Positions 1 through 64,000 of a stretch of 64,000 nt of DNA are shown here, piece by piece; position 1 is the stretch's first letter, and every line of letters begins with the position of its first letter. The translations under genes and the position numbers were made by a program. The stretch covers positions 362,544-426,543 of the forward strand of contig CAKUJD010000001.1 in assembly GCA_934661195.1 (NCBI GenBank), given 5' to 3'. Origin of the DNA: an uncultured Muribaculaceae bacterium. GTDB lineage: Bacteria > Bacteroidota > Bacteroidia > Bacteroidales > Muribaculaceae. The notes under the pieces are model-generated. The model saw nothing but the letters and a program-made list of their open reading frames with translations. It was not told the origin of the DNA and searched no databases.

Positions 1-1387
1 TGTAGATGTCGAAGATTTCCCTGGCACCCTCATCGCTTATCTCATAACGCTTCTTACCCAAGTTCTTCTGGAGCAGATTGGTAAACTCTTTGGTATGGGC
101 TGCATCAATGAAGAGAGCCTTGTGGTATTTCTCCGCAGGACGCTTGTTGTCGAGAATCCACAGGTAGGTGGTGATGTCCGTACCATAAAACAAGTTCTTA
201 GGCAAGGCTACGATGGCATCGAGCAAGTTGCGGTCGAGCAGCATCTTTCTGATGTTGCTCCATCCATTGCCAGCATCGCCATTGAACAAAGGTGAGCCAT
301 TCAACACAATGCCAATGCGAGAGCCCGCTTGGTCGTCCATCTTGGCTATCATGTGCTGCAAGAAGAGCAAGGAGCCATCGGATGTAGAAGGGAGACCTGC
401 CTCGAAGCGTCCACCAGGGCAGTTGTCTTTCAAGACAGCCTTCTTCACATTCGCATCCTTTCCCCAATCTACACCAAAAGGAGGGTTGGCAAGCATGAAG
501 TTGAACTTCTTGCCATACAACTTATCGTCTGCCAAGGTGTCGCCTTGAAAGAGCTGTTGGTCGAGGTTCTGGTCATCGCCCTTCATCAAGAGGTCTGCCT
601 TACAGATGGCGTATGTCTTCTCGCTCAGTTCCTGACCATAAAGATATACCTTTAGGTTCTTGTTCTGAGCCATTTCCTGCAAGTGCTCACGTCCCACGGT
701 CAGCATACCGCCAGTACCGCAGCATGGGTCGTAGATAGTGAAAGCCTTGCCAGGGATAAACAGCTCTTGCTCCTTGCCACACATGGTAAGGCTCACCAAG
801 AGTTTTACAACCTCTCTTGGCGTGTAGTACTGACCAGCCTTGGTGTTGGTGGACTCCTTGGAACGACGGATGACAATCTCGAAGATGGTTCCCATCATGG
901 CATTGCTCACCTTGCTTGGGTGGAGGTCAGCCTTCTCCACAAACTGCTGAATGACGGCATAGAGCTTGTTGCCTCTGTCCAAACGAGCATATATCTTGGA
1001 AAGGTCAACTACGTCGCTATCGCCGTCCTCATGCACGAAGTTGGCAAGAATATCCTTCACGTTGTCAGTAAATCCCTCGATGTATGTCTTGAAGGAATCG
1101 CCGATGTGGTCGGGAGCGTTCAGGAGCTTCTTCAAAGACAAGCCAGACATATTGAAGAACGTGATGCCGTTCTGCTTCATCAACGATTGAAGCTTGTACT
1201 TGCGTACCTTCTCGTCGTATGTATTTAACTCATCGAGAATTGCATCATATTTGTCTTCAAGGACACAATCCAAACGACGAAGCAAGGTGAAAGGCAAAAT
1301 CACGTCCTCCACCTCGGAATCATCATAAGAATTACGAATAACCTCTTTGATGTCCCATATCACATTGGCTAATTCCTGCTCGGTCAT
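1..1387 (-). CDS. hsdM: Type I restriction-modification methyltransferase subunit HsdM (3' end outside window)
   Basis: This is the N6-adenine DNA methyltransferase subunit of a type I restriction-modification system. It would work with HsdS and HsdR, which are not in the window. The reading frame is open from the ATG at 1387 to base 2, giving 462 codons with no stop, so the C-terminus lies off the left edge. A helical N-terminal domain (about residues 1-150) precedes the SAM-binding motif DPCCGTGGM at 220-228 and the catalytic NPPF at 301-304, both typical of N6-adenine methyltransferases. A TAACTTTG -7 element lies about 65 bp upstream of the start. The family assignment is firm; which hsdS or hsdR accompanies it cannot be seen. 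Confidence 0.95.
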   Translation of the reverse strand, partial: MTEQELANVIWDIKEVIRNSYDDSEVEDVILPFTLLRRLDCVLEDKYDAILDELNTYDEKVRKYKLQSLMKQNGITFFNMSGLSLKKLLNAPDHIGDSFKTYIEGFTDNVKDILANFVHEDGDSDVVDLSKIYARLDRGNKLYAVIQQFVEKADLHPSKVSNAMMGTIFEIVIRRSKESTNTKAGQYYTPREVVKLLVSLTMCGKEQELFIPGKAFTIYDPCCGTGGMLTVGREHLQEMAQNKNLKVYLYGQELSEKTYAICKADLLMKGDDQNLDQQLFQGDTLADDKLYGKKFNFMLANPPFGVDWGKDANVKKAVLKDNCPGGRFEAGLPSTSDGSLLFLQHMIAKMDDQAGSRIGIVLNGSPLFNGDAGNGWSNIRKMLLDRNLLDAIVALPKNLFYGTDITTYLWILDNKRPAEKYHKALFIDAAHTKEFTNLLQKNLGKKRYEISDEGAREIFDIY

Positions 1388-1696
1388 AATGTATATAAGT
1401 AATTGTTCGTTTTTTTAGTGTGTGAGTAAGTGCCATGCCACTGGCGTGAGTGCAAAGTTACCGCGCCACTGCGCAGCCATTGTGCGCAGCCGCGTTTTTT
1501 TCGCGCCTGCCAGTCTTATTTTTTGGCTTGCCCAAAGATAGCCAAAAGAGCCCGACTGTGCAAGCGCCTACAGCCCGAAAGCCCCCACAGATTTTTGTGC
1601 AGATGTTTTTTGAATGTTTGCATTATTGCGGGGAAGTGAATAACTTTGGCGGTGGAAAAATGTTTTTTCTGGATTAACTAAAAATGTAATACGGAT
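1388..1696. other. Intergenic region between hsdM and the small basic protein gene
   Basis: No convincing gene. The region holds the hsdM promoter element, a hairpin with arms at 1469-1475 and 1483-1489 followed by seven T on the plus strand (1495-1501), and a short CCCACAGATTTTT-like stretch near 1582 that may be a remnant of the dispersed repeat family. The hairpin has no obvious plus-strand gene upstream to terminate, so its role is unclear. Confidence 0.4.
1453..1460 (-). promoter_or_regulatory. Putative -7 promoter element of hsdM
   Basis: On the minus strand the sequence reads TAACTTTG, followed by C. This matches the Bacteroidetes sigma-ABfr consensus TAnnTTTG and implies a short 5' UTR ahead of the ATG at 1387. 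I do not see a clear -33 TTG box at the usual distance. Confidence 0.45.
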
Positions 1697-1870
1697 ATGA
1701 GCAATACTAAAATTCCCGGTCTCAGTTTCTCGTGGCGGCGTGCCTTGGGCATCACCAAAATCAAGCGCGAGTTCACCAAAGCCACCGGCGTGCCCACCAC
1801 GCGTGGCGGCATCGAGCGCAAAATAGGCGGCGCCATAGTCAACGCCATTTTCAAGAAGCGGCAGCGATAG
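1697..1870 (+). CDS. Small basic conserved-looking protein, 57 aa
   Basis: An ATG at 1697 opens a 57-codon frame ending in TAG at 1870. The product is rich in Lys and Arg (about 15 of 57) and Ile. It starts MSNTKIPGLSFSWRRALG and has a central TGVPTTRGGIERKIGG segment, with no membrane segment or signal peptide. Codon choice is GC-rich like the real genes around it. I recall similar short basic proteins in other Bacteroidales but cannot name a family, so function is unassigned; nucleic-acid binding would be a guess from charge. It lies alone on the plus strand, and the hairpin with T-run at 2187-2232 could end its transcript. Confidence 0.6.
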   Translation: MSNTKIPGLSFSWRRALGITKIKREFTKATGVPTTRGGIERKIGGAIVNAIFKKRQR

Positions 1871-2024
1871 CTCCTGAAAAAGGCGGCGATCCCAGGCAAC
1901 TCGGCCGGTGGCGAATGCGAAAGCAGTAGTGTCGCGGCGTGCCGAAAGCAATGAAGAATTTTATTCCTAAGCGGGATAAGGTTTAAAGGAATAGCCGCTA
2001 AAAAAATGGTTTGCAGTTGTTTGC

Positions 2025-2179
2025 TGTAGGGACGCGGCATGCCGCGTCCGACGGGCGTAGCCCCCCAGCACGAAAATAGGAAAATCACACCAAATACACC
2101 TCCATTGGCTGTAATTGTTTACGTATAATATGTTGATTTGCAGTGAATTGAGGCGGATGTGGCATGCCACGTCCCTACA
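2025..2179. repeat. Dispersed repeat with inverted ends, copy A
   Basis: A 155-bp element beginning TGTAGGGACGCGGCATGCC and ending in nearly the inverse, GGCATGCCACGTCCCTACA. The two 19-bp ends differ at one position. The inside holds CCGCGTCCGACGGGCGTAG and a CTCCATTGGCTGTAAT-type stretch shared with the copies at 8474 and 62569. Similarity continues outside the ends: a GTTTAAAG stretch upstream and GTCGCTGCGTGGTGCACC downstream. There is no ORF, so it is MITE-like or REP-like rather than an autonomous insertion sequence. Confidence 0.75.
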
Positions 2180-2186
2180 GCATTTG

Positions 2187-2232
2187 TCGCTGCGTGGTGC
2201 ACCCGCCACCACGCAGCGATTGCCTCTTTTTT
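2187..2232 (+). terminator. Hairpin with T-run at the downstream edge of repeat copy A
   Basis: Arms TCGCTGCGTGGTG and CACCACGCAGCGA enclose a short loop and are followed by TTGCCTCTTTTTT on the plus strand. It could end transcription from the small gene at 1697. On the minus strand it also lies just past the stop of the gene at 2272. The equivalent positions in the other repeat copies are degenerate and would not fold as well. Confidence 0.45.
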
Positions 2233-2271
2233 AGCGCTCTTGGATGGCATAATCAGCTGACAGGCAATGCA

Positions 2272-3282
2272 CTATTTGGCCGTCTGGCGGCGCTTGAACA
2301 CCAGCCAGGGCACTATGCCGCGGCCTTTGTGCCGGGTGTCGGTGTCGCCGCCTTGGAGGCCTATGTCGTGGACACGGCCGTCGGCGGTGCGGTAGAAGCA
2401 GTAGTCGCTGCCGCCGGTGATGTAGATGGCGTCGGTGAAGCCATATTCGCGCAAAGCGTCGGCAAACTCATACATGCCCTGCTTGCCGCGGCTTTCGATG
2501 TAATACAGCTTGCCGCCCATGCTGCCCAGTGCGCGGCGCTCCACTTTGCCGTGCAGGTAGAAGCGCGGCGGCAGCACGCCGTCGGACACCAGTATGAACT
2601 GGCGGAAGAAGCTGCCACCGCGCTCGGCGCAGTAGTCGCGCACCTTCTCGTCGCGCGCCACGCCTATCAGCACGTGGCCGTCGGCCATGGCGCAGTAGCC
2701 CCGGCGGCTGGTGTTGCTCTGCAGCACGTTGCCGTTCACCACCAGGCTGCCCAGATACTGGTTGGCCTTGGGGTCGTAGCTGGTGAAGTCGCTGCTGCGG
2801 CTGTAGAGGTACACATCAGAGTCGGCCGGCGTGGGCTCGGTGAACGAGATTTCGGCCTGCAGGCCGCGCAGCTCATACATGTTAAGCCCCACGCCCAAAA
2901 TCGAGTCGCTCTTCATCACCACCGCGGGTGCCTCGCTGGGCAGCGGCTGCTGTAGCTTGGCTATGTTGGTCTTGGAGTCGGCCGACACTGGCACGCCCAC
3001 TGCTATGTGGTAGCGGTAATACAGATATCCGCCTGCGGCCAGCGTGCACACCAGCGCCGTGGCAATTGCCGCCGTGACCGCCAGCAGCCACCGGCTGCGG
3101 CGGGAGGGCGCGGGCGTAAGGGGTGTGGAGTCGGCTATGCTGTCGGCGTAGCTGTCGTCGCTTTCTATGGTCAATACCGGAGTTTCGCCCTGGCCCTGGC
3201 CCGGCACCTCGCTGGCGTTTTCGTCAATAACGATTGTGGGCTTGCCCTCAATTATGCTGTTGTTGCCTTTGCTGTTGTTCAT
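2272..3282 (-). CDS. Single-pass membrane protein with phosphodiester glycosidase (NAGPA/DUF2233)-like domain
   Basis: A 336-aa protein. About 64 acidic and polar residues likely stay in the cytoplasm, followed by one membrane segment at about 65-88 and an exported domain. That domain contains GGSFFRQFILVSDG, a YYIESRGK stretch and an ITGGSDYCFYR ending. The order resembles the DUF2233/NAGPA phosphodiester glycosidase fold, where a conserved GG pair follows a long helix; this is a tentative match from pattern alone. Its ATG overlaps the stop of the LytTR gene by 4 bp (ATGA), so the two are translationally coupled. It may sense or cleave an envelope glycan and control its partner, but that is inference. 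Confidence 0.75.
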   Translation of the reverse strand: MNNSKGNNSIIEGKPTIVIDENASEVPGQGQGETPVLTIESDDSYADSIADSTPLTPAPSRRSRWLLAVTAAIATALVCTLAAGGYLYYRYHIAVGVPVSADSKTNIAKLQQPLPSEAPAVVMKSDSILGVGLNMYELRGLQAEISFTEPTPADSDVYLYSRSSDFTSYDPKANQYLGSLVVNGNVLQSNTSRRGYCAMADGHVLIGVARDEKVRDYCAERGGSFFRQFILVSDGVLPPRFYLHGKVERRALGSMGGKLYYIESRGKQGMYEFADALREYGFTDAIYITGGSDYCFYRTADGRVHDIGLQGGDTDTRHKGRGIVPWLVFKRRQTAK

Positions 3283-3653
3283 TTCTGTCCCTCCTGCGTT
3301 TTAGCGTTTTCGTGTTCCATAAGTGTCTTCAGCTCCTTCAGGGCTTCGCGCGAGGCCCTTAGCTTGAAGTCGACCGAGAGCCTGCTGCCCGACAGCAGCA
3401 GGTCTTGCGTCATCAGGTTGATCACATATATGTATTTCTTGTTCACAATCAGGCTCTTGCCCACGCGCACAAAGGTGTTGTTGCTCAGCTGGCTAAAAGC
3501 CTCGTCGAAGAATTTGAGTTTAAACGTCATTTTGTGCGGCTTGCCGTTGAACAGGTACAAGTCGGAATAGTTGCCGTCGGCTTGCACAAACACGATGTCG
3601 TCGGTCTGCACACGCACCAGCTCGGACGCTGTAGATATTTTAAGCCACTCCAT
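3279..3653 (-). CDS. Stand-alone LytTR DNA-binding regulator
   Basis: A 124-aa protein that is almost entirely a LytTR DNA-binding domain. Visible are an N-terminal DDIVFVQADGNYSDLYL segment and the core FVRVGKSLIVNKKYI, both typical of LytTR. There is no receiver domain, so phosphorelay control is unlikely and another partner must regulate it. The next gene, a membrane protein, overlaps by 4 bp. The C-terminus ends in a charged helix. It probably autoregulates this two-gene unit; no binding repeats were identified with confidence. Confidence 0.9.
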   Translation of the reverse strand: MEWLKISTASELVRVQTDDIVFVQADGNYSDLYLFNGKPHKMTFKLKFFDEAFSQLSNNTFVRVGKSLIVNKKYIYVINLMTQDLLLSGSRLSVDFKLRASREALKELKTLMEHENAKTQEGQK

Positions 3654-3711
3654 GTATGTGTGTATGTTATATTTAGTTCGTTTTTTGCGTTGTCATCGTT
3701 TTTCGGCCTCG

Positions 3712-4353
3712 TTAGCAGAACGTCCACAGCAGCATAGGCTTGCTTTCGCTGTGGGCCAGACTGTCGATGTAGTCGAAGCCGCGCGTGCTCACCGTGACGC
3801 AGCCCTGGCTGCTGCGGCGGTTAAGCGGAATGTATTTGCGCCAGCAGTTGACGTTGACCCACAGCGATCCGTGCACCATCAGGCCGCGGCCGTAGGCGTT
3901 GCTGTTGGTGGTGTCGAGGCCTTTGAGCCTGAGGCTCTTCTTCATCCTGATGCCGCGCTCAAGCGTCACCTCAAACCGGCCCAGCGACGAGCATTCGCTG
4001 CCGGGCTTGTTGCTGAACACGGGCTTGCGCGCCGTGCTGCCGCCTCCGGCGCCGTGCATGGCATAGGTGCGGGCCACCGTTTTGCGGCTTTTAAACGACC
4101 ACACATACAGCCTTGGCTTGCCGCTGGGCACGCTGTAGTCCACCAGCAGGCAGTAGTTGGTGCTGAGGCCGTGTCGCTTGGCCGCCTTCAGGGCCGCATC
4201 GGCCCGCTGCTCAAGGCTGGCATAGTGGGTGTCGTCGGGCATCATGTCGCATGACCGTATCACCGCACAACCCGCCACTATTGCCGCCATTGCCACACAC
4301 GCTGCGGCCAAGGCCGCCATCACTGTCTTCACTGTTTTGCCCGTCATTGCCAT
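3712..4353 (-). CDS. Murein L,D-transpeptidase, YkuD_2 type, probable lipoprotein
   Basis: A 213-aa exported protein that should act on peptidoglycan stem peptides. The N-terminus is a hydrophobic signal ending in VAGC (Cys29), a possible lipobox. The catalytic domain shows FSNKPGSECSSLGRF at about 113-127, VHG with His161, and SQGCV with the probable nucleophile Cys185, all in the order seen in the YkuD_2 (PF13645) family. Both ATGs at 4353 and 4347 are possible starts. It sits upstream of the LytTR pair on the same strand but is separated by 58 bp. A TACCTTTG element lies about 35 bp upstream. Confidence 0.88.
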   Translation of the reverse strand: MAMTGKTVKTVMAALAAACVAMAAIVAGCAVIRSCDMMPDDTHYASLEQRADAALKAAKRHGLSTNYCLLVDYSVPSGKPRLYVWSFKSRKTVARTYAMHGAGGGSTARKPVFSNKPGSECSSLGRFEVTLERGIRMKKSLRLKGLDTTNSNAYGRGLMVHGSLWVNVNCWRKYIPLNRRSSQGCVTVSTRGFDYIDSLAHSESKPMLLWTFC

Positions 4354-4384
4354 TGTCTATCGCTTTTTTTTGATTTTGCGGAGG

Positions 4385-4392
4385 CAAAGGTA
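4385..4392 (-). promoter_or_regulatory. Putative -7 promoter element of the YkuD_2 gene
   Basis: The minus strand reads TACCTTTG, then C, matching TAnnTTTG. It lies 32 bp upstream of the ATG at 4353. No clear -33 box at standard spacing. Confidence 0.4.
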
Positions 4393-4531
4393 TTGAGCGC
4401 GTAAGGCGCAGAAAAGCAAGTTGATGGCAGTTGTGCAAAAGGCCCCGTTTCTTGTATGAACTGGGTGGCGCGCTGCCGGCTGCGGCCCAAAGTTAGCCAA
4501 ATCCGGCCACGTGTGCAAGCCACAAAGCAAG

Positions 4532-4577
4532 GCAGCCGCCCCGCACGCCATCATGTGGGCAGGTGCGGGGCGGCTGC
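4532..4577 (-). terminator. Long GC-rich hairpin after the tyrosine kinase gene
   Basis: A perfect 15-bp inverted repeat, GCAGCCGCCCCGCAC and GTGCGGGGCGGCTGC, with a 16-nt loop. It begins 28 bp beyond the kinase stop codon. The following minus-strand sequence has only a weak T content, so termination efficiency is uncertain. Confidence 0.5.
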
Positions 4578-4604
4578 AATGCGTGTGGGTGCCGTGGCGG
4601 GCGG

Positions 4605-7031
4605 TTAGCGTCGGCGCAGGCGCAGCAGGCGCTTGCGGTGGCGGCGGTGCGAGTCGCCACCATCGTCGCCATAACCATACCCGTAACCGTAGCCGTAGCC
4701 ATATCCGTAGCCGTAGCCATATCCGTAGCCGCCGTAGCCATATCCGTAGCGCTTCGAGCCCACCTTGATGTCGTTGAGCAGCAGGGTGAGGTTGTTCACC
4801 TTGTGGTCTTTGCTCATCTTCTCGAGCTCGGCCAGATAGCGGCGGTCGATGCGTCCGTCGCGCACCACATATATGGTGAGGTCGGCGAAGCGGTTGATGA
4901 GCGCAGCGTCGGCGATGATGCCAAATGGCACGGTGTCGAGCAGCACGTAGTCGTATTCCTTTCTAAGCGTCTCCACCATCTGCTTGAAGCGGTCGCTCAT
5001 CAGCAGGTTGGTGGGGTTGGGCGGAATTGCGCCGATGCTAATGAAGTCGAGGTTGGGGTGCAGCACGCCTTTGGTTATCACCTGGTGGATGTCGTCGACG
5101 TTGCCCGAGAGGTAGGCGCTGAGGCCCACGCCCGTGTTTTCAACGCCCACATATTCCGAGAAGCGGCCCTTGCGCAGATCCACGTCGACGGCTATCACCT
5201 TCTTGCCGATGTGGGCGCAGATAAGGGCCAGGTTGATGGCCACAAAGCTCTTGCCCTCGCCGGCCATGGTGGAGGTGAGCTGCATCACCACGCCATGGCC
5301 GCTCTTGGTGTCGGTCATGTAGTCGAGGTTGCTGCGCACTATGCGCAGGGCCTCCGACACGCGGTCGCGGCCGTCTTCGGTCACCACTATCTCCTTCTTT
5401 TCCTGCTCCTTGGTCTTGGCGGGCAGCTCGCCTATGATGGGAATGTCGCAGCTGTTTTCAATGTCGCGCCGCGAGTGCACTGTGGTGTCGAGCGAGTAGA
5501 TCCAGAAGATGAAGAATATCACCACTGCCGGCAGCGCCAGGCCTATCACCAGGCCTGTGAGCATTATCATCATCTCGCGCGGCGCAATGGGCGCGGCCGG
5601 ACCCGAGGCGTTTTCCACCACCTTGGCGTTAGGCTCGGTGATGGCCAGCTGCAGGGCGTTCTCCTCGCGCTTGTTGAGCAGGTAGAGGTAGAGCTGCTCC
5701 TTGATTTTCTGCTGGCGGGTGACCTCGGTGATGGCCTTCTCCTGCGACGGCATCGACTGCATGCCGCCAATGGCGCGGTTGCTCTCGGCCACGGCGGTCG
5801 ACTGCTTCATGCTCAGGGTGCGTATGTAGCTGTTGATGGTGCGCATTATGTTGCTCTTCATTGCGCTCAGCGAGTTGCTCAGCTCCACCATCACGGGGTT
5901 TTCCTTGCTCGAGGTTGCGGCAATCTTCTGGTAGCGCAGCATGGCCTCGTTGTATTGGTTAATCTGGCTCTCGATGCCGCTGTTCTCAATGCCGGTGTTG
6001 CTGGGAATCAGGTCGGTGCCGTGCATCGAGGCCAGGTGGTCGCGAATGTAGGTGGCCAGGCGCAGCTGCATGTCGGCGTCCGACACGTTTTCCACATATT
6101 TCACGCCAGTCGACGGGTCGGCAAACATGGTTGCGCCCGCGCCTGCCACTTTAAGCTCGGCAATGCGGCTGTCCACGCCGCTCAGGTCTTTCGACAGCGC
6201 CTCTATGCGGTCGGCAATGAAGTTCTCGGTGCTGCGCGCCACGCGGTTTTTGTCGCTTATGGCCTCCTGGTTGTAGGCCACGATGAGGGCGTTGAGCACG
6301 TCAAGGCCCAGGTCGTGGTTGTCGCATGTGAGCGACAGGTGCACCACGTTGGCCATCTTGTCGGCCTTCTCGGCGCTTAGGTTGGCCACCAGCGCCTTGG
6401 CAATGTCGTGGGTGGTGTAGATGCGCACCTTGGTCAGCGCCAGGTCGGCCGGGTTAAACGACTGCGTCTTGGTGATGGCCACGGGGCCGTAGACGGTGCT
6501 CACCTTGTTGCCAAAGTGGGCCTTCTTCCACGCGCCTCCGTCCACGTTAAACTCAAATTCGGTGGCGCTCTTGGGCACCACGGTGATGGTGAAGTTGTCC
6601 TTGATGTCGTTGAGCGGAGTCACCTGCACCGGCGCCGACTTGTAGATGTTCACGTCGCGCAGATACACGTGGCCGTAATACTGCACGTTCAGGCCCAAGT
6701 GGCTCACCACGGTCTCCATCAGCTTGGTGGAGCGCAGCTTGAATATTTCATCGGGTATGCCGCTCACGCCCGTGTTCACGCCCAGGTCGGAGAACACCTG
6801 CGACTGGCTGGTGTTGCTCTTGTTGTCCTCGGTGTTGACCAGAATGTAGGCGTCCGAACTGTAGATGGGCGTTTGTGTCTTGCCATAGAGGTAGGCTATG
6901 CAGCCGCACGCCACCACCGATATCACAAACCAATACCAGTTGCGCGCGCACGCCATGAGGAAAGCCCGCATGGGTATGCCCGATGACTCTTCACGCCTTC
7001 CTTGCTTTGTTTCTTCGCTTGCTTCTTGCAT
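4605..7031 (-). CDS. Wzz/Wzc-like polysaccharide co-polymerase with tyrosine autokinase domain and Tyr-Gly tail
   Basis: An 808-aa inner-membrane protein that controls polymerisation and export of surface polysaccharide. A Wzz domain follows a first membrane segment at about 28-50, a long coiled-coil region precedes a second membrane segment at about 490-520, and a BY-kinase domain follows. Its Walker A is TSTMAGEGKS, Walker A' IAVDVDLRKGR and Walker B YDYVLLDT. Residues 762-788 are a tail of 13 tyrosines alternating with glycine, the likely autophosphorylation cluster, and then a very basic 20-residue end (DDGGDSHRRHRKRLLRLRRR). The usual separate Wza exporter gene is not adjacent. It is 9 kb from the polysaccharide locus it may serve. 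Confidence 0.92.
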   Translation of the reverse strand: MQEASEETKQGRREESSGIPMRAFLMACARNWYWFVISVVACGCIAYLYGKTQTPIYSSDAYILVNTEDNKSNTSQSQVFSDLGVNTGVSGIPDEIFKLRSTKLMETVVSHLGLNVQYYGHVYLRDVNIYKSAPVQVTPLNDIKDNFTITVVPKSATEFEFNVDGGAWKKAHFGNKVSTVYGPVAITKTQSFNPADLALTKVRIYTTHDIAKALVANLSAEKADKMANVVHLSLTCDNHDLGLDVLNALIVAYNQEAISDKNRVARSTENFIADRIEALSKDLSGVDSRIAELKVAGAGATMFADPSTGVKYVENVSDADMQLRLATYIRDHLASMHGTDLIPSNTGIENSGIESQINQYNEAMLRYQKIAATSSKENPVMVELSNSLSAMKSNIMRTINSYIRTLSMKQSTAVAESNRAIGGMQSMPSQEKAITEVTRQQKIKEQLYLYLLNKREENALQLAITEPNAKVVENASGPAAPIAPREMMIMLTGLVIGLALPAVVIFFIFWIYSLDTTVHSRRDIENSCDIPIIGELPAKTKEQEKKEIVVTEDGRDRVSEALRIVRSNLDYMTDTKSGHGVVMQLTSTMAGEGKSFVAINLALICAHIGKKVIAVDVDLRKGRFSEYVGVENTGVGLSAYLSGNVDDIHQVITKGVLHPNLDFISIGAIPPNPTNLLMSDRFKQMVETLRKEYDYVLLDTVPFGIIADAALINRFADLTIYVVRDGRIDRRYLAELEKMSKDHKVNNLTLLLNDIKVGSKRYGYGYGGYGYGYGYGYGYGYGYGYGYGDDGGDSHRRHRKRLLRLRRR
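4668..4748 (-). repeat. In-frame microsatellite coding for the Tyr-Gly tail
   Basis: The 81-bp tail-coding stretch is built from 6-bp Tyr-Gly units grouped into 18-bp blocks, TACGGATATGGCTACGGC on the coding strand, repeated about three times with drift. All units are multiples of three, so slippage would change the number of tyrosines without a frameshift. Confidence 0.8.
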
Positions 7032-7409
7032 CTTGAAAAAAGTGATGTGTTATGTAGTTTTATATGCTTGCGTATTCACCAACGGATCGTACTATTTTTC
7101 TCGTGCCACACAGCCGGCCGCTTCTGCGTTGCCGCGGTGGGGCGTGCGGCGGCCATGTGTTTTAACGTGCAAATTTAGCCAATTATTTCATTACACACAT
7201 TATATAGTGCCGAAAATAATTCCACTTGTCCGCCGGGCCGCGTCCCACGGAGCCAGCCACACAGACTCTCACACAGGTGCTTTTTCAAAAAAATAGTGCA
7301 AAACTGGGCGCAGAGCGTCAAAGCTTGCCTGAACGCTTTGCCGCGGAGTAGCCTATTTTCTGCAAAAAAATCGGGCTGTGAACAATATTGAGCACAACGG
7401 AAGATCTAT
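7032..7409. other. Upstream region of the tyrosine kinase gene
   Basis: No supported gene. It contains a TAAATTTG -7 element for the kinase (7170-7177), AT-rich stretches and the region between the kinase and the DUF2442 gene stop. Nothing else is recognised. Confidence 0.4.
7170..7177 (-). promoter_or_regulatory. Putative -7 promoter element of the tyrosine kinase gene
   Basis: The minus strand reads TAAATTTG followed by C. The identical octamer occurs upstream of the genes at 16104 and 55372. The implied 5' UTR is about 130 nt. Confidence 0.4.
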
Positions 7410-7658
7410 TTACGCCGCTTTGCCATATTTGTAAATGCTGTCGCTGGCAAGGTCAATTTGGTCATTCCAATACACGCAAGTACGGCTTGAATCTAGTTGC
7501 GCCTGCTTGAAAAGCCCATACACATCTACTAATGCACGAAATGCAGGAAGCGTTTTTATGTCATCTTTTACATCATACATAACCTTATATCCATCATCAA
7601 ATTCAACGAAAAGGATATAATTGTCGAGAACCGATAACTGTTTAATTCTAGGTATCAT
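7410..7658 (-). CDS. DUF2442 domain protein
   Basis: A small protein of 82 aa when started at the ATG at 7658, which overlaps the TGA of the upstream gene as ATGA. A start at 7694 would add 12 low-complexity residues and overlap by 40 bp, so the coupled start is preferred. The sequence (VEFDDGYKVMYDVKDDI, then LPAFRAL and a C-terminal WNDQIDLASDSIY) matches DUF2442. DUF2442 and DUF4160 genes are commonly paired, and the pairing has been suggested to be toxin-antitoxin-like; function is unproven. Confidence 0.85.
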   Translation of the reverse strand: MIPRIKQLSVLDNYILFVEFDDGYKVMYDVKDDIKTLPAFRALVDVYGLFKQAQLDSSRTCVYWNDQIDLASDSIYKYGKAA

Positions 7659-7912
7659 AGCGGTGGTAGTTTGGTTATTATTTGTTTGTCCCACATTTCC
7701 TGAAGTTCATCGGAATGAAGCGAGAGCCATTCCGTTACTAACTCCTGAGCCTTTTGTGGAAGGTCTCCTTCAAACATTTCAAAGGTTTTAATATTAAATA
7801 GGCCCACATACTCATTGTAAATGGCATGTATGTGAGAAGGCTCGTGTTCTTTGGGTTTAAAGAACATCTTTATGATAATCCCATAAAATCTAACAATCTC
7901 TGGCATACGCAT
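7655..7912 (-). CDS. DUF4160 domain protein
   Basis: An 85-aa protein matching DUF4160: it opens MPEIVRFYGIIIKMFF and carries the conserved EHEPSHIHAIYNEYVG stretch with its two histidines. Its stop codon overlaps the start of the DUF2442 gene by 4 bp, so the pair is one transcript. GC content is lower than in neighbouring genes, which fits an accessory module. It lies 120 bp from the divergently oriented tRNA cluster. A role as one half of a toxin-antitoxin-like pair is possible but not shown. Confidence 0.85.
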   Translation of the reverse strand: MRMPEIVRFYGIIIKMFFKPKEHEPSHIHAIYNEYVGLFNIKTFEMFEGDLPQKAQELVTEWLSLHSDELQEMWDKQIITKLPPL

Positions 7913-8006
7913 TTATTTTTGATGCAAATATACTCTGGGCGTTTGTGTTCACCAAACTTTTTTCAAAAAAAATTGGGCTGCGCAGATAGGCTGCATCACG
8001 GCGTTG

Positions 8007-8014
8007 TAACTTTG
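8007..8014 (+). promoter_or_regulatory. Putative -7 promoter element of the tRNA cluster
   Basis: The plus strand reads GTTGTAACTTTGCAC, containing TAACTTTG. An almost identical stretch precedes rlmN at 43505. The tRNA-Ser gene starts 17 bp downstream. Confidence 0.55.
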
Positions 8015-8031
8015 CACCGTCAAATCACAAA

Positions 8032-8122
8032 GGAAGCATGGGTGAGTGGTTTAAACCAGCGCATTGCTAACGCGCCGAGCCCGCAAATCAAGGCTCCGAA
8101 AGTTCGAATCTTTCTGCTTCCG
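8032..8122 (+). tRNA. tRNA-Ser (anticodon GCT)
   Basis: A 91-nt class II tRNA. The acceptor stem is GGAAGCA with TGCTTCC and discriminator G. The anticodon loop TTGCTAA has GCT at 8066-8068. A long variable arm follows, then the T-arm with TTCGAAT loop. CCA is not encoded. A31 and C39 do not pair in the anticodon stem. Confidence 0.93.
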
Positions 8123-8130
8123 CAACGACG

Positions 8131-8205
8131 GGTGAGGTAGCTCAATTGGATTAGAGCAGGTGCCTACGAAGCATCAGGTTGCGGGTTCGAATCCCGCCCC
8201 CACCA
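8131..8205 (+). tRNA. tRNA-Arg (anticodon ACG)
   Basis: The D-arm GCTC/GAGC, anticodon loop CTACGAA with ACG at 8166-8168, and T-arm GCGGG-TTCGAAT-CCCGC are all clear. The acceptor stem GGTGAGG with CCCCACC has one apparent A-C mismatch at position 5. The A34 would be read as inosine to decode CGN codons. CCA is not encoded. Confidence 0.9.
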
Positions 8206-8209
8206 CTTT

Positions 8210-8282
8210 GGACACTTGGCAGACTTGGTGTATGCGCAGGACTGAAAATCCTGAGAATGTGGTTCGATTCCACAAGTGTCCA
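8210..8282 (+). tRNA. tRNA-Phe (anticodon GAA)
   Basis: The acceptor stem GGACACT with AGTGTCC is perfect, with discriminator A. Anticodon stem CAGGA/TCCTG holds loop CTGAAAA with GAA. The T-arm is TGTGG-TTCGATT-CCACA. It starts 4 bp after tRNA-Arg, so the genes are co-transcribed. Confidence 0.92.
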
Positions 8283-8294
8283 CTCAACACACAG

Positions 8295-8367
8295 GGGAGT
8301 ATAGTTCAGCTGGCAGAACGTCGGTCTCCAAAACCGAAGGTCGGAGGTTCGAGTCCTTCTGCTCCTG
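8295..8367 (+). tRNA. tRNA-Trp (anticodon CCA)
   Basis: Anticodon stem TCGGT/ACCGA with loop CTCCAAA, anticodon CCA at 8328-8330. D-arm GTTC/GAAC and T-arm with TTCGAGT loop. Acceptor stem GGGAGTA with TGCTCCT, including two wobble pairs, and discriminator G. The 3' CCA is absent from the DNA. It is the last gene of the cluster. Confidence 0.92.
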
Positions 8368-8808
8368 CTCATAAACAGCAAGCGAAGCGCCACATAGCCC
8401 CGCAAGAAGAGAATGTGCCAAACAATAATGTTTAAAGTTGTGCCAGTTAAAAATCTGGTTTATAGCTATTTACTGTAGGGACGCGGCATGCCGCGTCCGA
8501 CGGGCGTAGCCCCCCCAACATGAAAGCAAAATCACATCAAGCACACTTCCATTGACCGTAATTTGTACATAATAGGCTGATTTGCAATAAATTGCGGCGG
8601 ACGTGGCATGCCACGTCCCTACAACAATCGTCGCTGCGTGGTGCACCCGCCAACTCGCTGGATTGTTACTTTTTCAGAGCCCTCAGTGTGCCACGCCTGG
8701 CGAAAATCTGTGCGAACCAGCTAATTAAGCGGAATTTCATTTTATGCAACACACAAGCCGAAGGCCCGGACAAAACTGCAATCTTGTCAGGGCCTTCGGC
8801 TTGCTTTT
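8368..8808. other. Gap between the tRNA cluster and the truncated regulator
   Basis: Apart from repeat copy B and the strong hairpin at 8755-8802, no gene is supported here. Sequence similarity to the outer flanks of the other repeat copies runs from about 8430 to 8690. Confidence 0.5.
8474..8623. repeat. Dispersed repeat with inverted ends, copy B
   Basis: A 150-bp copy of the element at 2025. It starts TGTAGGGACGCGGCATGCC and ends GGCATGCCACGTCCCTACA, with the same internal CGACGGGCGTAGCCCCCC and TTCCATTGACCGTAAT stretches. The downstream flank (GTCGCTGCGTGGTGCACCC) is also shared. No ORF inside. Confidence 0.75.
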
Positions 8809-8809
8809 T
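8755..8809. terminator. 19-bp hairpin terminator next to the regulator stop codon
   Basis: Arms at 8755-8773 and 8784-8802 pair over 19 bp with one mismatch (AAGCCGAAGGCCC with GGGCCTTCGGCTT at the base) around a 10-nt loop. TTTTT follows on the plus strand at 8805-8809. It directly abuts the stop of the minus-strand gene at 8809. It may end both that transcript and any read-through from the tRNA cluster. Confidence 0.65.
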
Positions 8810-9216
8810 CACAGTAGCAGCATCAGCTTTTTCCGCACCTTTGCAAGCAGCGCATCGAGGTCCGAAGGGATGCCCCGCACGTCGCACTGCCTCAGTTTGT
8901 CGACAGCCTCTGTCACCAGCTTATACGTGTCCTCGTCGATAGGCGAGTTGGAAATGGAGTAGTCGGGGTCGGCATACCGGTAGAATTTGTTGTCATACAC
9001 TTTAATGGGGGCATTGTAGCCGAGCTTGTCCGAGCGCATCACCTGCAGGTCGGCCTGCACGGTCCTGACCGACACCCCACTGGTGATGCCCTCCATCTCA
9101 TAGAGCGCGTCCGAGCAAGCCTCCACAAGGTCGTCGAGGGTCCACTGGCGGTATTTGTTCCTCAAGCATCTGTCGAGGGTCTTGTATCTTATAAGAGCAT
9201 TTTTGTTTACTGGCAT
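8809..9216 (-). CDS. Truncated WYL-type transcriptional regulator (N-terminal winged helix only)
   Basis: A 135-aa protein from the ATG at 9216. It resembles the N-terminus of Bacteroidales WYL-domain regulators: MPVNKNALIRYKTLD, then WTLDDLVEACSDAL and a recognition-helix region VSVRTVQADLQVMR. Family members usually run to about 300 aa and carry a ligand-binding WYL domain, which is absent here. The last 40 residues form a helix-rich tail and the frame ends right at a terminator hairpin, so it may be a stable short form rather than recent decay. The longer frame from 9285 adds 23 unlikely residues and was not used. Confidence 0.75.
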   Translation of the reverse strand: MPVNKNALIRYKTLDRCLRNKYRQWTLDDLVEACSDALYEMEGITSGVSVRTVQADLQVMRSDKLGYNAPIKVYDNKFYRYADPDYSISNSPIDEDTYKLVTEAVDKLRQCDVRGIPSDLDALLAKVRKKLMLLL

Positions 9217-9283
9217 GATTGTGATTGAATATTGATTGTGATTAAGAGTGCCGTGCCGCTCTGCATGGGGCGGGGTAGGGCAC

Positions 9284-9327
9284 AAAAAAAGACGGGTCTG
9301 GAAGCGTTGCGTGGACTTCCCGACCCG
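9284..9327 (-). terminator. Intrinsic terminator upstream of the truncated regulator
   Basis: On the minus strand CGGGTCGGGAAG and CTTCCAGACCCG form a hairpin followed directly by TCTTTTTTTG. It lies upstream of the regulator start at 9216, so it must end a separate short transcript or act as an attenuator for that gene. Confidence 0.65.
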
Positions 9328-9713
9328 AGAGTGTGTGTTCCTCGTTGTTGATTGCCTGATTTGTCGTTGCTTTTTTGAGGGTCAACTCACACACCTGTTG
9401 CTTTGGCGCCGGATTAGTCCATCATTACTTCGGAAATAACTGCTAAACGCAAATGCGTAGCGGCCATCACCGCGGCTTTGATAGCTGCGGCGCCAAGCGG
9501 TTGCAGATGATATGTCGGCTGTAAGTTTCAGCATTGCATGAGTCTTAATGTTTGTGGCCCTAGGCGGCCGCAAAGGCACACAATTTCAATGAATTGTGTG
9601 GCTCCTGCCAACCCGCCATCAGGCACACTGCCGCAAAGTTACACCCCCACTCCGCACCCTATCTGCGCACCCCCAATAAAAAAACGTTTGTGGGGCGAAT
9701 GTGGGGTGAGGGG

Positions 9714-9744
9714 TTGCATATCTGTGGGCAAAAGCGTAATTTTG
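9714..9744 (+). promoter_or_regulatory. Putative promoter of the AspT/YidE-type transporter gene
   Basis: TTG at 9714-9716 and TAATTTTG at 9737-9744 are spaced by 20 bp. This fits the Bacteroidetes -33/-7 consensus. The start codon lies about 70 bp downstream. Confidence 0.5.
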
Positions 9745-9816
9745 CAGCCGCCTATCGGCCAACGGGGCCGCTGGTGCGGAAACATCAACAACAAACGAAT
9801 TCGTAAGGATAGATAT

Positions 9817-11481
9817 ATGGACTGGCTGTCGTCAATATTGCTCGAGCACTCGTCGCTGCAGGCGGTGATAGTAATCTCGCTGCTGTGTGCCATCGGTCTT
9901 GCCTTGGGCAAGATAAGGGTGCTGGGCGTGTCGCTTGGGGTGACTTTCGTGTTCTTTATGGGCATTCTGGCCGGCCACCTGGGCATCAGCGTCGACCCGC
10001 AGGTGCTGCGCTATGCCGAGGACTTCGGCCTGGTGCTGTTTGTCTATGCCCTTGGTCTGCAGGTGGGTCCGGGCTTCTTCAGCTCGATGCACCACAGCGG
10101 CATCAGGCTCAACATGCTGGCGCTGGCTGTGGTGCTGATTGGCACGGTGATGACGGTGCTGATGCCTGCGGTGTGCGGCGTGAGCCTTGGCGACGCCGTG
10201 GGCGTGATGTGCGGCGCCACCACCAACACCCCCGCACTGGGCGCCGCCCAGCAGACTCTGGCCCAGCTGCACCTGCCCACCAGCAGCGCGGCGCTGGGCT
10301 GCGCCGTGACCTATCCGCTGGGTGTGGTGGGCGTGATAATCGCCATAATGCTCATGCGCAAGGTGCTGGTGCGCCCCGCCGACCTGCAGCCCAAGGGCGA
10401 CGACACCAACGAGGATCACACCTACATTGCAGCCTTCCGCATCCACAACCCCGGCATATTCGGCAAGCACATTGGCGAAGTGGCGAAAATCAGCCACCAG
10501 CAGTTTGTGATTTCGCGCCTGTGGCGCGACGGCAAGGTGACGGTGCCGTCGTCGAAGACCGAGCTGCGCGAGGGCGACCGCATACTGGTGGTCACCAACG
10601 AGGAGGCCGCCGAGGCTATGACGCTGCTATTCGGCGAAAAGGAGGACACCAACTGGAACAAGGAGGACATAGACTGGAACGCCATCGACAGCAAACTCAT
10701 ATCGCAGCGCATACTCATCACCAAGCCCGAAATCAACGGCCGTAAGCTGGGGTCGCTGCGCCTGCGCAACCACTATGGCGTGAACATCAGCCGCCTCTAC
10801 CGCAGCGGTGTGCCCCTGCTGGCCACGCCTGACCTGCGCCTGATGCTGGGCGACCGCATCACGGTGGTGGGCGACGCCGAGAGCGTGCACAATGTGGAGA
10901 AGGTGCTGGGCAACGCGGTGAAGTCGCTCAACGAGCCCAACTTGATTTCGGTGTTCATAGGTATGACAATAGGCCTCATTTTAGGCTCTATCCCAATCCT
11001 TATTCCGGGCATCAGCGCGCCCGTGAAACTGGGCCTGGCCGGCGGCCCCATAATTGTGGGCATCCTCATCGGCACCTTTGGCCCGCGCCTGCACATGGTC
11101 ACCTACACCACGCAGAGCGCCAACCTAATGCTGCGCGCACTGGGGCTGGCCATGTATCTGGCCTGCCTGGGCCTTGACTCGGGCCGCGACTTCTTTGCCA
11201 CCGTGATGCGCCCCGAGGGCCTGATGTGGGTGGCTGCGGGATTTGTGCTCACGGTGCTGCCCGTGCTCATTGTGGGCGCGCTGTCGCTGCGGCTGCTAAA
11301 AATGGACTACGGCACCATATGCGGCATGCTGTGCGGCGCCATGGCCAACCCCATGGCCCTGAACTATTCAAGCGACCTGCTGCAGAGCGAGCGCCCCTCG
11401 GTGGCCTATGCCACGGTGTATCCGCTCAGCATGTTTGTGCGCGTCATTGTGGCGCAGGTAGTGCTGCTCGTGTTCCTGTGA
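9817..11481 (+). CDS. Putative transporter of the AspT/YidE family with two RCK_C domains
   Basis: A 554-aa inner-membrane protein. Two blocks of about five membrane segments (roughly residues 5-180 and 380-554) flank two cytoplasmic TrkA-C (RCK_C) domains. The first is around IFGKHIGEVA to ILVVTNEEA, the second around LISQRILITKP to DRITVVGDAE. Each membrane block carries a motif of the MCGATTNTPALGAAQ and CGAMANPMAL kind, typical of the aspartate:alanine antiporter-like duplication family. Substrate cannot be told. The ATG at 9817 is chosen because AAGGAT precedes it and the 93 residues upstream in frame look like non-coding sequence. Confidence 0.9.
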   Translation: MDWLSSILLEHSSLQAVIVISLLCAIGLALGKIRVLGVSLGVTFVFFMGILAGHLGISVDPQVLRYAEDFGLVLFVYALGLQVGPGFFSSMHHSGIRLNMLALAVVLIGTVMTVLMPAVCGVSLGDAVGVMCGATTNTPALGAAQQTLAQLHLPTSSAALGCAVTYPLGVVGVIIAIMLMRKVLVRPADLQPKGDDTNEDHTYIAAFRIHNPGIFGKHIGEVAKISHQQFVISRLWRDGKVTVPSSKTELREGDRILVVTNEEAAEAMTLLFGEKEDTNWNKEDIDWNAIDSKLISQRILITKPEINGRKLGSLRLRNHYGVNISRLYRSGVPLLATPDLRLMLGDRITVVGDAESVHNVEKVLGNAVKSLNEPNLISVFIGMTIGLILGSIPILIPGISAPVKLGLAGGPIIVGILIGTFGPRLHMVTYTTQSANLMLRALGLAMYLACLGLDSGRDFFATVMRPEGLMWVAAGFVLTVLPVLIVGALSLRLLKMDYGTICGMLCGAMANPMALNYSSDLLQSERPSVAYATVYPLSMFVRVIVAQVVLLVFL

Positions 11482-11537
11482 CGCGCGCCGCAACGCTTTT
11501 TAACTTATGAGATAACAATGGTGGACAAATCACAGCG

Positions 11538-11545
11538 TATATTTG
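11538..11545 (+). promoter_or_regulatory. Putative -7 promoter element of the DUF2156 gene
   Basis: The plus strand reads TATATTTGC, matching TAnnTTTG, 52 bp before the ATG at 11597. The -33 region is weak. Confidence 0.4.
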
Positions 11546-11596
11546 CACCATCAGTTTTAGTAACCCCAAACGCTATTCAGCTATATTTTCATTTTT

Positions 11597-12511
11597 ATGG
11601 ACACTACCAGCCAATGCCCATTGCAGTTCAAGCGGCTCACGCGCGAGTCGCTGCCACTGATTGAGCCCTACCTGCAGCGGTCGGGCAGCCTGTCGTGCGA
11701 CTATTCGGTGGGCGGCATCTACATGTGGATCGACTACTTCAAATATCACTATTGCATCATCGGCGACACCCTCTTCATCAAGGGCGTGGCCGAGGACAAC
11801 CGCCACGAGGTGGCCTTCTCGCTGCCCATCGGTTCGCAGCCTCTGGCCCAGAGTGTGGATCTGCTCAAGGCTCACTGCCGCGAGGCCGGCGTGCCGCTGG
11901 TGTTCTCGGCTATCACCGAGGAGCGCATCGACGACTTCCGCAGTCTTGCCCCCAAGGCCGTGACCGAGCTCGAGCACTGGGGCGACTACATATATCGAGC
12001 CGAGTCGCTGGCCACCTTCAAGGGCAAGGCCCTGAAGCAGAAACGCAATCATGTGAACCACTTCATGGCGCAGTATCCCGGGGCGCAGTCAATGCCCATC
12101 ACCGAGCAGAATCTGCCGGCCGTGTGCCGCTGCTTCGAGCGCGTGTGTGCCGAGCCGGCCGACAGCCGCATGGCCGAGTATGAGCGCACCCAAGTGTGGC
12201 ACGTGCTGCGCAACATGGCCGACTACCCATTTGAGTCGATGTGCATCATGCTCGACGGCGAGGCTTTGGGCTTCACCATGGGCGAGGTGATAGGCAACGT
12301 GATGCTTGACCACATCGAGAAGTCGCTGCACAACGACTACAGTGGCGTCAACGAGGTGCTGTGCCGCGACTTCGCAGCCAGCATAGTGGCGAAATATCCG
12401 CAGGTGGAATACATCAACCGCGAAGACGATGCCGGCGACGATGGCCTGCGCCAGAGCAAGCTCAGCTACGACCCCGTGATGATCCTCAAAAAATACGATG
12501 TGATGTTCTGA
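11597..12511 (+). CDS. DUF2156 / phosphatidylglycerol lysyltransferase C-terminal-like acyltransferase
   Basis: A 304-aa soluble protein resembling the C-terminal GNAT-like domain of MprF-type lysyltransferases (DUF2156). Features include ESLATFKGKALKQKRNHVNHF in the middle and the closing EYINREDDAGDDGLRQSK segment, which is the hallmark of this family. There is no membrane flippase part, so it is the stand-alone form common in Bacteroidales. It may transfer an amino-acyl or acyl group to an unknown acceptor. The gene is single, with cysK convergent downstream. Confidence 0.85.
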   Translation: MDTTSQCPLQFKRLTRESLPLIEPYLQRSGSLSCDYSVGGIYMWIDYFKYHYCIIGDTLFIKGVAEDNRHEVAFSLPIGSQPLAQSVDLLKAHCREAGVPLVFSAITEERIDDFRSLAPKAVTELEHWGDYIYRAESLATFKGKALKQKRNHVNHFMAQYPGAQSMPITEQNLPAVCRCFERVCAEPADSRMAEYERTQVWHVLRNMADYPFESMCIMLDGEALGFTMGEVIGNVMLDHIEKSLHNDYSGVNEVLCRDFAASIVAKYPQVEYINREDDAGDDGLRQSKLSYDPVMILKKYDVMF

Positions 12512-12525
12512 CCGCCTGCCTCCTT

Positions 12526-12602
12526 CCTACAGATTTTTTGTGCTGCGAGTGCTTGAACTTATCGCCTGAAAAATCCGTAAAAATCAGTGCTATCTGTGGG
12601 AG
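12526..12602. repeat. Weak remnant of the CCCACAGAT repeat family
   Basis: Short pieces CTACAGATTTTTTGTGC and AAATCCGTAAAAATCAG, then CTATCTGTGGGAGA, resemble the forward and inverted halves of the arrays at 24210, 24916, 32167 and 33931, but with gaps. It sits just past the stop of the DUF2156 gene. Confidence 0.4.
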
Positions 12603-12727
12603 ATCGCAGACTGCACCGGTGTGGCTGCCGCACTGAATTCAGACAGAAGGCCACAAATATGTCGTTAAGCCGAGAGGCCATTAATCGGAATCTGTGGATG
12701 GAATTTTGAGTGTGGATAAACACAGCT

Positions 12728-12772
12728 GCAGGCGGAAAGGGCAGCGTGCGTTGCTGCCACATTTCCGCCTGC
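12728..12772 (-). terminator. Hairpin downstream of cysK
   Basis: GCAGGCGGAAA with TTTCCGCCTGC, plus an inner GGCAGC/GCTGCC stem, folds into a long hairpin 24 bp past the cysK stop. There is no strong T-run on the minus strand, so assignment is moderate. Confidence 0.45.
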
Positions 12773-12795
12773 CGGCTTGTGTTGTCTGCTGTGGG

Positions 12796-13725
12796 TTATT
12801 TCTCAAACAGCTGGGTGCTGAGGTAGCGCTCACCAGTGTCGGGCATCACGGCCACGATGGTCTTGCCCTCGTTTTCGGGCTTTTGGGCCAACTCGATGGC
12901 GGCGTGCAGGGCAGCTCCGCTCGATATGCCCACCAGCACGCCCTGGCTGTGCGCCATCAAGCGTGCGCCGGCGAAGGCGTCGTCGTTGCTCACCTCGATT
13001 ATGCCGTCGGCCATCGAGGCGTCGTAGTTCTTAGGTACAAATCCAGCGCCTATGCCCTGAATTTTGTGCGCTCCTGGCTTGCCGCCGGCCAGCACGGGTG
13101 AACTTGCGGGCTCCACTGCATAGGCCTTGACGCTGGGCTTGTGCTCCTTTAGGGCGTGGGCAGTGCCGCTCAGAGTGCCGCCTGTGCCCACGCCGGCCAC
13201 CAGAATGTCGACTGCGCCGTCGGTGTCGCGCCAAATCTCAGGACCGGTGGTGAGGTAGTGCACCTGCGGGTTGGCAGGATTCTCGAACTGTTGAGGGATG
13301 ATGGCTCCAGGAGTGGCCTCGAGCAGCTGCTGTGCCTTGGCGATGGCTCCCTTCATGCCCTCGCTGCCGGGGGTGAGCACCAGCTGCGCGCCGTAGGCCG
13401 CAATCAGGCGGCGGCGCTCCTCGCTCATGGTCTCGGGCATCACTATGATTGCCTTGTAGCCTTTGGCGGCCGCCACCATGGCCAGCCCCACGCCAGTGTT
13501 GCCGCTGGTAGGCTCAATTATGGTTCCGCCCGGCTTCAGGGCGCCGCTGCGCTCGGCCGCTTCCACCATGGCCAGTGCCACGCGGTCTTTCACGCTGCCG
13601 CCGGGGTTGAAATACTCAAGTTTCACCAGCAGGCGGGCTTTGAGGCCCTTGGCCTGTTCAATGTTTTTCACTTCGAGCAGCGGAGTGCTGCCAATCAGTT
13701 CTGTGACTGTGCTGAATGTTTTCAT
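12796..13725 (-). CDS. cysK: Cysteine synthase A (O-acetylserine sulfhydrylase)
   Basis: A 309-aa PLP enzyme that makes cysteine from O-acetylserine and sulfide in the cytoplasm. The PLP lysine lies in NPGGSVKDR (Lys46), the substrate-binding TSGNTG loop is at 73-78, and the phosphate-binding GTGGTLSGT loop is near 180. Length is normal for the family. It is single, with an 83-bp gap to pyrC upstream on the same strand, which may be co-transcribed. Cystathionine beta-synthase-type extra domains are absent. Confidence 0.95.
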   Translation of the reverse strand: MKTFSTVTELIGSTPLLEVKNIEQAKGLKARLLVKLEYFNPGGSVKDRVALAMVEAAERSGALKPGGTIIEPTSGNTGVGLAMVAAAKGYKAIIVMPETMSEERRRLIAAYGAQLVLTPGSEGMKGAIAKAQQLLEATPGAIIPQQFENPANPQVHYLTTGPEIWRDTDGAVDILVAGVGTGGTLSGTAHALKEHKPSVKAYAVEPASSPVLAGGKPGAHKIQGIGAGFVPKNYDASMADGIIEVSNDDAFAGARLMAHSQGVLVGISSGAALHAAIELAQKPENEGKTIVAVMPDTGERYLSTQLFEK

Positions 13726-13808
13726 AATGCTTTGCGTTTTTTTAGTTGTAGAACGAATATTGCTTTTCTTCTTGGAGGTGGAAGGCGACCATCCACTTTC
13801 AAAAAAAT

Positions 13809-15167
13809 TTAAATGTTGAATCTCAGTTCGCTGCCGCGCACGTCGTCGGCAATGCCGCCCTCAGCGCTGTAGGCCAGACGGCCGTTCACATATGTGCGCT
13901 CCACGCGGTGGTGCACCTGCATGCCGGCAAGCGGTGTCCAGCCGCACTTCGACACTACATCGGCGTCGCTTATGGTGTGCGGCGTGTCGAGCTTGCCCAC
14001 CACGGCAATGTCGGCATAATAGCCCTTGCGCAGATAGCCGCGGCGGTCAATGCGGTAGAGGTCGGCCGGAGCGTGGCACATGCGCCTCACCACCTGTTCC
14101 ACACTCAGCTCGCCATGGCGAGCCAGCTCGAGCATTGCCACCAGCGAGAATTGCACCATGGGCATGCCCGAGGCGGCCTTCAGGCAGCCGCCTTGCTTGT
14201 CAGAGAGCAGGTGGGGCGCATGGTCGGTGCCAATGGTGTCGATGAGGCCGCTGGCCACGGCGCGGCGCAAGGCGTCGCGGTCGGCTGCGGTCTTAACTGC
14301 CGGATTGCACTTGATGCGACTGCCCAGCCTGGCATAGTCGGAGTCGGCAAACAGCAGGTGGGCCACAACAGCCTCGGCTGTGATGCGCTTGTGTGCGAGG
14401 TCGTGCCCGTGATCAAGCAGCTGGAGCTCGGCCGCCGTGCTTATGTGCATTATGTGCAGGCGGGTGCCCAGCTCGCATGCCAGCGCCACTGCGGCCTTGG
14501 TGCTCGTCACGCAGGCCTCGGTGCTGCGAATGGCGGGGTGCAGCTCAAGCGGCAGGTCGGCGGCTCCGCCGTGCTCGGCCACCAGCCGCGCGCGGTTGCG
14601 GTTAATCACGTCCTCGTCTTCGCTGTGAATGGCCACAATGGGGCCTTGAGTGGCAAACACCTTGCGCATGGCCTGAGGGTCGCTCAGCAGCATCCCGCCA
14701 GTGCTCTTGCCCAGAAACGCCTTGATGCCGCACACGCGTGAGTAGTCGGCCTGGCGCAGCACGTCGATGTTGTCGTTGGTGGCGCCGATGTAGAAACTGT
14801 AGTTGGCACGCGACAGGCGTGCGGCCCGCAGCATCTTGGCCTCAAGGCGGTCGAGCGTCACTGTGGGCGGCACCACATTGGGCATGTCCATGTAGCTCGT
14901 CACGCCGCCAGCCACAGCTGCTCGGCTCTCGCTTTCGATGTCGGCCTTCTGCGTCAGTCCCGGGTCGCGGAAGTGCACGTGTTCGTCAATCACGCCGGGC
15001 ATCACCCAGGCGCCGTTCACGTCGGTAGCGCTGTCGGCTTGGAGCATTAGTTGTCCGTCAGGGTCGCCGTGGCCCACTTCGGCTATAAGCCCGTTGTCGC
15101 CGATGGCCACATAGCCCTTTGCCATAGTGCCGTCATTCACCAGTATACCGTTGTATATCAGTTTCAT
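13809..15167 (-). CDS. pyrC: Dihydroorotase
   Basis: A 452-aa class I amidohydrolase that closes the dihydroorotate ring in pyrimidine synthesis. The metal-binding DEHVHFRDPG (His63, His65), the carboxylated lysine region CGIKAFLGK (Lys149), two later histidines in IHS and MHIST, and the catalytic GTDHAPH are all present, so it should be active. It follows the polyprenol-phosphate mannosyltransferase gene on the same strand after 166 bp. The same gene adjacency is known from other Bacteroidales. Confidence 0.95.
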   Translation of the reverse strand: MKLIYNGILVNDGTMAKGYVAIGDNGLIAEVGHGDPDGQLMLQADSATDVNGAWVMPGVIDEHVHFRDPGLTQKADIESESRAAVAGGVTSYMDMPNVVPPTVTLDRLEAKMLRAARLSRANYSFYIGATNDNIDVLRQADYSRVCGIKAFLGKSTGGMLLSDPQAMRKVFATQGPIVAIHSEDEDVINRNRARLVAEHGGAADLPLELHPAIRSTEACVTSTKAAVALACELGTRLHIMHISTAAELQLLDHGHDLAHKRITAEAVVAHLLFADSDYARLGSRIKCNPAVKTAADRDALRRAVASGLIDTIGTDHAPHLLSDKQGGCLKAASGMPMVQFSLVAMLELARHGELSVEQVVRRMCHAPADLYRIDRRGYLRKGYYADIAVVGKLDTPHTISDADVVSKCGWTPLAGMQVHHRVERTYVNGRLAYSAEGGIADDVRGSELRFNI

Positions 15168-15333
15168 AAGCCAATGTTATTTGGAAGTTGAATGTTCTGT
15201 TTTTGAGGGGAATATTGGGATGCAAGCCATCCTCCGCGCCCGCCACTGCGGGGTGGGGCGGCTGAGCCGTGCCATATATCGGCACGGAATTGGAATGTAT
15301 TGGTTTGGGTGAGAGTGTGTGGGGGTATTAGTC

Positions 15334-16104
15334 TTAGCCCTCGGCGCTGCCACTACATCGGCGGCGCACAAAGCGCTTCTTGTTGAACCACGACTCCAAC
15401 CTCAGCTTGATTACGCCAAACAGCGCCTCGCCGAATATGCTCGAGTTCATCTTGCTCGTGCCCAGCACGCGGTTTACAAATATGATAGGCACCTCCTTGA
15501 TGGTGAAGCCCATCTTGTAGGCCGTGAACTTCATCTCAATCTGGAAGGCGTAGCCCTTGAACTCAATCTTGTCGAGATCGATGGCTTCAAGCACTTCGCG
15601 GCGGTAGCACACGAAGCCAGCGGTGGTGTCGTGCACGTGCATGCCCGTCACAAGGCGTACATAGGCCGAGGCGTAATAGCTCATCAGCACGCGCCCCATG
15701 GGCCAGTTCACCACATTCACACCAGTCACATAGCGCGAGCCCACTGCCACGTCGGCGCCCTCGCTGGCGCAAGCGCGCTGCATCGGAATCAGGTCCTTTG
15801 GCGGATGCGAGAAGTCGGCGTCCATCTCAATAATGAAGTCGTAGCCTTGCTGCAGGGCCCACTTGAAGCCGGTGATGTAGGCCGTGCCCAGACCCAGCTT
15901 GCCGGGGCGCTTGATGATGTTGATGCGCCCGGGAATCTCAGCAATCAGCCCGTCGACAATCGCGCCCGTGCCGTCCTTGCTGTTGTCGTCAATCACAAGC
16001 ACGTCAAACTGGTGGCCCTCAAGCCCCAGCACAGCATGAATGATGTTGCTGATATTCTCCTTCTCGTTATATGTGGGAATAATTACTACGCTGTCCGACT
16101 TCAT
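15334..16104 (-). CDS. Polyprenol-phosphate mannosyltransferase (Dpm1-like, GT2)
   Basis: A 256-aa GT-A enzyme from the ATG at 16104, chosen because MKSDSVVIIPTYNEKENI begins the conserved fold and the 112 residues upstream in frame are not protein-like. The nucleotide-binding VIDDNSKDGT and the metal-binding EMDADFSHPP are clear. A conserved segment DTTAGFVCYRREVLE matches polyprenol monophosphomannose synthases. There is no C-terminal membrane domain, as in the short soluble form. It would supply polyprenol-phosphate-linked sugar for glycan or protein glycosylation. Confidence 0.92.
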   Translation of the reverse strand: MKSDSVVIIPTYNEKENISNIIHAVLGLEGHQFDVLVIDDNSKDGTGAIVDGLIAEIPGRINIIKRPGKLGLGTAYITGFKWALQQGYDFIIEMDADFSHPPKDLIPMQRACASEGADVAVGSRYVTGVNVVNWPMGRVLMSYYASAYVRLVTGMHVHDTTAGFVCYRREVLEAIDLDKIEFKGYAFQIEMKFTAYKMGFTIKEVPIIFVNRVLGTSKMNSSIFGEALFGVIKLRLESWFNKKRFVRRRCSGSAEG

Positions 16105-16263
16105 ATCAAGTGAGTGTGTTGAGTTCAACAAAAAAAACTGTTTTAAGGGCATCCGCCAGTGCAAGAGGTCCAAGCCCATGGCATATACGTGCCTGCATGC
16201 CAAAAATAGCGGTAGGCCGCGCAACGCCGCCATACGGGCTGCGCCCGCCCGGAAAACATTGCG

Positions 16264-16271
16264 CAAATTTA
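16264..16271 (-). promoter_or_regulatory. Putative -7 promoter element of the mannosyltransferase-pyrC unit
   Basis: The minus strand reads TAAATTTG, then CGC, 160 bp before the ATG at 16104. It lies downstream of the terminator of the polysaccharide locus, consistent with a new transcript starting here. Confidence 0.4.
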
Positions 16272-16363
16272 GTAATAAATTCACTAACACGGCGCACAAT
16301 CTCCCCGCCGCAGCCTCCCCCGCCGCGTTAAATTTCCTTAAACTGCTCCTCCGCCAAAACGAA

Positions 16364-16393
16364 GGAGGCCGAGGTGTCCCCACCCCGGCCTCC
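16364..16393 (-). terminator. Hairpin at the end of the polysaccharide locus
   Basis: GGAGGCCG and CGGCCTCC pair, with an inner GGTG/CACC stem. On the minus strand TTCGTTTTGG follows. It lies 28 bp past the stop of the sugar-transferase gene. Confidence 0.55.
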
Positions 16394-16420
16394 CTATGCC
16401 ATATCCCAATTATCCGCCGA

Positions 16421-17074
16421 TTACACCTTTTCCCCTGCAAATGTCACCTTAAAGCCAAGCAAGGTTGCAAATATCATTTCTATGTCTTTAAAAAATGAGT
16501 AGTGGTGATAGTAGTAGAGGTTGAGGCGCACTTTGTCGGGGTAGATAACTGTGTCGTTGTATTCAATAGCTATTTCTTGCATGGGTCTGGTGTCGCCAGC
16601 CGCTTGCCTATTGCTCACGTATTCAGAAATCATTTCGTCTTCAAGTCTGTATTTCAGCGTGGCAGGGCCTGTGATTCCAGGTCTCAGTTTCAATACATCT
16701 CGGTCGCAACCTACTAATTTGTCGGCATATCCAGGCACATCTGGTCGCGGTCCAACAAACGACATGTTGCCGGTCAGCACGTCCCACAACTCTGGTAGCT
16801 CGTCAATCTTGTAATGGCGCAATTTTGCTCCAAATGGTGTGATGCGGTTATCTCCGGCTACGCTCACCGATGAGCCTGAGTGATTTACCGTCATTGAACG
16901 GAATTTGTGGCAGGTGAAAAGTTTGCCATCCTTTCCAACGCGCTTTTGGCAAAAGAAAGCTGGCCCTCCTGGCATTTTTCTATGGATGAGGAATGCTATG
17001 ATTGGGAACGTCCACCAAATTAGCAGCAGTCCCACAAATGAGGCCGAAATGTCGAATAGTCGTTTTATAAGCAC
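16421..17074 (-). CDS. Initiating sugar transferase, PglC/WcaJ C-terminal type
   Basis: A 217-aa monotopic phosphoglycosyl transferase that moves a sugar 1-phosphate onto undecaprenyl phosphate. One N-terminal re-entrant hydrophobic helix (about 6-30) precedes FTCHKFRSM and the catalytic Asp-Glu pair in YKIDELPELWDVL (Asp91, Glu92), then SFVGPRPDVPGY and RPGITG. Length fits the small PglC-like class. It is the last gene of the locus and sits after a GNAT gene and near a PglE-like aminotransferase, which hints at a bacillosamine-type or amino-deoxy first sugar; that substrate is inference. Confidence 0.92.
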   Translation of the reverse strand: MLIKRLFDISASFVGLLLIWWTFPIIAFLIHRKMPGGPAFFCQKRVGKDGKLFTCHKFRSMTVNHSGSSVSVAGDNRITPFGAKLRHYKIDELPELWDVLTGNMSFVGPRPDVPGYADKLVGCDRDVLKLRPGITGPATLKYRLEDEMISEYVSNRQAAGDTRPMQEIAIEYNDTVIYPDKVRLNLYYYHHYSFFKDIEMIFATLLGFKVTFAGEKV

Positions 17075-17101
17075 GTTTTTTCTGTTTTTTTAGTATGGCT
17101 T

Positions 17102-17728
17102 TTAGTCGCTGCAATTGTCCTGGCAATGAGGCCTGCTTGTGCATTTCAGCAAATAATCGCCATTGTCAAGAGTTCTCAGCAGTTTTGTTCGGCACACTGT
17201 CTGTGTTGCTTTCATCGATGCTACATTCTTTGGCGATATGCTTTTGTACATTTCAAGTTTCAGTTTGTCGCCGACTGTGTTCATTCCATATCCCATGATT
17301 TTAGCCAATCCTTGGCCCCTGTGTCCAGCATCTACCATATAACCGCGGTAGGACGAACCGTTCACAAAACTCCTCATAAACGCATACCCAACTATCTCAT
17401 CTGTTAGGCCGGTATGTTCAGTTAGCAGCAGAATTATAAATGATTTGTTCGTTAGCAGCCGCTTCAGGGTTTGCTCGTCAAATTTATGTGGTTTGAAGTA
17501 TCGAAAGGCTTCTGATGGTTGGCGCTTGAAAAACGCATCAAGGCTGGGTAAATCATTCTTCTGCGCGAGTCGTAGGGTGAATTGTGGTGGCACGCCTGTG
17601 ATTATGGCGGCGATGCTTTTTAGTTTGCGCCCATACAGTAATGAAAATAAGGTGGCGTTGCACCACTCCGCAACATCCCATAAAAGGGAGCATTTGTCCT
17701 TGAGAAAATGAGCGAGTTCATATATCAT
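17102..17728 (-). CDS. GNAT-family acetyltransferase in the polysaccharide locus
   Basis: A 208-aa protein. The ATG at 17728 is preferred: it lies 14 bp after the upstream stop, whereas a start at 17776 would overlap that gene by 34 bp. The acetyl-CoA binding motif is VDAGHRGQGLAKIMGYGM, typical of GNAT. The N-terminal 60 residues are less typical. Placement between a glycosyltransferase and the initiating sugar transferase suggests it acetylates an amino sugar, perhaps the job done by PglD in other pathways, but it is not of the left-handed helix type usual for PglD. Confidence 0.8.
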   Translation of the reverse strand: MIYELAHFLKDKCSLLWDVAEWCNATLFSLLYGRKLKSIAAIITGVPPQFTLRLAQKNDLPSLDAFFKRQPSEAFRYFKPHKFDEQTLKRLLTNKSFIILLLTEHTGLTDEIVGYAFMRSFVNGSSYRGYMVDAGHRGQGLAKIMGYGMNTVGDKLKLEMYKSISPKNVASMKATQTVCRTKLLRTLDNGDYLLKCTSRPHCQDNCSD

Positions 17729-17742
17729 ATAAAAAGTGGCTT

Positions 17743-18879
17743 TTAGCTGATGTCGTCGTAGAAGTCGAGCATGCACTGGCGCACGTAGCCTTGCTCGAAG
17801 CGCGATGCTATCATCGGTCGGGCTTTGGACTGCATGCGTTTGCGCATATCTGTGTCATCAATTATGCGTTGCATGGCGTCGGCAAGCGCGGCGGTGTCTT
17901 TCGGTGGAATAATTAGTCCATTGACGCCGTCGGCTATGATTTCGCGGCTGCCATTGATGTTGGTGACTATCGATGGCAGACCCATGGCGCCTGCCTCGAG
18001 CACGGTGTTTGGGAAACCCTCGCGGTAGCTGGGAAACACGAAGCAGTTGCTTGCGGCATAGTAGGCCAGCAGGTCGGTGCCATATTGCGGCCCGGCGGCC
18101 ACAATGTCGCTGCAGCTGTCTATCAGCCTTTTTGTGCGGTCGGATACAGGGTCGAGCGAGTTCTCAAACGGTCCCACAAGAAGGAGTCTTGTCTTGCTGC
18201 GCTGGCGCACCTGCATGAATGCTTCTATGAGTTCATCGATGCCCTTGTCCTTGACTATGCGGCCCACAAACAGGAAGGTGAAGCAGTTGCTGTCGCTGAT
18301 TTGTGCCTGCTTGTGGCTGCTTGTATTCCCCTTGCTCCAGAAGCACATGTCCACGCCGCGCACGTTGCCGTGCCCGAGCACGCGCATCTGCTTGTGTGTG
18401 ATGTGCTGCTGAAGGTCGGCCATCACCCCCTGGCCCTCTGGGATCACATGGGTGGCGCAGGCGCATGTTATCCAGTCGGTGAGCATCAGCAACCTGCGGG
18501 AAAAGCCGTGGGCCGTGGGCCACACCAGGCCCGTGAAGGTGTGCACCCGCCGCGGAACGCGCGCGGCCCAGGCGGCCATCATGCACAGCAGCCCGGCCTT
18601 GGGCGTCATTGAATGCACCATGTAAGGCCGTTCGCGGAGGAACACGCTTATTAGGCTGAGTAGTGCGCGCAAGTCGCTGAGGGGCGCTATGCGCCGCTCC
18701 ATCTTCACCCCTATCGTCTTCATGCCATACCGCTTGTGCAATCCGGCAAGCTCATCATCGGGCGACGACAGCAGCACAAGCTCAAACTTGTCCATAAGCG
18801 CTTCGATCGAGCCGTTGAGAAAAGTGCTGAGCGAAGTGCCTATAGTGGCTGCGCGTATCAGTTTGCGCTTTTGGGGCAT
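17743..18879 (-). CDS. Glycosyltransferase family 4
   Basis: A 378-aa GT-B enzyme. The C-terminal donor domain shows FLFVGRIVKDKGIDELI and SYREGFPNTVLEAGAMGLP, the E-x7-E signature of GT4. The N-terminus reads IRAATIGTSLSTFLNG. Similar enzymes add the second sugar to lipid-linked glycans in capsule and pgl clusters. Start at 18879 lies 12 bp after the aminotransferase stop, so the genes form one operon. Confidence 0.92.
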   Translation of the reverse strand: MPQKRKLIRAATIGTSLSTFLNGSIEALMDKFELVLLSSPDDELAGLHKRYGMKTIGVKMERRIAPLSDLRALLSLISVFLRERPYMVHSMTPKAGLLCMMAAWAARVPRRVHTFTGLVWPTAHGFSRRLLMLTDWITCACATHVIPEGQGVMADLQQHITHKQMRVLGHGNVRGVDMCFWSKGNTSSHKQAQISDSNCFTFLFVGRIVKDKGIDELIEAFMQVRQRSKTRLLLVGPFENSLDPVSDRTKRLIDSCSDIVAAGPQYGTDLLAYYAASNCFVFPSYREGFPNTVLEAGAMGLPSIVTNINGSREIIADGVNGLIIPPKDTAALADAMQRIIDDTDMRKRMQSKARPMIASRFEQGYVRQCMLDFYDDIS

Positions 18880-18891
18880 AAGTGTTGCATG

Positions 18892-20082
18892 TTAACAATC
18901 GATACAGCCCTTTATCGCATCCACAATGCGCCTCACGTCGTCGTCGCTCACACACGGGCCGCTGGGCAGGCACAGTCCGGTGCGGAACAGCGATTCGCTC
19001 ACGCCGTTCACATAGCTCGGGTTGCCAGCATACACAGGCTGGCAGTGCATGGGTTTCCACAACGGACGGCTCTCGATGTCGGCGGCGTCGAGGGCTTGGC
19101 GCATGGCCTCCACATTGTTGTTGGGCCTCAAGTGCTGGGCCGGGCTGTCGTAGGCCGTTTCCTGCCCAGCCACATGCAGCTTGGGGCTGATGGTGATGGT
19201 GCACAGCCAAAAGTTGCTGTCGCAGCGGCTGTCGGGGTTGTTGTGCAGCTCAATGCCGTCCACCCCCTGCAGCAGTTCGCCGTAGAGGGCGTGCACATGC
19301 TTGTGGTGGGCAATGTGCTCATCGGCCACAGTCATCTGGCCGCGCCCAATGCCGGCGCACACATTGCTCAGACGGTAGTTGTAGCCAATTTCGGTGTGCT
19401 GGTAATATGGGTATGGCTCACGGGCTTGCGTGGCAAGGTGCAGCACCTCCTTTTTCTCATCCAAGCCGGGGCAAATGAGCGCGCCGCCGCCGCTGGTGGT
19501 TATCATCTTGTTGCCGTTGAACGACAGAGCACCATAGCGCCCAAACGTGCCCAGGCACCGGCCGTCGAAGCGTGAGCCGAAACCCTCGGCCGCGTCCTCA
19601 ATCACCGGAATGCCATAGCGGTCGGCCACAGCCATAATCTCGTCGATGCGGTAGGGCATGCCATAGAGCGCAACCGGCACAATGGCCTTGGGCTTCTTGC
19701 CCGTTTTGCTAATGCGGTCGTTAATCGCCTCCTCCAGCAGCGCGGGATCCATGTTCCACGAGTCCTTTTCCGAGTCGACAAACACTGGGGTGGCGCCCAA
19801 ATAGGTGGCGGGGTTGCACGAGGCGCAGAACGTGAACGACTGCACAATCACCTCATCGCCCGCGCCAACGCCGCAGGCACGCATGGCCAAGTGTATGGCA
19901 GCCGTGCCGGCCGACAGGGCCGCCACCTCCTTGCCGACGCCCAAAAAGCGCTTCAAGTCGTCCTCAAAGCCGTCGACGTTCGGTCCCAAAGGCACAACCC
20001 AGTTGGAGTCGAACGCATCTTGAATATATTTCATCTCATTGCCGCTCATGTGAGCAAGACACAGATAAATGCGCTGTTTCAT
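18892..20082 (-). CDS. DegT/DnrJ/EryC1/StrS sugar aminotransferase (PglE-like)
   Basis: A 396-aa PLP enzyme that aminates a 4-keto or 3-keto nucleotide sugar. The PLP lysine is in SFNGNKMITTSGGGA (Lys192), with GT-AIH and SFTFCASCNPA upstream, and EDAAEGFGS for the cofactor aspartate. The arrangement resembles PglE-type UDP-4-amino sugar synthases. No 4,6-dehydratase (PglF type) is encoded in the window, so its substrate must be made elsewhere. It is flanked by two GT4 genes on the same strand. Confidence 0.92.
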   Translation of the reverse strand: MKQRIYLCLAHMSGNEMKYIQDAFDSNWVVPLGPNVDGFEDDLKRFLGVGKEVAALSAGTAAIHLAMRACGVGAGDEVIVQSFTFCASCNPATYLGATPVFVDSEKDSWNMDPALLEEAINDRISKTGKKPKAIVPVALYGMPYRIDEIMAVADRYGIPVIEDAAEGFGSRFDGRCLGTFGRYGALSFNGNKMITTSGGGALICPGLDEKKEVLHLATQAREPYPYYQHTEIGYNYRLSNVCAGIGRGQMTVADEHIAHHKHVHALYGELLQGVDGIELHNNPDSRCDSNFWLCTITISPKLHVAGQETAYDSPAQHLRPNNNVEAMRQALDAADIESRPLWKPMHCQPVYAGNPSYVNGVSESLFRTGLCLPSGPCVSDDDVRRIVDAIKGCIDC

Positions 20083-20105
20083 AATCGTAATATATGTCGT
20101 TGTTT

Positions 20106-21185
20106 TTATGATTTCTCCAAAAGTTTCTTGTAAAGGGCGAGGTAGTTGCGGGCCATCACCGTGATGTCATACTGCCGCGCCTTGCACTGGCAGGCCTCAG
20201 CCACGGCACGGTAGCGCGCAGGGTCGCCGCAAAGGCCGCTTATGGCCTGGGCAAAGCCTTCGGCGTCGCCCTCGGCCACCAGCACGCCGTGGCCCCTTAC
20301 GATTTCGCGCAGGCCGTCCACATCGCTGGCCACAAACGGCCGGCCGCTGGCCATGCCCTCGATGCTCGACAGGCTCAGCCCCTCCCAATGGCTCGATAGC
20401 GCCACCACATCGCTCTCGCGCAGCAGCCGCGGCACGTCGGTGCACACGCCCGTCATCTCCACCCTGTCGGCCACGCCCAGCCGACAGGCCAGCGCTGCCA
20501 CCTCGGCGCGGCGCGGGCCGTCGCCCACCAGTCGCAGCCGGTAGCGCTCGGGCAACCGTGCAATGGCGCGCACCAGCGTGTCTTGGTCCTTTGCAGCGCC
20601 AAAACTCGCCACCATGGTCACCAAATGCGGTCCGTCTGGGTCGACGCTTTTAATCTGATTGAGAAACCGCGACGTGTCCACGCCATTGTATATGGTGGTG
20701 ATGCTCGGCCTTGGGCCGATATACTGTTCCAGATTGGCCTGCGTCTTGTCGCTTATGCACACAATGCTGTCATACTGGGCATACATCAGCCTGTCCACTG
20801 GGCGCAGTGCCCTTATTGAGCGGCGGCGGTTGGTGGCACTGTGTTCAGTGGTCACAAGCCGCGCATGGCTGCCGCTCAGCGTCTTGGCCACGGGGGCAAA
20901 CAGCTGGCAGGCGGTGTTGTGGGTGTGCACCACGTCATAGCGGCCGCGGCGCAAGAGCCGTGCCAGCCGCCAAGCGCTAATGGGATTGTAGGTGGCGGTG
21001 CCCGTGCCGAGGCAGCGCACCGCGATGCCGGCCGCCTCCACCTCGCGCCTGAATGGCGTGTCGTGCCCGTCAAACAAGGCCAGCTCCACCTCGCAGCCCA
21101 GCCGCCGCAACTGCGGCAGCAAGTCCACCATCAAGTGCTCGGCCCCGCCTGTCTCCATCGACGTTATCACATGCAGTACTCTCAT
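20106..21185 (-). CDS. Glycosyltransferase family 4
   Basis: A 359-aa GT-B enzyme opening MRVLHVITSMETGGAEH, with HTHN in the acceptor domain, TTIYNGVD at the domain hinge, and SSHWEGLSLSSIEGMASG with the E-x7-E signature. It overlaps the upstream acyltransferase gene by 4 bp. Base use returns to GC-rich here, in contrast to that gene, marking a composition boundary between two overlapping genes. Confidence 0.92.
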   Translation of the reverse strand: MRVLHVITSMETGGAEHLMVDLLPQLRRLGCEVELALFDGHDTPFRREVEAAGIAVRCLGTGTATYNPISAWRLARLLRRGRYDVVHTHNTACQLFAPVAKTLSGSHARLVTTEHSATNRRRSIRALRPVDRLMYAQYDSIVCISDKTQANLEQYIGPRPSITTIYNGVDTSRFLNQIKSVDPDGPHLVTMVASFGAAKDQDTLVRAIARLPERYRLRLVGDGPRRAEVAALACRLGVADRVEMTGVCTDVPRLLRESDVVALSSHWEGLSLSSIEGMASGRPFVASDVDGLREIVRGHGVLVAEGDAEGFAQAISGLCGDPARYRAVAEACQCKARQYDITVMARNYLALYKKLLEKS

Positions 21186-22159
21186 CTCCTAAATATAAGT
21201 TTGGTTAAATATTGAGACATGATGTGACATGCCGATGCAATTATGGAGGTCAGTATAAATGCAAATATAATATGAAATAATATGTTGTGGCTTTCTGCTC
21301 CTTGTCCTAGAATGGCAAATGTTATGCCCTGGCACAAATAAACTTCGTAACTTATGTTTGACAAAAAATGTGTGAATTTATTTGAGTTTAAATTAATCAT
21401 TGAATACAGGACTATGGCAAAGACAGTCCACATAAGAATCTCAACTGGAATGAAATAATTATGTAAGTGTTTTGAGATCAAAGCTAATGTGTTAATCATA
21501 ACAATTATAGCTATGACTGTCCTCAACGACAATGATTTTATGATTTTGGCCTCGTGCTGTTTATATAAAATACCTGCTGGGAAAGCTAAATTGCATAGTG
21601 ATATATAAGCTATATGAAAAATTGAGGTGTTGATTATGGAAAATAGAACAATTAACAGAGCTGTTGTTACGAAAAAAGCTTTTTGACCTTTAATGTAATG
21701 TGCAGTTATGTAGAATATAATGTACATGAAGCAAAGCACAATCACAAACCACGTAAAAGGCAAAATAAAGCAATAATCCTTTATGTTGCGAATAATTATT
21801 TGTTTTGAGTTCTCACCGCAACAGTATAGCACCGCAATATAGACAATGCAAGGAATAATAAGAGGAAAGAGTAATTTTCTTAGTCGAGTCTCCAATCCTC
21901 TTAAGCAAATGTCTCCATTTTGTCGTTTATGTTCTAGACCATAACCAGAAATAAAAAAGAAAATGCCTACAGCAAACATCCCTATCCAGTTGAAATCGCT
22001 TAATTGTGTGCCGCATAGTAGGCTGACATGTCCTAAAATTATTGTAAATGGTAATATCGCCCTTATTATTTCACCTCTCTCTCGATTAAATTCATAACAA
22101 ATGGAATAGTGACTTCCTAAAAGCGCTAAAATGGATAGAGTAAGTGTAAGTGCTATCAT
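21182..22159 (-). CDS. Acyltransferase 3-family membrane protein
   Basis: A 325-aa integral membrane protein with about ten hydrophobic helices. The early ILGHVSLLCG and FAVGIFFFISGYGLE segments match acyltransferase 3 proteins, which O-acetylate or succinylate polysaccharide sugars. The histidine in ILGH would be catalytic. The gene is AT-rich compared with its neighbours on both sides, which suggests separate acquisition, yet it overlaps the downstream GT4 gene by 4 bp. Confidence 0.88.
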   Translation of the reverse strand: MIALTLTLSILALLGSHYSICYEFNRERGEIIRAILPFTIILGHVSLLCGTQLSDFNWIGMFAVGIFFFISGYGLEHKRQNGDICLRGLETRLRKLLFPLIIPCIVYIAVLYCCGENSKQIIIRNIKDYCFILPFTWFVIVLCFMYIIFYITAHYIKGQKAFFVTTALLIVLFSIINTSIFHIAYISLCNLAFPAGILYKQHEAKIIKSLSLRTVIAIIVMINTLALISKHLHNYFIPVEILMWTVFAIVLYSMINLNSNKFTHFLSNISYEVYLCQGITFAILGQGAESHNILFHIIFAFILTSIIASACHIMSQYLTKLIFRR

Positions 22160-22161
22160 AG

Positions 22162-23016
22162 TCAGAGAGAGTCGTTAATGTATAAAATATAACCAAAAGG
22201 TTTGGTAATAATCCATCTGATGGATATTTTGACTGTTTTAGCATAGCGTTTTAGGCAAAAAAAGAACCGCCAGTAGTTGATGGCCGCCCTCACCTTCTGC
22301 CCCCAAGGGATGCCCGACGACAGCATTTCGGCATAATATGTTGTACTGGCTACAGGGCTTTGTCGGCGCACACGCACAATGTTGTCAGTGAGGCCGCCCG
22401 CTTGATATTCAGCTATGTAAATTACCTTATTGAAGTATCTTAGCTTGTATTTGCTGGCAATTCTGTTCCACACCAGCGCTTCCGGACAAAATTTCTCTCC
22501 CTCAATCTCAGGAAATGGAAACTCCCTCATCACGCAAGTTTTGAACACTTCGGCAAGGTCTCCAGTGACGTGGTGCTTAAACCTGATGTCCATTGAGTTG
22601 CACTCAATGAAGTCTTGCGCCAGGCCGCTGCCAATCACCTTGCCGCCATATGTGGCGTCAAGTCCGGCCACGCCGCCTATGCTCCTGTCGCACATTGCAT
22701 ATTCCGTGGCAATGCGTTGCAGCGAGTCGGCTGGCAGATAGTCGTCACTATCAATGATGAAAAACAATTCACCACTCGCCTGGCTCACACCATGGTTAAT
22801 GGCTCGGTGCTTGCCACCGTTGCGCTGGCTTAGGTACTTTATGTCAATTCGCCGCTCGGCAATGAAGCTCTGCACAAGGCTTGCCGTACCGTCGGTTGAG
22901 CCGTCGTCAACTATCACCCACTCAAAGTCGGTGAACTGCTGCGCACACAGGCTCTCATATAGCCTGACAAGCAAATGCGCGCGGTTGTATGTGGGAGTGA
23001 AAACCGTTATCAGCAT
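22162..23016 (-). CDS. Glycosyltransferase family 2
   Basis: A 284-aa GT-A enzyme from the ATG at 23016, which begins MLITVFTPTYNRAHLL. Upstream in-frame codons overlap the EpsG gene and are rejected. Motifs are WVIVDDGSTDGT and the metal-binding IIDSDDYL. The C-terminal 60 residues are basic. The gene starts 13 bp after the EpsG stop and its 3' end is more AT-rich than its 5' end. Confidence 0.92.
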   Translation of the reverse strand: MLITVFTPTYNRAHLLVRLYESLCAQQFTDFEWVIVDDGSTDGTASLVQSFIAERRIDIKYLSQRNGGKHRAINHGVSQASGELFFIIDSDDYLPADSLQRIATEYAMCDRSIGGVAGLDATYGGKVIGSGLAQDFIECNSMDIRFKHHVTGDLAEVFKTCVMREFPFPEIEGEKFCPEALVWNRIASKYKLRYFNKVIYIAEYQAGGLTDNIVRVRRQSPVASTTYYAEMLSSGIPWGQKVRAAINYWRFFFCLKRYAKTVKISIRWIITKPFGYILYINDSL

Positions 23017-23029
23017 ACCTTTTAACGTA

Positions 23030-24190
23030 TTATTTATAGAACTTGTCAATGTCGTAGCGTTGATCATACTCATATATTTCATGCGTTTTATCCCCAGGCC
23101 TAAAGCCATCGGAGAAGAAAGACTTGTATGGGTATAGTGTGCCAAGAGCCCCCCACTGCAGCACAATGCGGGTGAACAGCAGCGCCATCAGCAGCACCAG
23201 GCTCGCGCTGTAGGTGCTCACCACGCGCTCGCGCGTGGCCAGCGACGTCAGGGTGCATATCAGCCCCAGCATGTAGAACCAGCTCAGGCGTCCGCCGTTA
23301 AGACTCTTGGTGAACACCAGCAGAATGCCGCAGAACACCAGCGCCATGTTGAGCAGCGTCACCTCTTTGGCGCTCTTGCCGTCGATGCGGTCGTAGCGCA
23401 ACAGGATGTAGCCCAGCATCACCACCGCCTCAATCAGGTAGTCGAAGCGGAAACCGCCGCCCTCGGCCTCGGTAGTGTAGCCCTCGGTGCGCGCCTCGCT
23501 GCCCGAGAGCGACCCGAACTGCGAAAACAGCGCGTCGGTGGGCCCAATCAGCCCCACAATGCCGCACACCACCATTGTGGCTATCACACTGTTCTTGTCC
23601 ATCTTGCGCTGAGGCACAAAGTAGAACGGCGCAAACACGATGGCCGAGTTGTGAAACGAAAACGCCAGCAGCACAATGCCGAAGAATGCCCACGGCCGCC
23701 GCCTCACGGCATAGTCCACCGCCAGCCACGCAATGCTCGCCGCCAGCACCTGCCGCAGATAGGTGAATGTGAAGAAGAACCACAGCCCCATAAACAGCAC
23801 CAGCGCCATCGGATAGTTGGTGGCATAGCGCCGAAGCGACACAAACAGCAGCGCATATATTATCAGTGTCACTGTGAATATAAACACATAGCGGTTCAGC
23901 GTGAACTGCCCGATGAGCACATTCAGCATGTCGTAGCCAATCTCCTTGGGATAGAGCGCGTAGAGCGAGCCGCCATACCACGGGAAACCCTTATACATCA
24001 TCTCGGCCGTCTCGTCGAACACGGCCCCGTAGATATACCGGTCGTAGCCGCCGAGCATGTCGGCGCACCCCAAAATCAGCGCCAGCGCCCCCAGAAACAC
24101 TCCCAGAAACGCCGTCGAGCGCCCGCCGCGCCCCACAGTGGCAAAGTAAGCCACCACCGGCACCGCAAACAAAGCAAAATAAAGCAACAT
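23030..24190 (-). CDS. EpsG-family polysaccharide polymerase-like membrane protein
   Basis: A 386-aa protein with about ten membrane helices, matching the EpsG family, which is thought to polymerise repeat units as Wzy does. Typical is GYDRYIYG near the first periplasmic loop, then YPKEIGYDMLN, TFTYLRQVLAASIA and FSFHNSAIVF. It is GC-rich. It would be the polymerase of the locus, since no other Wzy candidate is present. The upstream side is the repeat array with the GxxExxY gene, which interrupts the operon. Confidence 0.9.
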   Translation of the reverse strand: MLLYFALFAVPVVAYFATVGRGGRSTAFLGVFLGALALILGCADMLGGYDRYIYGAVFDETAEMMYKGFPWYGGSLYALYPKEIGYDMLNVLIGQFTLNRYVFIFTVTLIIYALLFVSLRRYATNYPMALVLFMGLWFFFTFTYLRQVLAASIAWLAVDYAVRRRPWAFFGIVLLAFSFHNSAIVFAPFYFVPQRKMDKNSVIATMVVCGIVGLIGPTDALFSQFGSLSGSEARTEGYTTEAEGGGFRFDYLIEAVVMLGYILLRYDRIDGKSAKEVTLLNMALVFCGILLVFTKSLNGGRLSWFYMLGLICTLTSLATRERVVSTYSASLVLLMALLFTRIVLQWGALGTLYPYKSFFSDGFRPGDKTHEIYEYDQRYDIDKFYK

Positions 24191-24209
24191 AACTAAAACC
24201 TTAATTCCT

Positions 24210-24500
24210 TCCCACAGATGTTTCCTTTTATATTTCCCACAGATTTACACAGATTATCACAGATTTTTATTCCCACAGATGGTGAATTGTATTTCCCACG
24301 GATTTACACAGATTATCATAGATTTATGATGTGTGAAAATATTAGGATCTGTGTAAATCTGTGCCAATCTGTGGGAGCCCCAAAATCAGCTCCAGTGGAA
24401 GCCCAAGAACACATCTGTGCAAATAAAAAAGATCCGTGTAAATCTGTGCCGATCTGTGGGAACCTCAAAAAACATATTTCGTGTCGATTAGTGGGAGCCC
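24210..24500. repeat. CCCACAGAT repeat array, left of the GxxExxY gene
   Basis: Forward units of the type CCCACAGATTTACACAGATT followed by ATCACAGATTT occur at about 24211-24350. Inverted units of the type AAATCTGTGCCGATCTGTGG follow at about 24350-24500. The array can therefore form long imperfect hairpins. Copies in this array include shortened and degenerate units. No gene is inside. Confidence 0.8.
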
Positions 24501-24523
24501 AAAGGATAAAATATGTGGGCACA

Positions 24524-24895
24524 TCAGAGAACTTTGCGAAAGATAGAGTGCATAATGTCATCGGTGTTGAAATTCACCAAAATGCCCAGCCGCTTGCCTG
24601 TGAGACGCAAGTAGCTCAGCAACTGCTTGTGATGCAGATTAGTCAGCTTCTCCACCGACTTCAACTCAATCACCACACAGTCTTCCACCAGCAAGTCGAG
24701 CCGATAGTCCACAGGCAGCACATGCCCGTCATACACAACCTTAATCGGCTTCTGCTGCTCCACCTTCAGACCGGCCTTCCTCAACTCATAGCAAAGAGCA
24801 GCCTCATACACCGACTCCAGCAGCCCAGGCCCCAGAGCGTTATATACATTGAATATCGCCCCGCGAACGGCGTAGCTAACCTCATTCTCATTCAT
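24524..24895 (-). CDS. GxxExxY protein (PD-(D/E)xK nuclease-like)
   Basis: A 123-aa protein of the GxxExxY family (PF13366 type). The name motif is GLLESVY (Gly24, Glu27, Tyr30). A restriction-nuclease-like core follows, with Asp67 in YRLDLLVED and Glu77-x-Lys79 in VIELKS, which matches a PD-(D/E)xK active site. No biochemical role is established for the family as far as I know. It is on the strand of the surrounding polysaccharide genes but unrelated to them, and it is flanked within 24 bp on each side by arrays of the same repeat. It looks like an inserted cassette. Confidence 0.92.
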   Translation of the reverse strand: MNENEVSYAVRGAIFNVYNALGPGLLESVYEAALCYELRKAGLKVEQQKPIKVVYDGHVLPVDYRLDLLVEDCVVIELKSVEKLTNLHHKQLLSYLRLTGKRLGILVNFNTDDIMHSIFRKVL

Positions 24896-24915
24896 AATCC
24901 CAACCCTTTAAAAAC

Positions 24916-25039
24916 TCCCACAGATAGCTTATCATTATCTCCCACAGATTTACACAGATTATCACAGATCAAAGGGTGGATGAAGTTAAAATCCGTGCAA
25001 ATCAAAAAAACTGTGTAAATCTGTGCCGATCTGTGGGAA
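24916..25039. repeat. CCCACAGAT repeat array, right of the GxxExxY gene
   Basis: Forward units start at 24916 and at about 24940 (CCCACAGATTTACACAGATT), and an inverted unit (GTAAATCTGTGCCGATCTGT, then GGGA) ends at 25039. Forward and inverted halves face each other as in the left array. The gap between gene start and array is 20 bp. Confidence 0.8.
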
Positions 25040-25069
25040 CCCTAAAAATAAACCCGAGGGAACCGGAAG

Positions 25070-26269
25070 TTAATCGAATAGTGCAAAAAACTGTGCGGCC
25101 ACCGAGCCGCGGTCGTGATGCCGTAGCACCGCATCGCGCCCAGCCTTGGCCATTGTCTCATAGCGGTCTGGATTGGCCGCCATGTCGGCCAGTGCATCCA
25201 CCACATCCTGCTCGCAGTCATACACAATGCACTCTTTGCCATGGCGCACGGCAATATTCTCAAGTGCAAAACCAGTGCCTATTACCAGCAAACCGTTGGC
25301 CAGTGCATCGAGCACCTTGCCTTTAGTGCCGGTACCTATGGTGATTGGCGTCAGCTGCACATCGTGTCGGCATACCTCTGTTATGTAGTCGGGAGCAAAC
25401 TCAACCACCTTCACGTCCCATCCAGCATCGGCCAGCCGCTGCGCCAGCGCATTCCAGCTGCGCCCCAAAAATGTGAACTCGAAGTGCTGCGCAAGAGCAT
25501 CGGCATTAGCGGCAAGGGCCTCAATCAGCATCCGCCCACGCTGCGCCATATACAAATTGTTTTGCCCGGCCAGCAGCAGACGCAGTTTTCCATTGTGCCT
25601 AAAGTCAATTTCCTTGAACGGATGCTGCACATCGTAGTGCGGATGGCGTATGAACCGCGCATCGGCCTTTGGGTTGACGCTTCGCAACTCTTGGGCATCG
25701 GCTTCGCCCACCAAGTGATAGCGCACCATGCAGCCTCCCATCAAATTTCGCTCAAGCCGCCGATATTTATGGCGCATCACGCGGTTGCGCAGTTGCTGCG
25801 AGCGGCGCACAGCCCCCAGATGGTCGCGCAACTCAAGGCATCGTTTATAATACAGCGACTCGCAGTCGGGCAGTGTGTGCACAATTTGGTGCTGCTGCAG
25901 TTGCCGTGCTATGCCACCCAGTTCCTCACCGTTTATCCAAACGCCATCGGGCCGCATACCATTTATTTGCCTAATTATGCTGCGCTGCAGCCTTATGTAG
26001 CGGAACACTGGGTAGCGCATCATCATCCTCACCACCAGTAGCCTGATGGCCCATCGCAGCCACCATGGCTGCTTAAGCACCGTGATAGTGCAGTTGAGCT
26101 CCTCAGCAATCGCTCTAATGCGCTGATGGCTCACACCATTGTAATTAAGCGTGAATATGTGTAGCTCAATACCGCTGTTGCGATATTTGGCCAAGTGGTA
26201 GCCAAGCGCTGTAGCCCCCCGATAGTTCTCCGCCGTAGGCGTCAACAAAGTAACCTCAACTATCCGCAT
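25070..26269 (-). CDS. Glycosyltransferase (GT4-like)
   Basis: A 399-aa GT-B protein. It opens MRIVEVTLLTPTAENYRGA and has a basic central region (residues about 140-180). The donor domain carries LLLAGQNN, FTFLGRSW and LTPITIGTGTKGKVLDALANG, the last typical of GT1/GT4 enzymes that bind a nucleotide sugar. The 3' end lies 30 bp from the repeat array. It overlaps the upstream glycosyltransferase by 10 bp. Confidence 0.85.
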   Translation of the reverse strand: MRIVEVTLLTPTAENYRGATALGYHLAKYRNSGIELHIFTLNYNGVSHQRIRAIAEELNCTITVLKQPWWLRWAIRLLVVRMMMRYPVFRYIRLQRSIIRQINGMRPDGVWINGEELGGIARQLQQHQIVHTLPDCESLYYKRCLELRDHLGAVRRSQQLRNRVMRHKYRRLERNLMGGCMVRYHLVGEADAQELRSVNPKADARFIRHPHYDVQHPFKEIDFRHNGKLRLLLAGQNNLYMAQRGRMLIEALAANADALAQHFEFTFLGRSWNALAQRLADAGWDVKVVEFAPDYITEVCRHDVQLTPITIGTGTKGKVLDALANGLLVIGTGFALENIAVRHGKECIVYDCEQDVVDALADMAANPDRYETMAKAGRDAVLRHHDRGSVAAQFFALFD

Positions 26270-27363
26270 TGTATGCTATTGTTGATTTCATTAAACAGGT
26301 GCTCCCATTTCGACATAATCTCATCAATGTCAAACAACTCTGACATTTTGTGCGCTTTTTCAGACATGCTTTTTCTTAATGCGTCATTCTCAATTAGCTT
26401 GCAAATTCCGTTTGCAAGTTTATCGATGTCGCCAACTTTGCGCACTAATACGCCATTTACCCCGTCTTCAATCAATTCTGCTGGCCCCGCTATGCAGTCA
26501 AATGCGATGGAAGGCACTCCATATGACGCGGTTTCTACTATGACTAAGGAAAAACCTTCATAACGTGATGAACATATGTGAATGGAACTTTCAGCGATTT
26601 TGCTTCCTATGTCTGACGTGCGCCCACATAAAGACACAACGTTGCTTAAGCCATCCTTTTCGATAATACTTTCCAATAAATCTCGCTGTTGGCCATCACC
26701 ATATATGTTCAGTCGCCAATCTGGGTGCTTAGCTGCAACCAATTTCCAACTTCTAATAAGCAAGTCAAATCCTTTCTGGTAGTTTAGTCGCCCTATGGCT
26801 ATTGCATCTTTGCTAGTGCAGTCTGAAATATGTCCCGCTTTAATCGTTATTGGATTGGGAATTACATGCGTGTTGCTCATAAATCGCTGGTAGAACCGCT
26901 TATCAGTATATGTGAGCATGATAGCCCTCTCATATTTGGAAGCGCAATATGTTTGTCTCATAGTTTGCCACACGGCTTTTGTCTTGCTGATGGGTTTGGT
27001 GCTCATCATGAAAAAGCGATTCCATGCAAAATGAAATTCAGCTATTTTGTGGCTTTTGTCTTTAACCTTCCATAAAAACAGTAGTTCAAGCCCGCCTGTG
27101 GAAATCACTATATCGTAAGCATTCTTTTGGAGATGTTTTGACAGCGCCACTTTATAGCCCGATTTCATGCAGTGTGGGTCGCACTGCAAATCAACTAATT
27201 TGATCGATGGGCTAAGTGCGAATGCCGTTGATTTTCCCCTTTGAGATGCAACAAGTAAGGTTACATCATAGCCATGTTCGGTGAGCCAGTTGGCCTTTAC
27301 CGACACAACACGCTCCATACCGCCACAATTATAGAACGCCTCAATGCAATATGCGATTCTCAT
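26260..27363 (-). CDS. Glycosyltransferase family 4
   Basis: A 367-aa GT-B enzyme opening MRIAYCIEAFYNCGGMERVV. Donor-site motifs are AIGRLNYQKGFDLLI and SRYEGFSLVIVETASYGVP (E-x7-E). The gene is AT-rich and marks the left end of the large AT-rich block. It overlaps the next gene by 10 bp even though that gene is GC-rich. Confidence 0.92.
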   Translation of the reverse strand: MRIAYCIEAFYNCGGMERVVSVKANWLTEHGYDVTLLVASQRGKSTAFALSPSIKLVDLQCDPHCMKSGYKVALSKHLQKNAYDIVISTGGLELLFLWKVKDKSHKIAEFHFAWNRFFMMSTKPISKTKAVWQTMRQTYCASKYERAIMLTYTDKRFYQRFMSNTHVIPNPITIKAGHISDCTSKDAIAIGRLNYQKGFDLLIRSWKLVAAKHPDWRLNIYGDGQQRDLLESIIEKDGLSNVVSLCGRTSDIGSKIAESSIHICSSRYEGFSLVIVETASYGVPSIAFDCIAGPAELIEDGVNGVLVRKVGDIDKLANGICKLIENDALRKSMSEKAHKMSELFDIDEIMSKWEHLFNEINNSIQCG

Positions 27364-27448
27364 ATTTTAGGTAAATGCTGAAATTAAAACTATTTTGCTG
27401 CTTAACTGAATGTGGATTGCACACATTAAAAAATGAGTAGTGTTCACG

Positions 27449-28483
27449 TTAGTATTGAATGTGGTACTTTCCCAACCATTGCCGAAGTAATAGCAACTTA
27501 AATTTTTTTGGCTGAAAGACATAAACGATCAGCTTTAGTAAAACAAAAATGTCCTTGACTGGGATCTCAATTATGTTTGGTATAAAGGGGCGTATGAAGG
27601 TATTTATGTAATATCTTATTTTAGTACTCCTTATTTTATGGATTGTGTCTTTGGTCGCAGTGGCCGTAATTGGGGATGGAAAGCCAGACAACTTAACATA
27701 TTTCCAATAGTATTTGTCCAATGGGACTCTTATATTTAGCCAAGGTTTGACATGTGTTGCAAAATGAATTATTGATGGACTGAAATAATAGTCGTTATAA
27801 TCAAAGCGTTTTTGCCCGTAATCTATGACAGCTATTGAAAAAGGGTATGCTCCATATTTGTATGGCAGCTGAAGCCATTTGTGCCTAAATGTATAGTTTA
27901 ATACGTCTTGATCTTCAAAGCGTAATCTGTTTTTCATGTTGTCCATGTAATCGAAAAACATACTTTGACAATTGTTCTCTCGCCAATATTTTAGGTTTAT
28001 CATAAGAACTCCAGCGCAAAACATTTTGTCATCAAGCCCAATCCCGATGTCGAACCTATGCTTGTTGTCATATGGGCAGGAGTCTCTTACTGCAGCAACG
28101 CCATAACCGTCTAGGTTGATTTCGAACAATTCTGAGATGTCGTTTAAAACAATAACATCACAGTCCAAATATAGAATTTTGCCTATGTCGTTTGGAATTG
28201 TTGAACCCAAAATCAGCCTATAGTATGTCGCTACACTAAGTGAACTATGTGTGATTTGTGCGTTTCGAAACAGATTGCTCTTACTGATGTCATAGAATTG
28301 TACTTCTTGTCTATAGCGGGAGCATAATTCAGATACAATGTTTCTGGAAGATTCAGACAAATTGTTGTGTAGTAGGTGTACTGTTATGCTATGATTCTTA
28401 TTATTGTCAAATACGCTACATAGCATAGCCATGCAATGTTGTAAGTAGGCGTTGTCTGTACTACACGAAATATTGAGATGCAT
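27449..28483 (-). CDS. Glycosyltransferase family 8 (LgtC-like)
   Basis: A 344-aa GT-A enzyme. It opens MHLNISCSTDNAYLQHCMAM. The metal-binding DxD is in ILYLDCDVIV, followed by MFCAGVLMINLKYWR, typical of GT8 galactosyl or glucosyl transferases. A basic, hydrophobic C-terminus (KKFKLLLLRQWLGKYH) suggests membrane association. AT-rich, 7 bp from the upstream gene. Confidence 0.92.
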   Translation of the reverse strand: MHLNISCSTDNAYLQHCMAMLCSVFDNNKNHSITVHLLHNNLSESSRNIVSELCSRYRQEVQFYDISKSNLFRNAQITHSSLSVATYYRLILGSTIPNDIGKILYLDCDVIVLNDISELFEINLDGYGVAAVRDSCPYDNKHRFDIGIGLDDKMFCAGVLMINLKYWRENNCQSMFFDYMDNMKNRLRFEDQDVLNYTFRHKWLQLPYKYGAYPFSIAVIDYGQKRFDYNDYYFSPSIIHFATHVKPWLNIRVPLDKYYWKYVKLSGFPSPITATATKDTIHKIRSTKIRYYINTFIRPFIPNIIEIPVKDIFVLLKLIVYVFQPKKFKLLLLRQWLGKYHIQY

Positions 28484-28489
28484 ATGCTA

Positions 28490-29440
28490 TCAGTTTTGAA
28501 AGATTCTGTTTATTACAGAAATGGAAAAATACTTCAGGAAACTTTTAAAGTTGAAATGTGGGCCTCGTTCAAGGCCCCTATAAATTCTATTCCATTTGAA
28601 GAACGGAATGGACCAGGAATAGTCCCCGCATTGACCATATATCCGGTGCTTTAATGCAATTATTGTTTCCGCTTTCAATTTATCTTCGAATGAGTTATTT
28701 GTTGCCGTGGTCGCTATTTTCTCAGAGAGCCAGCGGTCTGCACGTATAGTTGCATTTAGTTTTTCTCTGTCGACTACTTTGCTTTGTCGTATGTTTGATA
28801 TATTATAGTCTGATATTCGAAAGTAAAATAATGCATCCTGTGTGTTTGCTTGCCCAAACAAAGTCAAATTGTTTACTACGGTTAAAATGTCACTAAACCA
28901 TGCATAGGGTAAATAAATGAATCCTCCAGAGTCCCTAATCGCAGATGTTTTAAACACATAATTCCCTATACAACCAATGTAATTGCCACAGAAGATGCTA
29001 TGAAGTGCTTCCATTGTACTCTGATGCTCATCAAAAATGTCTTCCTTTGCTGTCCACTCGCCAAGTTCGTTAATCCTAATTGTACGAGCCCGTAGAACAT
29101 TCGTATTGGGATATTTAATTGAAAGTGCATTAATTTCTTTTAGAAAATCAGGGTGATATACATCATCATCTGAAGCAATGATCAAATAGTCTGTATCACA
29201 TTGTTTTAATAACTTGTTCCAATGGTTAACTAGATCTTTCCCTCCGATATTATGTGTGTTTCTTAGATAGGTTATTTTATCACAATGTCCATGATCGCTG
29301 ATCATGTCTTTTATGCCTTCTGGGGAGTTGTCGTCAGATACAACAATTTTGAAGTCTGTATATGTTTGTGATAGTATGCTATCTAGCGCAGCTTTAAAGA
29401 ATTTAGCCTTATAAGCTGGCATAAAAAAAGTATATTTCAT
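28490..29440 (-). CDS. Glycosyltransferase family 2
   Basis: A 316-aa GT-A enzyme opening MKYTFFMPAYKAKFFKAALD. The motifs VVSDDNSPEG and IASDDDVYHP are present, with a second conserved aspartate near WFSDILTV. Overlaps the pyruvyltransferase gene by 4 bp. AT-rich like its neighbours. Acceptor and donor cannot be told. Confidence 0.92.
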   Translation of the reverse strand: MKYTFFMPAYKAKFFKAALDSILSQTYTDFKIVVSDDNSPEGIKDMISDHGHCDKITYLRNTHNIGGKDLVNHWNKLLKQCDTDYLIIASDDDVYHPDFLKEINALSIKYPNTNVLRARTIRINELGEWTAKEDIFDEHQSTMEALHSIFCGNYIGCIGNYVFKTSAIRDSGGFIYLPYAWFSDILTVVNNLTLFGQANTQDALFYFRISDYNISNIRQSKVVDREKLNATIRADRWLSEKIATTATNNSFEDKLKAETIIALKHRIYGQCGDYSWSIPFFKWNRIYRGLERGPHFNFKSFLKYFSISVINRIFQN

Positions 29441-30591
29441 CTGATGAATTTATACATGTTATTAAATGAGTCAAGAACCAATTTTTTGCTTGCGTCAATA
29501 TTTGGAATTATAGGGTTAGTTAATTGCCGTTCAATCGATGTGTATAATTCTGTTTTATTCAAACAGACAACTGCTTCAGGATGCCAATGCTGCATGTAGT
29601 TCAAAAGTTTCTTTGCTCCAAATCCAATTGTGGGTATGTTAAAACTTAAGGCGGTTATCGCCCCATGGAGTGAAGTCCCAATGTAAAGAGAAGACTTCTT
29701 GATTAGGAGCATTATGTTCCAAATACTGGGTTTGTGTATTAGGAACGTATTTCCTGATTTAGTGGCTTTGTGGATTAGTTTCAAAGCCTTGTCATCAGAA
29801 TGTCCAGGGGCTGTCCCTATGGGGCAAAGTATCACTTTAATGCCAAATTTACTGGACACATTGTCTATCAAGTTGGCGTAGAAATTGGTGTCGTCTCCTA
29901 AATTCCTTATGTTTATTTGGAAAAATATGTATTTTCCCAACGTTGGAAAATCCGTTTTTGATGCTTTGGCCCTTAGAACGTCTTCTCTGAATATGTCTGA
30001 AATCAGAATCGCTGAATCAGGAATGCAGTGGCTTGTTATTCCATTTTGGACCAAAATTTGGTGGGCATTGAAATCTCGTGTTGAAATGTAGTCAACACTG
30101 TTTAAAATTTCTTTGTTGTGGGGCTCTCTTATAACATTAGGATAGTTTTCTATAAATGAACCACCCAATGAATTGTAAAGGACGCAATTGAAAGTTGTTA
30201 ATTCTTTCTTCCCCAGTGTGAACGGGTACTTGGTCCTGATCCCGTATCGAAACGCTATATACTTGTTGTATAATTTGCTGTTTAATTTGTTAGAAATCGC
30301 TTCAATATAATTGCTGGGCTTGTCGATGAAGCTTATAATCATTGGCCAATTGATAAAGAGACAATCTCCTCCAGCTACCATTAAATAATTTTTATCGTCT
30401 TTACCTGCTTTGAAAATCTCCTTGTAACTGTGAGTCCTTATTGCACCATACTTGGACAGGTCGTTCCCTGCCGTAGAGCAGAAGATGATTTTTTTGAAAC
30501 ACTGGTTGAAATAGTGTTGAACTATGTGCGAAAATAATAGGTCGCCATAATTCATCCTATCACTTGGTGATAAAACATATAAGACTTTCAT
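29437..30591 (-). CDS. Polysaccharide pyruvyltransferase family protein
   Basis: A 384-aa protein. The N-terminal GDLLFSHIVQHYF and central NSLGGSFIENYP, followed late by LYIGTSLHGAITALSFNIP, match the polysaccharide pyruvyltransferase (CsaB-like) family. It would add a ketal pyruvate to a sugar, giving the polymer negative charge. It overlaps genes on both sides by 4 bp, so it is inside a tightly packed operon. AT-rich. Confidence 0.9.
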   Translation of the reverse strand: MKVLYVLSPSDRMNYGDLLFSHIVQHYFNQCFKKIIFCSTAGNDLSKYGAIRTHSYKEIFKAGKDDKNYLMVAGGDCLFINWPMIISFIDKPSNYIEAISNKLNSKLYNKYIAFRYGIRTKYPFTLGKKELTTFNCVLYNSLGGSFIENYPNVIREPHNKEILNSVDYISTRDFNAHQILVQNGITSHCIPDSAILISDIFREDVLRAKASKTDFPTLGKYIFFQINIRNLGDDTNFYANLIDNVSSKFGIKVILCPIGTAPGHSDDKALKLIHKATKSGNTFLIHKPSIWNIMLLIKKSSLYIGTSLHGAITALSFNIPTIGFGAKKLLNYMQHWHPEAVVCLNKTELYTSIERQLTNPIIPNIDASKKLVLDSFNNMYKFIR

Positions 30592-32147
30592 GACAGAGGC
30601 TTACTATTGGTGGATAATCGATTTAGATGCGATTTCAGAGTATTAAAAACAAAATGCCGTTCGTTTTGGTTTAATCCAATAGTGTATGATAGTACTAGTG
30701 TGATTAAAATTGACATTGATGTTCTTAAGAAACAAAAAAGAACGCTATTATATGGCGTAGCGTACTTGATGATTAAGACTAAAGAGAATGCCAAAGTAGC
30801 CGTGGGAAGGCAATTGAACAAGATGTTTTTTATATAGAAGACAATACTTATATTGATGAGATGCTTAATGATGAATAGTCTTGCTATAAATGATGCCACG
30901 CCTAGTGTTAGGTGGATGATAAGTACTGAGTATGGTGGAAATCCAAAGCTAAGGAATAAATATGATATAGGAACTATAGCTAATAGAATTCCACCTACTA
31001 CAATTTGATAGAACCTTATAGTCCCAGTTGCTGCGGCTACCGTCATTAAAGGATTGGAAACCCCATCTAATAATGTAATCCAAATTGAAATCTGTGTAAA
31101 AATAACGGCATAATCAGGTACATTATTCAGCCAAATGGAAAGTATGGTTGAGGTTTCTGTTGATAAAGGAAGTGCAACGATTAAAAGAAGAAAAAATGAG
31201 ACTTTGGTGCTAATAAGAGTGAGGTTTAACATCCTTTCTCTTTCTCCTGTCGCGTATGTCTTGATTATTTGTGGATTTAGGGCGGATTGAAAGTTATAGG
31301 ATAATTGCCCAATTGCTCCTTGTACTTGTGTGCTAATTGCTCTTGCCGCATTAACAGCTGGTCCGAAGAAAATATTTAACAATATATCAATACCTTGTGA
31401 AAAGAGGATATATGCTAATTGCCCAATCATGTTCCAACTTGCAAATGAGAAAATTTTTTTTGTGCTTGATGATGGGAATGCTTTTCTTGTTAGAATTGTT
31501 TCGGGAAAACGTGATTTGCAATATATGGCATATGCCGCAAATGTTATAATACTAGCAAACAAGCTGAGAGTTGCGTAATATATTAGATGGTCAAATGGGG
31601 AAACAATTAGTGCATACACAATAATCAGTTTGAAAACGGCATTTGCAATGGACATTAGAGCGAATATTCCCATTCTTTCATGTGAAATTACGCATGCTGT
31701 ATAGGGTATTAAAATAATTGAGAACCACACGGATATCACACCTAAATGGAATACCCAAAGAGCTGCGTCAAATCGATTTAAGGGAATAACTAATTTGTTG
31801 TAAAGAAGCCAACTTCCAATTATTTCGACAAATATACAAATTAGGCAAGCGGCAAACAAGTGAATGGTGAAACACGATGTGAAGGTTGCTCTTAGTTTAA
31901 GCGAATCTTTTTTGCCAAGTTCAAAAGACAAAAACCTTTGAGAACTAGTGGTTAGTGCGCCAGAGATAAAATTAAAAAGAGTTACCACCCCGCTTACAAC
32001 ATTGCAAATGCCATAGTCCACAATACCCAAAGCGTTAAGTAACATCCGGCTGGTATATAATGAAATAAATAGCACGAGCAGCATCCTCAGGTAGAGCATG
32101 AGGGTGTTGCGGGCGATGCGGCGGTTGTTTGCTTGGACGTCGGTCAT
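30588..32147 (-). CDS. Polysaccharide flippase (Wzx/MATE-like)
   Basis: A 519-aa membrane protein with about 12-14 helices, in the polysaccharide transporter superfamily that flips lipid-linked repeat units. The start at 32147 (MTDVQANNRRIARNTLML) is preferred because the upstream in-frame ATG at 32183 lies in the repeat. Motifs include an early VVSGVVTLFNFISGALTTSS and the mid-protein GPAVNAARAISTQVQ, typical of this family. AT-rich except for the first 60 bp, which are GC-richer. Overlaps the next gene by 4 bp. Confidence 0.92.
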   Translation of the reverse strand: MTDVQANNRRIARNTLMLYLRMLLVLFISLYTSRMLLNALGIVDYGICNVVSGVVTLFNFISGALTTSSQRFLSFELGKKDSLKLRATFTSCFTIHLFAACLICIFVEIIGSWLLYNKLVIPLNRFDAALWVFHLGVISVWFSIILIPYTACVISHERMGIFALMSIANAVFKLIIVYALIVSPFDHLIYYATLSLFASIITFAAYAIYCKSRFPETILTRKAFPSSSTKKIFSFASWNMIGQLAYILFSQGIDILLNIFFGPAVNAARAISTQVQGAIGQLSYNFQSALNPQIIKTYATGERERMLNLTLISTKVSFFLLLIVALPLSTETSTILSIWLNNVPDYAVIFTQISIWITLLDGVSNPLMTVAAATGTIRFYQIVVGGILLAIVPISYLFLSFGFPPYSVLIIHLTLGVASFIARLFIIKHLINISIVFYIKNILFNCLPTATLAFSLVLIIKYATPYNSVLFCFLRTSMSILITLVLSYTIGLNQNERHFVFNTLKSHLNRLSTNSKPLS

Positions 32148-32166
32148 CTTCGTTGCATTTTGGGGT

Positions 32167-32484
32167 CTCCCACAGATTTGCACAGATTATCACAGATTTT
32201 TATCTGCACTGATTGCTTGGGCCTCCCACAGATTGGCTTTTCAATGCCTCCCACAGATTTGCACAGATTATCACAGATTTTTATCTGCACTGATTGCTTG
32301 GGCCTCCCACAGATTGGCTTTGATATGTCTCCTATAGGTTTGCACAGATTGTCGCTGATTCATGAGTGGCTGAATAACATAAAATCCGTGCAAATAAAAA
32401 TCCGTGTAAATCTGTGTCAATCTGTGGGAGCCCCTCTACGAGAACAGAATCTGTGGGAGCCTTAAAAGCGCAGAATCTGTGGGC
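32167..32484. repeat. CCCACAGAT repeat array without a gene, right of the flippase
   Basis: Two forward copies, starting at 32167 and 32248, form an 81-bp direct duplication (CTCCCACAGATTTGCACAG start, GCTTGGGCCTCCCACAGATT end). A degraded third forward unit and two or three inverted units (GTAAATCTGTGTCAATCTGT, then GGGAGC) follow. The whole array separates the flippase from the upstream acyltransferase gene. Confidence 0.8.
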
Positions 32485-32498
32485 GGGTAGGGTTGGCG

Positions 32499-33698
32499 TC
32501 AGCGGCCGCCGGTGAGCAGGCGGCTCAGCCAAGGCACGCGGGCCGTCAGGGCCGAGGCGGCGGTGCACAGCGCCACGGCCAGCAGCACCATGGTGGCGTC
32601 CATGGCCAGCAGCATGTGGCCCGAGTAGGGTGCCACTGCGCCGGCCAGGCGGCCTGCTGCCTTCATCAGGTGGGGCAGCAGCACTATGTGCAGCGCAAAC
32701 ACCATGAAGCTGTGGCGCGCCAGCGGCGAGGTGAGTGTGCGGCTGCGGCCATGGGCTGCGCGGCTGGCCAGCCCCAGCGCCAGCCCCACGCCGGCCAGTA
32801 TGGCGGTGTGGTGCAGCCAGTCGATGTTGAGCTTGCCAAAGCCCACGGCGCGCTCCACATAGTGGAAAGTGGCCAGGTCGGCCGCGCTGGCCACTGCCCA
32901 CACCGCGGCGGCAGCGGCTATCACCCTTGGCTGGGCAGCCCAACTGGTGACGCTGCGGCCGCTGATGGCCGCCCACGCCCCCAGGCTGTAGAAGCACACG
33001 GCCACGCTGCTGAACCCTATCACCCATATCGGGCCGCGACCCACCCACCAGAAGGCCAGCGCGGCCAGCGGCAGCGCGCAGCCCCAGCGCCTCACGGCCA
33101 GCCACACCAGCGGCGAGGCCAGGCTGAGCGCCATCAGGTCGCGCACAAACCACAGCGGCAGGTCGGCGGGGTGGTTGAGCCCGTAGGCGTCGAGCGAATA
33201 GAAGCTGAACGACAGCAGCAGTGACTTGAGGCTGTAGCTGCTGTGCAGCGCAAAGTAGGCAATCAGGTTCCACACCATGTAGGGCACCAGCAGCGACCGC
33301 GCGCGGCGCCGCAGCTTGGCGGTGTAGGTGGCGCGGTCGAAACGCTCCACGCGGTAAAACATCAGGTAACCCGAAATGAGGAAAAACGTGGGCACGGCCA
33401 CATCGGCCGCTATGCACGCCACATACGACAGCGCCATCTGCGCCCACGTGGCGCAGTGTCTTATGCTCAGCTCTACATGGCCATAGGGGATGTGCTTGAA
33501 CGTGAGCAGGTTGTAGTGGATAATCACCACCAGCACGGCCATGGGGTAGCGCAGCGAGTCGAAGGCCAGCCAGGGGCCGGATGACTGCTTGGGTTCAGAC
33601 AAAATCTTGGGGTCACCGGCGCTTGTTGCGGCTCCGGCGTCAACGCTGTGGCGGGCTGTGCTCCGATCGATACTGTCGCAGTAATCGCTGTGGTGCAT
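32499..33698 (-). CDS. Acyltransferase 3-family membrane protein
   Basis: A 399-aa integral membrane protein. The start of the fold is DSLRYPMAVLVVIIHYNLL, where His is the likely catalytic residue, then PTFFLISGYLMFYRVERFD. These are acyltransferase 3 hallmarks. The first 42 residues are hydrophilic and could be cytoplasmic. It is very GC-rich, unlike the acyltransferase at 21182, so the two are not a recent duplication. It may begin the locus, with a promoter about 160 bp upstream. Confidence 0.9.
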   Translation of the reverse strand: MHHSDYCDSIDRSTARHSVDAGAATSAGDPKILSEPKQSSGPWLAFDSLRYPMAVLVVIIHYNLLTFKHIPYGHVELSIRHCATWAQMALSYVACIAADVAVPTFFLISGYLMFYRVERFDRATYTAKLRRRARSLLVPYMVWNLIAYFALHSSYSLKSLLLSFSFYSLDAYGLNHPADLPLWFVRDLMALSLASPLVWLAVRRWGCALPLAALAFWWVGRGPIWVIGFSSVAVCFYSLGAWAAISGRSVTSWAAQPRVIAAAAAVWAVASAADLATFHYVERAVGFGKLNIDWLHHTAILAGVGLALGLASRAAHGRSRTLTSPLARHSFMVFALHIVLLPHLMKAAGRLAGAVAPYSGHMLLAMDATMVLLAVALCTAASALTARVPWLSRLLTGGR

Positions 33699-33858
33699 AG
33701 TGCGAAATTTTTTTTGCGGGCACGCGCGTGCTGTGAGGCGTCAAGACCCGTCGCGGCGCATGTGGCCGCGGCAGCGCTCAAAGTCTCACAGAATGTTGCT
33801 TAGTCTTTCCTTTGCCCGTATGGAATCATACTATTTTGCGAAGTAGAATTTCCACGTG

Positions 33859-33889
33859 CAAAGATACAACATTTGCCCCAAAGCGCCAA
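33859..33889 (-). promoter_or_regulatory. Putative promoter of the acyltransferase gene
   Basis: On the minus strand TTG (33889-33887) is followed after 20 bp by TATCTTTG (33866-33859), then C. This matches the Bacteroidetes -33/-7 pattern and would start the polysaccharide-locus transcript with a leader of about 150 nt. Confidence 0.45.
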
Positions 33890-33930
33890 CGCCCACTGCC
33901 GACAATCATTCAACATCCCCTTCTGCCGCT

Positions 33931-34104
33931 TCCCACAGATTCTGTTTTTTGGCTTCCCACAGATCGGTTGACTTTTGCCTCCCACAGATCGGCACAGATT
34001 TACACGGATTTTTATCTGCACAGATTTTATATTGTTCTGTGACTCATAAATCTGTGGCAATCTGTGCCGATCTGTGGGAGATATTAAAAGCCAGTCTGTG
34101 GGAG
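33931..34104. repeat. CCCACAGAT repeat array between the polysaccharide and inositol-lipid regions
   Basis: Three forward starts (CCCACAGATTCTG, CCCACAGATCGG twice), one with the full ACAGATTTACACGGATT extension, then inverted units ending TGTGCCGATCTGTGGGAG and CTGTGGGAG. The forward and inverted halves face each other. No gene is inside. Confidence 0.8.
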
Positions 34105-34129
34105 TCTCGGAATCAGCATCTGTTGGACG

Positions 34130-34170
34130 AAAAAAATCCCTGCCGACGGGGCTTGAAGCCTGTCGGCAGA
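34130..34170 (-). terminator. Intrinsic terminator of the inositol-3-phosphate synthase gene
   Basis: On the minus strand CTGCCGAC and GTCGGCAG pair around an AGGCTTCAAGCC inner stem, followed by GGGATTTTTTT. It lies about 60 bp past the stop codon. Confidence 0.8.
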
Positions 34171-34230
34171 GACCGATGTTCAAAGATTTATGTGAAAAGA
34201 TGAATTTACTTTCCTTTCAGCGCGTGCTGC

Positions 34231-35532
34231 TTAGTCGATGAGCTGGTCGGGTTCGTATCCGCCCATCTCACGGATGGCGTTCTTCAGCATCACATACTGG
34301 TCAAAGAGGTTGTTGACGGCCTCTTCGCCCTTGGTGTAGTCGTGCATCGGGCACTTGAGGAAGAAGCTGAGGAAGCGCTGGATGCCGTAGCGGCCTGCGC
34401 GTGCTGCGAGGTCGCTCAGCAGAGTGAGGTCGAGCAGCAGCGGAGCGGCAAGGATTGAGTCGCGGCACAGGAAGTTGATCTTGATCTGCATGGGATAGCC
34501 CATCCAGCCAAAGATGTCGATGTTGTCCCAGCCCTCCTTGTTGTCGTTGCGCGGCGGGTAGTAGTTGATGCGCACCTTGTGGTAGTAGTTGCTGTAGAGG
34601 TCGGGTTGCTTGTCGGCCTCGAGGATGGTTTCAAGCGTAGAGAGCTTGCTCACCTCCTTGGTGCGGAAGTTTGCGGGGTCGTCGAGCACCAGGCCGTCGC
34701 GGTTGCCCAGAATGTTGGTCGAGAACCAGCCGTTCAGACCCAGGCAGCGTGTGCCGATGATGGGGGCGAAGCCCGACTTCACCAGAGTTTGGCCTGTCTT
34801 GAAGTCCTTGCCGGCGATAGGCATCTTGGTCTTCTCGGCCATCTCCCACATTGCGGGGATGTCGACAGTGGTGTTTGGAGCGCCCATAATGAAGGGAGCG
34901 CCCTCGGCCAGTGCTGCGTAGGCGTAGCACATCGACGGAGCCACGTGCTCGCGGTCGTCGTCCTTCATGGCCTTCTCAAGGGCGGCCAGAGTGCCGTGCA
35001 CCGGCTCGTAGACGGGCACGTAGATCTCGGTCGAAGCGGCCCAGATCACCACGATGCGCTCGCAGTTGTGCTCCTTCTTGAAGTTGCGGATGTCTTCGCG
35101 CAGAGCCTCCACCATTTCCCAGCGGGTCTTGCAGTCCTTCACGTTGTCGCCGTCGAGGCGCTTAGCATAGTTGTGGTCGAAGGCGGCCTTCATGGGCACA
35201 ATCTTCTCCAGCTCGTCGCGCACGGGGTTGATGTCTTTCTCCTTCAGCACCTCGCAGTACATTGCGCTCTGGTAAGCGTTCTGCGGATACACGTCCCAGC
35301 AGCCGAACTCAATGTCGTCGAGCTTGGCCAGCGGAGCTATTTCGCCGTAATGCAGATATTTCTTGTCTTTGCCCTGGCCCACGCGGATTTTGTCGTATTG
35401 GGTCATTGAGCCCACAGGCTTTGCCAGACCTTTGCGTGTCATAAGAACGCCTGTCATGAAAGTAGTTGCCACTGCACCGCAGCCCACAACCATAATGCCT
35501 AATTTACCGGTAGCCGGTGTTGCTTTTGCCAT
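34231..35532 (-). CDS. ino1: Inositol-3-phosphate synthase (MIPS)
   Basis: A 433-aa NAD-dependent enzyme that makes inositol 3-phosphate from glucose 6-phosphate. The Rossmann start is GIMVVGCGAVATTF. The catalytic core includes GAPNTTVDIPAM, IAGKDFKTGQT and the closing GWMGYPMQIKINFLCRDSILAAPL, which are clear family signatures. It has its own promoter and terminator, 390 bp from the other four inositol-lipid genes. It would supply the head group for phosphatidylinositol and possibly inositol sphingolipids. Confidence 0.95.
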   Translation of the reverse strand: MAKATPATGKLGIMVVGCGAVATTFMTGVLMTRKGLAKPVGSMTQYDKIRVGQGKDKKYLHYGEIAPLAKLDDIEFGCWDVYPQNAYQSAMYCEVLKEKDINPVRDELEKIVPMKAAFDHNYAKRLDGDNVKDCKTRWEMVEALREDIRNFKKEHNCERIVVIWAASTEIYVPVYEPVHGTLAALEKAMKDDDREHVAPSMCYAYAALAEGAPFIMGAPNTTVDIPAMWEMAEKTKMPIAGKDFKTGQTLVKSGFAPIIGTRCLGLNGWFSTNILGNRDGLVLDDPANFRTKEVSKLSTLETILEADKQPDLYSNYYHKVRINYYPPRNDNKEGWDNIDIFGWMGYPMQIKINFLCRDSILAAPLLLDLTLLSDLAARAGRYGIQRFLSFFLKCPMHDYTKGEEAVNNLFDQYVMLKNAIREMGGYEPDQLID

Positions 35533-35589
35533 AATAATAAGTTTTATGCGTTAAATGTTTTTTTGTTTCCGTTTTTGTAAAATTGCCCC

Positions 35590-35619
35590 CAAAAGTACAA
35601 CCTTTTATTGAACCGCAAA
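35590..35619 (-). promoter_or_regulatory. Putative promoter of the inositol-3-phosphate synthase gene
   Basis: On the minus strand TTTG (35619-35616) and TACTTTTG (35597-35590) are separated by 18 bp. The implied leader is about 50 nt. This is one of the better promoter matches in the window. Confidence 0.5.
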
Positions 35620-35861
35620 ACAAAAATAAGGCTATTTTTAGTTAAAATACGCTGAATTTTCATTTGTATGGTAAATTAGTGCAAAATACAGATTAAAACT
35701 AATGGTTTAAAGTTAATAAATACAAATGGGGCTTTTGTCTATTTTGCCTGATTTGTGCTGAATTTTGAGCCGTGCGGGCCTTGATAGCTGCCATTGCCGG
35801 CTCCGATAAAACTTTTTAAAAATGCGCATGCTTAACATTTGTTAAGCTATGCGACCAGGCA

Positions 35862-35899
35862 CAAAAAATAGGCGCGGTCCCACTTATTGTGGGCGCGCC
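35862..35899 (-). terminator. Intrinsic terminator of the four-gene inositol-lipid operon
   Basis: On the minus strand GGCGCGCCCAC and GTGGGACCGCGCC form a hairpin with a 5-nt loop, followed by TATTTTTTG. It lies 26 bp past the stop of the HAD gene. Confidence 0.8.
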
Positions 35900-35924
35900 C
35901 ATATGGTGTGTGTGAATTAAGAGC

Positions 35925-36632
35925 CTATTGCAGGCCAAGGAATGCAGGTACCTCGGCCAGGCTCTTGATGGTGCCTGGGTGGGTCTGCGCGTCTTCCTCG
36001 GCCGTCCAGCCCTTGCCCTTGAGCCACAGCGTGCTGCAGCCGAGCGACTCGGCCGGCAAAATGTCTTTGCGCAGGCTGTCGCCCACCACCAGCACCTGCT
36101 GCGGTTCGAGCTCGAGGGCGTCAACGCCCAGGCGGAACAGCGTGGGGTTGGGCTTGCGCACGCCCACCACGGCGCTCTCAATCACGCCCTTGAAGTAGCG
36201 GCGCAGGTCGTAGGCGCGCAGCACCGAGTCCACGTTGCCATAGAAGTTGCTCACCAGCATCATGGGGTAGTGCCGGCTAAGCAGCTCAAGCACGGGGCGG
36301 GCCTCCTCCACCGAGCTGCGTGCTGCCTCGTCGCAAAACTTTGCCACCTCGGCGGCCAGCGGCTCCACCTTGCCGGCGGCCACAAGGCCGCGCGCGGCCA
36401 GGTCGGCCAGCTCGATGCACATCTTCTTAAGCAGCAGCGTGTGGAAGTCGTCGCCAGGCAGTATGTGGCGCACCCGCGCCAGTTCGCGCTCGGCCACCAC
36501 ATAGCTTTGGCGGAAGTCGTCCTTGCCCACGCCCACGCCGGCGGCCTCATAGCCTTGCCAAATCACTTCGCTCCAGTGAACTCCGCGGCTGTCGATGGTG
36601 CCGCCGTAGTCAAATATTATTCCTTGTATCAT
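35925..36632 (-). CDS. HAD-family phosphatase-like protein of the inositol-lipid cluster
   Basis: A 235-aa HAD protein with cap domain. Motif I reads FDYGGTID (Asp8, Gly10): the nucleophile is kept, but the +2 aspartate that usually acts as acid/base is glycine. Motif II is MLVSNFYGN, the motif III lysine is in GVRKPNPTLF and motif IV is VLVVGDSLRKD. In related clusters a HAD protein is thought to remove phosphate from phosphatidylinositol phosphate. Whether this one is an active phosphatase is uncertain because of the substitution. 12 bp after the phosphatidyltransferase gene. Confidence 0.88.
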   Translation of the reverse strand: MIQGIIFDYGGTIDSRGVHWSEVIWQGYEAAGVGVGKDDFRQSYVVAERELARVRHILPGDDFHTLLLKKMCIELADLAARGLVAAGKVEPLAAEVAKFCDEAARSSVEEARPVLELLSRHYPMMLVSNFYGNVDSVLRAYDLRRYFKGVIESAVVGVRKPNPTLFRLGVDALELEPQQVLVVGDSLRKDILPAESLGCSTLWLKGKGWTAEEDAQTHPGTIKSLAEVPAFLGLQ

Positions 36633-36644
36633 ACGCTTAATCTT

Positions 36645-37610
36645 TCATCCTTCAACCTTACTTTCCAGTTCGGCGGTGAACTTGCGGCAGAAGCGCTCGT
36701 GGCACAGAATCATGTACACCATCATCATGTTGAGCACCACCAGCTCGAAGGCAAAGTAGAGCCACGGCATCTCTATAATCACCGAGATGAACATGGCAAT
36801 GATGCGGGTGTTGAACGACAGCATGTTAGTGTACTTCATCATGGGCAGACTCTTGCGGCGGAACGCCTCGCGGAAGCTTTGCGGCACATCGTCGCCATAG
36901 CGGCTGCGCAAAGCCCGGCGCAGGCGCTGCATGCAGGGCGTCATCACCTCCTGGTTGGCCGTGTAGTTGCGATACACGCTCAGCGTGAGCCGCTTCATCA
37001 GGTTGCCCTTCCACGGCATTTGGCGCAGCTGCTCGTCGAGCTGCTCGGTGCTGTCGAGTTCGCTGCCGTCCTTGCCCTTCAAAAAGTAGAGGTGGAACTG
37101 GCGGTAGTAGTCGGCCATGGCAGCCTGCTTGGCGTGGCAGCCGCCGGCGCACACCGCCAGCAGCCATATCACCCACTTGTGGTCGGCGAAGAAAGTGCCC
37201 AGCAGATTGTCGCCAAAGTTGATTTCGCGAAACACCAGGGCAAAGTAGATGGCCACAAACCAGAAGTCGCCGCTCACGCCGTCGAGTATGCGCCCCAGGC
37301 GCGAATACTGCTTGGTGAGCCGCGCCAGTTGGCCGTCGGCGCTGTCAAACGTGTTGGCCCACACAATTAGGAATATGCCCACATAGTTGAGCCACACCAG
37401 GGGCTGCGCCCCGAAGTAGAGCAGCACTCCGCCAGCCACGCCGAGGAAAATCGAGGCTATGGTTATGGCGTTGGGCGTGATGCCAAGGCGTGCGCACAGC
37501 AGTGCCCACGCGTAGCCCAAAGGGCGGTAGAAAAACAGGTCGATGTGCTCCTCGGTGTCCATCGACTTTAGCGACTGCTTGTATTGCCGCTTTATTTCCT
37601 GAAAATTCAT
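36645..37610 (-). CDS. CDP-alcohol phosphatidyltransferase, probable phosphatidylinositol phosphate synthase
   Basis: A 321-aa membrane enzyme with about six helices. The CDP-alcohol signature is DSADGQLARLTKQYSRLG followed by RILDGVSGD: Asp89, Asp92, Gly93, Ala96, Arg97, Gly106, Asp110 and Asp115. As I count it, the last two aspartates are one residue further apart than the usual D-x3-D. A long, charged loop of about 100 residues separates the helices. Next to inositol-3-phosphate synthase and a HAD protein it most likely joins CDP-diacylglycerol and inositol phosphate. A ceramide acceptor cannot be excluded. Confidence 0.9.
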   Translation of the reverse strand: MNFQEIKRQYKQSLKSMDTEEHIDLFFYRPLGYAWALLCARLGITPNAITIASIFLGVAGGVLLYFGAQPLVWLNYVGIFLIVWANTFDSADGQLARLTKQYSRLGRILDGVSGDFWFVAIYFALVFREINFGDNLLGTFFADHKWVIWLLAVCAGGCHAKQAAMADYYRQFHLYFLKGKDGSELDSTEQLDEQLRQMPWKGNLMKRLTLSVYRNYTANQEVMTPCMQRLRRALRSRYGDDVPQSFREAFRRKSLPMMKYTNMLSFNTRIIAMFISVIIEMPWLYFAFELVVLNMMMVYMILCHERFCRKFTAELESKVEG

Positions 37611-37718
37611 CTAATCTCTATTTATATGTATAAATCTTTGAAACAGTTTTTTCTCATACGCGTAGAGTGGCAAGTGCCTCACGACACTCGCTGCCCTTCC
37701 GCGGCAGGGGCGCAGGGC

Positions 37719-38594
37719 TTATTTGCGCTTCTGCTCCCACTCCTTGACCATGGCCAGCACGCGCTTGGCAATGTGTGGGGCGGCCTCGGCGCGGCACGGC
37801 GCAAAGCTGGGCCAGTCGTTGAAGTCGATGATGCGCATTTTGCCGTCGGCGCCCACAATGCAGTCGCCGCCATACACCTCCACGTTGAGCTCATCGGCGG
37901 CGCGGTTGCAGATGTCCTTCAGCTCCTGCTCGTCAAACTTTATGCCCTGCGACTTGCCGTTCACCGCCTCGTAGCCATACTTGCTGTGGCCGGCGTCGAA
38001 GGGGTAGAACCAGTAGAAAAACGGGGTGCCGCGCACACCGTAGAACTTAATCAGGTCGCCCTCCAGGTGCACGTTGATCACCGCGCGCTTGATGCCGCGC
38101 AAAAAGTATTCCTGCAGCACCTCCTGCGCCTCCTCGGGGTGGCGCACATAGCTCACGTCCTCCTTGTGCATGGCGTGGAAGTCGCCGCGCTTAATCCAGC
38201 AGCTTTTGAAGCCGCTCTTCTTCAGCATGGGCTTCACGGCCTCGTCGGTGTCCACAATCAGGCTGTCGGGGTAGGGGATGCCGTTGCCCAGCAGAATGCG
38301 CGTCATGCGCTCGCGGGTGCAGTTCTCTATGCCGTAGCCCGAGTTCACCACCAGGCGGCCTTCGTCCTCAAGCCGCTGCAGGCGCTCGATGCTTTCGCGC
38401 TCGCGGCACATGTTCAGAATAACATCCTCGCTCACGCCTGCGCCGTTAAACTGCTCCTCGCTGTAGATGTTCACCAGGCATCCGCGCTTGCGCAGCTGCT
38501 CGGCAGCCGCGTTGAAGATGGCTGTGTCGTTGCCTATGTGGTTGGGCGAGTAGGCCCCGGCGCGCATGATTCCGGCTATTTTAATCTCTGCCAT
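37719..38594 (-). CDS. ATP-grasp-like protein of the inositol-lipid cluster
   Basis: A 291-aa protein resembling the RimK-like ATP-grasp fold: KSCWIKRGDFHAMHKEDV in the nucleotide-binding region and a final metal-binding stretch MRIIDFNDWPSFAPCR. An early NCTRERMTRILLGNGIPYP matches the lid and substrate segments. It would form an amide or similar bond using ATP, but the substrate is unknown. It is the second gene of the four-gene operon. Confidence 0.75.
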   Translation of the reverse strand: MAEIKIAGIMRAGAYSPNHIGNDTAIFNAAAEQLRKRGCLVNIYSEEQFNGAGVSEDVILNMCRERESIERLQRLEDEGRLVVNSGYGIENCTRERMTRILLGNGIPYPDSLIVDTDEAVKPMLKKSGFKSCWIKRGDFHAMHKEDVSYVRHPEEAQEVLQEYFLRGIKRAVINVHLEGDLIKFYGVRGTPFFYWFYPFDAGHSKYGYEAVNGKSQGIKFDEQELKDICNRAADELNVEVYGGDCIVGADGKMRIIDFNDWPSFAPCRAEAAPHIAKRVLAMVKEWEQKRK

Positions 38595-38622
38595 ATATTC
38601 TTAATGTATATAAGTTGTGTTA

Positions 38623-39327
38623 CTATGATTTTATGAACCGCTCGGCCACCTCAATGTCGCTTGCGTGGTCCACGTCAATTATTTTGTCGATGGAGTATGC
38701 CGCCAGGTTGAATCCGGCGTCCACCAGCGCGCGCTGGAAGTTGCGCATGCGCTGCACGCCGCCCTCGATGCACTTGTCGAGCACCTTGAAGGCCGCGTCG
38801 GTCATGGCATACACGCCGCCGCTCACATATTTTGACCCCGGCCAGCTCTGGTCGCGGAATGCTGTGATGCGCATGTCGCCGTCGGTCGCCACCCACAGTG
38901 GCTTCTCGTCTTCCACAAATGGGGTCACGGCCCACATGCCGTCGTGCTCGGTGTCGGCCTCAAAGGCCGCTATGTAGCGCGCGAAGTCTTGCTCGCGGAA
39001 TATGGTGTCGACCGTGGTCAGGCAAAACTTGCCCGGCTTCATCACGCGGCTCAGCTCCCAAAAGCTGTGCATCGAGCTTGGTGTGGTCTTCACCACCACG
39101 TTCAGCTCCACGCCCTGGCGCAGCTTCACCGTGTCGAGGAACTGGCGCACCTCGGTCATGTATTCATTCACTATGATGCTGATGCTTTCGGCGTTGCACC
39201 GCTCGAATATGCGCATCAGCCGCTCCACCATGGGCTCGCCGTTGAGCTCCACCAGCGGCTTGGGCTTGGCCACGCCCTCCTGTGCCAGACGCGAGCCTTC
39301 GCCCGCTGCTATTATCGCGTAGTTCAT
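38623..39327 (-). CDS. Nucleotidyltransferase (sugar- or alditol-phosphate type) of the inositol-lipid cluster
   Basis: A 234-aa protein with the signature IIAAGEGSRLAQEG-KPKPLVEL of NTP transferases and a TTVDTIF metal-binding stretch. It would activate a phosphorylated polyol or sugar as its CDP or UDP derivative. It is the first gene of the operon, with the ATP-grasp gene 28 bp downstream. It might activate inositol phosphate or a further head-group substituent; the substrate is inference. Confidence 0.88.
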   Translation of the reverse strand: MNYAIIAAGEGSRLAQEGVAKPKPLVELNGEPMVERLMRIFERCNAESISIIVNEYMTEVRQFLDTVKLRQGVELNVVVKTTPSSMHSFWELSRVMKPGKFCLTTVDTIFREQDFARYIAAFEADTEHDGMWAVTPFVEDEKPLWVATDGDMRITAFRDQSWPGSKYVSGGVYAMTDAAFKVLDKCIEGGVQRMRNFQRALVDAGFNLAAYSIDKIIDVDHASDIEVAERFIKS

Positions 39328-39360
39328 ATCGCTGTAGTTTGTGTGGTTTGTGGATTGTGC

Positions 39361-40482
39361 TTATTTTGCCGCTATGTCGTCGTCATCGTCCTTGGTGAGG
39401 TCGAGCACCACATTGTCCTTGCTGTGGTCGAAATACTGGCGGCGCAGCGGGTTGCGGTACATCTCGTCGTTGCGCTGGCGGTTGCGGAATATGTCGATGG
39501 CGGCATATATGGCCTGGCGCAGCGAGTTTTCGTTGGCCACGCCCTTGCCCACAATGTCGTATCCGGTGCCGTGGTCGGGGCTGGTGCGCACGTAGGGCAG
39601 CCCGGCGGTGAAGTTCACGCCGTCGTCCATGGCCAGCGTCTTGAACGGCGCCAGGCCCTGGTCGTGATACATGGCCAGCACGCCGTCGAAGTGGCGATAC
39701 TGGCTGTTGCCGAAGAAGCCGTCGGCGGCATACGGGCCGAAGCACAATATGTCCTCCTCGTTGTTGGCCTTGTCGATGGCCGGCTTTATTACCGTCTGCT
39801 CCTCTTTGCCCAGCATGCCGTTTTCGCCGGCGTGCGGGTTGAGCGACAGCACGGCTATGCGCGGCTTCACTATGCCAAAGTCGCGGCGCAGCGAGTCGTT
39901 GAACACGCGCAGCTTGCCAAGCACGTTATCCTCCGTCACCGCCTGTGGCACCTGTGCCAGCGGCATGTGGGTGGTCACCAGGGCCACGCGCAGGCTCTCG
40001 TTGCACATTATCATCAGCGCCTTGCCGCCGTCGCCAAGGCTGGCCTCCAGATATTCGGTGTGGCCGGGAAACGAGAATTCCTCGCTGTGTATGTTGTCCT
40101 TGTTGATGGGGGCGGTTACAAGCACGTCGATCTTGCCGTTTTTCAGGTCGCTCACGGCGGCCTCAAGCGCGAGGAATGCTGCACGGCCTGCCTGCTTGCT
40201 TGGCTGGCCCAACTCCACCTTTATCTCAGTGTCCTGGCACACTTCCACCAGGTTGGGCAGCGTGTCCTTGATGTTGTCCACCGAGCGCACGTTGTTGATT
40301 TGGTAGGCCTGCATCTCGATGGCTTTGCGGTGGTAGGCCAGAATTTTCGCCGAGCCGTAGATCACAGGAGTGCAAAGCTCCATCATTTGCGGATTGGCAA
40401 GGGCCTTGAGTATCACCTCATATCCGATTCCGTTGGTGTCCCCTTGGGTAATGCCAACGCGTATTTTTTTATTATTAGCCAT
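39361..40482 (-). CDS. pdxA: 4-hydroxythreonine-4-phosphate dehydrogenase
   Basis: A 373-aa enzyme of pyridoxal 5'-phosphate synthesis. Typical are VGITQGDTNGIGYEVILKAL, the VTAPINKDNI loop, the FPGHTEYLEA metal site, AMYHDQGLAPFKTL and TSPDHGTGYDIVGKG. The tail ends with an acidic DDDDD run of no clear function. It lies 33 bp upstream of the nucleotidyltransferase gene and could share its transcript. Confidence 0.95.
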   Translation of the reverse strand: MANNKKIRVGITQGDTNGIGYEVILKALANPQMMELCTPVIYGSAKILAYHRKAIEMQAYQINNVRSVDNIKDTLPNLVEVCQDTEIKVELGQPSKQAGRAAFLALEAAVSDLKNGKIDVLVTAPINKDNIHSEEFSFPGHTEYLEASLGDGGKALMIMCNESLRVALVTTHMPLAQVPQAVTEDNVLGKLRVFNDSLRRDFGIVKPRIAVLSLNPHAGENGMLGKEEQTVIKPAIDKANNEEDILCFGPYAADGFFGNSQYRHFDGVLAMYHDQGLAPFKTLAMDDGVNFTAGLPYVRTSPDHGTGYDIVGKGVANENSLRQAIYAAIDIFRNRQRNDEMYRNPLRRQYFDHSKDNVVLDLTKDDDDDIAAK

Positions 40483-40625
40483 TAAATATCAATCATTTGC
40501 GGTCGCTGCACCATAGTGCGTAGCCGTGCGGCACACGCGTCAGGGCACACCAACCCATTATAAACAACTCGTAAAGATAGCGCATTTTCGCCACACCTGC
40601 AAATCCACTCGCCCGTACCAATGCA

Positions 40626-40661
40626 GCGCGCCCGCTCCCCGGTGTGAGGGGGCGGGCGCGC
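40626..40661 (-). terminator. GC-rich hairpin past valS
   Basis: GCGCGCCCGCTCCCC and GGGGGCGGGCGCGC pair with one bulge around a 7-nt loop. It lies 29 bp past the valS stop, without a strong T-run on the minus strand. Confidence 0.45.
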
Positions 40662-40689
40662 AGTGTGTCGGTTTGTATGTGTGGTTGCG

Positions 40690-43314
40690 CTACTTCTTGA
40701 GTGCCGCTATCGACGCCTCGAGAGTGGCAATCTTGGCCTTGGCGTCGGCCTGCTTCTTGCGCTCGGCGGCCACCACAGCCTCTGGAGCGTGGGCCACAAA
40801 CTTCTCGTTGCTCAGCTTCTTCTCAACCGAAGCCAGGAAGCCGCGCTCGTAGTCGAGCTCCTTGTTGAGCTTGGCCAGCTCCTCTTCAACATTGATGCTG
40901 CCCTGCAGCGGCACGGCATATTCGGTGGCGCCCACCAGGAAGGCGGCCGCTGTGGCGTCTTTGGCCGTCACCACGCTTATGCCGTCGAGGTTGGCCAGCT
41001 TCACTATCACGCTCTCGCACGGATTGTTGAAGCCGCCCAGCGCCTGCAGCGACAACTGGGCCTTTACGGGAATGTTCTTGCCCGTGCGCACTGCGCGCAC
41101 GCCGCTCACTATCTCCTTGGCCTCGGCCATGGCCTTGAGCAGCGCCTCGTCCACCTTGCCGGGCTTGGGCAGCTGGGCCATCATTATGCTCTCGCCGTCG
41201 GCGCGGTCGCTGATGTGCTGCCACAACTCCTCGGTGATGAAGGGCATGAAGGGGTGCAGTAGGCGCAGCAGGGTGTCGAAGAAGCCCAGCGTGGCGTCGA
41301 GCGTGGCCTTGTCGATGGGCTGGCCGTAGGCCGGCTTCACCGTCTCGAGGTACCATGCCGAGAACTCCTCCCAGAAGAGGCGGTAGATGGCCATCAGGGC
41401 CTCGCTAAGGCGGAACTTGCCAAACAGGTCTTCAACCTCGGCCAGGGTGCTGCTGAGCACGCTGTCGAACCACTTCACGGCCAGGCGCGAGTGCTCGGGC
41501 TGCTCGGCCTCGGCGCTCACCTCCCAGCCCTTCACCAGGCGGAAGGCGTTCCAAATCTTGTTGTTGAAGTTGCGGCCCTGCTCGCACAGTGCGTCGTCGT
41601 AGAGGATGTCGTTGCCGGCCGGTGCGGCCAGCATCAGGCCCATGCGCACGCCGTCGGCGCCGAAGCGGTCGATCAGTTCCAGCGGGTCGGGCGAGTTGCC
41701 CAGCGACTTCGACATCTTGCGGCCCAGCTTGTCGCGCACGATGCCTGTGAAATACACGTTGCGGAAGGGCTTGTCGCCCATATATTCATATCCGGCTATG
41801 ATCATGCGCGCCACCCAGAAGAATATGATGTCGGGGCCGGTCACAAGGTCGCTGGTGGGGTAGTAGTACTTTATCTCGGGGTTGTCGGGGTGGCAGATGC
41901 CGTCGAACAGCGATATTGGCCACAGCCACGACGAGAACCATGTGTCGAGGCAGTCCTCGTCCTGGCGCAGGTCGCTAAGCTGCAGGCTGTCGTCGCCCGT
42001 CTTGCGGCGGGCCTCCTGCAGTGCCTCCTCGTCGCTTTCGGCCACCACATATCCTCCCTTTGGCAGGAAGTAGGCCGGAATGCGGTGTCCCCACCAAAGC
42101 TGGCGCGAGATGCACCAGTCCTTGGTGTCGGTCATCCAGTGGCGGTAGGTGTTCTTGAACTTGGCCGGGAAAAACTTTATGTCGTCGTCCATCACCGCCT
42201 TCAAGGCCGGCTTCACGAGGTCGGTCATCTTCAGGAACCACTGCATCGACAGCTTTGGCTCGATGGGCACGTTGGTGCGCTCGCTAAAGCCCACGTTGTT
42301 CACATAAGCCTCCACCTTTTCGAGCAGGCCGGCGGCGGCGAGGTCTTTCTCAATCTGCTCGCGCACGGCAAAGCGGTCCATGCCCACATACATGCCGGCG
42401 GCCTCGCTTATGGTGCCGTTGTCGTTGAATATGTCGATGCTCGGCAGGTTGTACTTCTCGCCCAGCATGTGGTCGTTCACGTCGTGGGCCGGGGTCACCT
42501 TGAGGCAGCCCGTGCCAAACTCGATGTCCACATACTCGTCTTCAATCACGGGAATCTCGCGGCCCACCAGCGGCACTATCACGCGCTTGCCGCGCAGGTG
42601 CTGGTTCTTGGGGTCCTTGGGGTTGATGCACATGGCCGTGTCGCCCATGATGGTCTCGGGGCGCGTGGTGGCCACGATGGCATAACCGTCTTCGCCCACT
42701 ATCTTGTAGCGCAGGTAGTAGAGCTTGCTGTGCTCTTCCTTATACACCACCTCCTCGTCGCTGAGCGCTGTCAGGGCCTTGGGGTCCCAGTTCACCATGC
42801 GCACGCCGCGGTATATCAGTCCCTTGCGGTAGAGGTCGACAAACACCTTTATCACCGAGCGCGAGCGCACCTCGTCCATAGTGAAGGCCGTGCGGCTCCA
42901 GTCGCACGAGGCGCCTATCTTCTTCAGCTGCTCCAGAATGATGCCGCCGTGCTCGTGGGTCCAGTCCCACGCGTGCTTCAAAAACTCGTCGCGCGTCAGG
43001 TCGGTCTTCTTGATGCCTTTCTGCGCAAGGCGGTTCACCACCTTGGCCTCGGTTGCAATCGAAGCGTGGTCGGTGCCGGGCACCCACAGGGCGTTTTTGC
43101 CCTCCATGCGTGCGTGGCGTATGAGAATGTCCTGTATGGTTTCGTTGAGCATGTGGCCCATGTGCAGCACGCCGGTCACGTTTGGCGGCGGAATCACTAT
43201 GGTGTAGGGCTCGCGCTCGTCGGGGGTGGACTTGAACAGGTCGTGGTCCATCCAATACTTATACCATTTGTCCTCGACCTCTTTGGGGTCGTACTTCGTT
43301 GCAAGTGTGTTCAT
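40690..43314 (-). CDS. valS: Valine--tRNA ligase
   Basis: An 874-aa class I synthetase of normal length. The HIGH-type motif is in [12 protein letters not shown], the KMSKS motif is [13 protein letters not shown], the editing domain includes [12 protein letters not shown], and the C-terminal coiled coil (about 810-874) that contacts tRNA is present. The gene is single, divergent from rlmN, with a TAATTTTG element in the 284-bp spacer. Confidence 0.97.
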
Positions 43315-43362
43315 ATTCTTGTTATAAACAGTGGTTTTGAGTTCAAACTATAATACAGGTGG

Positions 43363-43370
43363 CAAAATTA
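43363..43370 (-). promoter_or_regulatory. Putative -7 promoter element of valS
   Basis: The minus strand reads TAATTTTG, 49 bp before the valS ATG. A TTG trinucleotide lies 22 bp further upstream, a slightly long spacing. No T-box or other leader was recognised. Confidence 0.4.
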
Positions 43371-43508
43371 CAAAAAAATCGGCGTAAATGGTCAATCACG
43401 GGCCACAATCGCACCACTCCGCCAGCATTTTACGCCCAAAACGCTCCCTGTGGCGCCTCACGCGGGTGATTTCGCGGCGGTTATGCCGCGGCGTTGGCGA
43501 AAATGTTG

Positions 43509-43516
43509 TAACTTTG
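43509..43516 (+). promoter_or_regulatory. Putative -7 promoter element of rlmN
   Basis: The plus strand reads GTTGTAACTTTGCAC, matching TAnnTTTG and nearly identical to the sequence ahead of the tRNA cluster at 8003. The rlmN ATG is 82 bp downstream. Confidence 0.5.
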
Positions 43517-43598
43517 CACTCCTATATGCATTCGCCCCAAGTGGGGCACTGCAGCACTCAATTTATTTAGAACAACAATCACAAAATCATCACTATAT

Positions 43599-44675
43599 AT
43601 GGAGGCACTGAAGAATAAACAACTGAAACCGCTGGCCGGCATGACGCTCAACGACTTGCGCAAGGTGACGGCCGACTTGGGCTTGCCGCGCTTTGTGGCC
43701 ACCCAGCTGGCCCAATGGATCTATGGCAAGCGCGCCGGATCGTTTGAAGAGATGCACAACATTTCCAAGGCCAACCGCGAGCTGCTGGCCCGGCAGTACC
43801 GCGTGGGCCTGGAGCCGCCCGCAAGCGCGCAGCGCAGCGCCGACGGCACGGTGAAATTCCTGTTTGCCGTGGGCGACGACAAGGCCGTGGAGAGCGTCTA
43901 CATCCCCGAGGACGACCGCGCCACGCTGTGCATATCGTCGCAAAAGGGCTGCCGCATGAACTGCTACTTCTGCCAGACGGGCCGGCAGGGATTTCACGGC
44001 AACCTCACCGCCAACCAAATCATCAACCAGGTGCTGAGCGTGCCCGAAACTCATTCGCTCACCAACGTGGTGTTTATGGGCATGGGCGAACCCACCGACA
44101 ATGTCGACAATGTGCTAAAGGTGATTGAAATCCTCACTTCCGACTGGGGCCTGGGCTGGAGCCCGAAGCGCGTCACCGTGTCGAGTGTGGGCTCGAAAAT
44201 AGGCCTTAAGGAGATTGTGGAGAAGACCAGCGTGCACATTGCCCTGAGCGTGCACAACGCCATTCCCGACGAGCGCCTACAGATGATGCCCGTCGAGAAG
44301 CCTTTCCCCGTGAAGCAGGTGCTTGAGATGCTGGGCAAGTATGACTTCGCCCACCAGCGCCGCCTATCGATTGAATACATCATGTGGCAGTGGTTCAACG
44401 ACGACATCCGCCATGCCGAGGCCCTGCGCGAAATCATACCCAACGAGCATGTGCGCGTCAACCTCATCCGCTATCACATGATTCCTGGCATCCCCAAGCT
44501 GCGCACTTCCAGCGACGAGCGCATGGCACAGTTCCGCGACTACCTTAACAGCCACGGCGTGACCTGCACCATTCGCCGCAGCCGCGGCGAGGACATCGAG
44601 GCAGCATGCGGCATGCTGGCCGGCAAGGTGAACGACACCAATGCCGAGGCCGATGCCAAGAAGAAAAAGCAATAA
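43599..44675 (+). CDS. rlmN: 23S rRNA (adenine-2503-C2)-methyltransferase
   Basis: A 358-aa radical SAM enzyme that methylates A2503 of 23S rRNA and probably A37 of some tRNAs. The iron-sulfur cysteines are Cys118, Cys122 and Cys125 in GCRMNCYFCQTG. The accessory cysteine near Cys337 (EAACGM) completes the active site. VFMGMGEPTDN and LSVHNAIPDERLQMMP are family hallmarks. The tail ends in a lysine run. The nuclease gene follows after 33 bp and could be co-transcribed. Confidence 0.95.
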   Translation: MEALKNKQLKPLAGMTLNDLRKVTADLGLPRFVATQLAQWIYGKRAGSFEEMHNISKANRELLARQYRVGLEPPASAQRSADGTVKFLFAVGDDKAVESVYIPEDDRATLCISSQKGCRMNCYFCQTGRQGFHGNLTANQIINQVLSVPETHSLTNVVFMGMGEPTDNVDNVLKVIEILTSDWGLGWSPKRVTVSSVGSKIGLKEIVEKTSVHIALSVHNAIPDERLQMMPVEKPFPVKQVLEMLGKYDFAHQRRLSIEYIMWQWFNDDIRHAEALREIIPNEHVRVNLIRYHMIPGIPKLRTSSDERMAQFRDYLNSHGVTCTIRRSRGEDIEAACGMLAGKVNDTNAEADAKKKKQ

Positions 44676-44708
44676 CACATTTAACCAACGCAAAACCAAT
44701 CGGTAGAA

Positions 44709-47126
44709 ATGAAAATGACTATAAAGCAACTCGTGGCAGTCGCTGCCATTGCCCTGGCTGCGCACTTTGCAGCTGCAGCCCAGGCGCCAAGCGGCTACTA
44801 CGCCTCGGCCGAGGGCAAAAGCGGCGCAGCGCTGCTCAAGGCTCTTGAGTCGATTGTGGGCGAGCACACCAATGTGGGCTACAACGGCCTGTGGAACCTA
44901 TACAAGAAGAGCGACGTCACTGCCGACGGCTACATCTGGGACATGTATTCCACAGCCAAGTTCACTCCAGGCAAGCAGCAGTGCGGCTCCTACAGCGCCG
45001 TGGGCGACTGCTACAACCGCGAGCACTCCTTCCCCAAGAGCTGGTTCAACGACGCATCGCCCATGGTGAGCGACGCCTTCCACATCGTGCCCACCGACGG
45101 CAAGGTGAACGGCCAGCGCAGCAACTGGCCCTATGGCGAGTGCGCCAACGGCACCACGCTCAGCTCAAGCGGCAGCGTGCGCGCATTGGGCAAGCTGGGC
45201 AAAAGCACATTTCCAGGCTACAGCGGCACGGTGTTTGAGCCCGACGACCAGTATAAGGGCGACTTTGCCCGCAACTACTTCTACATGGCTGCCGCCTACA
45301 ACAGCCGCATTGGCTCGTGGCACAGCGACATGCTGGCTGGCAACAGCTATCCGGCATTCTCGTCGTGGGCCATCAACCTGCTGCTCAAGTGGAGCCGTCA
45401 GGACCCGGTGAGCCAAAAGGAGATTGACCGCAACAATGCCGTGTATGCTGCGCAGCACAACCGCAACCCGTTCATCGACCACCCCGAATTGGTGGAATAC
45501 ATATGGGGCAACAGCGTGGGCCAGGGCTGGACTCCTGGCGGAGCGCAGAAGCCTGTGCTTGTCGAGCCCGTTAGCGGCACCACTCTCGATCTTGGCCTCA
45601 CGGCCACCGGCAAGGCGGCCAAGGCGCGTCTTGCTGTAAAGGGTTCGCAACTCACGCAGCCGCTCACCGTCACGGTGGCCGGCAGCGGGTTTGCCGCCAG
45701 TGCCTCGACCATAACTGCCGCACAAGCCAATGCCGGCACCGAAATTGAGATTTCCTACACCTGCGCCACTCCCGTCGCCAACGCCGCCGGCACTCTCACA
45801 CTGGCCAGCAGCGAGGCCAGTGCCACCGTCGCTCTCAAGGCCAGCGCCACCAGCGGCATCCCGGCCCTTGAGGCCACTGGCGTCACCACCGAGTCGTTTG
45901 TGGCCCGATGGATCGATGTCGATGCCGATGGCACAAACTATACTCTGGCTGTCAACCGCACTGCCGACGGTCGGGCTGTGAGCGGCTACCCCCTGCAGGT
46001 GAGTGCAGCAGCCCAGCAGCACACGGTTGATGGGCTTGAGGCCGGCACCGCCTACACCTATCAGCTTTCGGCTGCCGATGGCCGCAAGAGCAATGCCGTG
46101 AGCGTAACCACCATTGCCCCGACCCCCATTCTGGCGTTCACACAGCCCGAGGGTGGTTTCAACCTAAGCTGCACCACCGGCAGCGAGAGTCCTGTGATTG
46201 AGGCTGGAGTCTACACCGAGCATGTGAGCGAACCAGTGATTCTCACCGTTGACGGCAACTTCGAACTGAGTCTCAACAAGGCCGACTGGAGCAAGCGTCT
46301 CACCCTTGATGCCGACGGCGAGAACTTTTATCTGCGCATAGCCGACACCAAGACCGAGGGCAAGTTTGCCGGCACGCTCGCGCTTGGCACCGAGCACATC
46401 GATGGCGAGGAGGCCGACGTAAATGCCACTGTGGGCGCTCCACAATCGTTCTTTGAAGACTTTGAAAATATTGGCACTGGCGGCTATTGGACCGGTCTGA
46501 AAGAAGGCTCGGCCTGCCGCTGGAACTTTGAAAACGCCGGCGTGTGGGGCGACGGCAACGACCATCCCATCGACACGCGCTGCGTGCGCATGGGCAAGAG
46601 TGGATCATCTTCGATTGCCATGGCCGACGACAAGGCCACCGGCGCAGGCACTGTGAGCTTCAAGGCCGCAGCCTACGGCTCCGACTCCAATGCCGAGGTC
46701 GAGCTCAGCTACTCCACCGATGCCGGCGCCAACTGGACTACGCTCAGCACATTCACTATTGGCCGTGCCGACGGAGGCAACCTCAACAGCTATTCGTGCG
46801 CCACTGGCGGCATCACGGGCAACGTGCGCTTCAAGTGGACCCGCACCAGCGGCAAGCGCGTCAACATCGACAATGTTGCCATCACCGACTACACTTCGGG
46901 CCTGATTGGCGTTGACGCTGGCCGTGCTTGGGACGCGTGCCCTGCCGATGGCGGCGTCACGCTCACTCCCGCCGCAGCCCATGCCACGCAGTTTGCAGTC
47001 TACGACATGACGGCGCGCACCGTGTTTAGTGGTGCGCTGACTGCCGCCGCCACAGTGGCTTTGCCCACTGGCGTGTATGTGGTCAGTGCCGACGGCCACT
47101 CAAAGAAGGTGGTTGTGAAGAAGTGA
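44709..47126 (+). CDS. Secreted endonuclease I-family protein with fibronectin-like domains and T9SS-like C-terminus
   Basis: An 805-aa exported protein. Signal peptide 1-25 is followed by an endonuclease I domain with the His-Me finger NREHSFPKSWF (His106) and DAFHIVPTDGKVNGQRSNWP. Ig-like and fibronectin type III domains lie at about 280-480, and a jelly-roll-like module (about 570-720) follows from EDFENIGTGGYW to VNIDNVAI. The last 75 residues end LPTGVYVVSADGHSKKVVVKK-like, as in type IX secretion C-terminal domains. It probably digests extracellular DNA for nutrients. Confidence 0.88.
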   Translation: MKMTIKQLVAVAAIALAAHFAAAAQAPSGYYASAEGKSGAALLKALESIVGEHTNVGYNGLWNLYKKSDVTADGYIWDMYSTAKFTPGKQQCGSYSAVGDCYNREHSFPKSWFNDASPMVSDAFHIVPTDGKVNGQRSNWPYGECANGTTLSSSGSVRALGKLGKSTFPGYSGTVFEPDDQYKGDFARNYFYMAAAYNSRIGSWHSDMLAGNSYPAFSSWAINLLLKWSRQDPVSQKEIDRNNAVYAAQHNRNPFIDHPELVEYIWGNSVGQGWTPGGAQKPVLVEPVSGTTLDLGLTATGKAAKARLAVKGSQLTQPLTVTVAGSGFAASASTITAAQANAGTEIEISYTCATPVANAAGTLTLASSEASATVALKASATSGIPALEATGVTTESFVARWIDVDADGTNYTLAVNRTADGRAVSGYPLQVSAAAQQHTVDGLEAGTAYTYQLSAADGRKSNAVSVTTIAPTPILAFTQPEGGFNLSCTTGSESPVIEAGVYTEHVSEPVILTVDGNFELSLNKADWSKRLTLDADGENFYLRIADTKTEGKFAGTLALGTEHIDGEEADVNATVGAPQSFFEDFENIGTGGYWTGLKEGSACRWNFENAGVWGDGNDHPIDTRCVRMGKSGSSSIAMADDKATGAGTVSFKAAAYGSDSNAEVELSYSTDAGANWTTLSTFTIGRADGGNLNSYSCATGGITGNVRFKWTRTSGKRVNIDNVAITDYTSGLIGVDAGRAWDACPADGGVTLTPAAAHATQFAVYDMTARTVFSGALTAAATVALPTGVYVVSADGHSKKVVVKK

Positions 47127-47148
47127 CCGCTCTGACAGATAAATGCAT

Positions 47149-47192
47149 AAAGAGAGCCGCAGTCGCCCCATCGGGCAGCTGCGGCTCTCTTT
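47149..47192. terminator. Bidirectional terminator between the nuclease and the GLUG-type surface protein gene
   Basis: Perfect 14-bp arms AAAGAGAGCCGCAG and CTGCGGCTCTCTTT enclose a 16-nt loop that itself has a short CGCCC/GGGCA stem. T-runs exist on both strands. It lies 22 bp after the nuclease stop and 17 bp from the stop of the convergent gene. Confidence 0.85.
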
Positions 47193-47209
47193 AGTCATGT
47201 GCGCTTACG

Positions 47210-50200
47210 CTATTTGCATATTTTCTTAGTCACGCTCGTGGTGCCGTCGGTGTAGCGGGTGACGCATATGTTCACTCCGCCGAACGGACGCTCGCTTGCC
47301 TGGCCGCAGGCGTTGTAGTATCGCACGCTCTCCACCTGCTTGGCGGCGGTGGACTGCTCAATGCCAGTGGTGATGGCGTTGACGCACTGCAGCTTCACGG
47401 TTCTGCTCCAGCGGCCGAGTGTGGCCTGCAGTGTGAGCTCGCCTGTGTAGGGGGTCTTGAACAGCACGTTGTTGCCGTCGATTGTCACCACTCCTGCAGG
47501 GGTGGCAGTCCACGTCACGCCGCCCTCTGTGCCCACGTGCACGTCACCGCTCACGCTGCTGTAGGTGTCGCCGCTCTTCACGGTCACGGCGGCGGCAAAC
47601 AGCTGTGCCACGGCGCTGTCCTTGAATGCCGGCAGCACTGGCAGCATGTAGTCGCCTATGGTGGCGTAGTCGTCGCCCATTTCTGCGCTGCACAGCTCAA
47701 TCATCGATTTGCCTTCGCCCACCACATATTTGCACTGGCCGAAGTCGGTGGCAAAGAATGTGTTGGTCACGGCGTTGCCGCTGTTCCAGTCGCGCGTGCT
47801 GCTGGGGTCAACGCCCACAATGCCGCCGCAAAGGCTGTCGGGAGCCGTCACCTGGCCGGCGTTGTAGCAGTTGATGAACGAGGTTTTGTTGGCTGTGGTG
47901 CCGCCGCTGAGGCCGCCCACCTGCGTGGCGCCCGTCACCTGGCCGGCGTTGTAGCAATTGGTGAATATGGCGCCAGATGTGCCGGCCAGTCCGCCAATGT
48001 AGCACCCGTTGGCCTCGGCTGTGCCTTGCGCCTGACTTAGGCTGGTCACATTGCCCACGTTAAAGCAGTTCTCAAAGTGCACGGCGGCTATGCCATACGA
48101 CTGCAGGCCGCCGGCGCGGTTGGTGGCTGCAGTCACGTTGCCCGAGTTCCAGCAGTTGGTGATCACATCGTTTGCGCCTGTGGGGCTCACCACGAGTCCG
48201 GCAAGGCGGTTGGTGCCCGTCACGTCGCCGGTGTTGTGGCAGTTGTCAACGGTTGCGTAGTCGGGCAGCAGCGCCACAAGGCCTGCACCCTGGCCGCCGC
48301 CGGCAGTCACGTTGCCCGAGTTCCAGCAGTTGGTCATCTGTGTGCGCTTGCTGGCGTTGCCCGAGGTGCTGTTCTTGCCAAATGCGCCGCCGGCATAGGT
48401 GATTTTGTCGCTTGTCACGTTGCCCGAGTTCCAGCAGTTGGTGTAGGTGGAGTTGGATGGGTAGAATGGCGCGATGCCGGCCACGCCGCCGCTCTTCACG
48501 CCTTCCACGGCATGAATGTTGCCTGTGTTGTAGCAGCTGTCCATGTCGAGGCTGAAGTTGGCCGATGTCGAGCATGTGAATAGGCCGCCCACCACTCCTG
48601 TGGCGGTGATGTCGGCTGTGTTGTAGCACTTTTTCAGCTCATATCGGGCCGTTGAGGTGCCGGCTTGCATCTTGCTGCAAAGGCCTGCCACGTTGGTGGC
48701 TTTCTGCGGGTTGGCGGTGACTATGGCGCCTGTGTTGCTCACTTCGATGTATTTTGCAGGCTCGGAGGCGGCTGCAAATCCGGCTGTGTAGCCGGCAGTG
48801 CCGCTGTTGGTCACTGTGCCGCTGTTGGAGCAGTCCACAAACTCTGCTCCCTGTGCCACGTTGCTCACAAATCCTGCCGTGTAGTTCTGACTGCCGCTTA
48901 CGGCTGCCGCGTTGGCGCAGCGGGTGAAGCGCGCGGTGCCGAAGGCGTTGGCTGCAAAGCCGGCCGCGTTGGTGCGCGTGCTGGTCACGGCTATCTTGTT
49001 GGTGCAGTTCACCATGGTGCCGCGTGCGGCGCCAACGAATCCTGCCGTGTAGGTCTGGTCGGTGGTGATTTCGCCCTCAAGGGTGAGGTCGTGCACGGTG
49101 GCTTTCTCGCCCACTGTGGTGAATGCACCCTCGTATGAACTTGTGGGCTTGTAGCTTATGCCCTTCACCGTGTGGCCGCCGCCGTCGAAGTCGCCTTGCA
49201 TGAAGTGCACCTTGTCGTAGCCTATGGGCACAAACTCAGTGCCTGTGAAGTCGATGTCGGCCGTCACTTTCACATACTGTCCCTCAAGGTCTTTTTCGCA
49301 TTCGGCCATGAAGCGGGCAAGCGTCACCCAGTCGTTGGCGTTGCCTATCAGGTAAGGACTCTCCTTGGTGCCGCTGCCTGCAAGCGACAGCTCGTAGGGC
49401 GTCTTCAGCGGAATCACTTTCACGTAGTCGCTGCTGCTCACCGTCAGAGTGTCCTTAATGAGTTTGGTGGGGCTTTGCGGCACGTTCAGGGTGCTGCCCT
49501 GGATGCTGTAGTCGCTGCCCGCGGCCAGCTTGGCTGTGGCCTGGCTGGCGGTGTGCAGTGTGGCGTTGCTCTTAATGGCATATGCGCTCTCGCCGTCGTT
49601 GATAATAAGCAGCGTCTGGCGGGCCTGGATGGCCGACGGCTCGGTGGCAAACTGCTTGAGCGTTGGATACAGTCCGTTGGTGAAGTCCCATATGGCGGTG
49701 TCAAATCCGCTGAGGGCGTCGCCGCTGGTGAGTGTGCCGGTGGTCACGCCGCTGGCTCCGGCCAGGTCGGCGTTGCCGTGTGCCTTGTAGGGGGCCATCT
49801 GGCTGTCCCAGTAAGCACCCTGGATTGTGCCCTTGGTGCCCGATGTGCCGCCTATGCCGCCCGTCTGGGTGGCGTCGCCTGTGATGATGGTGCCATACGA
49901 CAGCGAGTTGTAGATGTCGTTCTTGCCTGTGCCGGAGCTCAGGGCGTTGGCCAGGGTGGCCGATATGCCGCCGGCAACGGCATCGGCCGCCTCCACAGTG
50001 CCGGTGTTGAGGCAGTTGCGCATTATGAAGCCGCCGCCCTGACTGGTGATGCCGCCGGCAAACTTAAAGTTGCGCTTGCTGAACTCCGAAAGCTGGCGTA
50101 CGGCCACTATGCCTGTGTTCATGCAGTTCTCGATGGTGCCGTAGCATGCGGCGGCTATGCCGCCAGCGTTTTGGTAGCCTGAGGTCACGTTGCCAGCGTT

Positions 50201-52354
50201 GAAGCAGTCTTTGATGATGCCGCCCTTCTCGTTGCGGCCTACGATGCCGCCCACATAACTGCTAATGGCCTGCACATTGGCGTAGTTCTTGCAATTCTCC
50301 ACCAGTCCGTGGTTGTAGCCAACAAAGGCCCCAGCCTGCGAAAACAGCTCGATGCGCGCGTCGCTGGCAATGTTAAGGTTCTTCAGCACTCCGGTGGCGT
50401 CGAGGCGGCCAATGAGGCCGTTGGCTATCTTGCACACGCCGTCGCCCATGCCTGTGCTGGGCACGCCTGTGCCGTCGCCAAAGTGGTCGGCGGGTTCGGT
50501 TTTCCATTTCACAAAGCCTGTCAGGGCCAGGTGGCGCAGCGTGTGGCCGCCGCCGTCGATGATGCCGGCAAACCGCGCGTTCACGTCATCGGGGGTGAAG
50601 CAGATGCCCTTGAAGTCGGTGCTGTACTGCATGTCGATGTCGTTGGTCACTTTGAAATAGGTGCCCGGGAAGTATATCTTTTGGTCGGTGGTGATGCGCG
50701 ACAGCGCCACCATGTCGTCTTTGCTCTTCAGCAGGTAGGGGCTTGCTTGGCTGCCCTCGCCCTCAAATGCCACTGGGGCAATCTTTAGGCAGTACACACT
50801 GGTGTCGCCCGAGTTGGTCACCAGCAGGGTGTCGGTGCCATAGGTGCCGCTCAGCACCAGGCTGTCGGCCGCAATGGTGCAGTTGTGCCCCTGCGCTTTG
50901 GGCGCGCCGCCGTTCAGAAGCTCAAACTTGGTGGCGCCCAGCGCGTGCAGGCCTGCGTTGCGGGCCACGTTGTCGAGCTTGTCGATGCCATATAGCGCCA
51001 GTGCCGATGCACTGTAGCCGGCCGCCTCGCCGGTGTCGATGCCCTTGATGCGCGGATAGCTGCCTGCGGCCAGTGTCCACACGTCGGCCGTGAAGCCTTC
51101 GGGTCCTGCTGCGGCGGTCAGCGTCTTGGTGCTGGCTCCGTAGTTCTTCGAGCCGAGATCGGCCATTTGGTTGTCGTAATATATGTTGCTCACTGTGAGC
51201 TCGGCGCCGCTGTCAACGCCGCCTATGGCCTCGCGCGGCCACCCCGACGGGTCATACTGGTAGGTGCTGGCGTTGATGGTGCCTGCCGTGTAGCAGTTTT
51301 GCAGGTTCGACTGGAATATGGCGCCCGACTTGTCCTTATACGATGTGACGAAGCCCACAATGCCGCCCACGTTGGCCGCCGCGGCGCAGTCGACGCGACC
51401 CGTCGAGTAGCTGTTGGTCACTGATGCGCCATACATGGCGCCCACTATGCCACCCACCAGCGACTTGTCGTAGCTGGCCGTCACCGTGGCGCGGCTGAAG
51501 CAGCGGTCCACGTTGCAGTTCACGGCGCGGCCCATCACGCCGCCGCCGGTCATGTTGGTGGCTCCGTTGTAGGCCGCGTTCACCGTGCCGGTGAAGTAGC
51601 AGTAGCTGGCGTTGGCTTCCGACAGGTTGCCCACAATGCCGCCAATGGGCAGGCTCGCCGCTCCTGCACCGTTGACGGTGGTGGCTGTGGCGTGGCAGTG
51701 CGTTATGTGGCCCGAGGCCAGCTCACCCGCTATGCCGCCCACATATCCGCCGAGGCCAGTCACCGTGGTGCGGCTCACCGAGCAGTTTTCGGTCACATCC
51801 ATGGTGCCGCCTATGCCGCCCACTGCGGCGTCGGCCGATACTATTGTCGACCCAACCACATGCACATTGCTCAGCTTGCCTTTGGCAAAGCCCACCACCG
51901 CGCCTGTGAAGTACGACGTGCTGGCCACGGTGGCGTTGCTCAGCGTGAGGTTTTGAATTGCTGCTTTGGTGCCGATATGGCCAAACAGGCCTGCATAGCC
52001 GGCATTGTTCACCTTGAGGTTGGCGATGGTGTGGCCGTCGCCGTCAAATTGGCCGTTAAACGTCTGGTGGGCATTGTTGCCTATGGGCGTGAATGTGGCG
52101 CCTTGCATGTCGATGTCATTCATCAGCTTAAAGCAGATGCCCGTGTAGGCGTTCACCTCGCTTGCCGAGGTGGCGCCGCCACTGTAGCCGTTGACGCGGG
52201 TTGCCAGCAGGGCCAGGTCGGATGCCTGCCTTATCTGGTAGGGGTCGGCTGCCGTGCCGGCTCCTTGCCAGCCGCTCGTGTCTTGGGCCGCGGCACTGGT
52301 TGCGTGGCCGGCTGTCAAGGCCAGCGCGCACAACAGGGTAAAGGCTTTATTCAT
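47210..52354 (-). CDS. Giant repetitive surface protein with GLUG-type beta-helix repeats
   Basis: A 1714-aa exported protein with signal peptide 1-24. Three large repeat regions (about 30-440, 530-890 and 1010-1590) are made of short units with the pattern NCYNTGNV, then GGIAG or GGLAG, as in GLUG-type right-handed beta-helices of adhesins and peptidase appendages. Each region opens with a similar SPYLIxxxxDxVALxR segment and DGGGHT motif. The last about 60 residues (VRYYNACGQ to TSVTKKICK) resemble a type IX C-terminal domain. No catalytic domain was recognised. It probably binds host glycans or other cells, which is inference. Confidence 0.85.
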   Translation of the reverse strand: MNKAFTLLCALALTAGHATSAAAQDTSGWQGAGTAADPYQIRQASDLALLATRVNGYSGGATSASEVNAYTGICFKLMNDIDMQGATFTPIGNNAHQTFNGQFDGDGHTIANLKVNNAGYAGLFGHIGTKAAIQNLTLSNATVASTSYFTGAVVGFAKGKLSNVHVVGSTIVSADAAVGGIGGTMDVTENCSVSRTTVTGLGGYVGGIAGELASGHITHCHATATTVNGAGAASLPIGGIVGNLSEANASYCYFTGTVNAAYNGATNMTGGGVMGRAVNCNVDRCFSRATVTASYDKSLVGGIVGAMYGASVTNSYSTGRVDCAAAANVGGIVGFVTSYKDKSGAIFQSNLQNCYTAGTINASTYQYDPSGWPREAIGGVDSGAELTVSNIYYDNQMADLGSKNYGASTKTLTAAAGPEGFTADVWTLAAGSYPRIKGIDTGEAAGYSASALALYGIDKLDNVARNAGLHALGATKFELLNGGAPKAQGHNCTIAADSLVLSGTYGTDTLLVTNSGDTSVYCLKIAPVAFEGEGSQASPYLLKSKDDMVALSRITTDQKIYFPGTYFKVTNDIDMQYSTDFKGICFTPDDVNARFAGIIDGGGHTLRHLALTGFVKWKTEPADHFGDGTGVPSTGMGDGVCKIANGLIGRLDATGVLKNLNIASDARIELFSQAGAFVGYNHGLVENCKNYANVQAISSYVGGIVGRNEKGGIIKDCFNAGNVTSGYQNAGGIAAACYGTIENCMNTGIVAVRQLSEFSKRNFKFAGGITSQGGGFIMRNCLNTGTVEAADAVAGGISATLANALSSGTGKNDIYNSLSYGTIITGDATQTGGIGGTSGTKGTIQGAYWDSQMAPYKAHGNADLAGASGVTTGTLTSGDALSGFDTAIWDFTNGLYPTLKQFATEPSAIQARQTLLIINDGESAYAIKSNATLHTASQATAKLAAGSDYSIQGSTLNVPQSPTKLIKDTLTVSSSDYVKVIPLKTPYELSLAGSGTKESPYLIGNANDWVTLARFMAECEKDLEGQYVKVTADIDFTGTEFVPIGYDKVHFMQGDFDGGGHTVKGISYKPTSSYEGAFTTVGEKATVHDLTLEGEITTDQTYTAGFVGAARGTMVNCTNKIAVTSTRTNAAGFAANAFGTARFTRCANAAAVSGSQNYTAGFVSNVAQGAEFVDCSNSGTVTNSGTAGYTAGFAAASEPAKYIEVSNTGAIVTANPQKATNVAGLCSKMQAGTSTARYELKKCYNTADITATGVVGGLFTCSTSANFSLDMDSCYNTGNIHAVEGVKSGGVAGIAPFYPSNSTYTNCWNSGNVTSDKITYAGGAFGKNSTSGNASKRTQMTNCWNSGNVTAGGGQGAGLVALLPDYATVDNCHNTGDVTGTNRLAGLVVSPTGANDVITNCWNSGNVTAATNRAGGLQSYGIAAVHFENCFNVGNVTSLSQAQGTAEANGCYIGGLAGTSGAIFTNCYNAGQVTGATQVGGLSGGTTANKTSFINCYNAGQVTAPDSLCGGIVGVDPSSTRDWNSGNAVTNTFFATDFGQCKYVVGEGKSMIELCSAEMGDDYATIGDYMLPVLPAFKDSAVAQLFAAAVTVKSGDTYSSVSGDVHVGTEGGVTWTATPAGVVTIDGNNVLFKTPYTGELTLQATLGRWSRTVKLQCVNAITTGIEQSTAAKQVESVRYYNACGQASERPFGGVNICVTRYTDGTTSVTKKICK

Positions 52355-52683
52355 ATAACTATAAATGTAGGTTCTGCGGCACTCATGGTCTATGTTCTCT
52401 CTCTATTTGGGCGTGTGGCGCCTAATGCGCCCCGACGAGTGCCGCCGCCGGCCGAGTGCCGCAAAACAGAAAGCCGGCTTTTGCATCAGTCAAGGCTGCG
52501 GCAAATTAAAGATAAAATTTTGGAAAAATCGGGGCTAACCGAATCTTTTTTGCGGTGATGGTTGAAATTTATCTGTTTCTGTAGCTTTTGGCTTAGGGTG
52601 CTAAAAGCGGCAGACAGTGTGCCTTTTGAATTTCAAGCACACGCTGCCTGTCTGATATTTTTATGGAGATGTGCCTACGATGC

Positions 52684-53343
52684 CTACATTCCTTCGTGGC
52701 GCTTGATGAGGGTCACGTTGTATTGCTCGGTGTGGCTGAGCATTGGGTTCACGTCGCTGTAGGCTGGTGTGTACCAGCTGTATTGCGAAAACACCTGCTG
52801 CATGTCGGCTGTCTGGAATATGTAGCCGTGTCGGGCAAACACCTCGTTGCGCAGCAGTTTCAGCTGCCACGGTGTCAGCCCGTTGAGGTCGCTCTCGGTG
52901 AGCTCGCGCTGCATCACAGCCTCGTCGAGCTCTGGACTCACCACCACCTCGTCGCCATAATAAGGCGTGTCGCTGTTGGTTGAGCCGGTTGCCGCCGTTG
53001 TTGTCACAATGGTGTCGGCGGCAATGGCGGCATCGTTTTGCCTTGCGGCGTAGTGGTAGCCGGCGAATACGGCTGCCGCTATCAGCAAAATCACTGCCAC
53101 GGCAATAATGGCAGCCACCGCTGCATTGCTGCCGCTCTTGCGCGGCTGCTGTGGCGGCATTGGCGGCTGCACCGGTGGAGGGGTGGGCACTGGCGGCGTC
53201 AGCGGCGGTGGGGTGGGGGCGTTGGCTGCTTGGCCTCTGGTGCTGTAGCTGAACTCGTGTCCGCAGTTGGGGCAGTGGTGCATGGTGGAGCCTGGCTGCA
53301 CTTCAAGCGAGGCTCCGCAGTTGGGGCAGAATATACGGCTCAT
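52684..53343 (-). CDS. Zinc-ribbon, single-pass membrane protein with YARHG domain
   Basis: A 219-aa protein. An N-terminal zinc ribbon (Cys6, Cys9, Cys24, Cys27) precedes a proline-rich linker (43-67), one membrane helix at about 73-96 and an exported C-terminal domain. That domain contains a YARHG motif around LRNEVFARHGYIFQ and FSQYSWYTP. YARHG domains are thought to sit in the envelope and bind peptidoglycan or protein partners. The gene is last in a four-gene unit with two L,D-transpeptidases. Confidence 0.9.
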   Translation of the reverse strand: MSRIFCPNCGASLEVQPGSTMHHCPNCGHEFSYSTRGQAANAPTPPPLTPPVPTPPPVQPPMPPQQPRKSGSNAAVAAIIAVAVILLIAAAVFAGYHYAARQNDAAIAADTIVTTTAATGSTNSDTPYYGDEVVVSPELDEAVMQRELTESDLNGLTPWQLKLLRNEVFARHGYIFQTADMQQVFSQYSWYTPAYSDVNPMLSHTEQYNVTLIKRHEGM

Positions 53344-53344
53344 G

Positions 53345-54091
53345 TCAGTGCGTGTCTTTGCGTCTTTCTATTATCAACTCGCTGCCTGCCACCATGGGCA
53401 GTTGGCGCCCGATGTCGGCGGCGTTTTTCAGATGCGTTTCAAATGGCAGCTGTCCTTGCGTTTCGGTTTTTATTATAACCGTCATTCCCGGCCGCGCATA
53501 GTTGGCCACCAAGTGCAGCAGGTCGGTGTCGCGCAGGCGTATGCAACCCTCGCTGTCGCGCCCGGGCATTTTGTCTTCGTTGTTGGTGCTGCCGTGTATG
53601 CCTATGCCGCTGAACGGTGTTTCAAGCCGCATAAACCAGTGCCCGTAGCTTAGAATTGAGCCGCGTCCGTCGCCAAAGTCGTGGTGCCAGTCGCTGGCGT
53701 CTTGTATCTGCTTTATTGTGAACGGCTTGCCCGGTTCCGACTCGGGCGTGCGCATGTCGCCGCTGCCGTGCTTCTGCCCCAGCGCGCGGCTCAGACACAC
53801 GGGGTAGCGCGCCACCAGCACGGTGTCGCCGCCTTTGTCGCGGGCATACACCTTGAGCCTCAGTTCCTTTTTTGAAATCACTATGAATGCCGAACTGGCG
53901 TCGATGTCGGCTCTGCCGCAATACGCGCGTGCGGTGTCGGGGCGGTAGCCACCTGCGGCTGTTGCCGCTGCTGTGGTGTCGGCCGCCATTTCTGGCGTGA
54001 CGCCTGCTGGCTTTTCTGTGCTATTGCTGCTTCCGCAAGCAGCCATCAGCGTGGCCGCGGCGGCAATTATGATGTGCTTGAGAATGTTCAT
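53345..54091 (-). CDS. L,D-transpeptidase (YkuD) lipoprotein
   Basis: A 248-aa lipoprotein from the ATG at 54091, with lipobox ending at Cys19 (LMAAC). The catalytic core shows YGHWFMRL, GIHGSTNNEDK with His166 and SEGCIRL with Cys183. It should cross-link peptidoglycan or attach proteins to it. It starts in a 4-bp overlap with the upstream paralogue. The last 40 residues are unlike the paralogue. A longer frame from 54400 overlaps that gene and is rejected. Confidence 0.92.
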   Translation of the reverse strand: MNILKHIIIAAAATLMAACGSSNSTEKPAGVTPEMAADTTAAATAAGGYRPDTARAYCGRADIDASSAFIVISKKELRLKVYARDKGGDTVLVARYPVCLSRALGQKHGSGDMRTPESEPGKPFTIKQIQDASDWHHDFGDGRGSILSYGHWFMRLETPFSGIGIHGSTNNEDKMPGRDSEGCIRLRDTDLLHLVANYARPGMTVIIKTETQGQLPFETHLKNAADIGRQLPMVAGSELIIERRKDTH

Positions 54092-54714
54092 CTTGCAGTA
54101 TGATTGTCGTTGTGTGGCTGTTTTGCCTTGGCTTCGGCTTTTGCCTCCCATGGCAGCAGCCCTTGGCCTTCGGCCTTGATTATCACTGGCATCCCCACCC
54201 AGGCGTAGGTCTGCTTCAGCTTTATGATGTCGGTGTCGCGCAGGCGTATGCAACCCTCGCTGGCACGGCCTGGCACGGTGGCCTCGTTGTTGGTGCTGCC
54301 ATGAATGCCTATGCCCGAGTGGCCGGGTGTGAGCAGGCGCAAAAACCAGTGGCCGTAGGCCAGAATTGAGCCGCGCCCGTCGCCAAAGTCGTGCTTCCAC
54401 GCCTTGGAGTTTTCAATCGACACTATTTTGAATGGTCTGCTTTGCGGCGATTCGGGTGTGCGCATGTCGCCGCGGCGCTGTTTCTGCCCCTTGTTCTTGC
54501 TGAGGCAGGCAGGGTAGGAGGCCAGCAGTGTGGTGTCGCCTTTTTCCGCGCGATACACCTTAAGGTTGAGGTCGCGCTTCGAAATCACTATCAGTGTGTT
54601 GTGCTTCACCGTCGGCGCGGCCTTTGGCTGCTGCGCGGCATGTGCGGCTGCTGGCGTGAGGCCGATGGACGCTGCCAACGCCAGCGCCCATATTGCTTTG
54701 ATTACTGTTGTCAT
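54088..54714 (-). CDS. L,D-transpeptidase (YkuD), periplasmic
   Basis: A 208-aa exported protein with signal peptide 1-26 ending AHA-AQ. The catalytic core is YGHWFLRL, GIHGSTNNEAT with His138 and SEGCIRL with Cys155, nearly matching its downstream paralogue from residue 40 on. The C-terminus is rich in Lys and Ala (KAEAKAKQPHNDNHTAR) and may bind the wall. It overlaps the lipoprotein paralogue by 4 bp, so this looks like a tandem duplication. Confidence 0.93.
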   Translation of the reverse strand: MTTVIKAIWALALAASIGLTPAAAHAAQQPKAAPTVKHNTLIVISKRDLNLKVYRAEKGDTTLLASYPACLSKNKGQKQRRGDMRTPESPQSRPFKIVSIENSKAWKHDFGDGRGSILAYGHWFLRLLTPGHSGIGIHGSTNNEATVPGRASEGCIRLRDTDIIKLKQTYAWVGMPVIIKAEGQGLLPWEAKAEAKAKQPHNDNHTAR

Positions 54715-54763
54715 TTGCTATATATATTAATGTGTCTCCGTCGCCAATTCAGCCCAGAGTAGG

Positions 54764-55372
54764 CTATCGGGCGTAGGAAAACTGCTTTGATACATACACG
54801 TTATAGCCGCGGTAGTTCACCATGTAGAAGTCGCCCTCCTCGCCCACATAGGTCAGCACCTGGCCGCGGCGCGGGTGCACGTTTGTGCCGTCGGTGTAGG
54901 TGAGTGTGCCTGCCGACAGCGACGGGGCCAGCCGCAGCCTCACGTTTTGCCCGGTCACCACCACCTGCGTGGGATTGGCTGGCGCGGAATACTCGTGGCG
55001 CACCTCGTGCACCACCTGCTGCTTCATCACCACCGTGTCGTGCTTCACCACGGTGTCGGGCGCGGCGGCTTCGGTCACTATAGGTTCGTCGGCCTTGCTG
55101 CCGCCGCGGCTCACCCACATCACGGTTATGCCGGCAATCAGGGCAATCACCACAAGGCCGGCCATCACTATCATCACGTTTTTGGCCGATGACGACGACG
55201 GCCGCTGTGCGGGCTGCTGTGGTGCTGGTTGTGGCATCGGTGGGTGTGGAGGCTGCGCCGGTGGTGCAGGTGGGGTTGGGGGCGGCGTCTGCTCGCCGTC
55301 CACGGGCTTGCCGCAATATGGGCAGAATGTCACGTCGTCGTTAATCTCTCGGTTGCACGATTTGCATTTCAT
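54764..55372 (-). CDS. Zinc-ribbon, single-pass membrane protein with SH3-like domain
   Basis: A 202-aa protein from the ATG at 55372, chosen because it opens MKCKSCNREINDDVTFCPYC with zinc-ribbon Cys3, Cys6, Cys17 and Cys20. A proline-rich linker (29-57), a membrane helix at 64-87 and an exported bacterial SH3-like domain (about 140-202, QNVRLRLAPSLSAG and a final VNYRGYNVYVSKQF) follow. The layout matches the YARHG protein at the other end of this unit. SH3 domains of this kind often bind cell wall. Confidence 0.9.
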   Translation of the reverse strand: MKCKSCNREINDDVTFCPYCGKPVDGEQTPPPTPPAPPAQPPHPPMPQPAPQQPAQRPSSSSAKNVMIVMAGLVVIALIAGITVMWVSRGGSKADEPIVTEAAAPDTVVKHDTVVMKQQVVHEVRHEYSAPANPTQVVVTGQNVRLRLAPSLSAGTLTYTDGTNVHPRRGQVLTYVGEEGDFYMVNYRGYNVYVSKQFSYAR

Positions 55373-55489
55373 AAGTGTGTGGCTGTTTGTGAAATGTGTT
55401 TTGAGTTTATTTGTGGCCCTCCTTCGCGTGGCTTTGATGCCGCACGTCCACAATGCAATGGCAAAAATATCTAAATTGGGCAATGTGTG

Positions 55490-55497
55490 CAAATTTA
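55490..55497 (-). promoter_or_regulatory. Putative -7 promoter element of the four-gene envelope unit
   Basis: The minus strand reads TAAATTTG, then CAC, about 120 bp before the ATG at 55372. It is the same octamer seen at 7170 and 16264. Confidence 0.4.
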
Positions 55498-55877
55498 GCC
55501 CAGAAATTTATTGGTTTCGATGGGCTGCAGGCCGCTAGCGCATGTGTAATGCAATCGTTATATCTGTTAAATTGCTGTAAAAAATGCTAACCCGGTGCGC
55601 CTCCACGCCGTTTTGCCTTGAGGGTTGGACGCTTATGCTAAGGTCATGACTGCAGGCTTGTGGCTGCCGCAAGGGCCGGAAAGTTGCCTGAATGGCATTT
55701 TGACACCTTATGACGGGCAAAAACATGTTTTATAACATAAAGTGCGAACGAAATGCGCTAATGTGTCACACATGTCACTTTGTTTCGCACTGAAACTTGA
55801 TTGCTTTCGTTTGCACAACCATTAAAATTGCGAACCTAACTGAAGCGTAACAATGTGGAAAAAAATTGCGAAATTGC

Positions 55878-55908
55878 TTGTCTGTTACAACGAGAGTGAC
55901 TAATTTTG
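55878..55908 (+). promoter_or_regulatory. Putative promoter of the SusC-like operon
   Basis: TTG at 55878-55880 and TAATTTTG at 55901-55908 with 20 bp between. The start codon lies 106 bp further on, leaving a moderate leader. Confidence 0.5.
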
Positions 55909-56014
55909 TTTATCACTTATTAACAGTGGCCAAGTAACAAATTCCATTGACTTCCACCCTAACAAGGAAAAGAAGCAATACTTATTAAATATAAACCAAC
56001 TTAACAAAACATTT

Positions 56015-59000
56015 ATGGATTTTAAACGAGTCTTAAGGACGGTTTGGTTACTCATTTTGCTTGTGGTATCGACGGCAGTGTCGGCACAAACAAAGGTGAC
56101 TGGTACTGTCTATGAGTCGGATGGCAAGACACCCATGGTGGGTGCGACCATCATGCAGAAGGGCACCACCAATGGCACCAGCACTGACATTGATGGCAAA
56201 TTCTCTCTGAAAGTAACAGGCAAAAACCCTGTGCTCGTGTTCCAGTCGGTGGGCTACGCCAAGCAAGAGGTGGCCGCCAAAGGCAACACCGTGACAATCA
56301 CAATGAAGGAGTCGGGCGTGCTGCTCAACGACGTGGTGGTGACCGCACTCGGTATCACTCGCGAACAGAAGTCGCTGGGCTACGCCGTGTCGAAGGTCGA
56401 CAACAGCGAGCTCACCAAGACTTCGTCGGGCAACTGGCTGAACTCCCTCAGCGGCAAGGTGGCCGGCCTTAGCATCAGTGGCGCCGGCACTGGCCCCACC
56501 GGATCTCTCCGCGTGGTGCTGCGTGGCGAGCAGTCGCTTAACTACGGCAGCAACGAGGCCCTGTTTGTGGTCGACGGTGTGCCCATCTCCAACGGCTCGG
56601 TGGCCTCAGGCAGCGGCAGCGCTTACAGCAACGACGCCGCATCGGCCGACTTCGGTAACGGCGCAGCCGACATCAACCCCGAAGACGTGGAAAGCGTGAG
56701 CGTGCTCAAAGGCCCGTCGGCAACCGCACTCTACGGTTCGCGCGCAGCCAATGGCGCCATCATCATCACCACCAAGAACGGACGCAAGCAGAAAGGCGTT
56801 GGCGTAACCGTCAACTCGTCGGTGGTGTTTGAGAAGGCAAGCTACTTCCCCGACTTCCAGACCGAGTATGGCAACGGCGGCGACCTGGGCTACAACGACT
56901 TCAGTCTGTGGAACATCTCAGCCGAAGATGCCCCCGACGGCATAGCCCAGAGCCGCAACTACTCGCGCACCGGCTTCGGTGCCAAATACGACCCCAACCA
57001 GTATCGCTACCTGTATTCAAGTAAGGACTGGGAGACTGGCAAATTCACCAAAATGCCTTGGGTTTACCAAGACGACTGGTACACCGGCATCTTCGAGACC
57101 GGCACCACATTCAACAACACCGTCACCATCGACGGCGGCAACGGCAAGGGTGGCAACGCCCGCCTGAGCGTCACCGACACTCACAACGACTGGATCCTGC
57201 CCAACACAGGCTACCAGAAGCAGAATGTGTCGTTCTCAGGCACCACCGAGCTCAACAAGTGGATCAAGGTTTCGGCCAAGGTCAACTACAACCACCGCAA
57301 GAGCGACAACATGCCCGTGAGCGGCTACGGCAGCTACAACCCGCTGTACCTCCTCACCTGGGGCTTCTCCTGCAACCCCATCAGCGTATATAAAGATGAG
57401 TACTTCCAGGGCCGCTACACCGACGAGAACATCAACGGCGGCGGCAACAACGGCCACAGCCTTGTGAACCCTGGCACTCCCTACAACCCCTACCGCAACC
57501 TCTATGAGGCCACCAACGCCTCGACCAAGGACCGCGTGTATGGCAACGTGACCGCCACCATCAAGTTCCCCGTCAAGGGTCTTACCCTCGACATCCGTTC
57601 TGGTCTCGACATGAGCGACGAGTTCCGCCGCATCAAGCGCCCCGTGAACACCCCCAGCTATCTCAAGGGCTACTACCGCGAGCAGACAATTCGCTACAAT
57701 GAGTTCAACTCCGACTTCCTGCTGCGTTACGTGAACAACGACTGGGTGGACAAGCGCCTCGGCTTCAACGTGGCATTCGGTGGCAACACCATGACTCAGA
57801 AAACTTTCCGCCACTACGTCACTCTTAACGAGCTTGGCGTGGAGGGCGTCTACAATGTTAACAACGCCCCCGTCGATGTGCCCGCAGTTCCCTACGACTA
57901 CCGCAGCAAGAAAATCGTGAACAGCTTCTACGGTTTTGCTTCGGCAAGCTGGGACAACACTTACTTCCTCGACATCACAGGCCGCAACGACTGGTCGAGC
58001 GCGCTCACTCGCGGCAACTGGTCGTTCTTCTACCCCAGCATCAGCGCCAGCGTGCTGCTCGACAAGGTGTTTGGCCTCAAGGAAAAGGCCCGCTGGATCG
58101 ACATGCTCAAGGTGCGCCTGTCGTGGGCTAACGTGGGCAACGACACCGACCCCTACACCACCGAGGACTACTACAAGACCGAAAGCGACTACTCTGGCGG
58201 CTACTCGATGCCTTCTTCCATCGCCAACCGCTGGATCAAGCCCGAAAACGTTGAAAGCTGGGAGGCTGGTCTGGAAGCTATCTTCCTGAAAAACCGCTTC
58301 TCGCTCGACCTCGCGTTCTACAACTCAAGCACCACCGACCAGATTATCTCGGCCAAGACCGACCCCATTATCGGCGCAAGCTCGATGCGCGTCAACGCCG
58401 GCGAAATCCGCAACCGCGGTATCGAAATCTCGGCCCACATCGTGCCTGTGCGCACTCACGGATTCGAGTGGTCGATGGACGTGAACTGGTCGCGCAACTG
58501 GAACAAACTCGTCAGCTACCTCGACGGCTGGGATCCCGAAACTCCCCTCCAACTCGCCAACAACGGCACCACCATCGGCAACCGTGTGTATATCTACTCA
58601 TTCGTGGGCGAGGAAATGAACTGGATCTACGGTAAAGGCTATCAGCGCGCTCCCGAAGGCTCGTTCTACACCGACGAGAACGGCAACCAGGTTGACTGCT
58701 CGGGCCAAATCCTCGTCAATGCAAAAAATGGCTATCCTCTGCTCGACCAGCAGGCCAACCGCCGCATAGGCAAGGTTAACCCCACCTGGCGCGGCGGCAT
58801 GACTCACCGCTTCAGCTACAAGGGCTTCACTCTGAGCGCATCGTTCACCGCTCAGATGGGCGGCCACTGCTACTCGGTGACCAACTTCGCCCTGGGATAC
58901 CTGGGCAAGATTAAGGCCACTCTGCCCGGCCGCTACAACGGCCTCGTGGTGAGCGGCGTGAACGCTGTGAAGAATGCCGACGGCACCATCAGCTACACCA

Positions 59001-59335
59001 AAAACACCACCGTCACCGAAAACATCCAGACCTACTACGGCTCTTACAAGTATATCCGCGACAACGTGGAGGAGAACACCTTCAAGACCGACTTCCTCAA
59101 ACTCAAAGAGCTGCGCCTCGACTATGCGCTGCCCAAAAACGTGCTTGCCAAGACCCGCGTGCTGCAAAACGCATCGCTCGGTGTGTATGCCACCAATGTG
59201 TTCTGCATCACCAGCTGGCCGCAATACGATCCTGAGGCCGGTATGCTCAACGGTGCCAGCATCACTGGCGGCATCGAGGCCATGTCGTTCCCGATGACCC
59301 GCACTTATGGCGTCAATATCAAGCTCGGTTTCTGA
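56015..59335 (+). CDS. SusC/RagA-type TonB-linked outer-membrane transporter
   Basis: A 1106-aa outer-membrane receptor. Signal peptide 1-25, carboxypeptidase D-like regulatory domain (about 27-105, KVTGTVYESDGKTPMVGATI), plug with DVVVTALGITREQKSLGYAV and GSNEALFVVDGVPISNG, then the barrel, ending in aromatic GVNIKLGF. It would take up an oligosaccharide or peptide with its SusD partner. No ECF sigma or SusR-type regulator and no carbohydrate-active enzyme is encoded beside it, so the substrate cannot be inferred. Confidence 0.95.
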   Translation: MDFKRVLRTVWLLILLVVSTAVSAQTKVTGTVYESDGKTPMVGATIMQKGTTNGTSTDIDGKFSLKVTGKNPVLVFQSVGYAKQEVAAKGNTVTITMKESGVLLNDVVVTALGITREQKSLGYAVSKVDNSELTKTSSGNWLNSLSGKVAGLSISGAGTGPTGSLRVVLRGEQSLNYGSNEALFVVDGVPISNGSVASGSGSAYSNDAASADFGNGAADINPEDVESVSVLKGPSATALYGSRAANGAIIITTKNGRKQKGVGVTVNSSVVFEKASYFPDFQTEYGNGGDLGYNDFSLWNISAEDAPDGIAQSRNYSRTGFGAKYDPNQYRYLYSSKDWETGKFTKMPWVYQDDWYTGIFETGTTFNNTVTIDGGNGKGGNARLSVTDTHNDWILPNTGYQKQNVSFSGTTELNKWIKVSAKVNYNHRKSDNMPVSGYGSYNPLYLLTWGFSCNPISVYKDEYFQGRYTDENINGGGNNGHSLVNPGTPYNPYRNLYEATNASTKDRVYGNVTATIKFPVKGLTLDIRSGLDMSDEFRRIKRPVNTPSYLKGYYREQTIRYNEFNSDFLLRYVNNDWVDKRLGFNVAFGGNTMTQKTFRHYVTLNELGVEGVYNVNNAPVDVPAVPYDYRSKKIVNSFYGFASASWDNTYFLDITGRNDWSSALTRGNWSFFYPSISASVLLDKVFGLKEKARWIDMLKVRLSWANVGNDTDPYTTEDYYKTESDYSGGYSMPSSIANRWIKPENVESWEAGLEAIFLKNRFSLDLAFYNSSTTDQIISAKTDPIIGASSMRVNAGEIRNRGIEISAHIVPVRTHGFEWSMDVNWSRNWNKLVSYLDGWDPETPLQLANNGTTIGNRVYIYSFVGEEMNWIYGKGYQRAPEGSFYTDENGNQVDCSGQILVNAKNGYPLLDQQANRRIGKVNPTWRGGMTHRFSYKGFTLSASFTAQMGGHCYSVTNFALGYLGKIKATLPGRYNGLVVSGVNAVKNADGTISYTKNTTVTENIQTYYGSYKYIRDNVEENTFKTDFLKLKELRLDYALPKNVLAKTRVLQNASLGVYATNVFCITSWPQYDPEAGMLNGASITGGIEAMSFPMTRTYGVNIKLGF

Positions 59336-59383
59336 TGATGTGCAAAACGATTTATTTGAAAAATTAATTAAGTAGAGTAAACA

Positions 59384-60973
59384 ATGAACAAATCAATAAA
59401 ACACTTAGGACTGGCTGCACTCGCCACGCTCACCGTGGCTGGCATGAGTTCGTGCACCCACGACTTTGAGCCTACCAACACCAACCCCAACACCATGGTG
59501 GTGGGCGATATCGACCCCTACAGCCTGTTTGAGCCCCTGTTCTACAAGACGGCCAAGTCGATGTGGGAAAACTACACGTATAAGTGGAATGATGAGTTGG
59601 CGCAGTACACCGCATTCAGCGGCGGCACCACCCGCGAGGAGCACCGCTACAAAATAGGCGACGCCGACTGGTCGAGCGTGTGGAACGCCTATGCTGGCTA
59701 TGCCAACGACGCCCAGCACATGCTGGAGCAGGCAATAAAGTTCAAAGACCCCGCCGCACGGGCCGTGGCCACCACCTACAAGGTGCTGCTCATGAGCAAC
59801 CTCACCGACATGTATGGCGACATCCCCTACCGCGAGGCCTTCAAGGCCCGCAGCGAGGGCATCACAAAGCCCAAACTTGATTCACAGGAAGAAGTGTACA
59901 AACTCATGCTTGCCGACCTCGACAGTGCCAACAGCCTATATGCCAAGAACCCCGAGTTCAAGAAACCCTCAATGGACTGCATGTATGGCGGCGACATGGC
60001 CAAGTGGCGCAAGTTCAACAACTCGCTCATGCTGCGCCTGCTGTGCCGCGTGAGCGGCCGTGCCGAGATGAACGCTGGCGAGCTGGTACAGAAAATCATC
60101 GACAACCCCAGCAAGTATCCCATCTTCACCAGCAACGACGACAACGCCACCATCAACTATAGCGGCGTCGCCCCATACCGCAGCACCTTCTCCACCACCA
60201 AGGAGAGCGACTTCACCACCAACTCCTACCACATCTCTGAGCAGATGGTGAAACTCACTGTGGAATACAATGAGGTGGGCCTCCAAAGCTACTACGACCC
60301 GCGCCTCGACATCTGGGCAGTGTCAGGCAGCGAGGGCTGGAAGGGCGCCATTGCAGGCTGCCTGCCCGAGGACCGCAACAAGAGCAACAGCGGCGCTGCG
60401 CGACTCAACTTCCCCGTGCTTGCGCGCCCCGACTGCCAGGTGTTCTACATGGACTATGCCGAAGTCAACTTCATCCTGGCCGAAATGGCTCTGAAAAACG
60501 AAATCGCTGGCGGCGAGACTGCCGCACGCAGCTTCTACGAGTCGGGCGTGCGCGCCTCGCTCGAGAAGTGGGCCCCTCTGGGCCAGTACAGCGACCGTCC
60601 CTGCACCATCACAGCCGAGGACATCGACAAATATATGAGCTCTAAACTTGCCAACTGGGATCTAAACGACGACCACGCCAAGCTCATAGGCGAGCAAAAG
60701 TGGCTGGCCTTGTTCTGGACCGGCATGGAGGCCTACCACGAGGTGCGCCGCACCGGCTATCCCGTGCTCAAGATTGGCAACGGCACAGAGTATAACGACT
60801 ATGAGTTTCCCCAGCGCTTCGGCTATCCCAATACCACCGTGGCCAACAACCGCGCCAACGTCGACGAGGCTCTTAAGCGCATGGGCGGCGAAAACAATAT
60901 GCGCACTCCCATCTGGTGGAGCAAGCAAGCCATCACTGGCCAGTTATTATTCAAAAGAGGTGATCAACAATGA
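59384..60973 (+). CDS. SusD/RagB-type lipoprotein
   Basis: A 529-aa outer-membrane lipoprotein with lipobox ending GMSSC. It belongs to the SusD-like type with TPR-rich fold: FEPTNTNPNT near the start, TYKVLLMSNLTDMYGDIPY and YMDYAEVNFILAEMALK are typical. It caps the SusC-like barrel and binds substrate. It starts 48 bp after the SusC-like gene and overlaps the following gene by 4 bp. Confidence 0.94.
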   Translation: MNKSIKHLGLAALATLTVAGMSSCTHDFEPTNTNPNTMVVGDIDPYSLFEPLFYKTAKSMWENYTYKWNDELAQYTAFSGGTTREEHRYKIGDADWSSVWNAYAGYANDAQHMLEQAIKFKDPAARAVATTYKVLLMSNLTDMYGDIPYREAFKARSEGITKPKLDSQEEVYKLMLADLDSANSLYAKNPEFKKPSMDCMYGGDMAKWRKFNNSLMLRLLCRVSGRAEMNAGELVQKIIDNPSKYPIFTSNDDNATINYSGVAPYRSTFSTTKESDFTTNSYHISEQMVKLTVEYNEVGLQSYYDPRLDIWAVSGSEGWKGAIAGCLPEDRNKSNSGAARLNFPVLARPDCQVFYMDYAEVNFILAEMALKNEIAGGETAARSFYESGVRASLEKWAPLGQYSDRPCTITAEDIDKYMSSKLANWDLNDDHAKLIGEQKWLALFWTGMEAYHEVRRTGYPVLKIGNGTEYNDYEFPQRFGYPNTTVANNRANVDEALKRMGGENNMRTPIWWSKQAITGQLLFKRGDQQ

Positions 60974-62343
60974 AAACATTTAAGACAAATATTCTGAATC
61001 GTGTCAGGGCTCTGAGCCTGCTGGCACTTGTCGCAGCACTGGCCTTTGGCTTCACTTCGTGCAATGACGACAAATATGACGGCGACCCCTACTTCAACGT
61101 CGAGGGACTCACCGACGGCGCAATTGTGCTCGAGAATGTGGCTATCGACACCACATCCTACTCGGCCGCCAAGAAATTCGTGGTTCGCTCCAACCGCCCC
61201 TGGAAACTTGTGGCCCAGGGCGAAAATGGCTGGGTGCGCGTGTTCCCCTCTGAGGGCGAGGGCGACGGCATCATCCGCGTGTCATCGCTCGAAAACGTGA
61301 AGCCCGTAAACCGTGAGCTCAAGTTCAAGGTGCTGCTCGACGGCGAGGATTGCGGCCAGACCGTTACCATCATGCAAAAGCTCAGTGAGCCATACATGCG
61401 CGCCTCATCAAATATGGTGCAGGTGGCCCGCGAAGGTGGCGACGTGCTCATCCCCATCATCACCAATGTGCCCTTCACTTTCGAAATCCAGGGCGAAAAC
61501 AGCGATTGGGTTACGGCCACCCTCGACAGTGAGGGCGTGATTAAGCTCAACTGCCTCTACAACACCCCGGGTGCCGAGCGCAACGCCACACTGCACGTGC
61601 AGGGTGAGGGCGACTTCAGCAACCTGCAACTCAACATACCCATCACCCAGCTGGGCGAGGTGCTGCTGTATGAAAACTTCAGTTGGCTCGTTAAGAGCGA
61701 GGCAGGCGTTGACTATCCGCTCGTGGGTTGGGAGTACGACAAGTGCTTGCGCATCGACGCATGGAGCGCCGATGAGAAGTCGCACGGCTGGGAGTCGCGC
61801 AGCGGCCTCATGTCGAAGAAAGTGCCCGCAGCATACTCAATGAAGGGCTTCGTGAAGGTGGGCCGCACCAACTTTGGCGGCGAGGTGCTGTCGCCCGCGC
61901 TCACCAAGATTGAGGGCACACGCGACATCAAGGTCAGCTTCCAGGCGGTGGCCTATGCTGCTGCCACTGGCGCTGTCGACGACAAGGAGCTCTATGTGGG
62001 CGTGATAGGCGGCGGCAAGGTGGTTGGCATCACCGGCGGCGATGAGACCAAAAACAGCGTAGAGCGCTCATTCAGCTACTGCGACGAGAATGGCAACCCC
62101 ATCGAGCTCGTGGGCGTGGCTCACGCCACACTGCATGCCGACAACCAGTTTAACCAGAACATCGACCCCACCGGCCTTAAGATTTGGGATGAGCCGTTCA
62201 CCCACTACACAGTGCTCATCGAGGGCGCAACCAGCCAGACTCGCATCGCCCTGTTTGGCGGCCTCTTCGACACAGCCCTCAAGGGCGTGGGCAAAGGCAA
62301 GAACCGCATGTTCTTCGACAATGTGAAAGTGGAGTACCGTTAA
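60970..62343 (+). CDS. BACON-domain lipoprotein of the SusC/SusD operon
   Basis: A 457-aa lipoprotein with lipobox ending GFTSC. Two BACON-like domains (about 50-130 and 140-225, FVVRSNRPWKLVAQ then WVRVFPSEG; FTFEIQGENSDWV) precede a C-terminal beta-sandwich of about 230 residues (LLYENFSWLV to FFDNVKVEYR). It is likely surface-exposed and binds the same substrate. Its start codon overlaps the SusD stop (ATGA), so translation is coupled. Confidence 0.85.
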   Translation: MKTFKTNILNRVRALSLLALVAALAFGFTSCNDDKYDGDPYFNVEGLTDGAIVLENVAIDTTSYSAAKKFVVRSNRPWKLVAQGENGWVRVFPSEGEGDGIIRVSSLENVKPVNRELKFKVLLDGEDCGQTVTIMQKLSEPYMRASSNMVQVAREGGDVLIPIITNVPFTFEIQGENSDWVTATLDSEGVIKLNCLYNTPGAERNATLHVQGEGDFSNLQLNIPITQLGEVLLYENFSWLVKSEAGVDYPLVGWEYDKCLRIDAWSADEKSHGWESRSGLMSKKVPAAYSMKGFVKVGRTNFGGEVLSPALTKIEGTRDIKVSFQAVAYAAATGAVDDKELYVGVIGGGKVVGITGGDETKNSVERSFSYCDENGNPIELVGVAHATLHADNQFNQNIDPTGLKIWDEPFTHYTVLIEGATSQTRIALFGGLFDTALKGVGKGKNRMFFDNVKVEYR

Positions 62344-62368
62344 TCCAGCTCCATCCATAACTCAATAA

Positions 62369-62403
62369 AGCAGACCCCGAGGGCACCGCCCCCGGGGTCT
62401 GCT
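62369..62403 (+). terminator. Hairpin after the SusC/SusD/BACON operon
   Basis: AGCAGACCCCG and CGGGGTCTGCT form an 11-bp stem with a GC-rich inner loop, 26 bp past the stop. The downstream T-run is weak (GCATTTAG). Confidence 0.55.
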
Positions 62404-62568
62404 GCATTTAGCCGCCAAGAGTAGGCTGCGCCCTAAGCGGCAAAAGCTGTAGTGACGCGGCATGCCGAGTGCACTGAAAATTTTTATCCCTAAGCGGAAT
62501 AAAGTTTAAAGTTGAGGGTTTAAAGTTTAAGTAAATGACTACTAATAATCTGATTTACAGTTATTTGC

Positions 62569-62850
62569 TGTAGGGACGCGGCATGCCGCGTCCGACGGGC
62601 GTAACCCCCCAGCCTCACGGGTAGGTTACCTTTGTGCCGTCGGCGGCCTGCCGCGTCCGACGGGCGTAACCCCCCAGCCTCACGGGTAGGTTACCTTTGT
62701 GCCGTCGGCGGCCTGCCGCGTCCGACGGGCGTAACCCCCCAGCACGAAAGCAAAACCACATCAAATACGCCTCCATTGGGTGTAATCATTTACGTATAAT
62801 TGGCTGATTAATAGTAGATTGTGTCGGACGTGGCATGCCACGTCCCTACA
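62569..62850. repeat. Dispersed repeat with inverted ends, copy C, with internal tandem expansion
   Basis: The same element as at 2025 and 8474, starting TGTAGGGACGCGGCATGCC and ending GGCATGCCACGTCCCTACA. It is 282 bp instead of about 150 because a 65-bp unit (start TGCCGCGTCCGACGGGCGTA) occurs at 62584, 62649 and, partly, at 62714. An upstream GTTTAAAG stretch is shared with the other copies. Confidence 0.75.
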
Positions 62851-63664
62851 GCATTCGTCGCTGTGTGGTGCACCAATCAACTCGTTGGATTGCCACTTTT
62901 TCAGTGCTCTCGTTATGGGGCGCTGTGGTCACATTCCGCGGAATGCTGGGACTGGGTAGCTGCTGAGCAAGCATTTCGCATCGGCTGCGCTCCGCTGCAT
63001 AACTGCCTACACAAATCCAATCCCTCTGGAATTGATACTTTTTCAGTGCTTTCGGTGCCCTGTGTCGCTTTTCCAAAACCACATTGCTGCAAAAAAAAGG
63101 AAAAAAGTTTTCCCATAAGATTAGATTAATTGTCTTTTATGAAAAGTAACGAATTCTGGATTTCTTCTCACATTCTCACAAATGTGCATATTAGTTTTTT
63201 CACACTGCAAAGGTAACAATTAGGTAACGGCACAATATAACAAAACCGTAACATTTCATAAGTTCGGCCTTCCGTTGTCACTTTTTAGCAAGTTTATGCT
63301 TGTGAATGCTGCCTAACCAGTTAACTACTACCAATATGGGTTGGGTGTAAATTGTCCTTTTTTACATCTAAAAAGTTGTTTATGGTTGAAATTAGCTTTT
63401 GTGGTGAAAAAAAATAGGTTGATGGCGAAATTTTTTGCTTAAAATTTGTTTCGTCATGAAATTGTATATAAATTTGCGCCACTTGAAAGCTGCAAAACCA
63501 AATAGGTTGATCTTTTAAGAAATGTAACGAACCAATTTTTTTGAAAACTAAAAAATAATTACTTAAAAAGCTAATAGTGATGCAGAGGCGCATCTGCCCA
63601 CAGGGAGTTGTGGCAACTGCATTCACTGGCAAATCAGCGAAAACTTGCGCTACTCATTTCATTT

Positions 63665-63841
63665 ATGGAAACAATATGGCGTGACGCAAACATATCAAAC
63701 GAAAGCAAGATTAGTGCCCTCGCAGAGATTCATAGCGTGGGGTTGCCGGCCGCGGCGTCAGCCGTGGCCGGGGTGTTAGACAATAGTTCGCTGCAATATG
63801 CGCACCGCTATGCTTGGGCGGTGCGCCTGTTGCAGTCTTAA
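63665..63841 (+). CDS. Small uncharacterised ORF upstream of the GlpT-like gene
   Basis: A 58-codon frame starting METIWRDANISNESK and ending at 63841, with an internal alanine-rich helix (GLPAAASAVAGVL). A longer start at 63608 gives 77 aa. Codon choice is GC-rich like real genes here. I do not recognise a family. It lies 82 bp before the next start and could be a leader peptide or small protein; low confidence. Confidence 0.3.
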   Translation: METIWRDANISNESKISALAEIHSVGLPAAASAVAGVLDNSSLQYAHRYAWAVRLLQS

Positions 63842-63923
63842 TGCCCCCACCTAGCCGCAGACAGCACAAAATTATTCCTGACAAAATACATTATCAACAA
63901 AACAATTAAAGCATTATACTAAT

Positions 63924-64000
63924 ATGTCAAACTTTCTAACTCCCCCGGCCTTTAAGCCCGAACAGACGGGCCCCGAGGCCGATGCCAAATACCGCCGGCT
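63924..64000 (+). CDS. Start of a probable GlpT/UhpT-type organophosphate transporter (cut by window end)
   Basis: The last 77 bp open with ATG at 63924 and code MSNFLTPPAFKPEQTGPEAD, then AKYRRL. This resembles the N-terminus of glycerol-3-phosphate transporters (FKPAP followed by PTYRRLRW in E. coli GlpT, from memory). Only 25 codons are visible, so family and function are tentative. Confidence 0.4.
   Translation, partial: MSNFLTPPAFKPEQTGPEADAKYRR

Follow-up and report, generated by a model that had tools for sequence, protein, structure and literature searches.

Introduction

A transposon and its MITEs share inverted ends, with gene-free derivatives and empty sites alongside, and Cas4 nucleases carry a four-cysteine iron-sulphur cluster. 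The closest described system to the locus reported here is the REPtron, in which a TnpA-REP (RAYT) gene, mostly single-copy, lies beside its REPs; cognate palindromes are dispersed, and gene and repeats co-evolve (passages of PMC8266576 and PMC8049555). Gene-repeat duos of this kind, with HuH transposases, are largely gammaproteobacterial in the descriptions given in one of these sources (PMC8266576). In the Coxiella 23S rRNA IVS, an ORF lies within a stem-loop that replaced a small loop (according to part of PMC4990558).

Here, we describe a GxxExxY gene between face-to-face repeat arrays in a 64-kb stretch (64,000 nt) of DNA from an uncultured Muribaculaceae bacterium, henceforth the window. 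We consider it reasonably probable that this locus belongs to a class of small mobile elements that is widespread and in which a GxxExxY nuclease gene sits between face-to-face arrays of its own ~9-nt word. The window copy would have inserted between co-directional operon genes, and its protein would bind and cleave DNA, with the arrays copied by repair. There is good support for this class of elements; the mechanism by which the enzyme would act is offered as a hypothesis.

A GxxExxY gene between inverted arrays in the window

The gene occupies positions 24524–24895 on the minus strand and encodes a 123-aa protein. The protein matches TIGR04256 (E 1e-43, 148.4 bits; curated cut-off 35 bits) and PF13366 (E 3e-42, 144.1 bits; curated cut-off 22 bits), its sole TIGRFAM and Pfam matches, respectively; TIGR02436 (S23) is not among its matches, and no transposase domain was found with Pfam. 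All 12 columns that are invariant across 74 aligned relatives are present, and these residues include D67, E77-x-K79 and Q91xxxY95. The D and E-x-K residues that characterize the PD-(D/E)xK superfamily are predicted to lie on the core fold, and a confident structure model has SSO0001 as its best solved-structure match. By profiles and model, the product is an intact GxxExxY PD-(D/E)xK protein with a RecB/Cas4-type nuclease fold. Fold and D-ExK-QxxxY residues—which we take to be the Cas4/RecB-type motif—liken it to nucleases of that type. It differs from Cas4 in having two cysteines in its sequence rather than four, and in its adjoining genes: an EpsG family gene (23030–24190, minus strand) and a glycosyltransferase gene (25070–26269, minus strand), both identified by ORF and domain match and both co-directional with the GxxExxY gene.

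Each end of the gene is approached by an array that stops ~20 nt away. On the left, forward units of the CCCACAGATTTACACAGATTATCACAGAT type (24209–24325, plus strand) are followed by inverted units (24346–24503, minus strand), as delimited by repeat analysis; on the right, repeat analysis and ssDNA folding place forward units at 24915–24971 (plus strand) and inverted units at 25008–25040 (minus strand). The word CCCACAGAT has 22 matches in the window against 0.38 expected, a number reached in none of 100 shuffles, and CCCACAGATTTACACAGAT, with up to three mismatches, has 16 against 0.00 expected. When folded as ssDNA, part of the left array (24234–24377) gives z −7.6 and the right array z −4.8.

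The same words mark gene-free arrays elsewhere in the window. At 32167–32485, forward units are followed by inverted units; the array at 33931–34103 contains a near-perfect palindrome (33980–34080) that folds with z −10.8. Single CCCACAGAT words also occur at 1584 and 9720. A first-pass annotation, made from the letters of the window, had proposed the intact-looking nuclease core, the polysaccharide-operon setting, face-to-face arrays within 24 bp of the gene ends and their capacity to fold as hairpins, all of which are borne out. It had also placed gene-free units at 32167, 33931 and, weakly, 12526: the first two are strong arrays, while the third (12526–12602) is a weak, decayed-looking palindrome with matching words, and folding of 12520–12605 is unremarkable (z −0.9, not significant). 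No Rfam family was found within 23900–34300. Between 32167 and 32330, a stretch of ~81 bp, consisting of forward units and a spacer, occurs twice in tandem.

Inverted arrays accompany GxxExxY genes in three phyla

Another protein encoded in the window (INO1) has an 89% identical counterpart in Bacteroidota genome G448, on which basis a related genus was chosen for comparison. The GxxExxY family is found above cut-off in 38 of 60 genomes of this genus. From 97 family matches 80 were taken, and five of these lacked 400-bp flanks, leaving 75 to be tested (some of the other 17 were retrieved later and never added to the count). The array test aligns the left 400 bp to the reverse complement of the right 400 bp, with a threshold score of 30. 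Scores of at least 30 were obtained for 66 of the 75 GxxExxY genes, compared with 13 of 468 other ORFs—a control that itself contains at least one TIGR02436 gene—and 23 of 2,870 random places. The remaining nine GxxExxY genes score below 30. At a score of at least 36, 25 of 1,422 other ORFs are positive; these include additional GxxExxY genes, two TIGR02436-like genes and ORFs adjoining arrays. When controls were matched for intergenic space (ORFs bordered on each side by 60 bp or more of non-coding DNA), the counts were 42 of 44 GxxExxY genes against 4 of 161. The best period of the arms is 8–10 nt in 97 of 132 cases, against 38 of 132 when shuffled; by eye, most arms of the genus loci hold about three words each.

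The arrangement recurs beyond the genus. Inverted arrays (score of at least 30) surround 26 of 29 best-matching GxxExxY loci in a phylum that we take, from the record of genome G004, to be Verrucomicrobiota, and 21 of 25 in FCPU426. These are best profile matches rather than a random sample, and they are the loci with enough flank (29 of 30 and 25 of 29, respectively). A few loci with scores of 30 or more do not exceed their own shuffle maximum (e.g., L211). The clustering of repeats at GxxExxY genes, put forward in the first-pass annotation as the test of its proposal, therefore holds in relatives, both in the genus and in two further phyla. Array architecture surrounds GxxExxY genes in most relatives examined, across three phyla; it is this architecture that is conserved, and CCCACAGAT is one of many words. 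Three F. filum GxxExxY genes have array scores of 71, 49 and 33.

It is scarcely credible, in light of the same controls, that the arrays reflect chance or some feature of operon gaps rich in repeats, the gene being a mere bystander. Other ORFs in the same stretches are rarely positive, and the units track gene lineage on average (see below); the occupation of one junction by unrelated gene families, also described below, is what such a reading would explain.

Copies outside chromosomes are few: GxxExxY was found in 7 of 72,556 plasmid records and in none of 50,697 phage records, which speaks against a freely roaming element. Of the seven plasmid-class copies, three have arms (Gemmatirosa, score 127; Bacteroides finegoldii, 45; Bernardetia, 36), and four have no clear arms (Sphingomonas, Fusobacteria, Prevotella and Treponema; scores 22–26, at or near shuffle maxima). 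A GxxExxY gene of the Gemmatirosa plasmid (L320) has very strong G+C-rich inverted flanks; the plasmid search marks three places in that record.

Filled, empty and gene-free sites

The korA-korB junction was compared in 30 loci (L290–L319), with gene names taken from a reading of the proteins. The gap between the genes is 5–9 bp in ten loci and 17–18 bp in two. Complete GxxExxY elements occupy eight, with gaps of 481–709 bp (the gap length of L302 takes in part of korA, and the start codon is counted in some of the lengths). The other loci hold (i) arrays with a gene remnant (L313), (ii) a clear gene-free palindrome (L304, fold z −7.0) and a possible one (L311), (iii) the trace of a solo unit (L297), (iv) one TIGR02436 gene (L305) and two DUF559 genes (L301, L306), and (v) gaps of 34, 36 and 122 bp (L303, L314 and L318). 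Coordinates place a ninth GxxExxY copy (G486) and a split one (G480:C208) at this junction as well. A single junction hence carries three unrelated gene families in different genomes, together with empty and gene-free forms. Mapped onto the korB tree, these states require 13 changes, against 13.6 with shuffled labels; since they are as scattered as shuffled labels, gains and losses are indistinguishable here.

A second junction, thrS-infC, is filled in G492. Genome G489, with a thrS C-terminus that is 99% identical, has a short hairpin instead, the stem halves of which resemble the ends of the G492 element. At another site the gene is present in G489, and a gene-free palindrome takes its place in G492. 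Empty sites, suggested at the outset as a check in sister strains, are thus found in relatives: at korA-korB alongside gene-free alleles, and at thrS-infC as filled and unfilled alleles.

The korA-korB data bear on a reading that we regard as unlikely: that the gene serves the host and regulates itself, with the arrays as its operators or processing sites and the gene-free arrays as regulated sites or decoys, and that the locus is passed on vertically while diverging quickly. The eight labelled korA-korB genes are nearly one lineage (2 changes against 7.8 when shuffled; the G486 copy is unlabelled), as this reading would predict, and it would also accommodate the co-diversification of arrays and protein. 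It fits poorly with arrays on both sides of the gene and with the 12 of 30 junctions that, where the gene is missing, measure merely 5–18 bp and contain no array. Furthermore, identity between korA-korB GxxExxY genes is unrelated to that between their neighbours (rho 0.19, p 0.40, 21 non-independent pairs).

Relatives also match transposon and MITE pairs in having inverted arrays at the ends, empty sites and derivatives that lack the gene. It is quite improbable, in our judgement, that the locus is a transposon of the usual kind, bearing terminal repeats and accompanied by MITEs, for which either the GxxExxY nuclease or a host enzyme in trans serves as transposase. In the set examined there is no recognised transposase and there are no near-identical copies. 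Paralogs within one genome mostly have different words, and just one of the 45 most similar gene pairs lies within a genome (L115/L123, 72% identical), although many-contig drafts could hide identical copies. No target-site duplication was recognised by eye at the loci inspected, and the scarcity of copies in plasmid and phage records points the same way.

Gene-distal repeats are enriched in the genome of their gene. Copies of a locus's own arms lying more than 1 kb from any gene number 13.5 per Mb in its own genome and 1.73 per Mb elsewhere (7.8-fold), with only 22 of 67 loci having such a copy in the stretches examined. One word pair, ACAGATT, is present in 36 of the 60 genus genomes. G492 has 29 matches, seven of them within 600 bp of its gene, and four genomes with a matching gene have 0, 11, 15 and 22 gene-distal matches (p 0.046). 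The pair is frequent in several genomes without a matching gene, with up to 26 matches, and this abundance argues against tight dependence on the gene.

Words and protein change together

Units are mostly 8–10 nt long and differ between gene lineages; the words of the genus loci include CACAGATT, CACGGATT, CACGAATT, ACGGACT, GACATAATAACATA and AAGAATTAGAG, among others. Across 67 loci, protein identity correlates with arm similarity (Mantel r 0.26, p 0.001), also when restricted to proteins below 60% identity (r 0.16, p 0.001). Related proteins share words even where no neighbour within 6 kb is homologous: among such pairs, mean arm similarity is 0.49 for proteins that are 70–80% identical (n=17) and 0.45 for those above 80% (seven pairs), compared with 0.23 for proteins below 40% identity (n=1375). 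In a tree built from few columns, the window protein forms a group with six relatives (SH-aLRT 98); their words are, by eye, CACAGAT variants. Words resembling CACAGATT are also found at genes outside this clade (L075, L100, L121).

The two sides of an element tend to change in concert. In 33 of 40 syntenic pairs, which share genomes and are therefore non-independent, the left and right arms of an element resemble each other more closely than corresponding arms do across genomes; whole gaps were used for this comparison because arms defined by the best inverted match favour arm likeness. Between G478 and G479, the flanking proteins are 97% identical and the GxxExxY gene 72%, with parallel shifts in the units of its two arms. 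An orthologous gene-free array cluster (L131:7549-9914 and L055) consists mostly of CACGGATC in G489 and CACAGATT in G492, with flanks and loops kept while the words differ in concert. Since CACAGATT arrays persist elsewhere in G489, this word change is regional. Averaged over loci, the units thus track the protein tree, and a change on one side of the gene tends to be matched on the other. In the 3' flank of one GxxExxY gene (L103, G488), several tandem copies of a ~37-nt unit are built on AAATTCGTTTAATTCGAATAATCCGTGACAG.

Orientation and level of action

In the genus, 59 of 74 GxxExxY genes run in the same direction as the genes on either side of them, compared with 229 of 443 other ORFs (p 4e-6). 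The corresponding counts are 17 of 26 for Verrucomicrobiota GxxExxY genes and 24 of 27 for TIGR02436 genes. An RNA-level element would explain such an excess: the gene would lie in the loop of a transcribed hairpin and be processed out of operon transcripts, a reading that we hold to be rather unlikely. TIGR02436, presumably the IVS protein family, has the same arrays, and the G492 element lies between two halves that match the hairpin seen in G489. The Coxiella IVS provides a precedent, and our locus resembles it in that a short ORF occupies the loop of a stem formed by inverted repeats (compare the stem-loop passages of PMC4990558). The window element differs from the 23S rRNA IVS in that it lies outside rRNA, among polysaccharide-type genes, and in that its protein is not TIGR02436. 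Selection on an RNA hairpin should favour G-U over A-C mispairs on the sense strand; no G-U excess was seen among arm mispairs in three sets (G-U/A-C 80/87, 34/29 and 27/35). Because arm mismatches show no such preference, action on DNA is favoured, and we favour expression or tolerance within operons as the factor that sets co-directional orientation.

Comparison with REPtrons and a proposed mechanism

The locus resembles REPtrons in several respects: a gene beside inverted repeats, dispersed cognate palindromes, gene-repeat co-evolution, and a gene that is rare on, or absent from, plasmids (as reported in parts of PMC8266576 and PMC8049555). Cognate inverted repeats flank the gene, and dispersed copies occur, in the window as in relatives. 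It differs in that (i) the protein is of the PD-(D/E)xK type rather than HuH, and the window protein is no HuH/Y1 transposase, (ii) the arms consist of several 8–10-nt words rather than one palindrome, (iii) there are at most 29 matches per genome (one word counted) rather than hundreds, and (iv) presence at an operon junction is patchy. Since the defining HuH protein is absent, the window element is not a REPtron, though it is like one in anatomy; by analogy, we read it as a REPtron-like duo in which a RecB/Cas4-type nuclease would replace the HuH transposase. The parallel with RAYT and REP drawn in the first-pass annotation has gained support in relatives from repeat clustering, gene-free alleles and co-diversification.

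Under the mobile-element reading that we prefer, the protein would most likely bind its words as a multimer on successive helical turns, and would nick or cut the hairpin or cruciform that they form, or an unoccupied related site. Repair from another copy could then spread the arrays and make the units of one element change together. Gene-free palindromes (array, loop, inverted array) would be the counterpart of REPINs or MITEs, arising by gene loss and copying and remaining dispersed in the genome.

GxxExxY is a very common family, with at least ~8,000 scored candidates per protein search. In the portions of 5.39 million papers covered by our search, it has rare mentions only (of a gene close to a reverse transcriptase, and in a table of algal virus genes), with no role or link to repeats found; for PF13366, TIGR04256 and PDDEXK_3 no assigned role was found in the same text, and the letters of the repeat do not occur there. 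The recurrence of the layout around most relatives examined in three phyla suggests an undescribed class of mobile gene-and-repeat element. Such a class would bring a second type of enzyme, besides HuH transposases, and other phyla into the concept of gene-repeat duos. The joint change of gene and word gives a direct, testable hypothesis for GxxExxY function, and makes available natural small-nuclease families, each with its matching DNA words.

Other protein families in the same layout

The layout is not private to GxxExxY. Among best profile matches in the same genus, 26 of 29 TIGR02436 four-helix-bundle genes (from 30 loci, L231–L260, 29 with enough flank) lie between inverted arrays at a score of at least 30, and these arrays are built from other short words. 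DUF559 (PF04480) genes, which we take to encode Vsr-like nucleases, reach this score in 23 of 29 best matches (from 30 loci, L327–L356, 29 with enough flank); their arms are G+C-rich and palindromic, e.g., GCCTCACCCCCGACCCCTC..GAGGGGAG. Because unrelated proteins share it, the layout may not depend on the GxxExxY nuclease. A broader reading, which we advance tentatively and think somewhat doubtful, is that of a cross-phylum class of operon-junction elements, undescribed so far. Genes for unrelated small proteins (GxxExxY, TIGR02436, DUF559) would each occupy the loop between inverted arrays able to form a hairpin, and would vie for the same junctions; the nuclease families among them would recognise and homogenise their own fast-changing words through homing-like cut-and-repair.

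Long inverted repeats were also seen elsewhere: at L139:6353-7609 and L137:10267-11517, proteins that by eye look ATP-binding lie between such repeats, with scores of 94 and 56, respectively.
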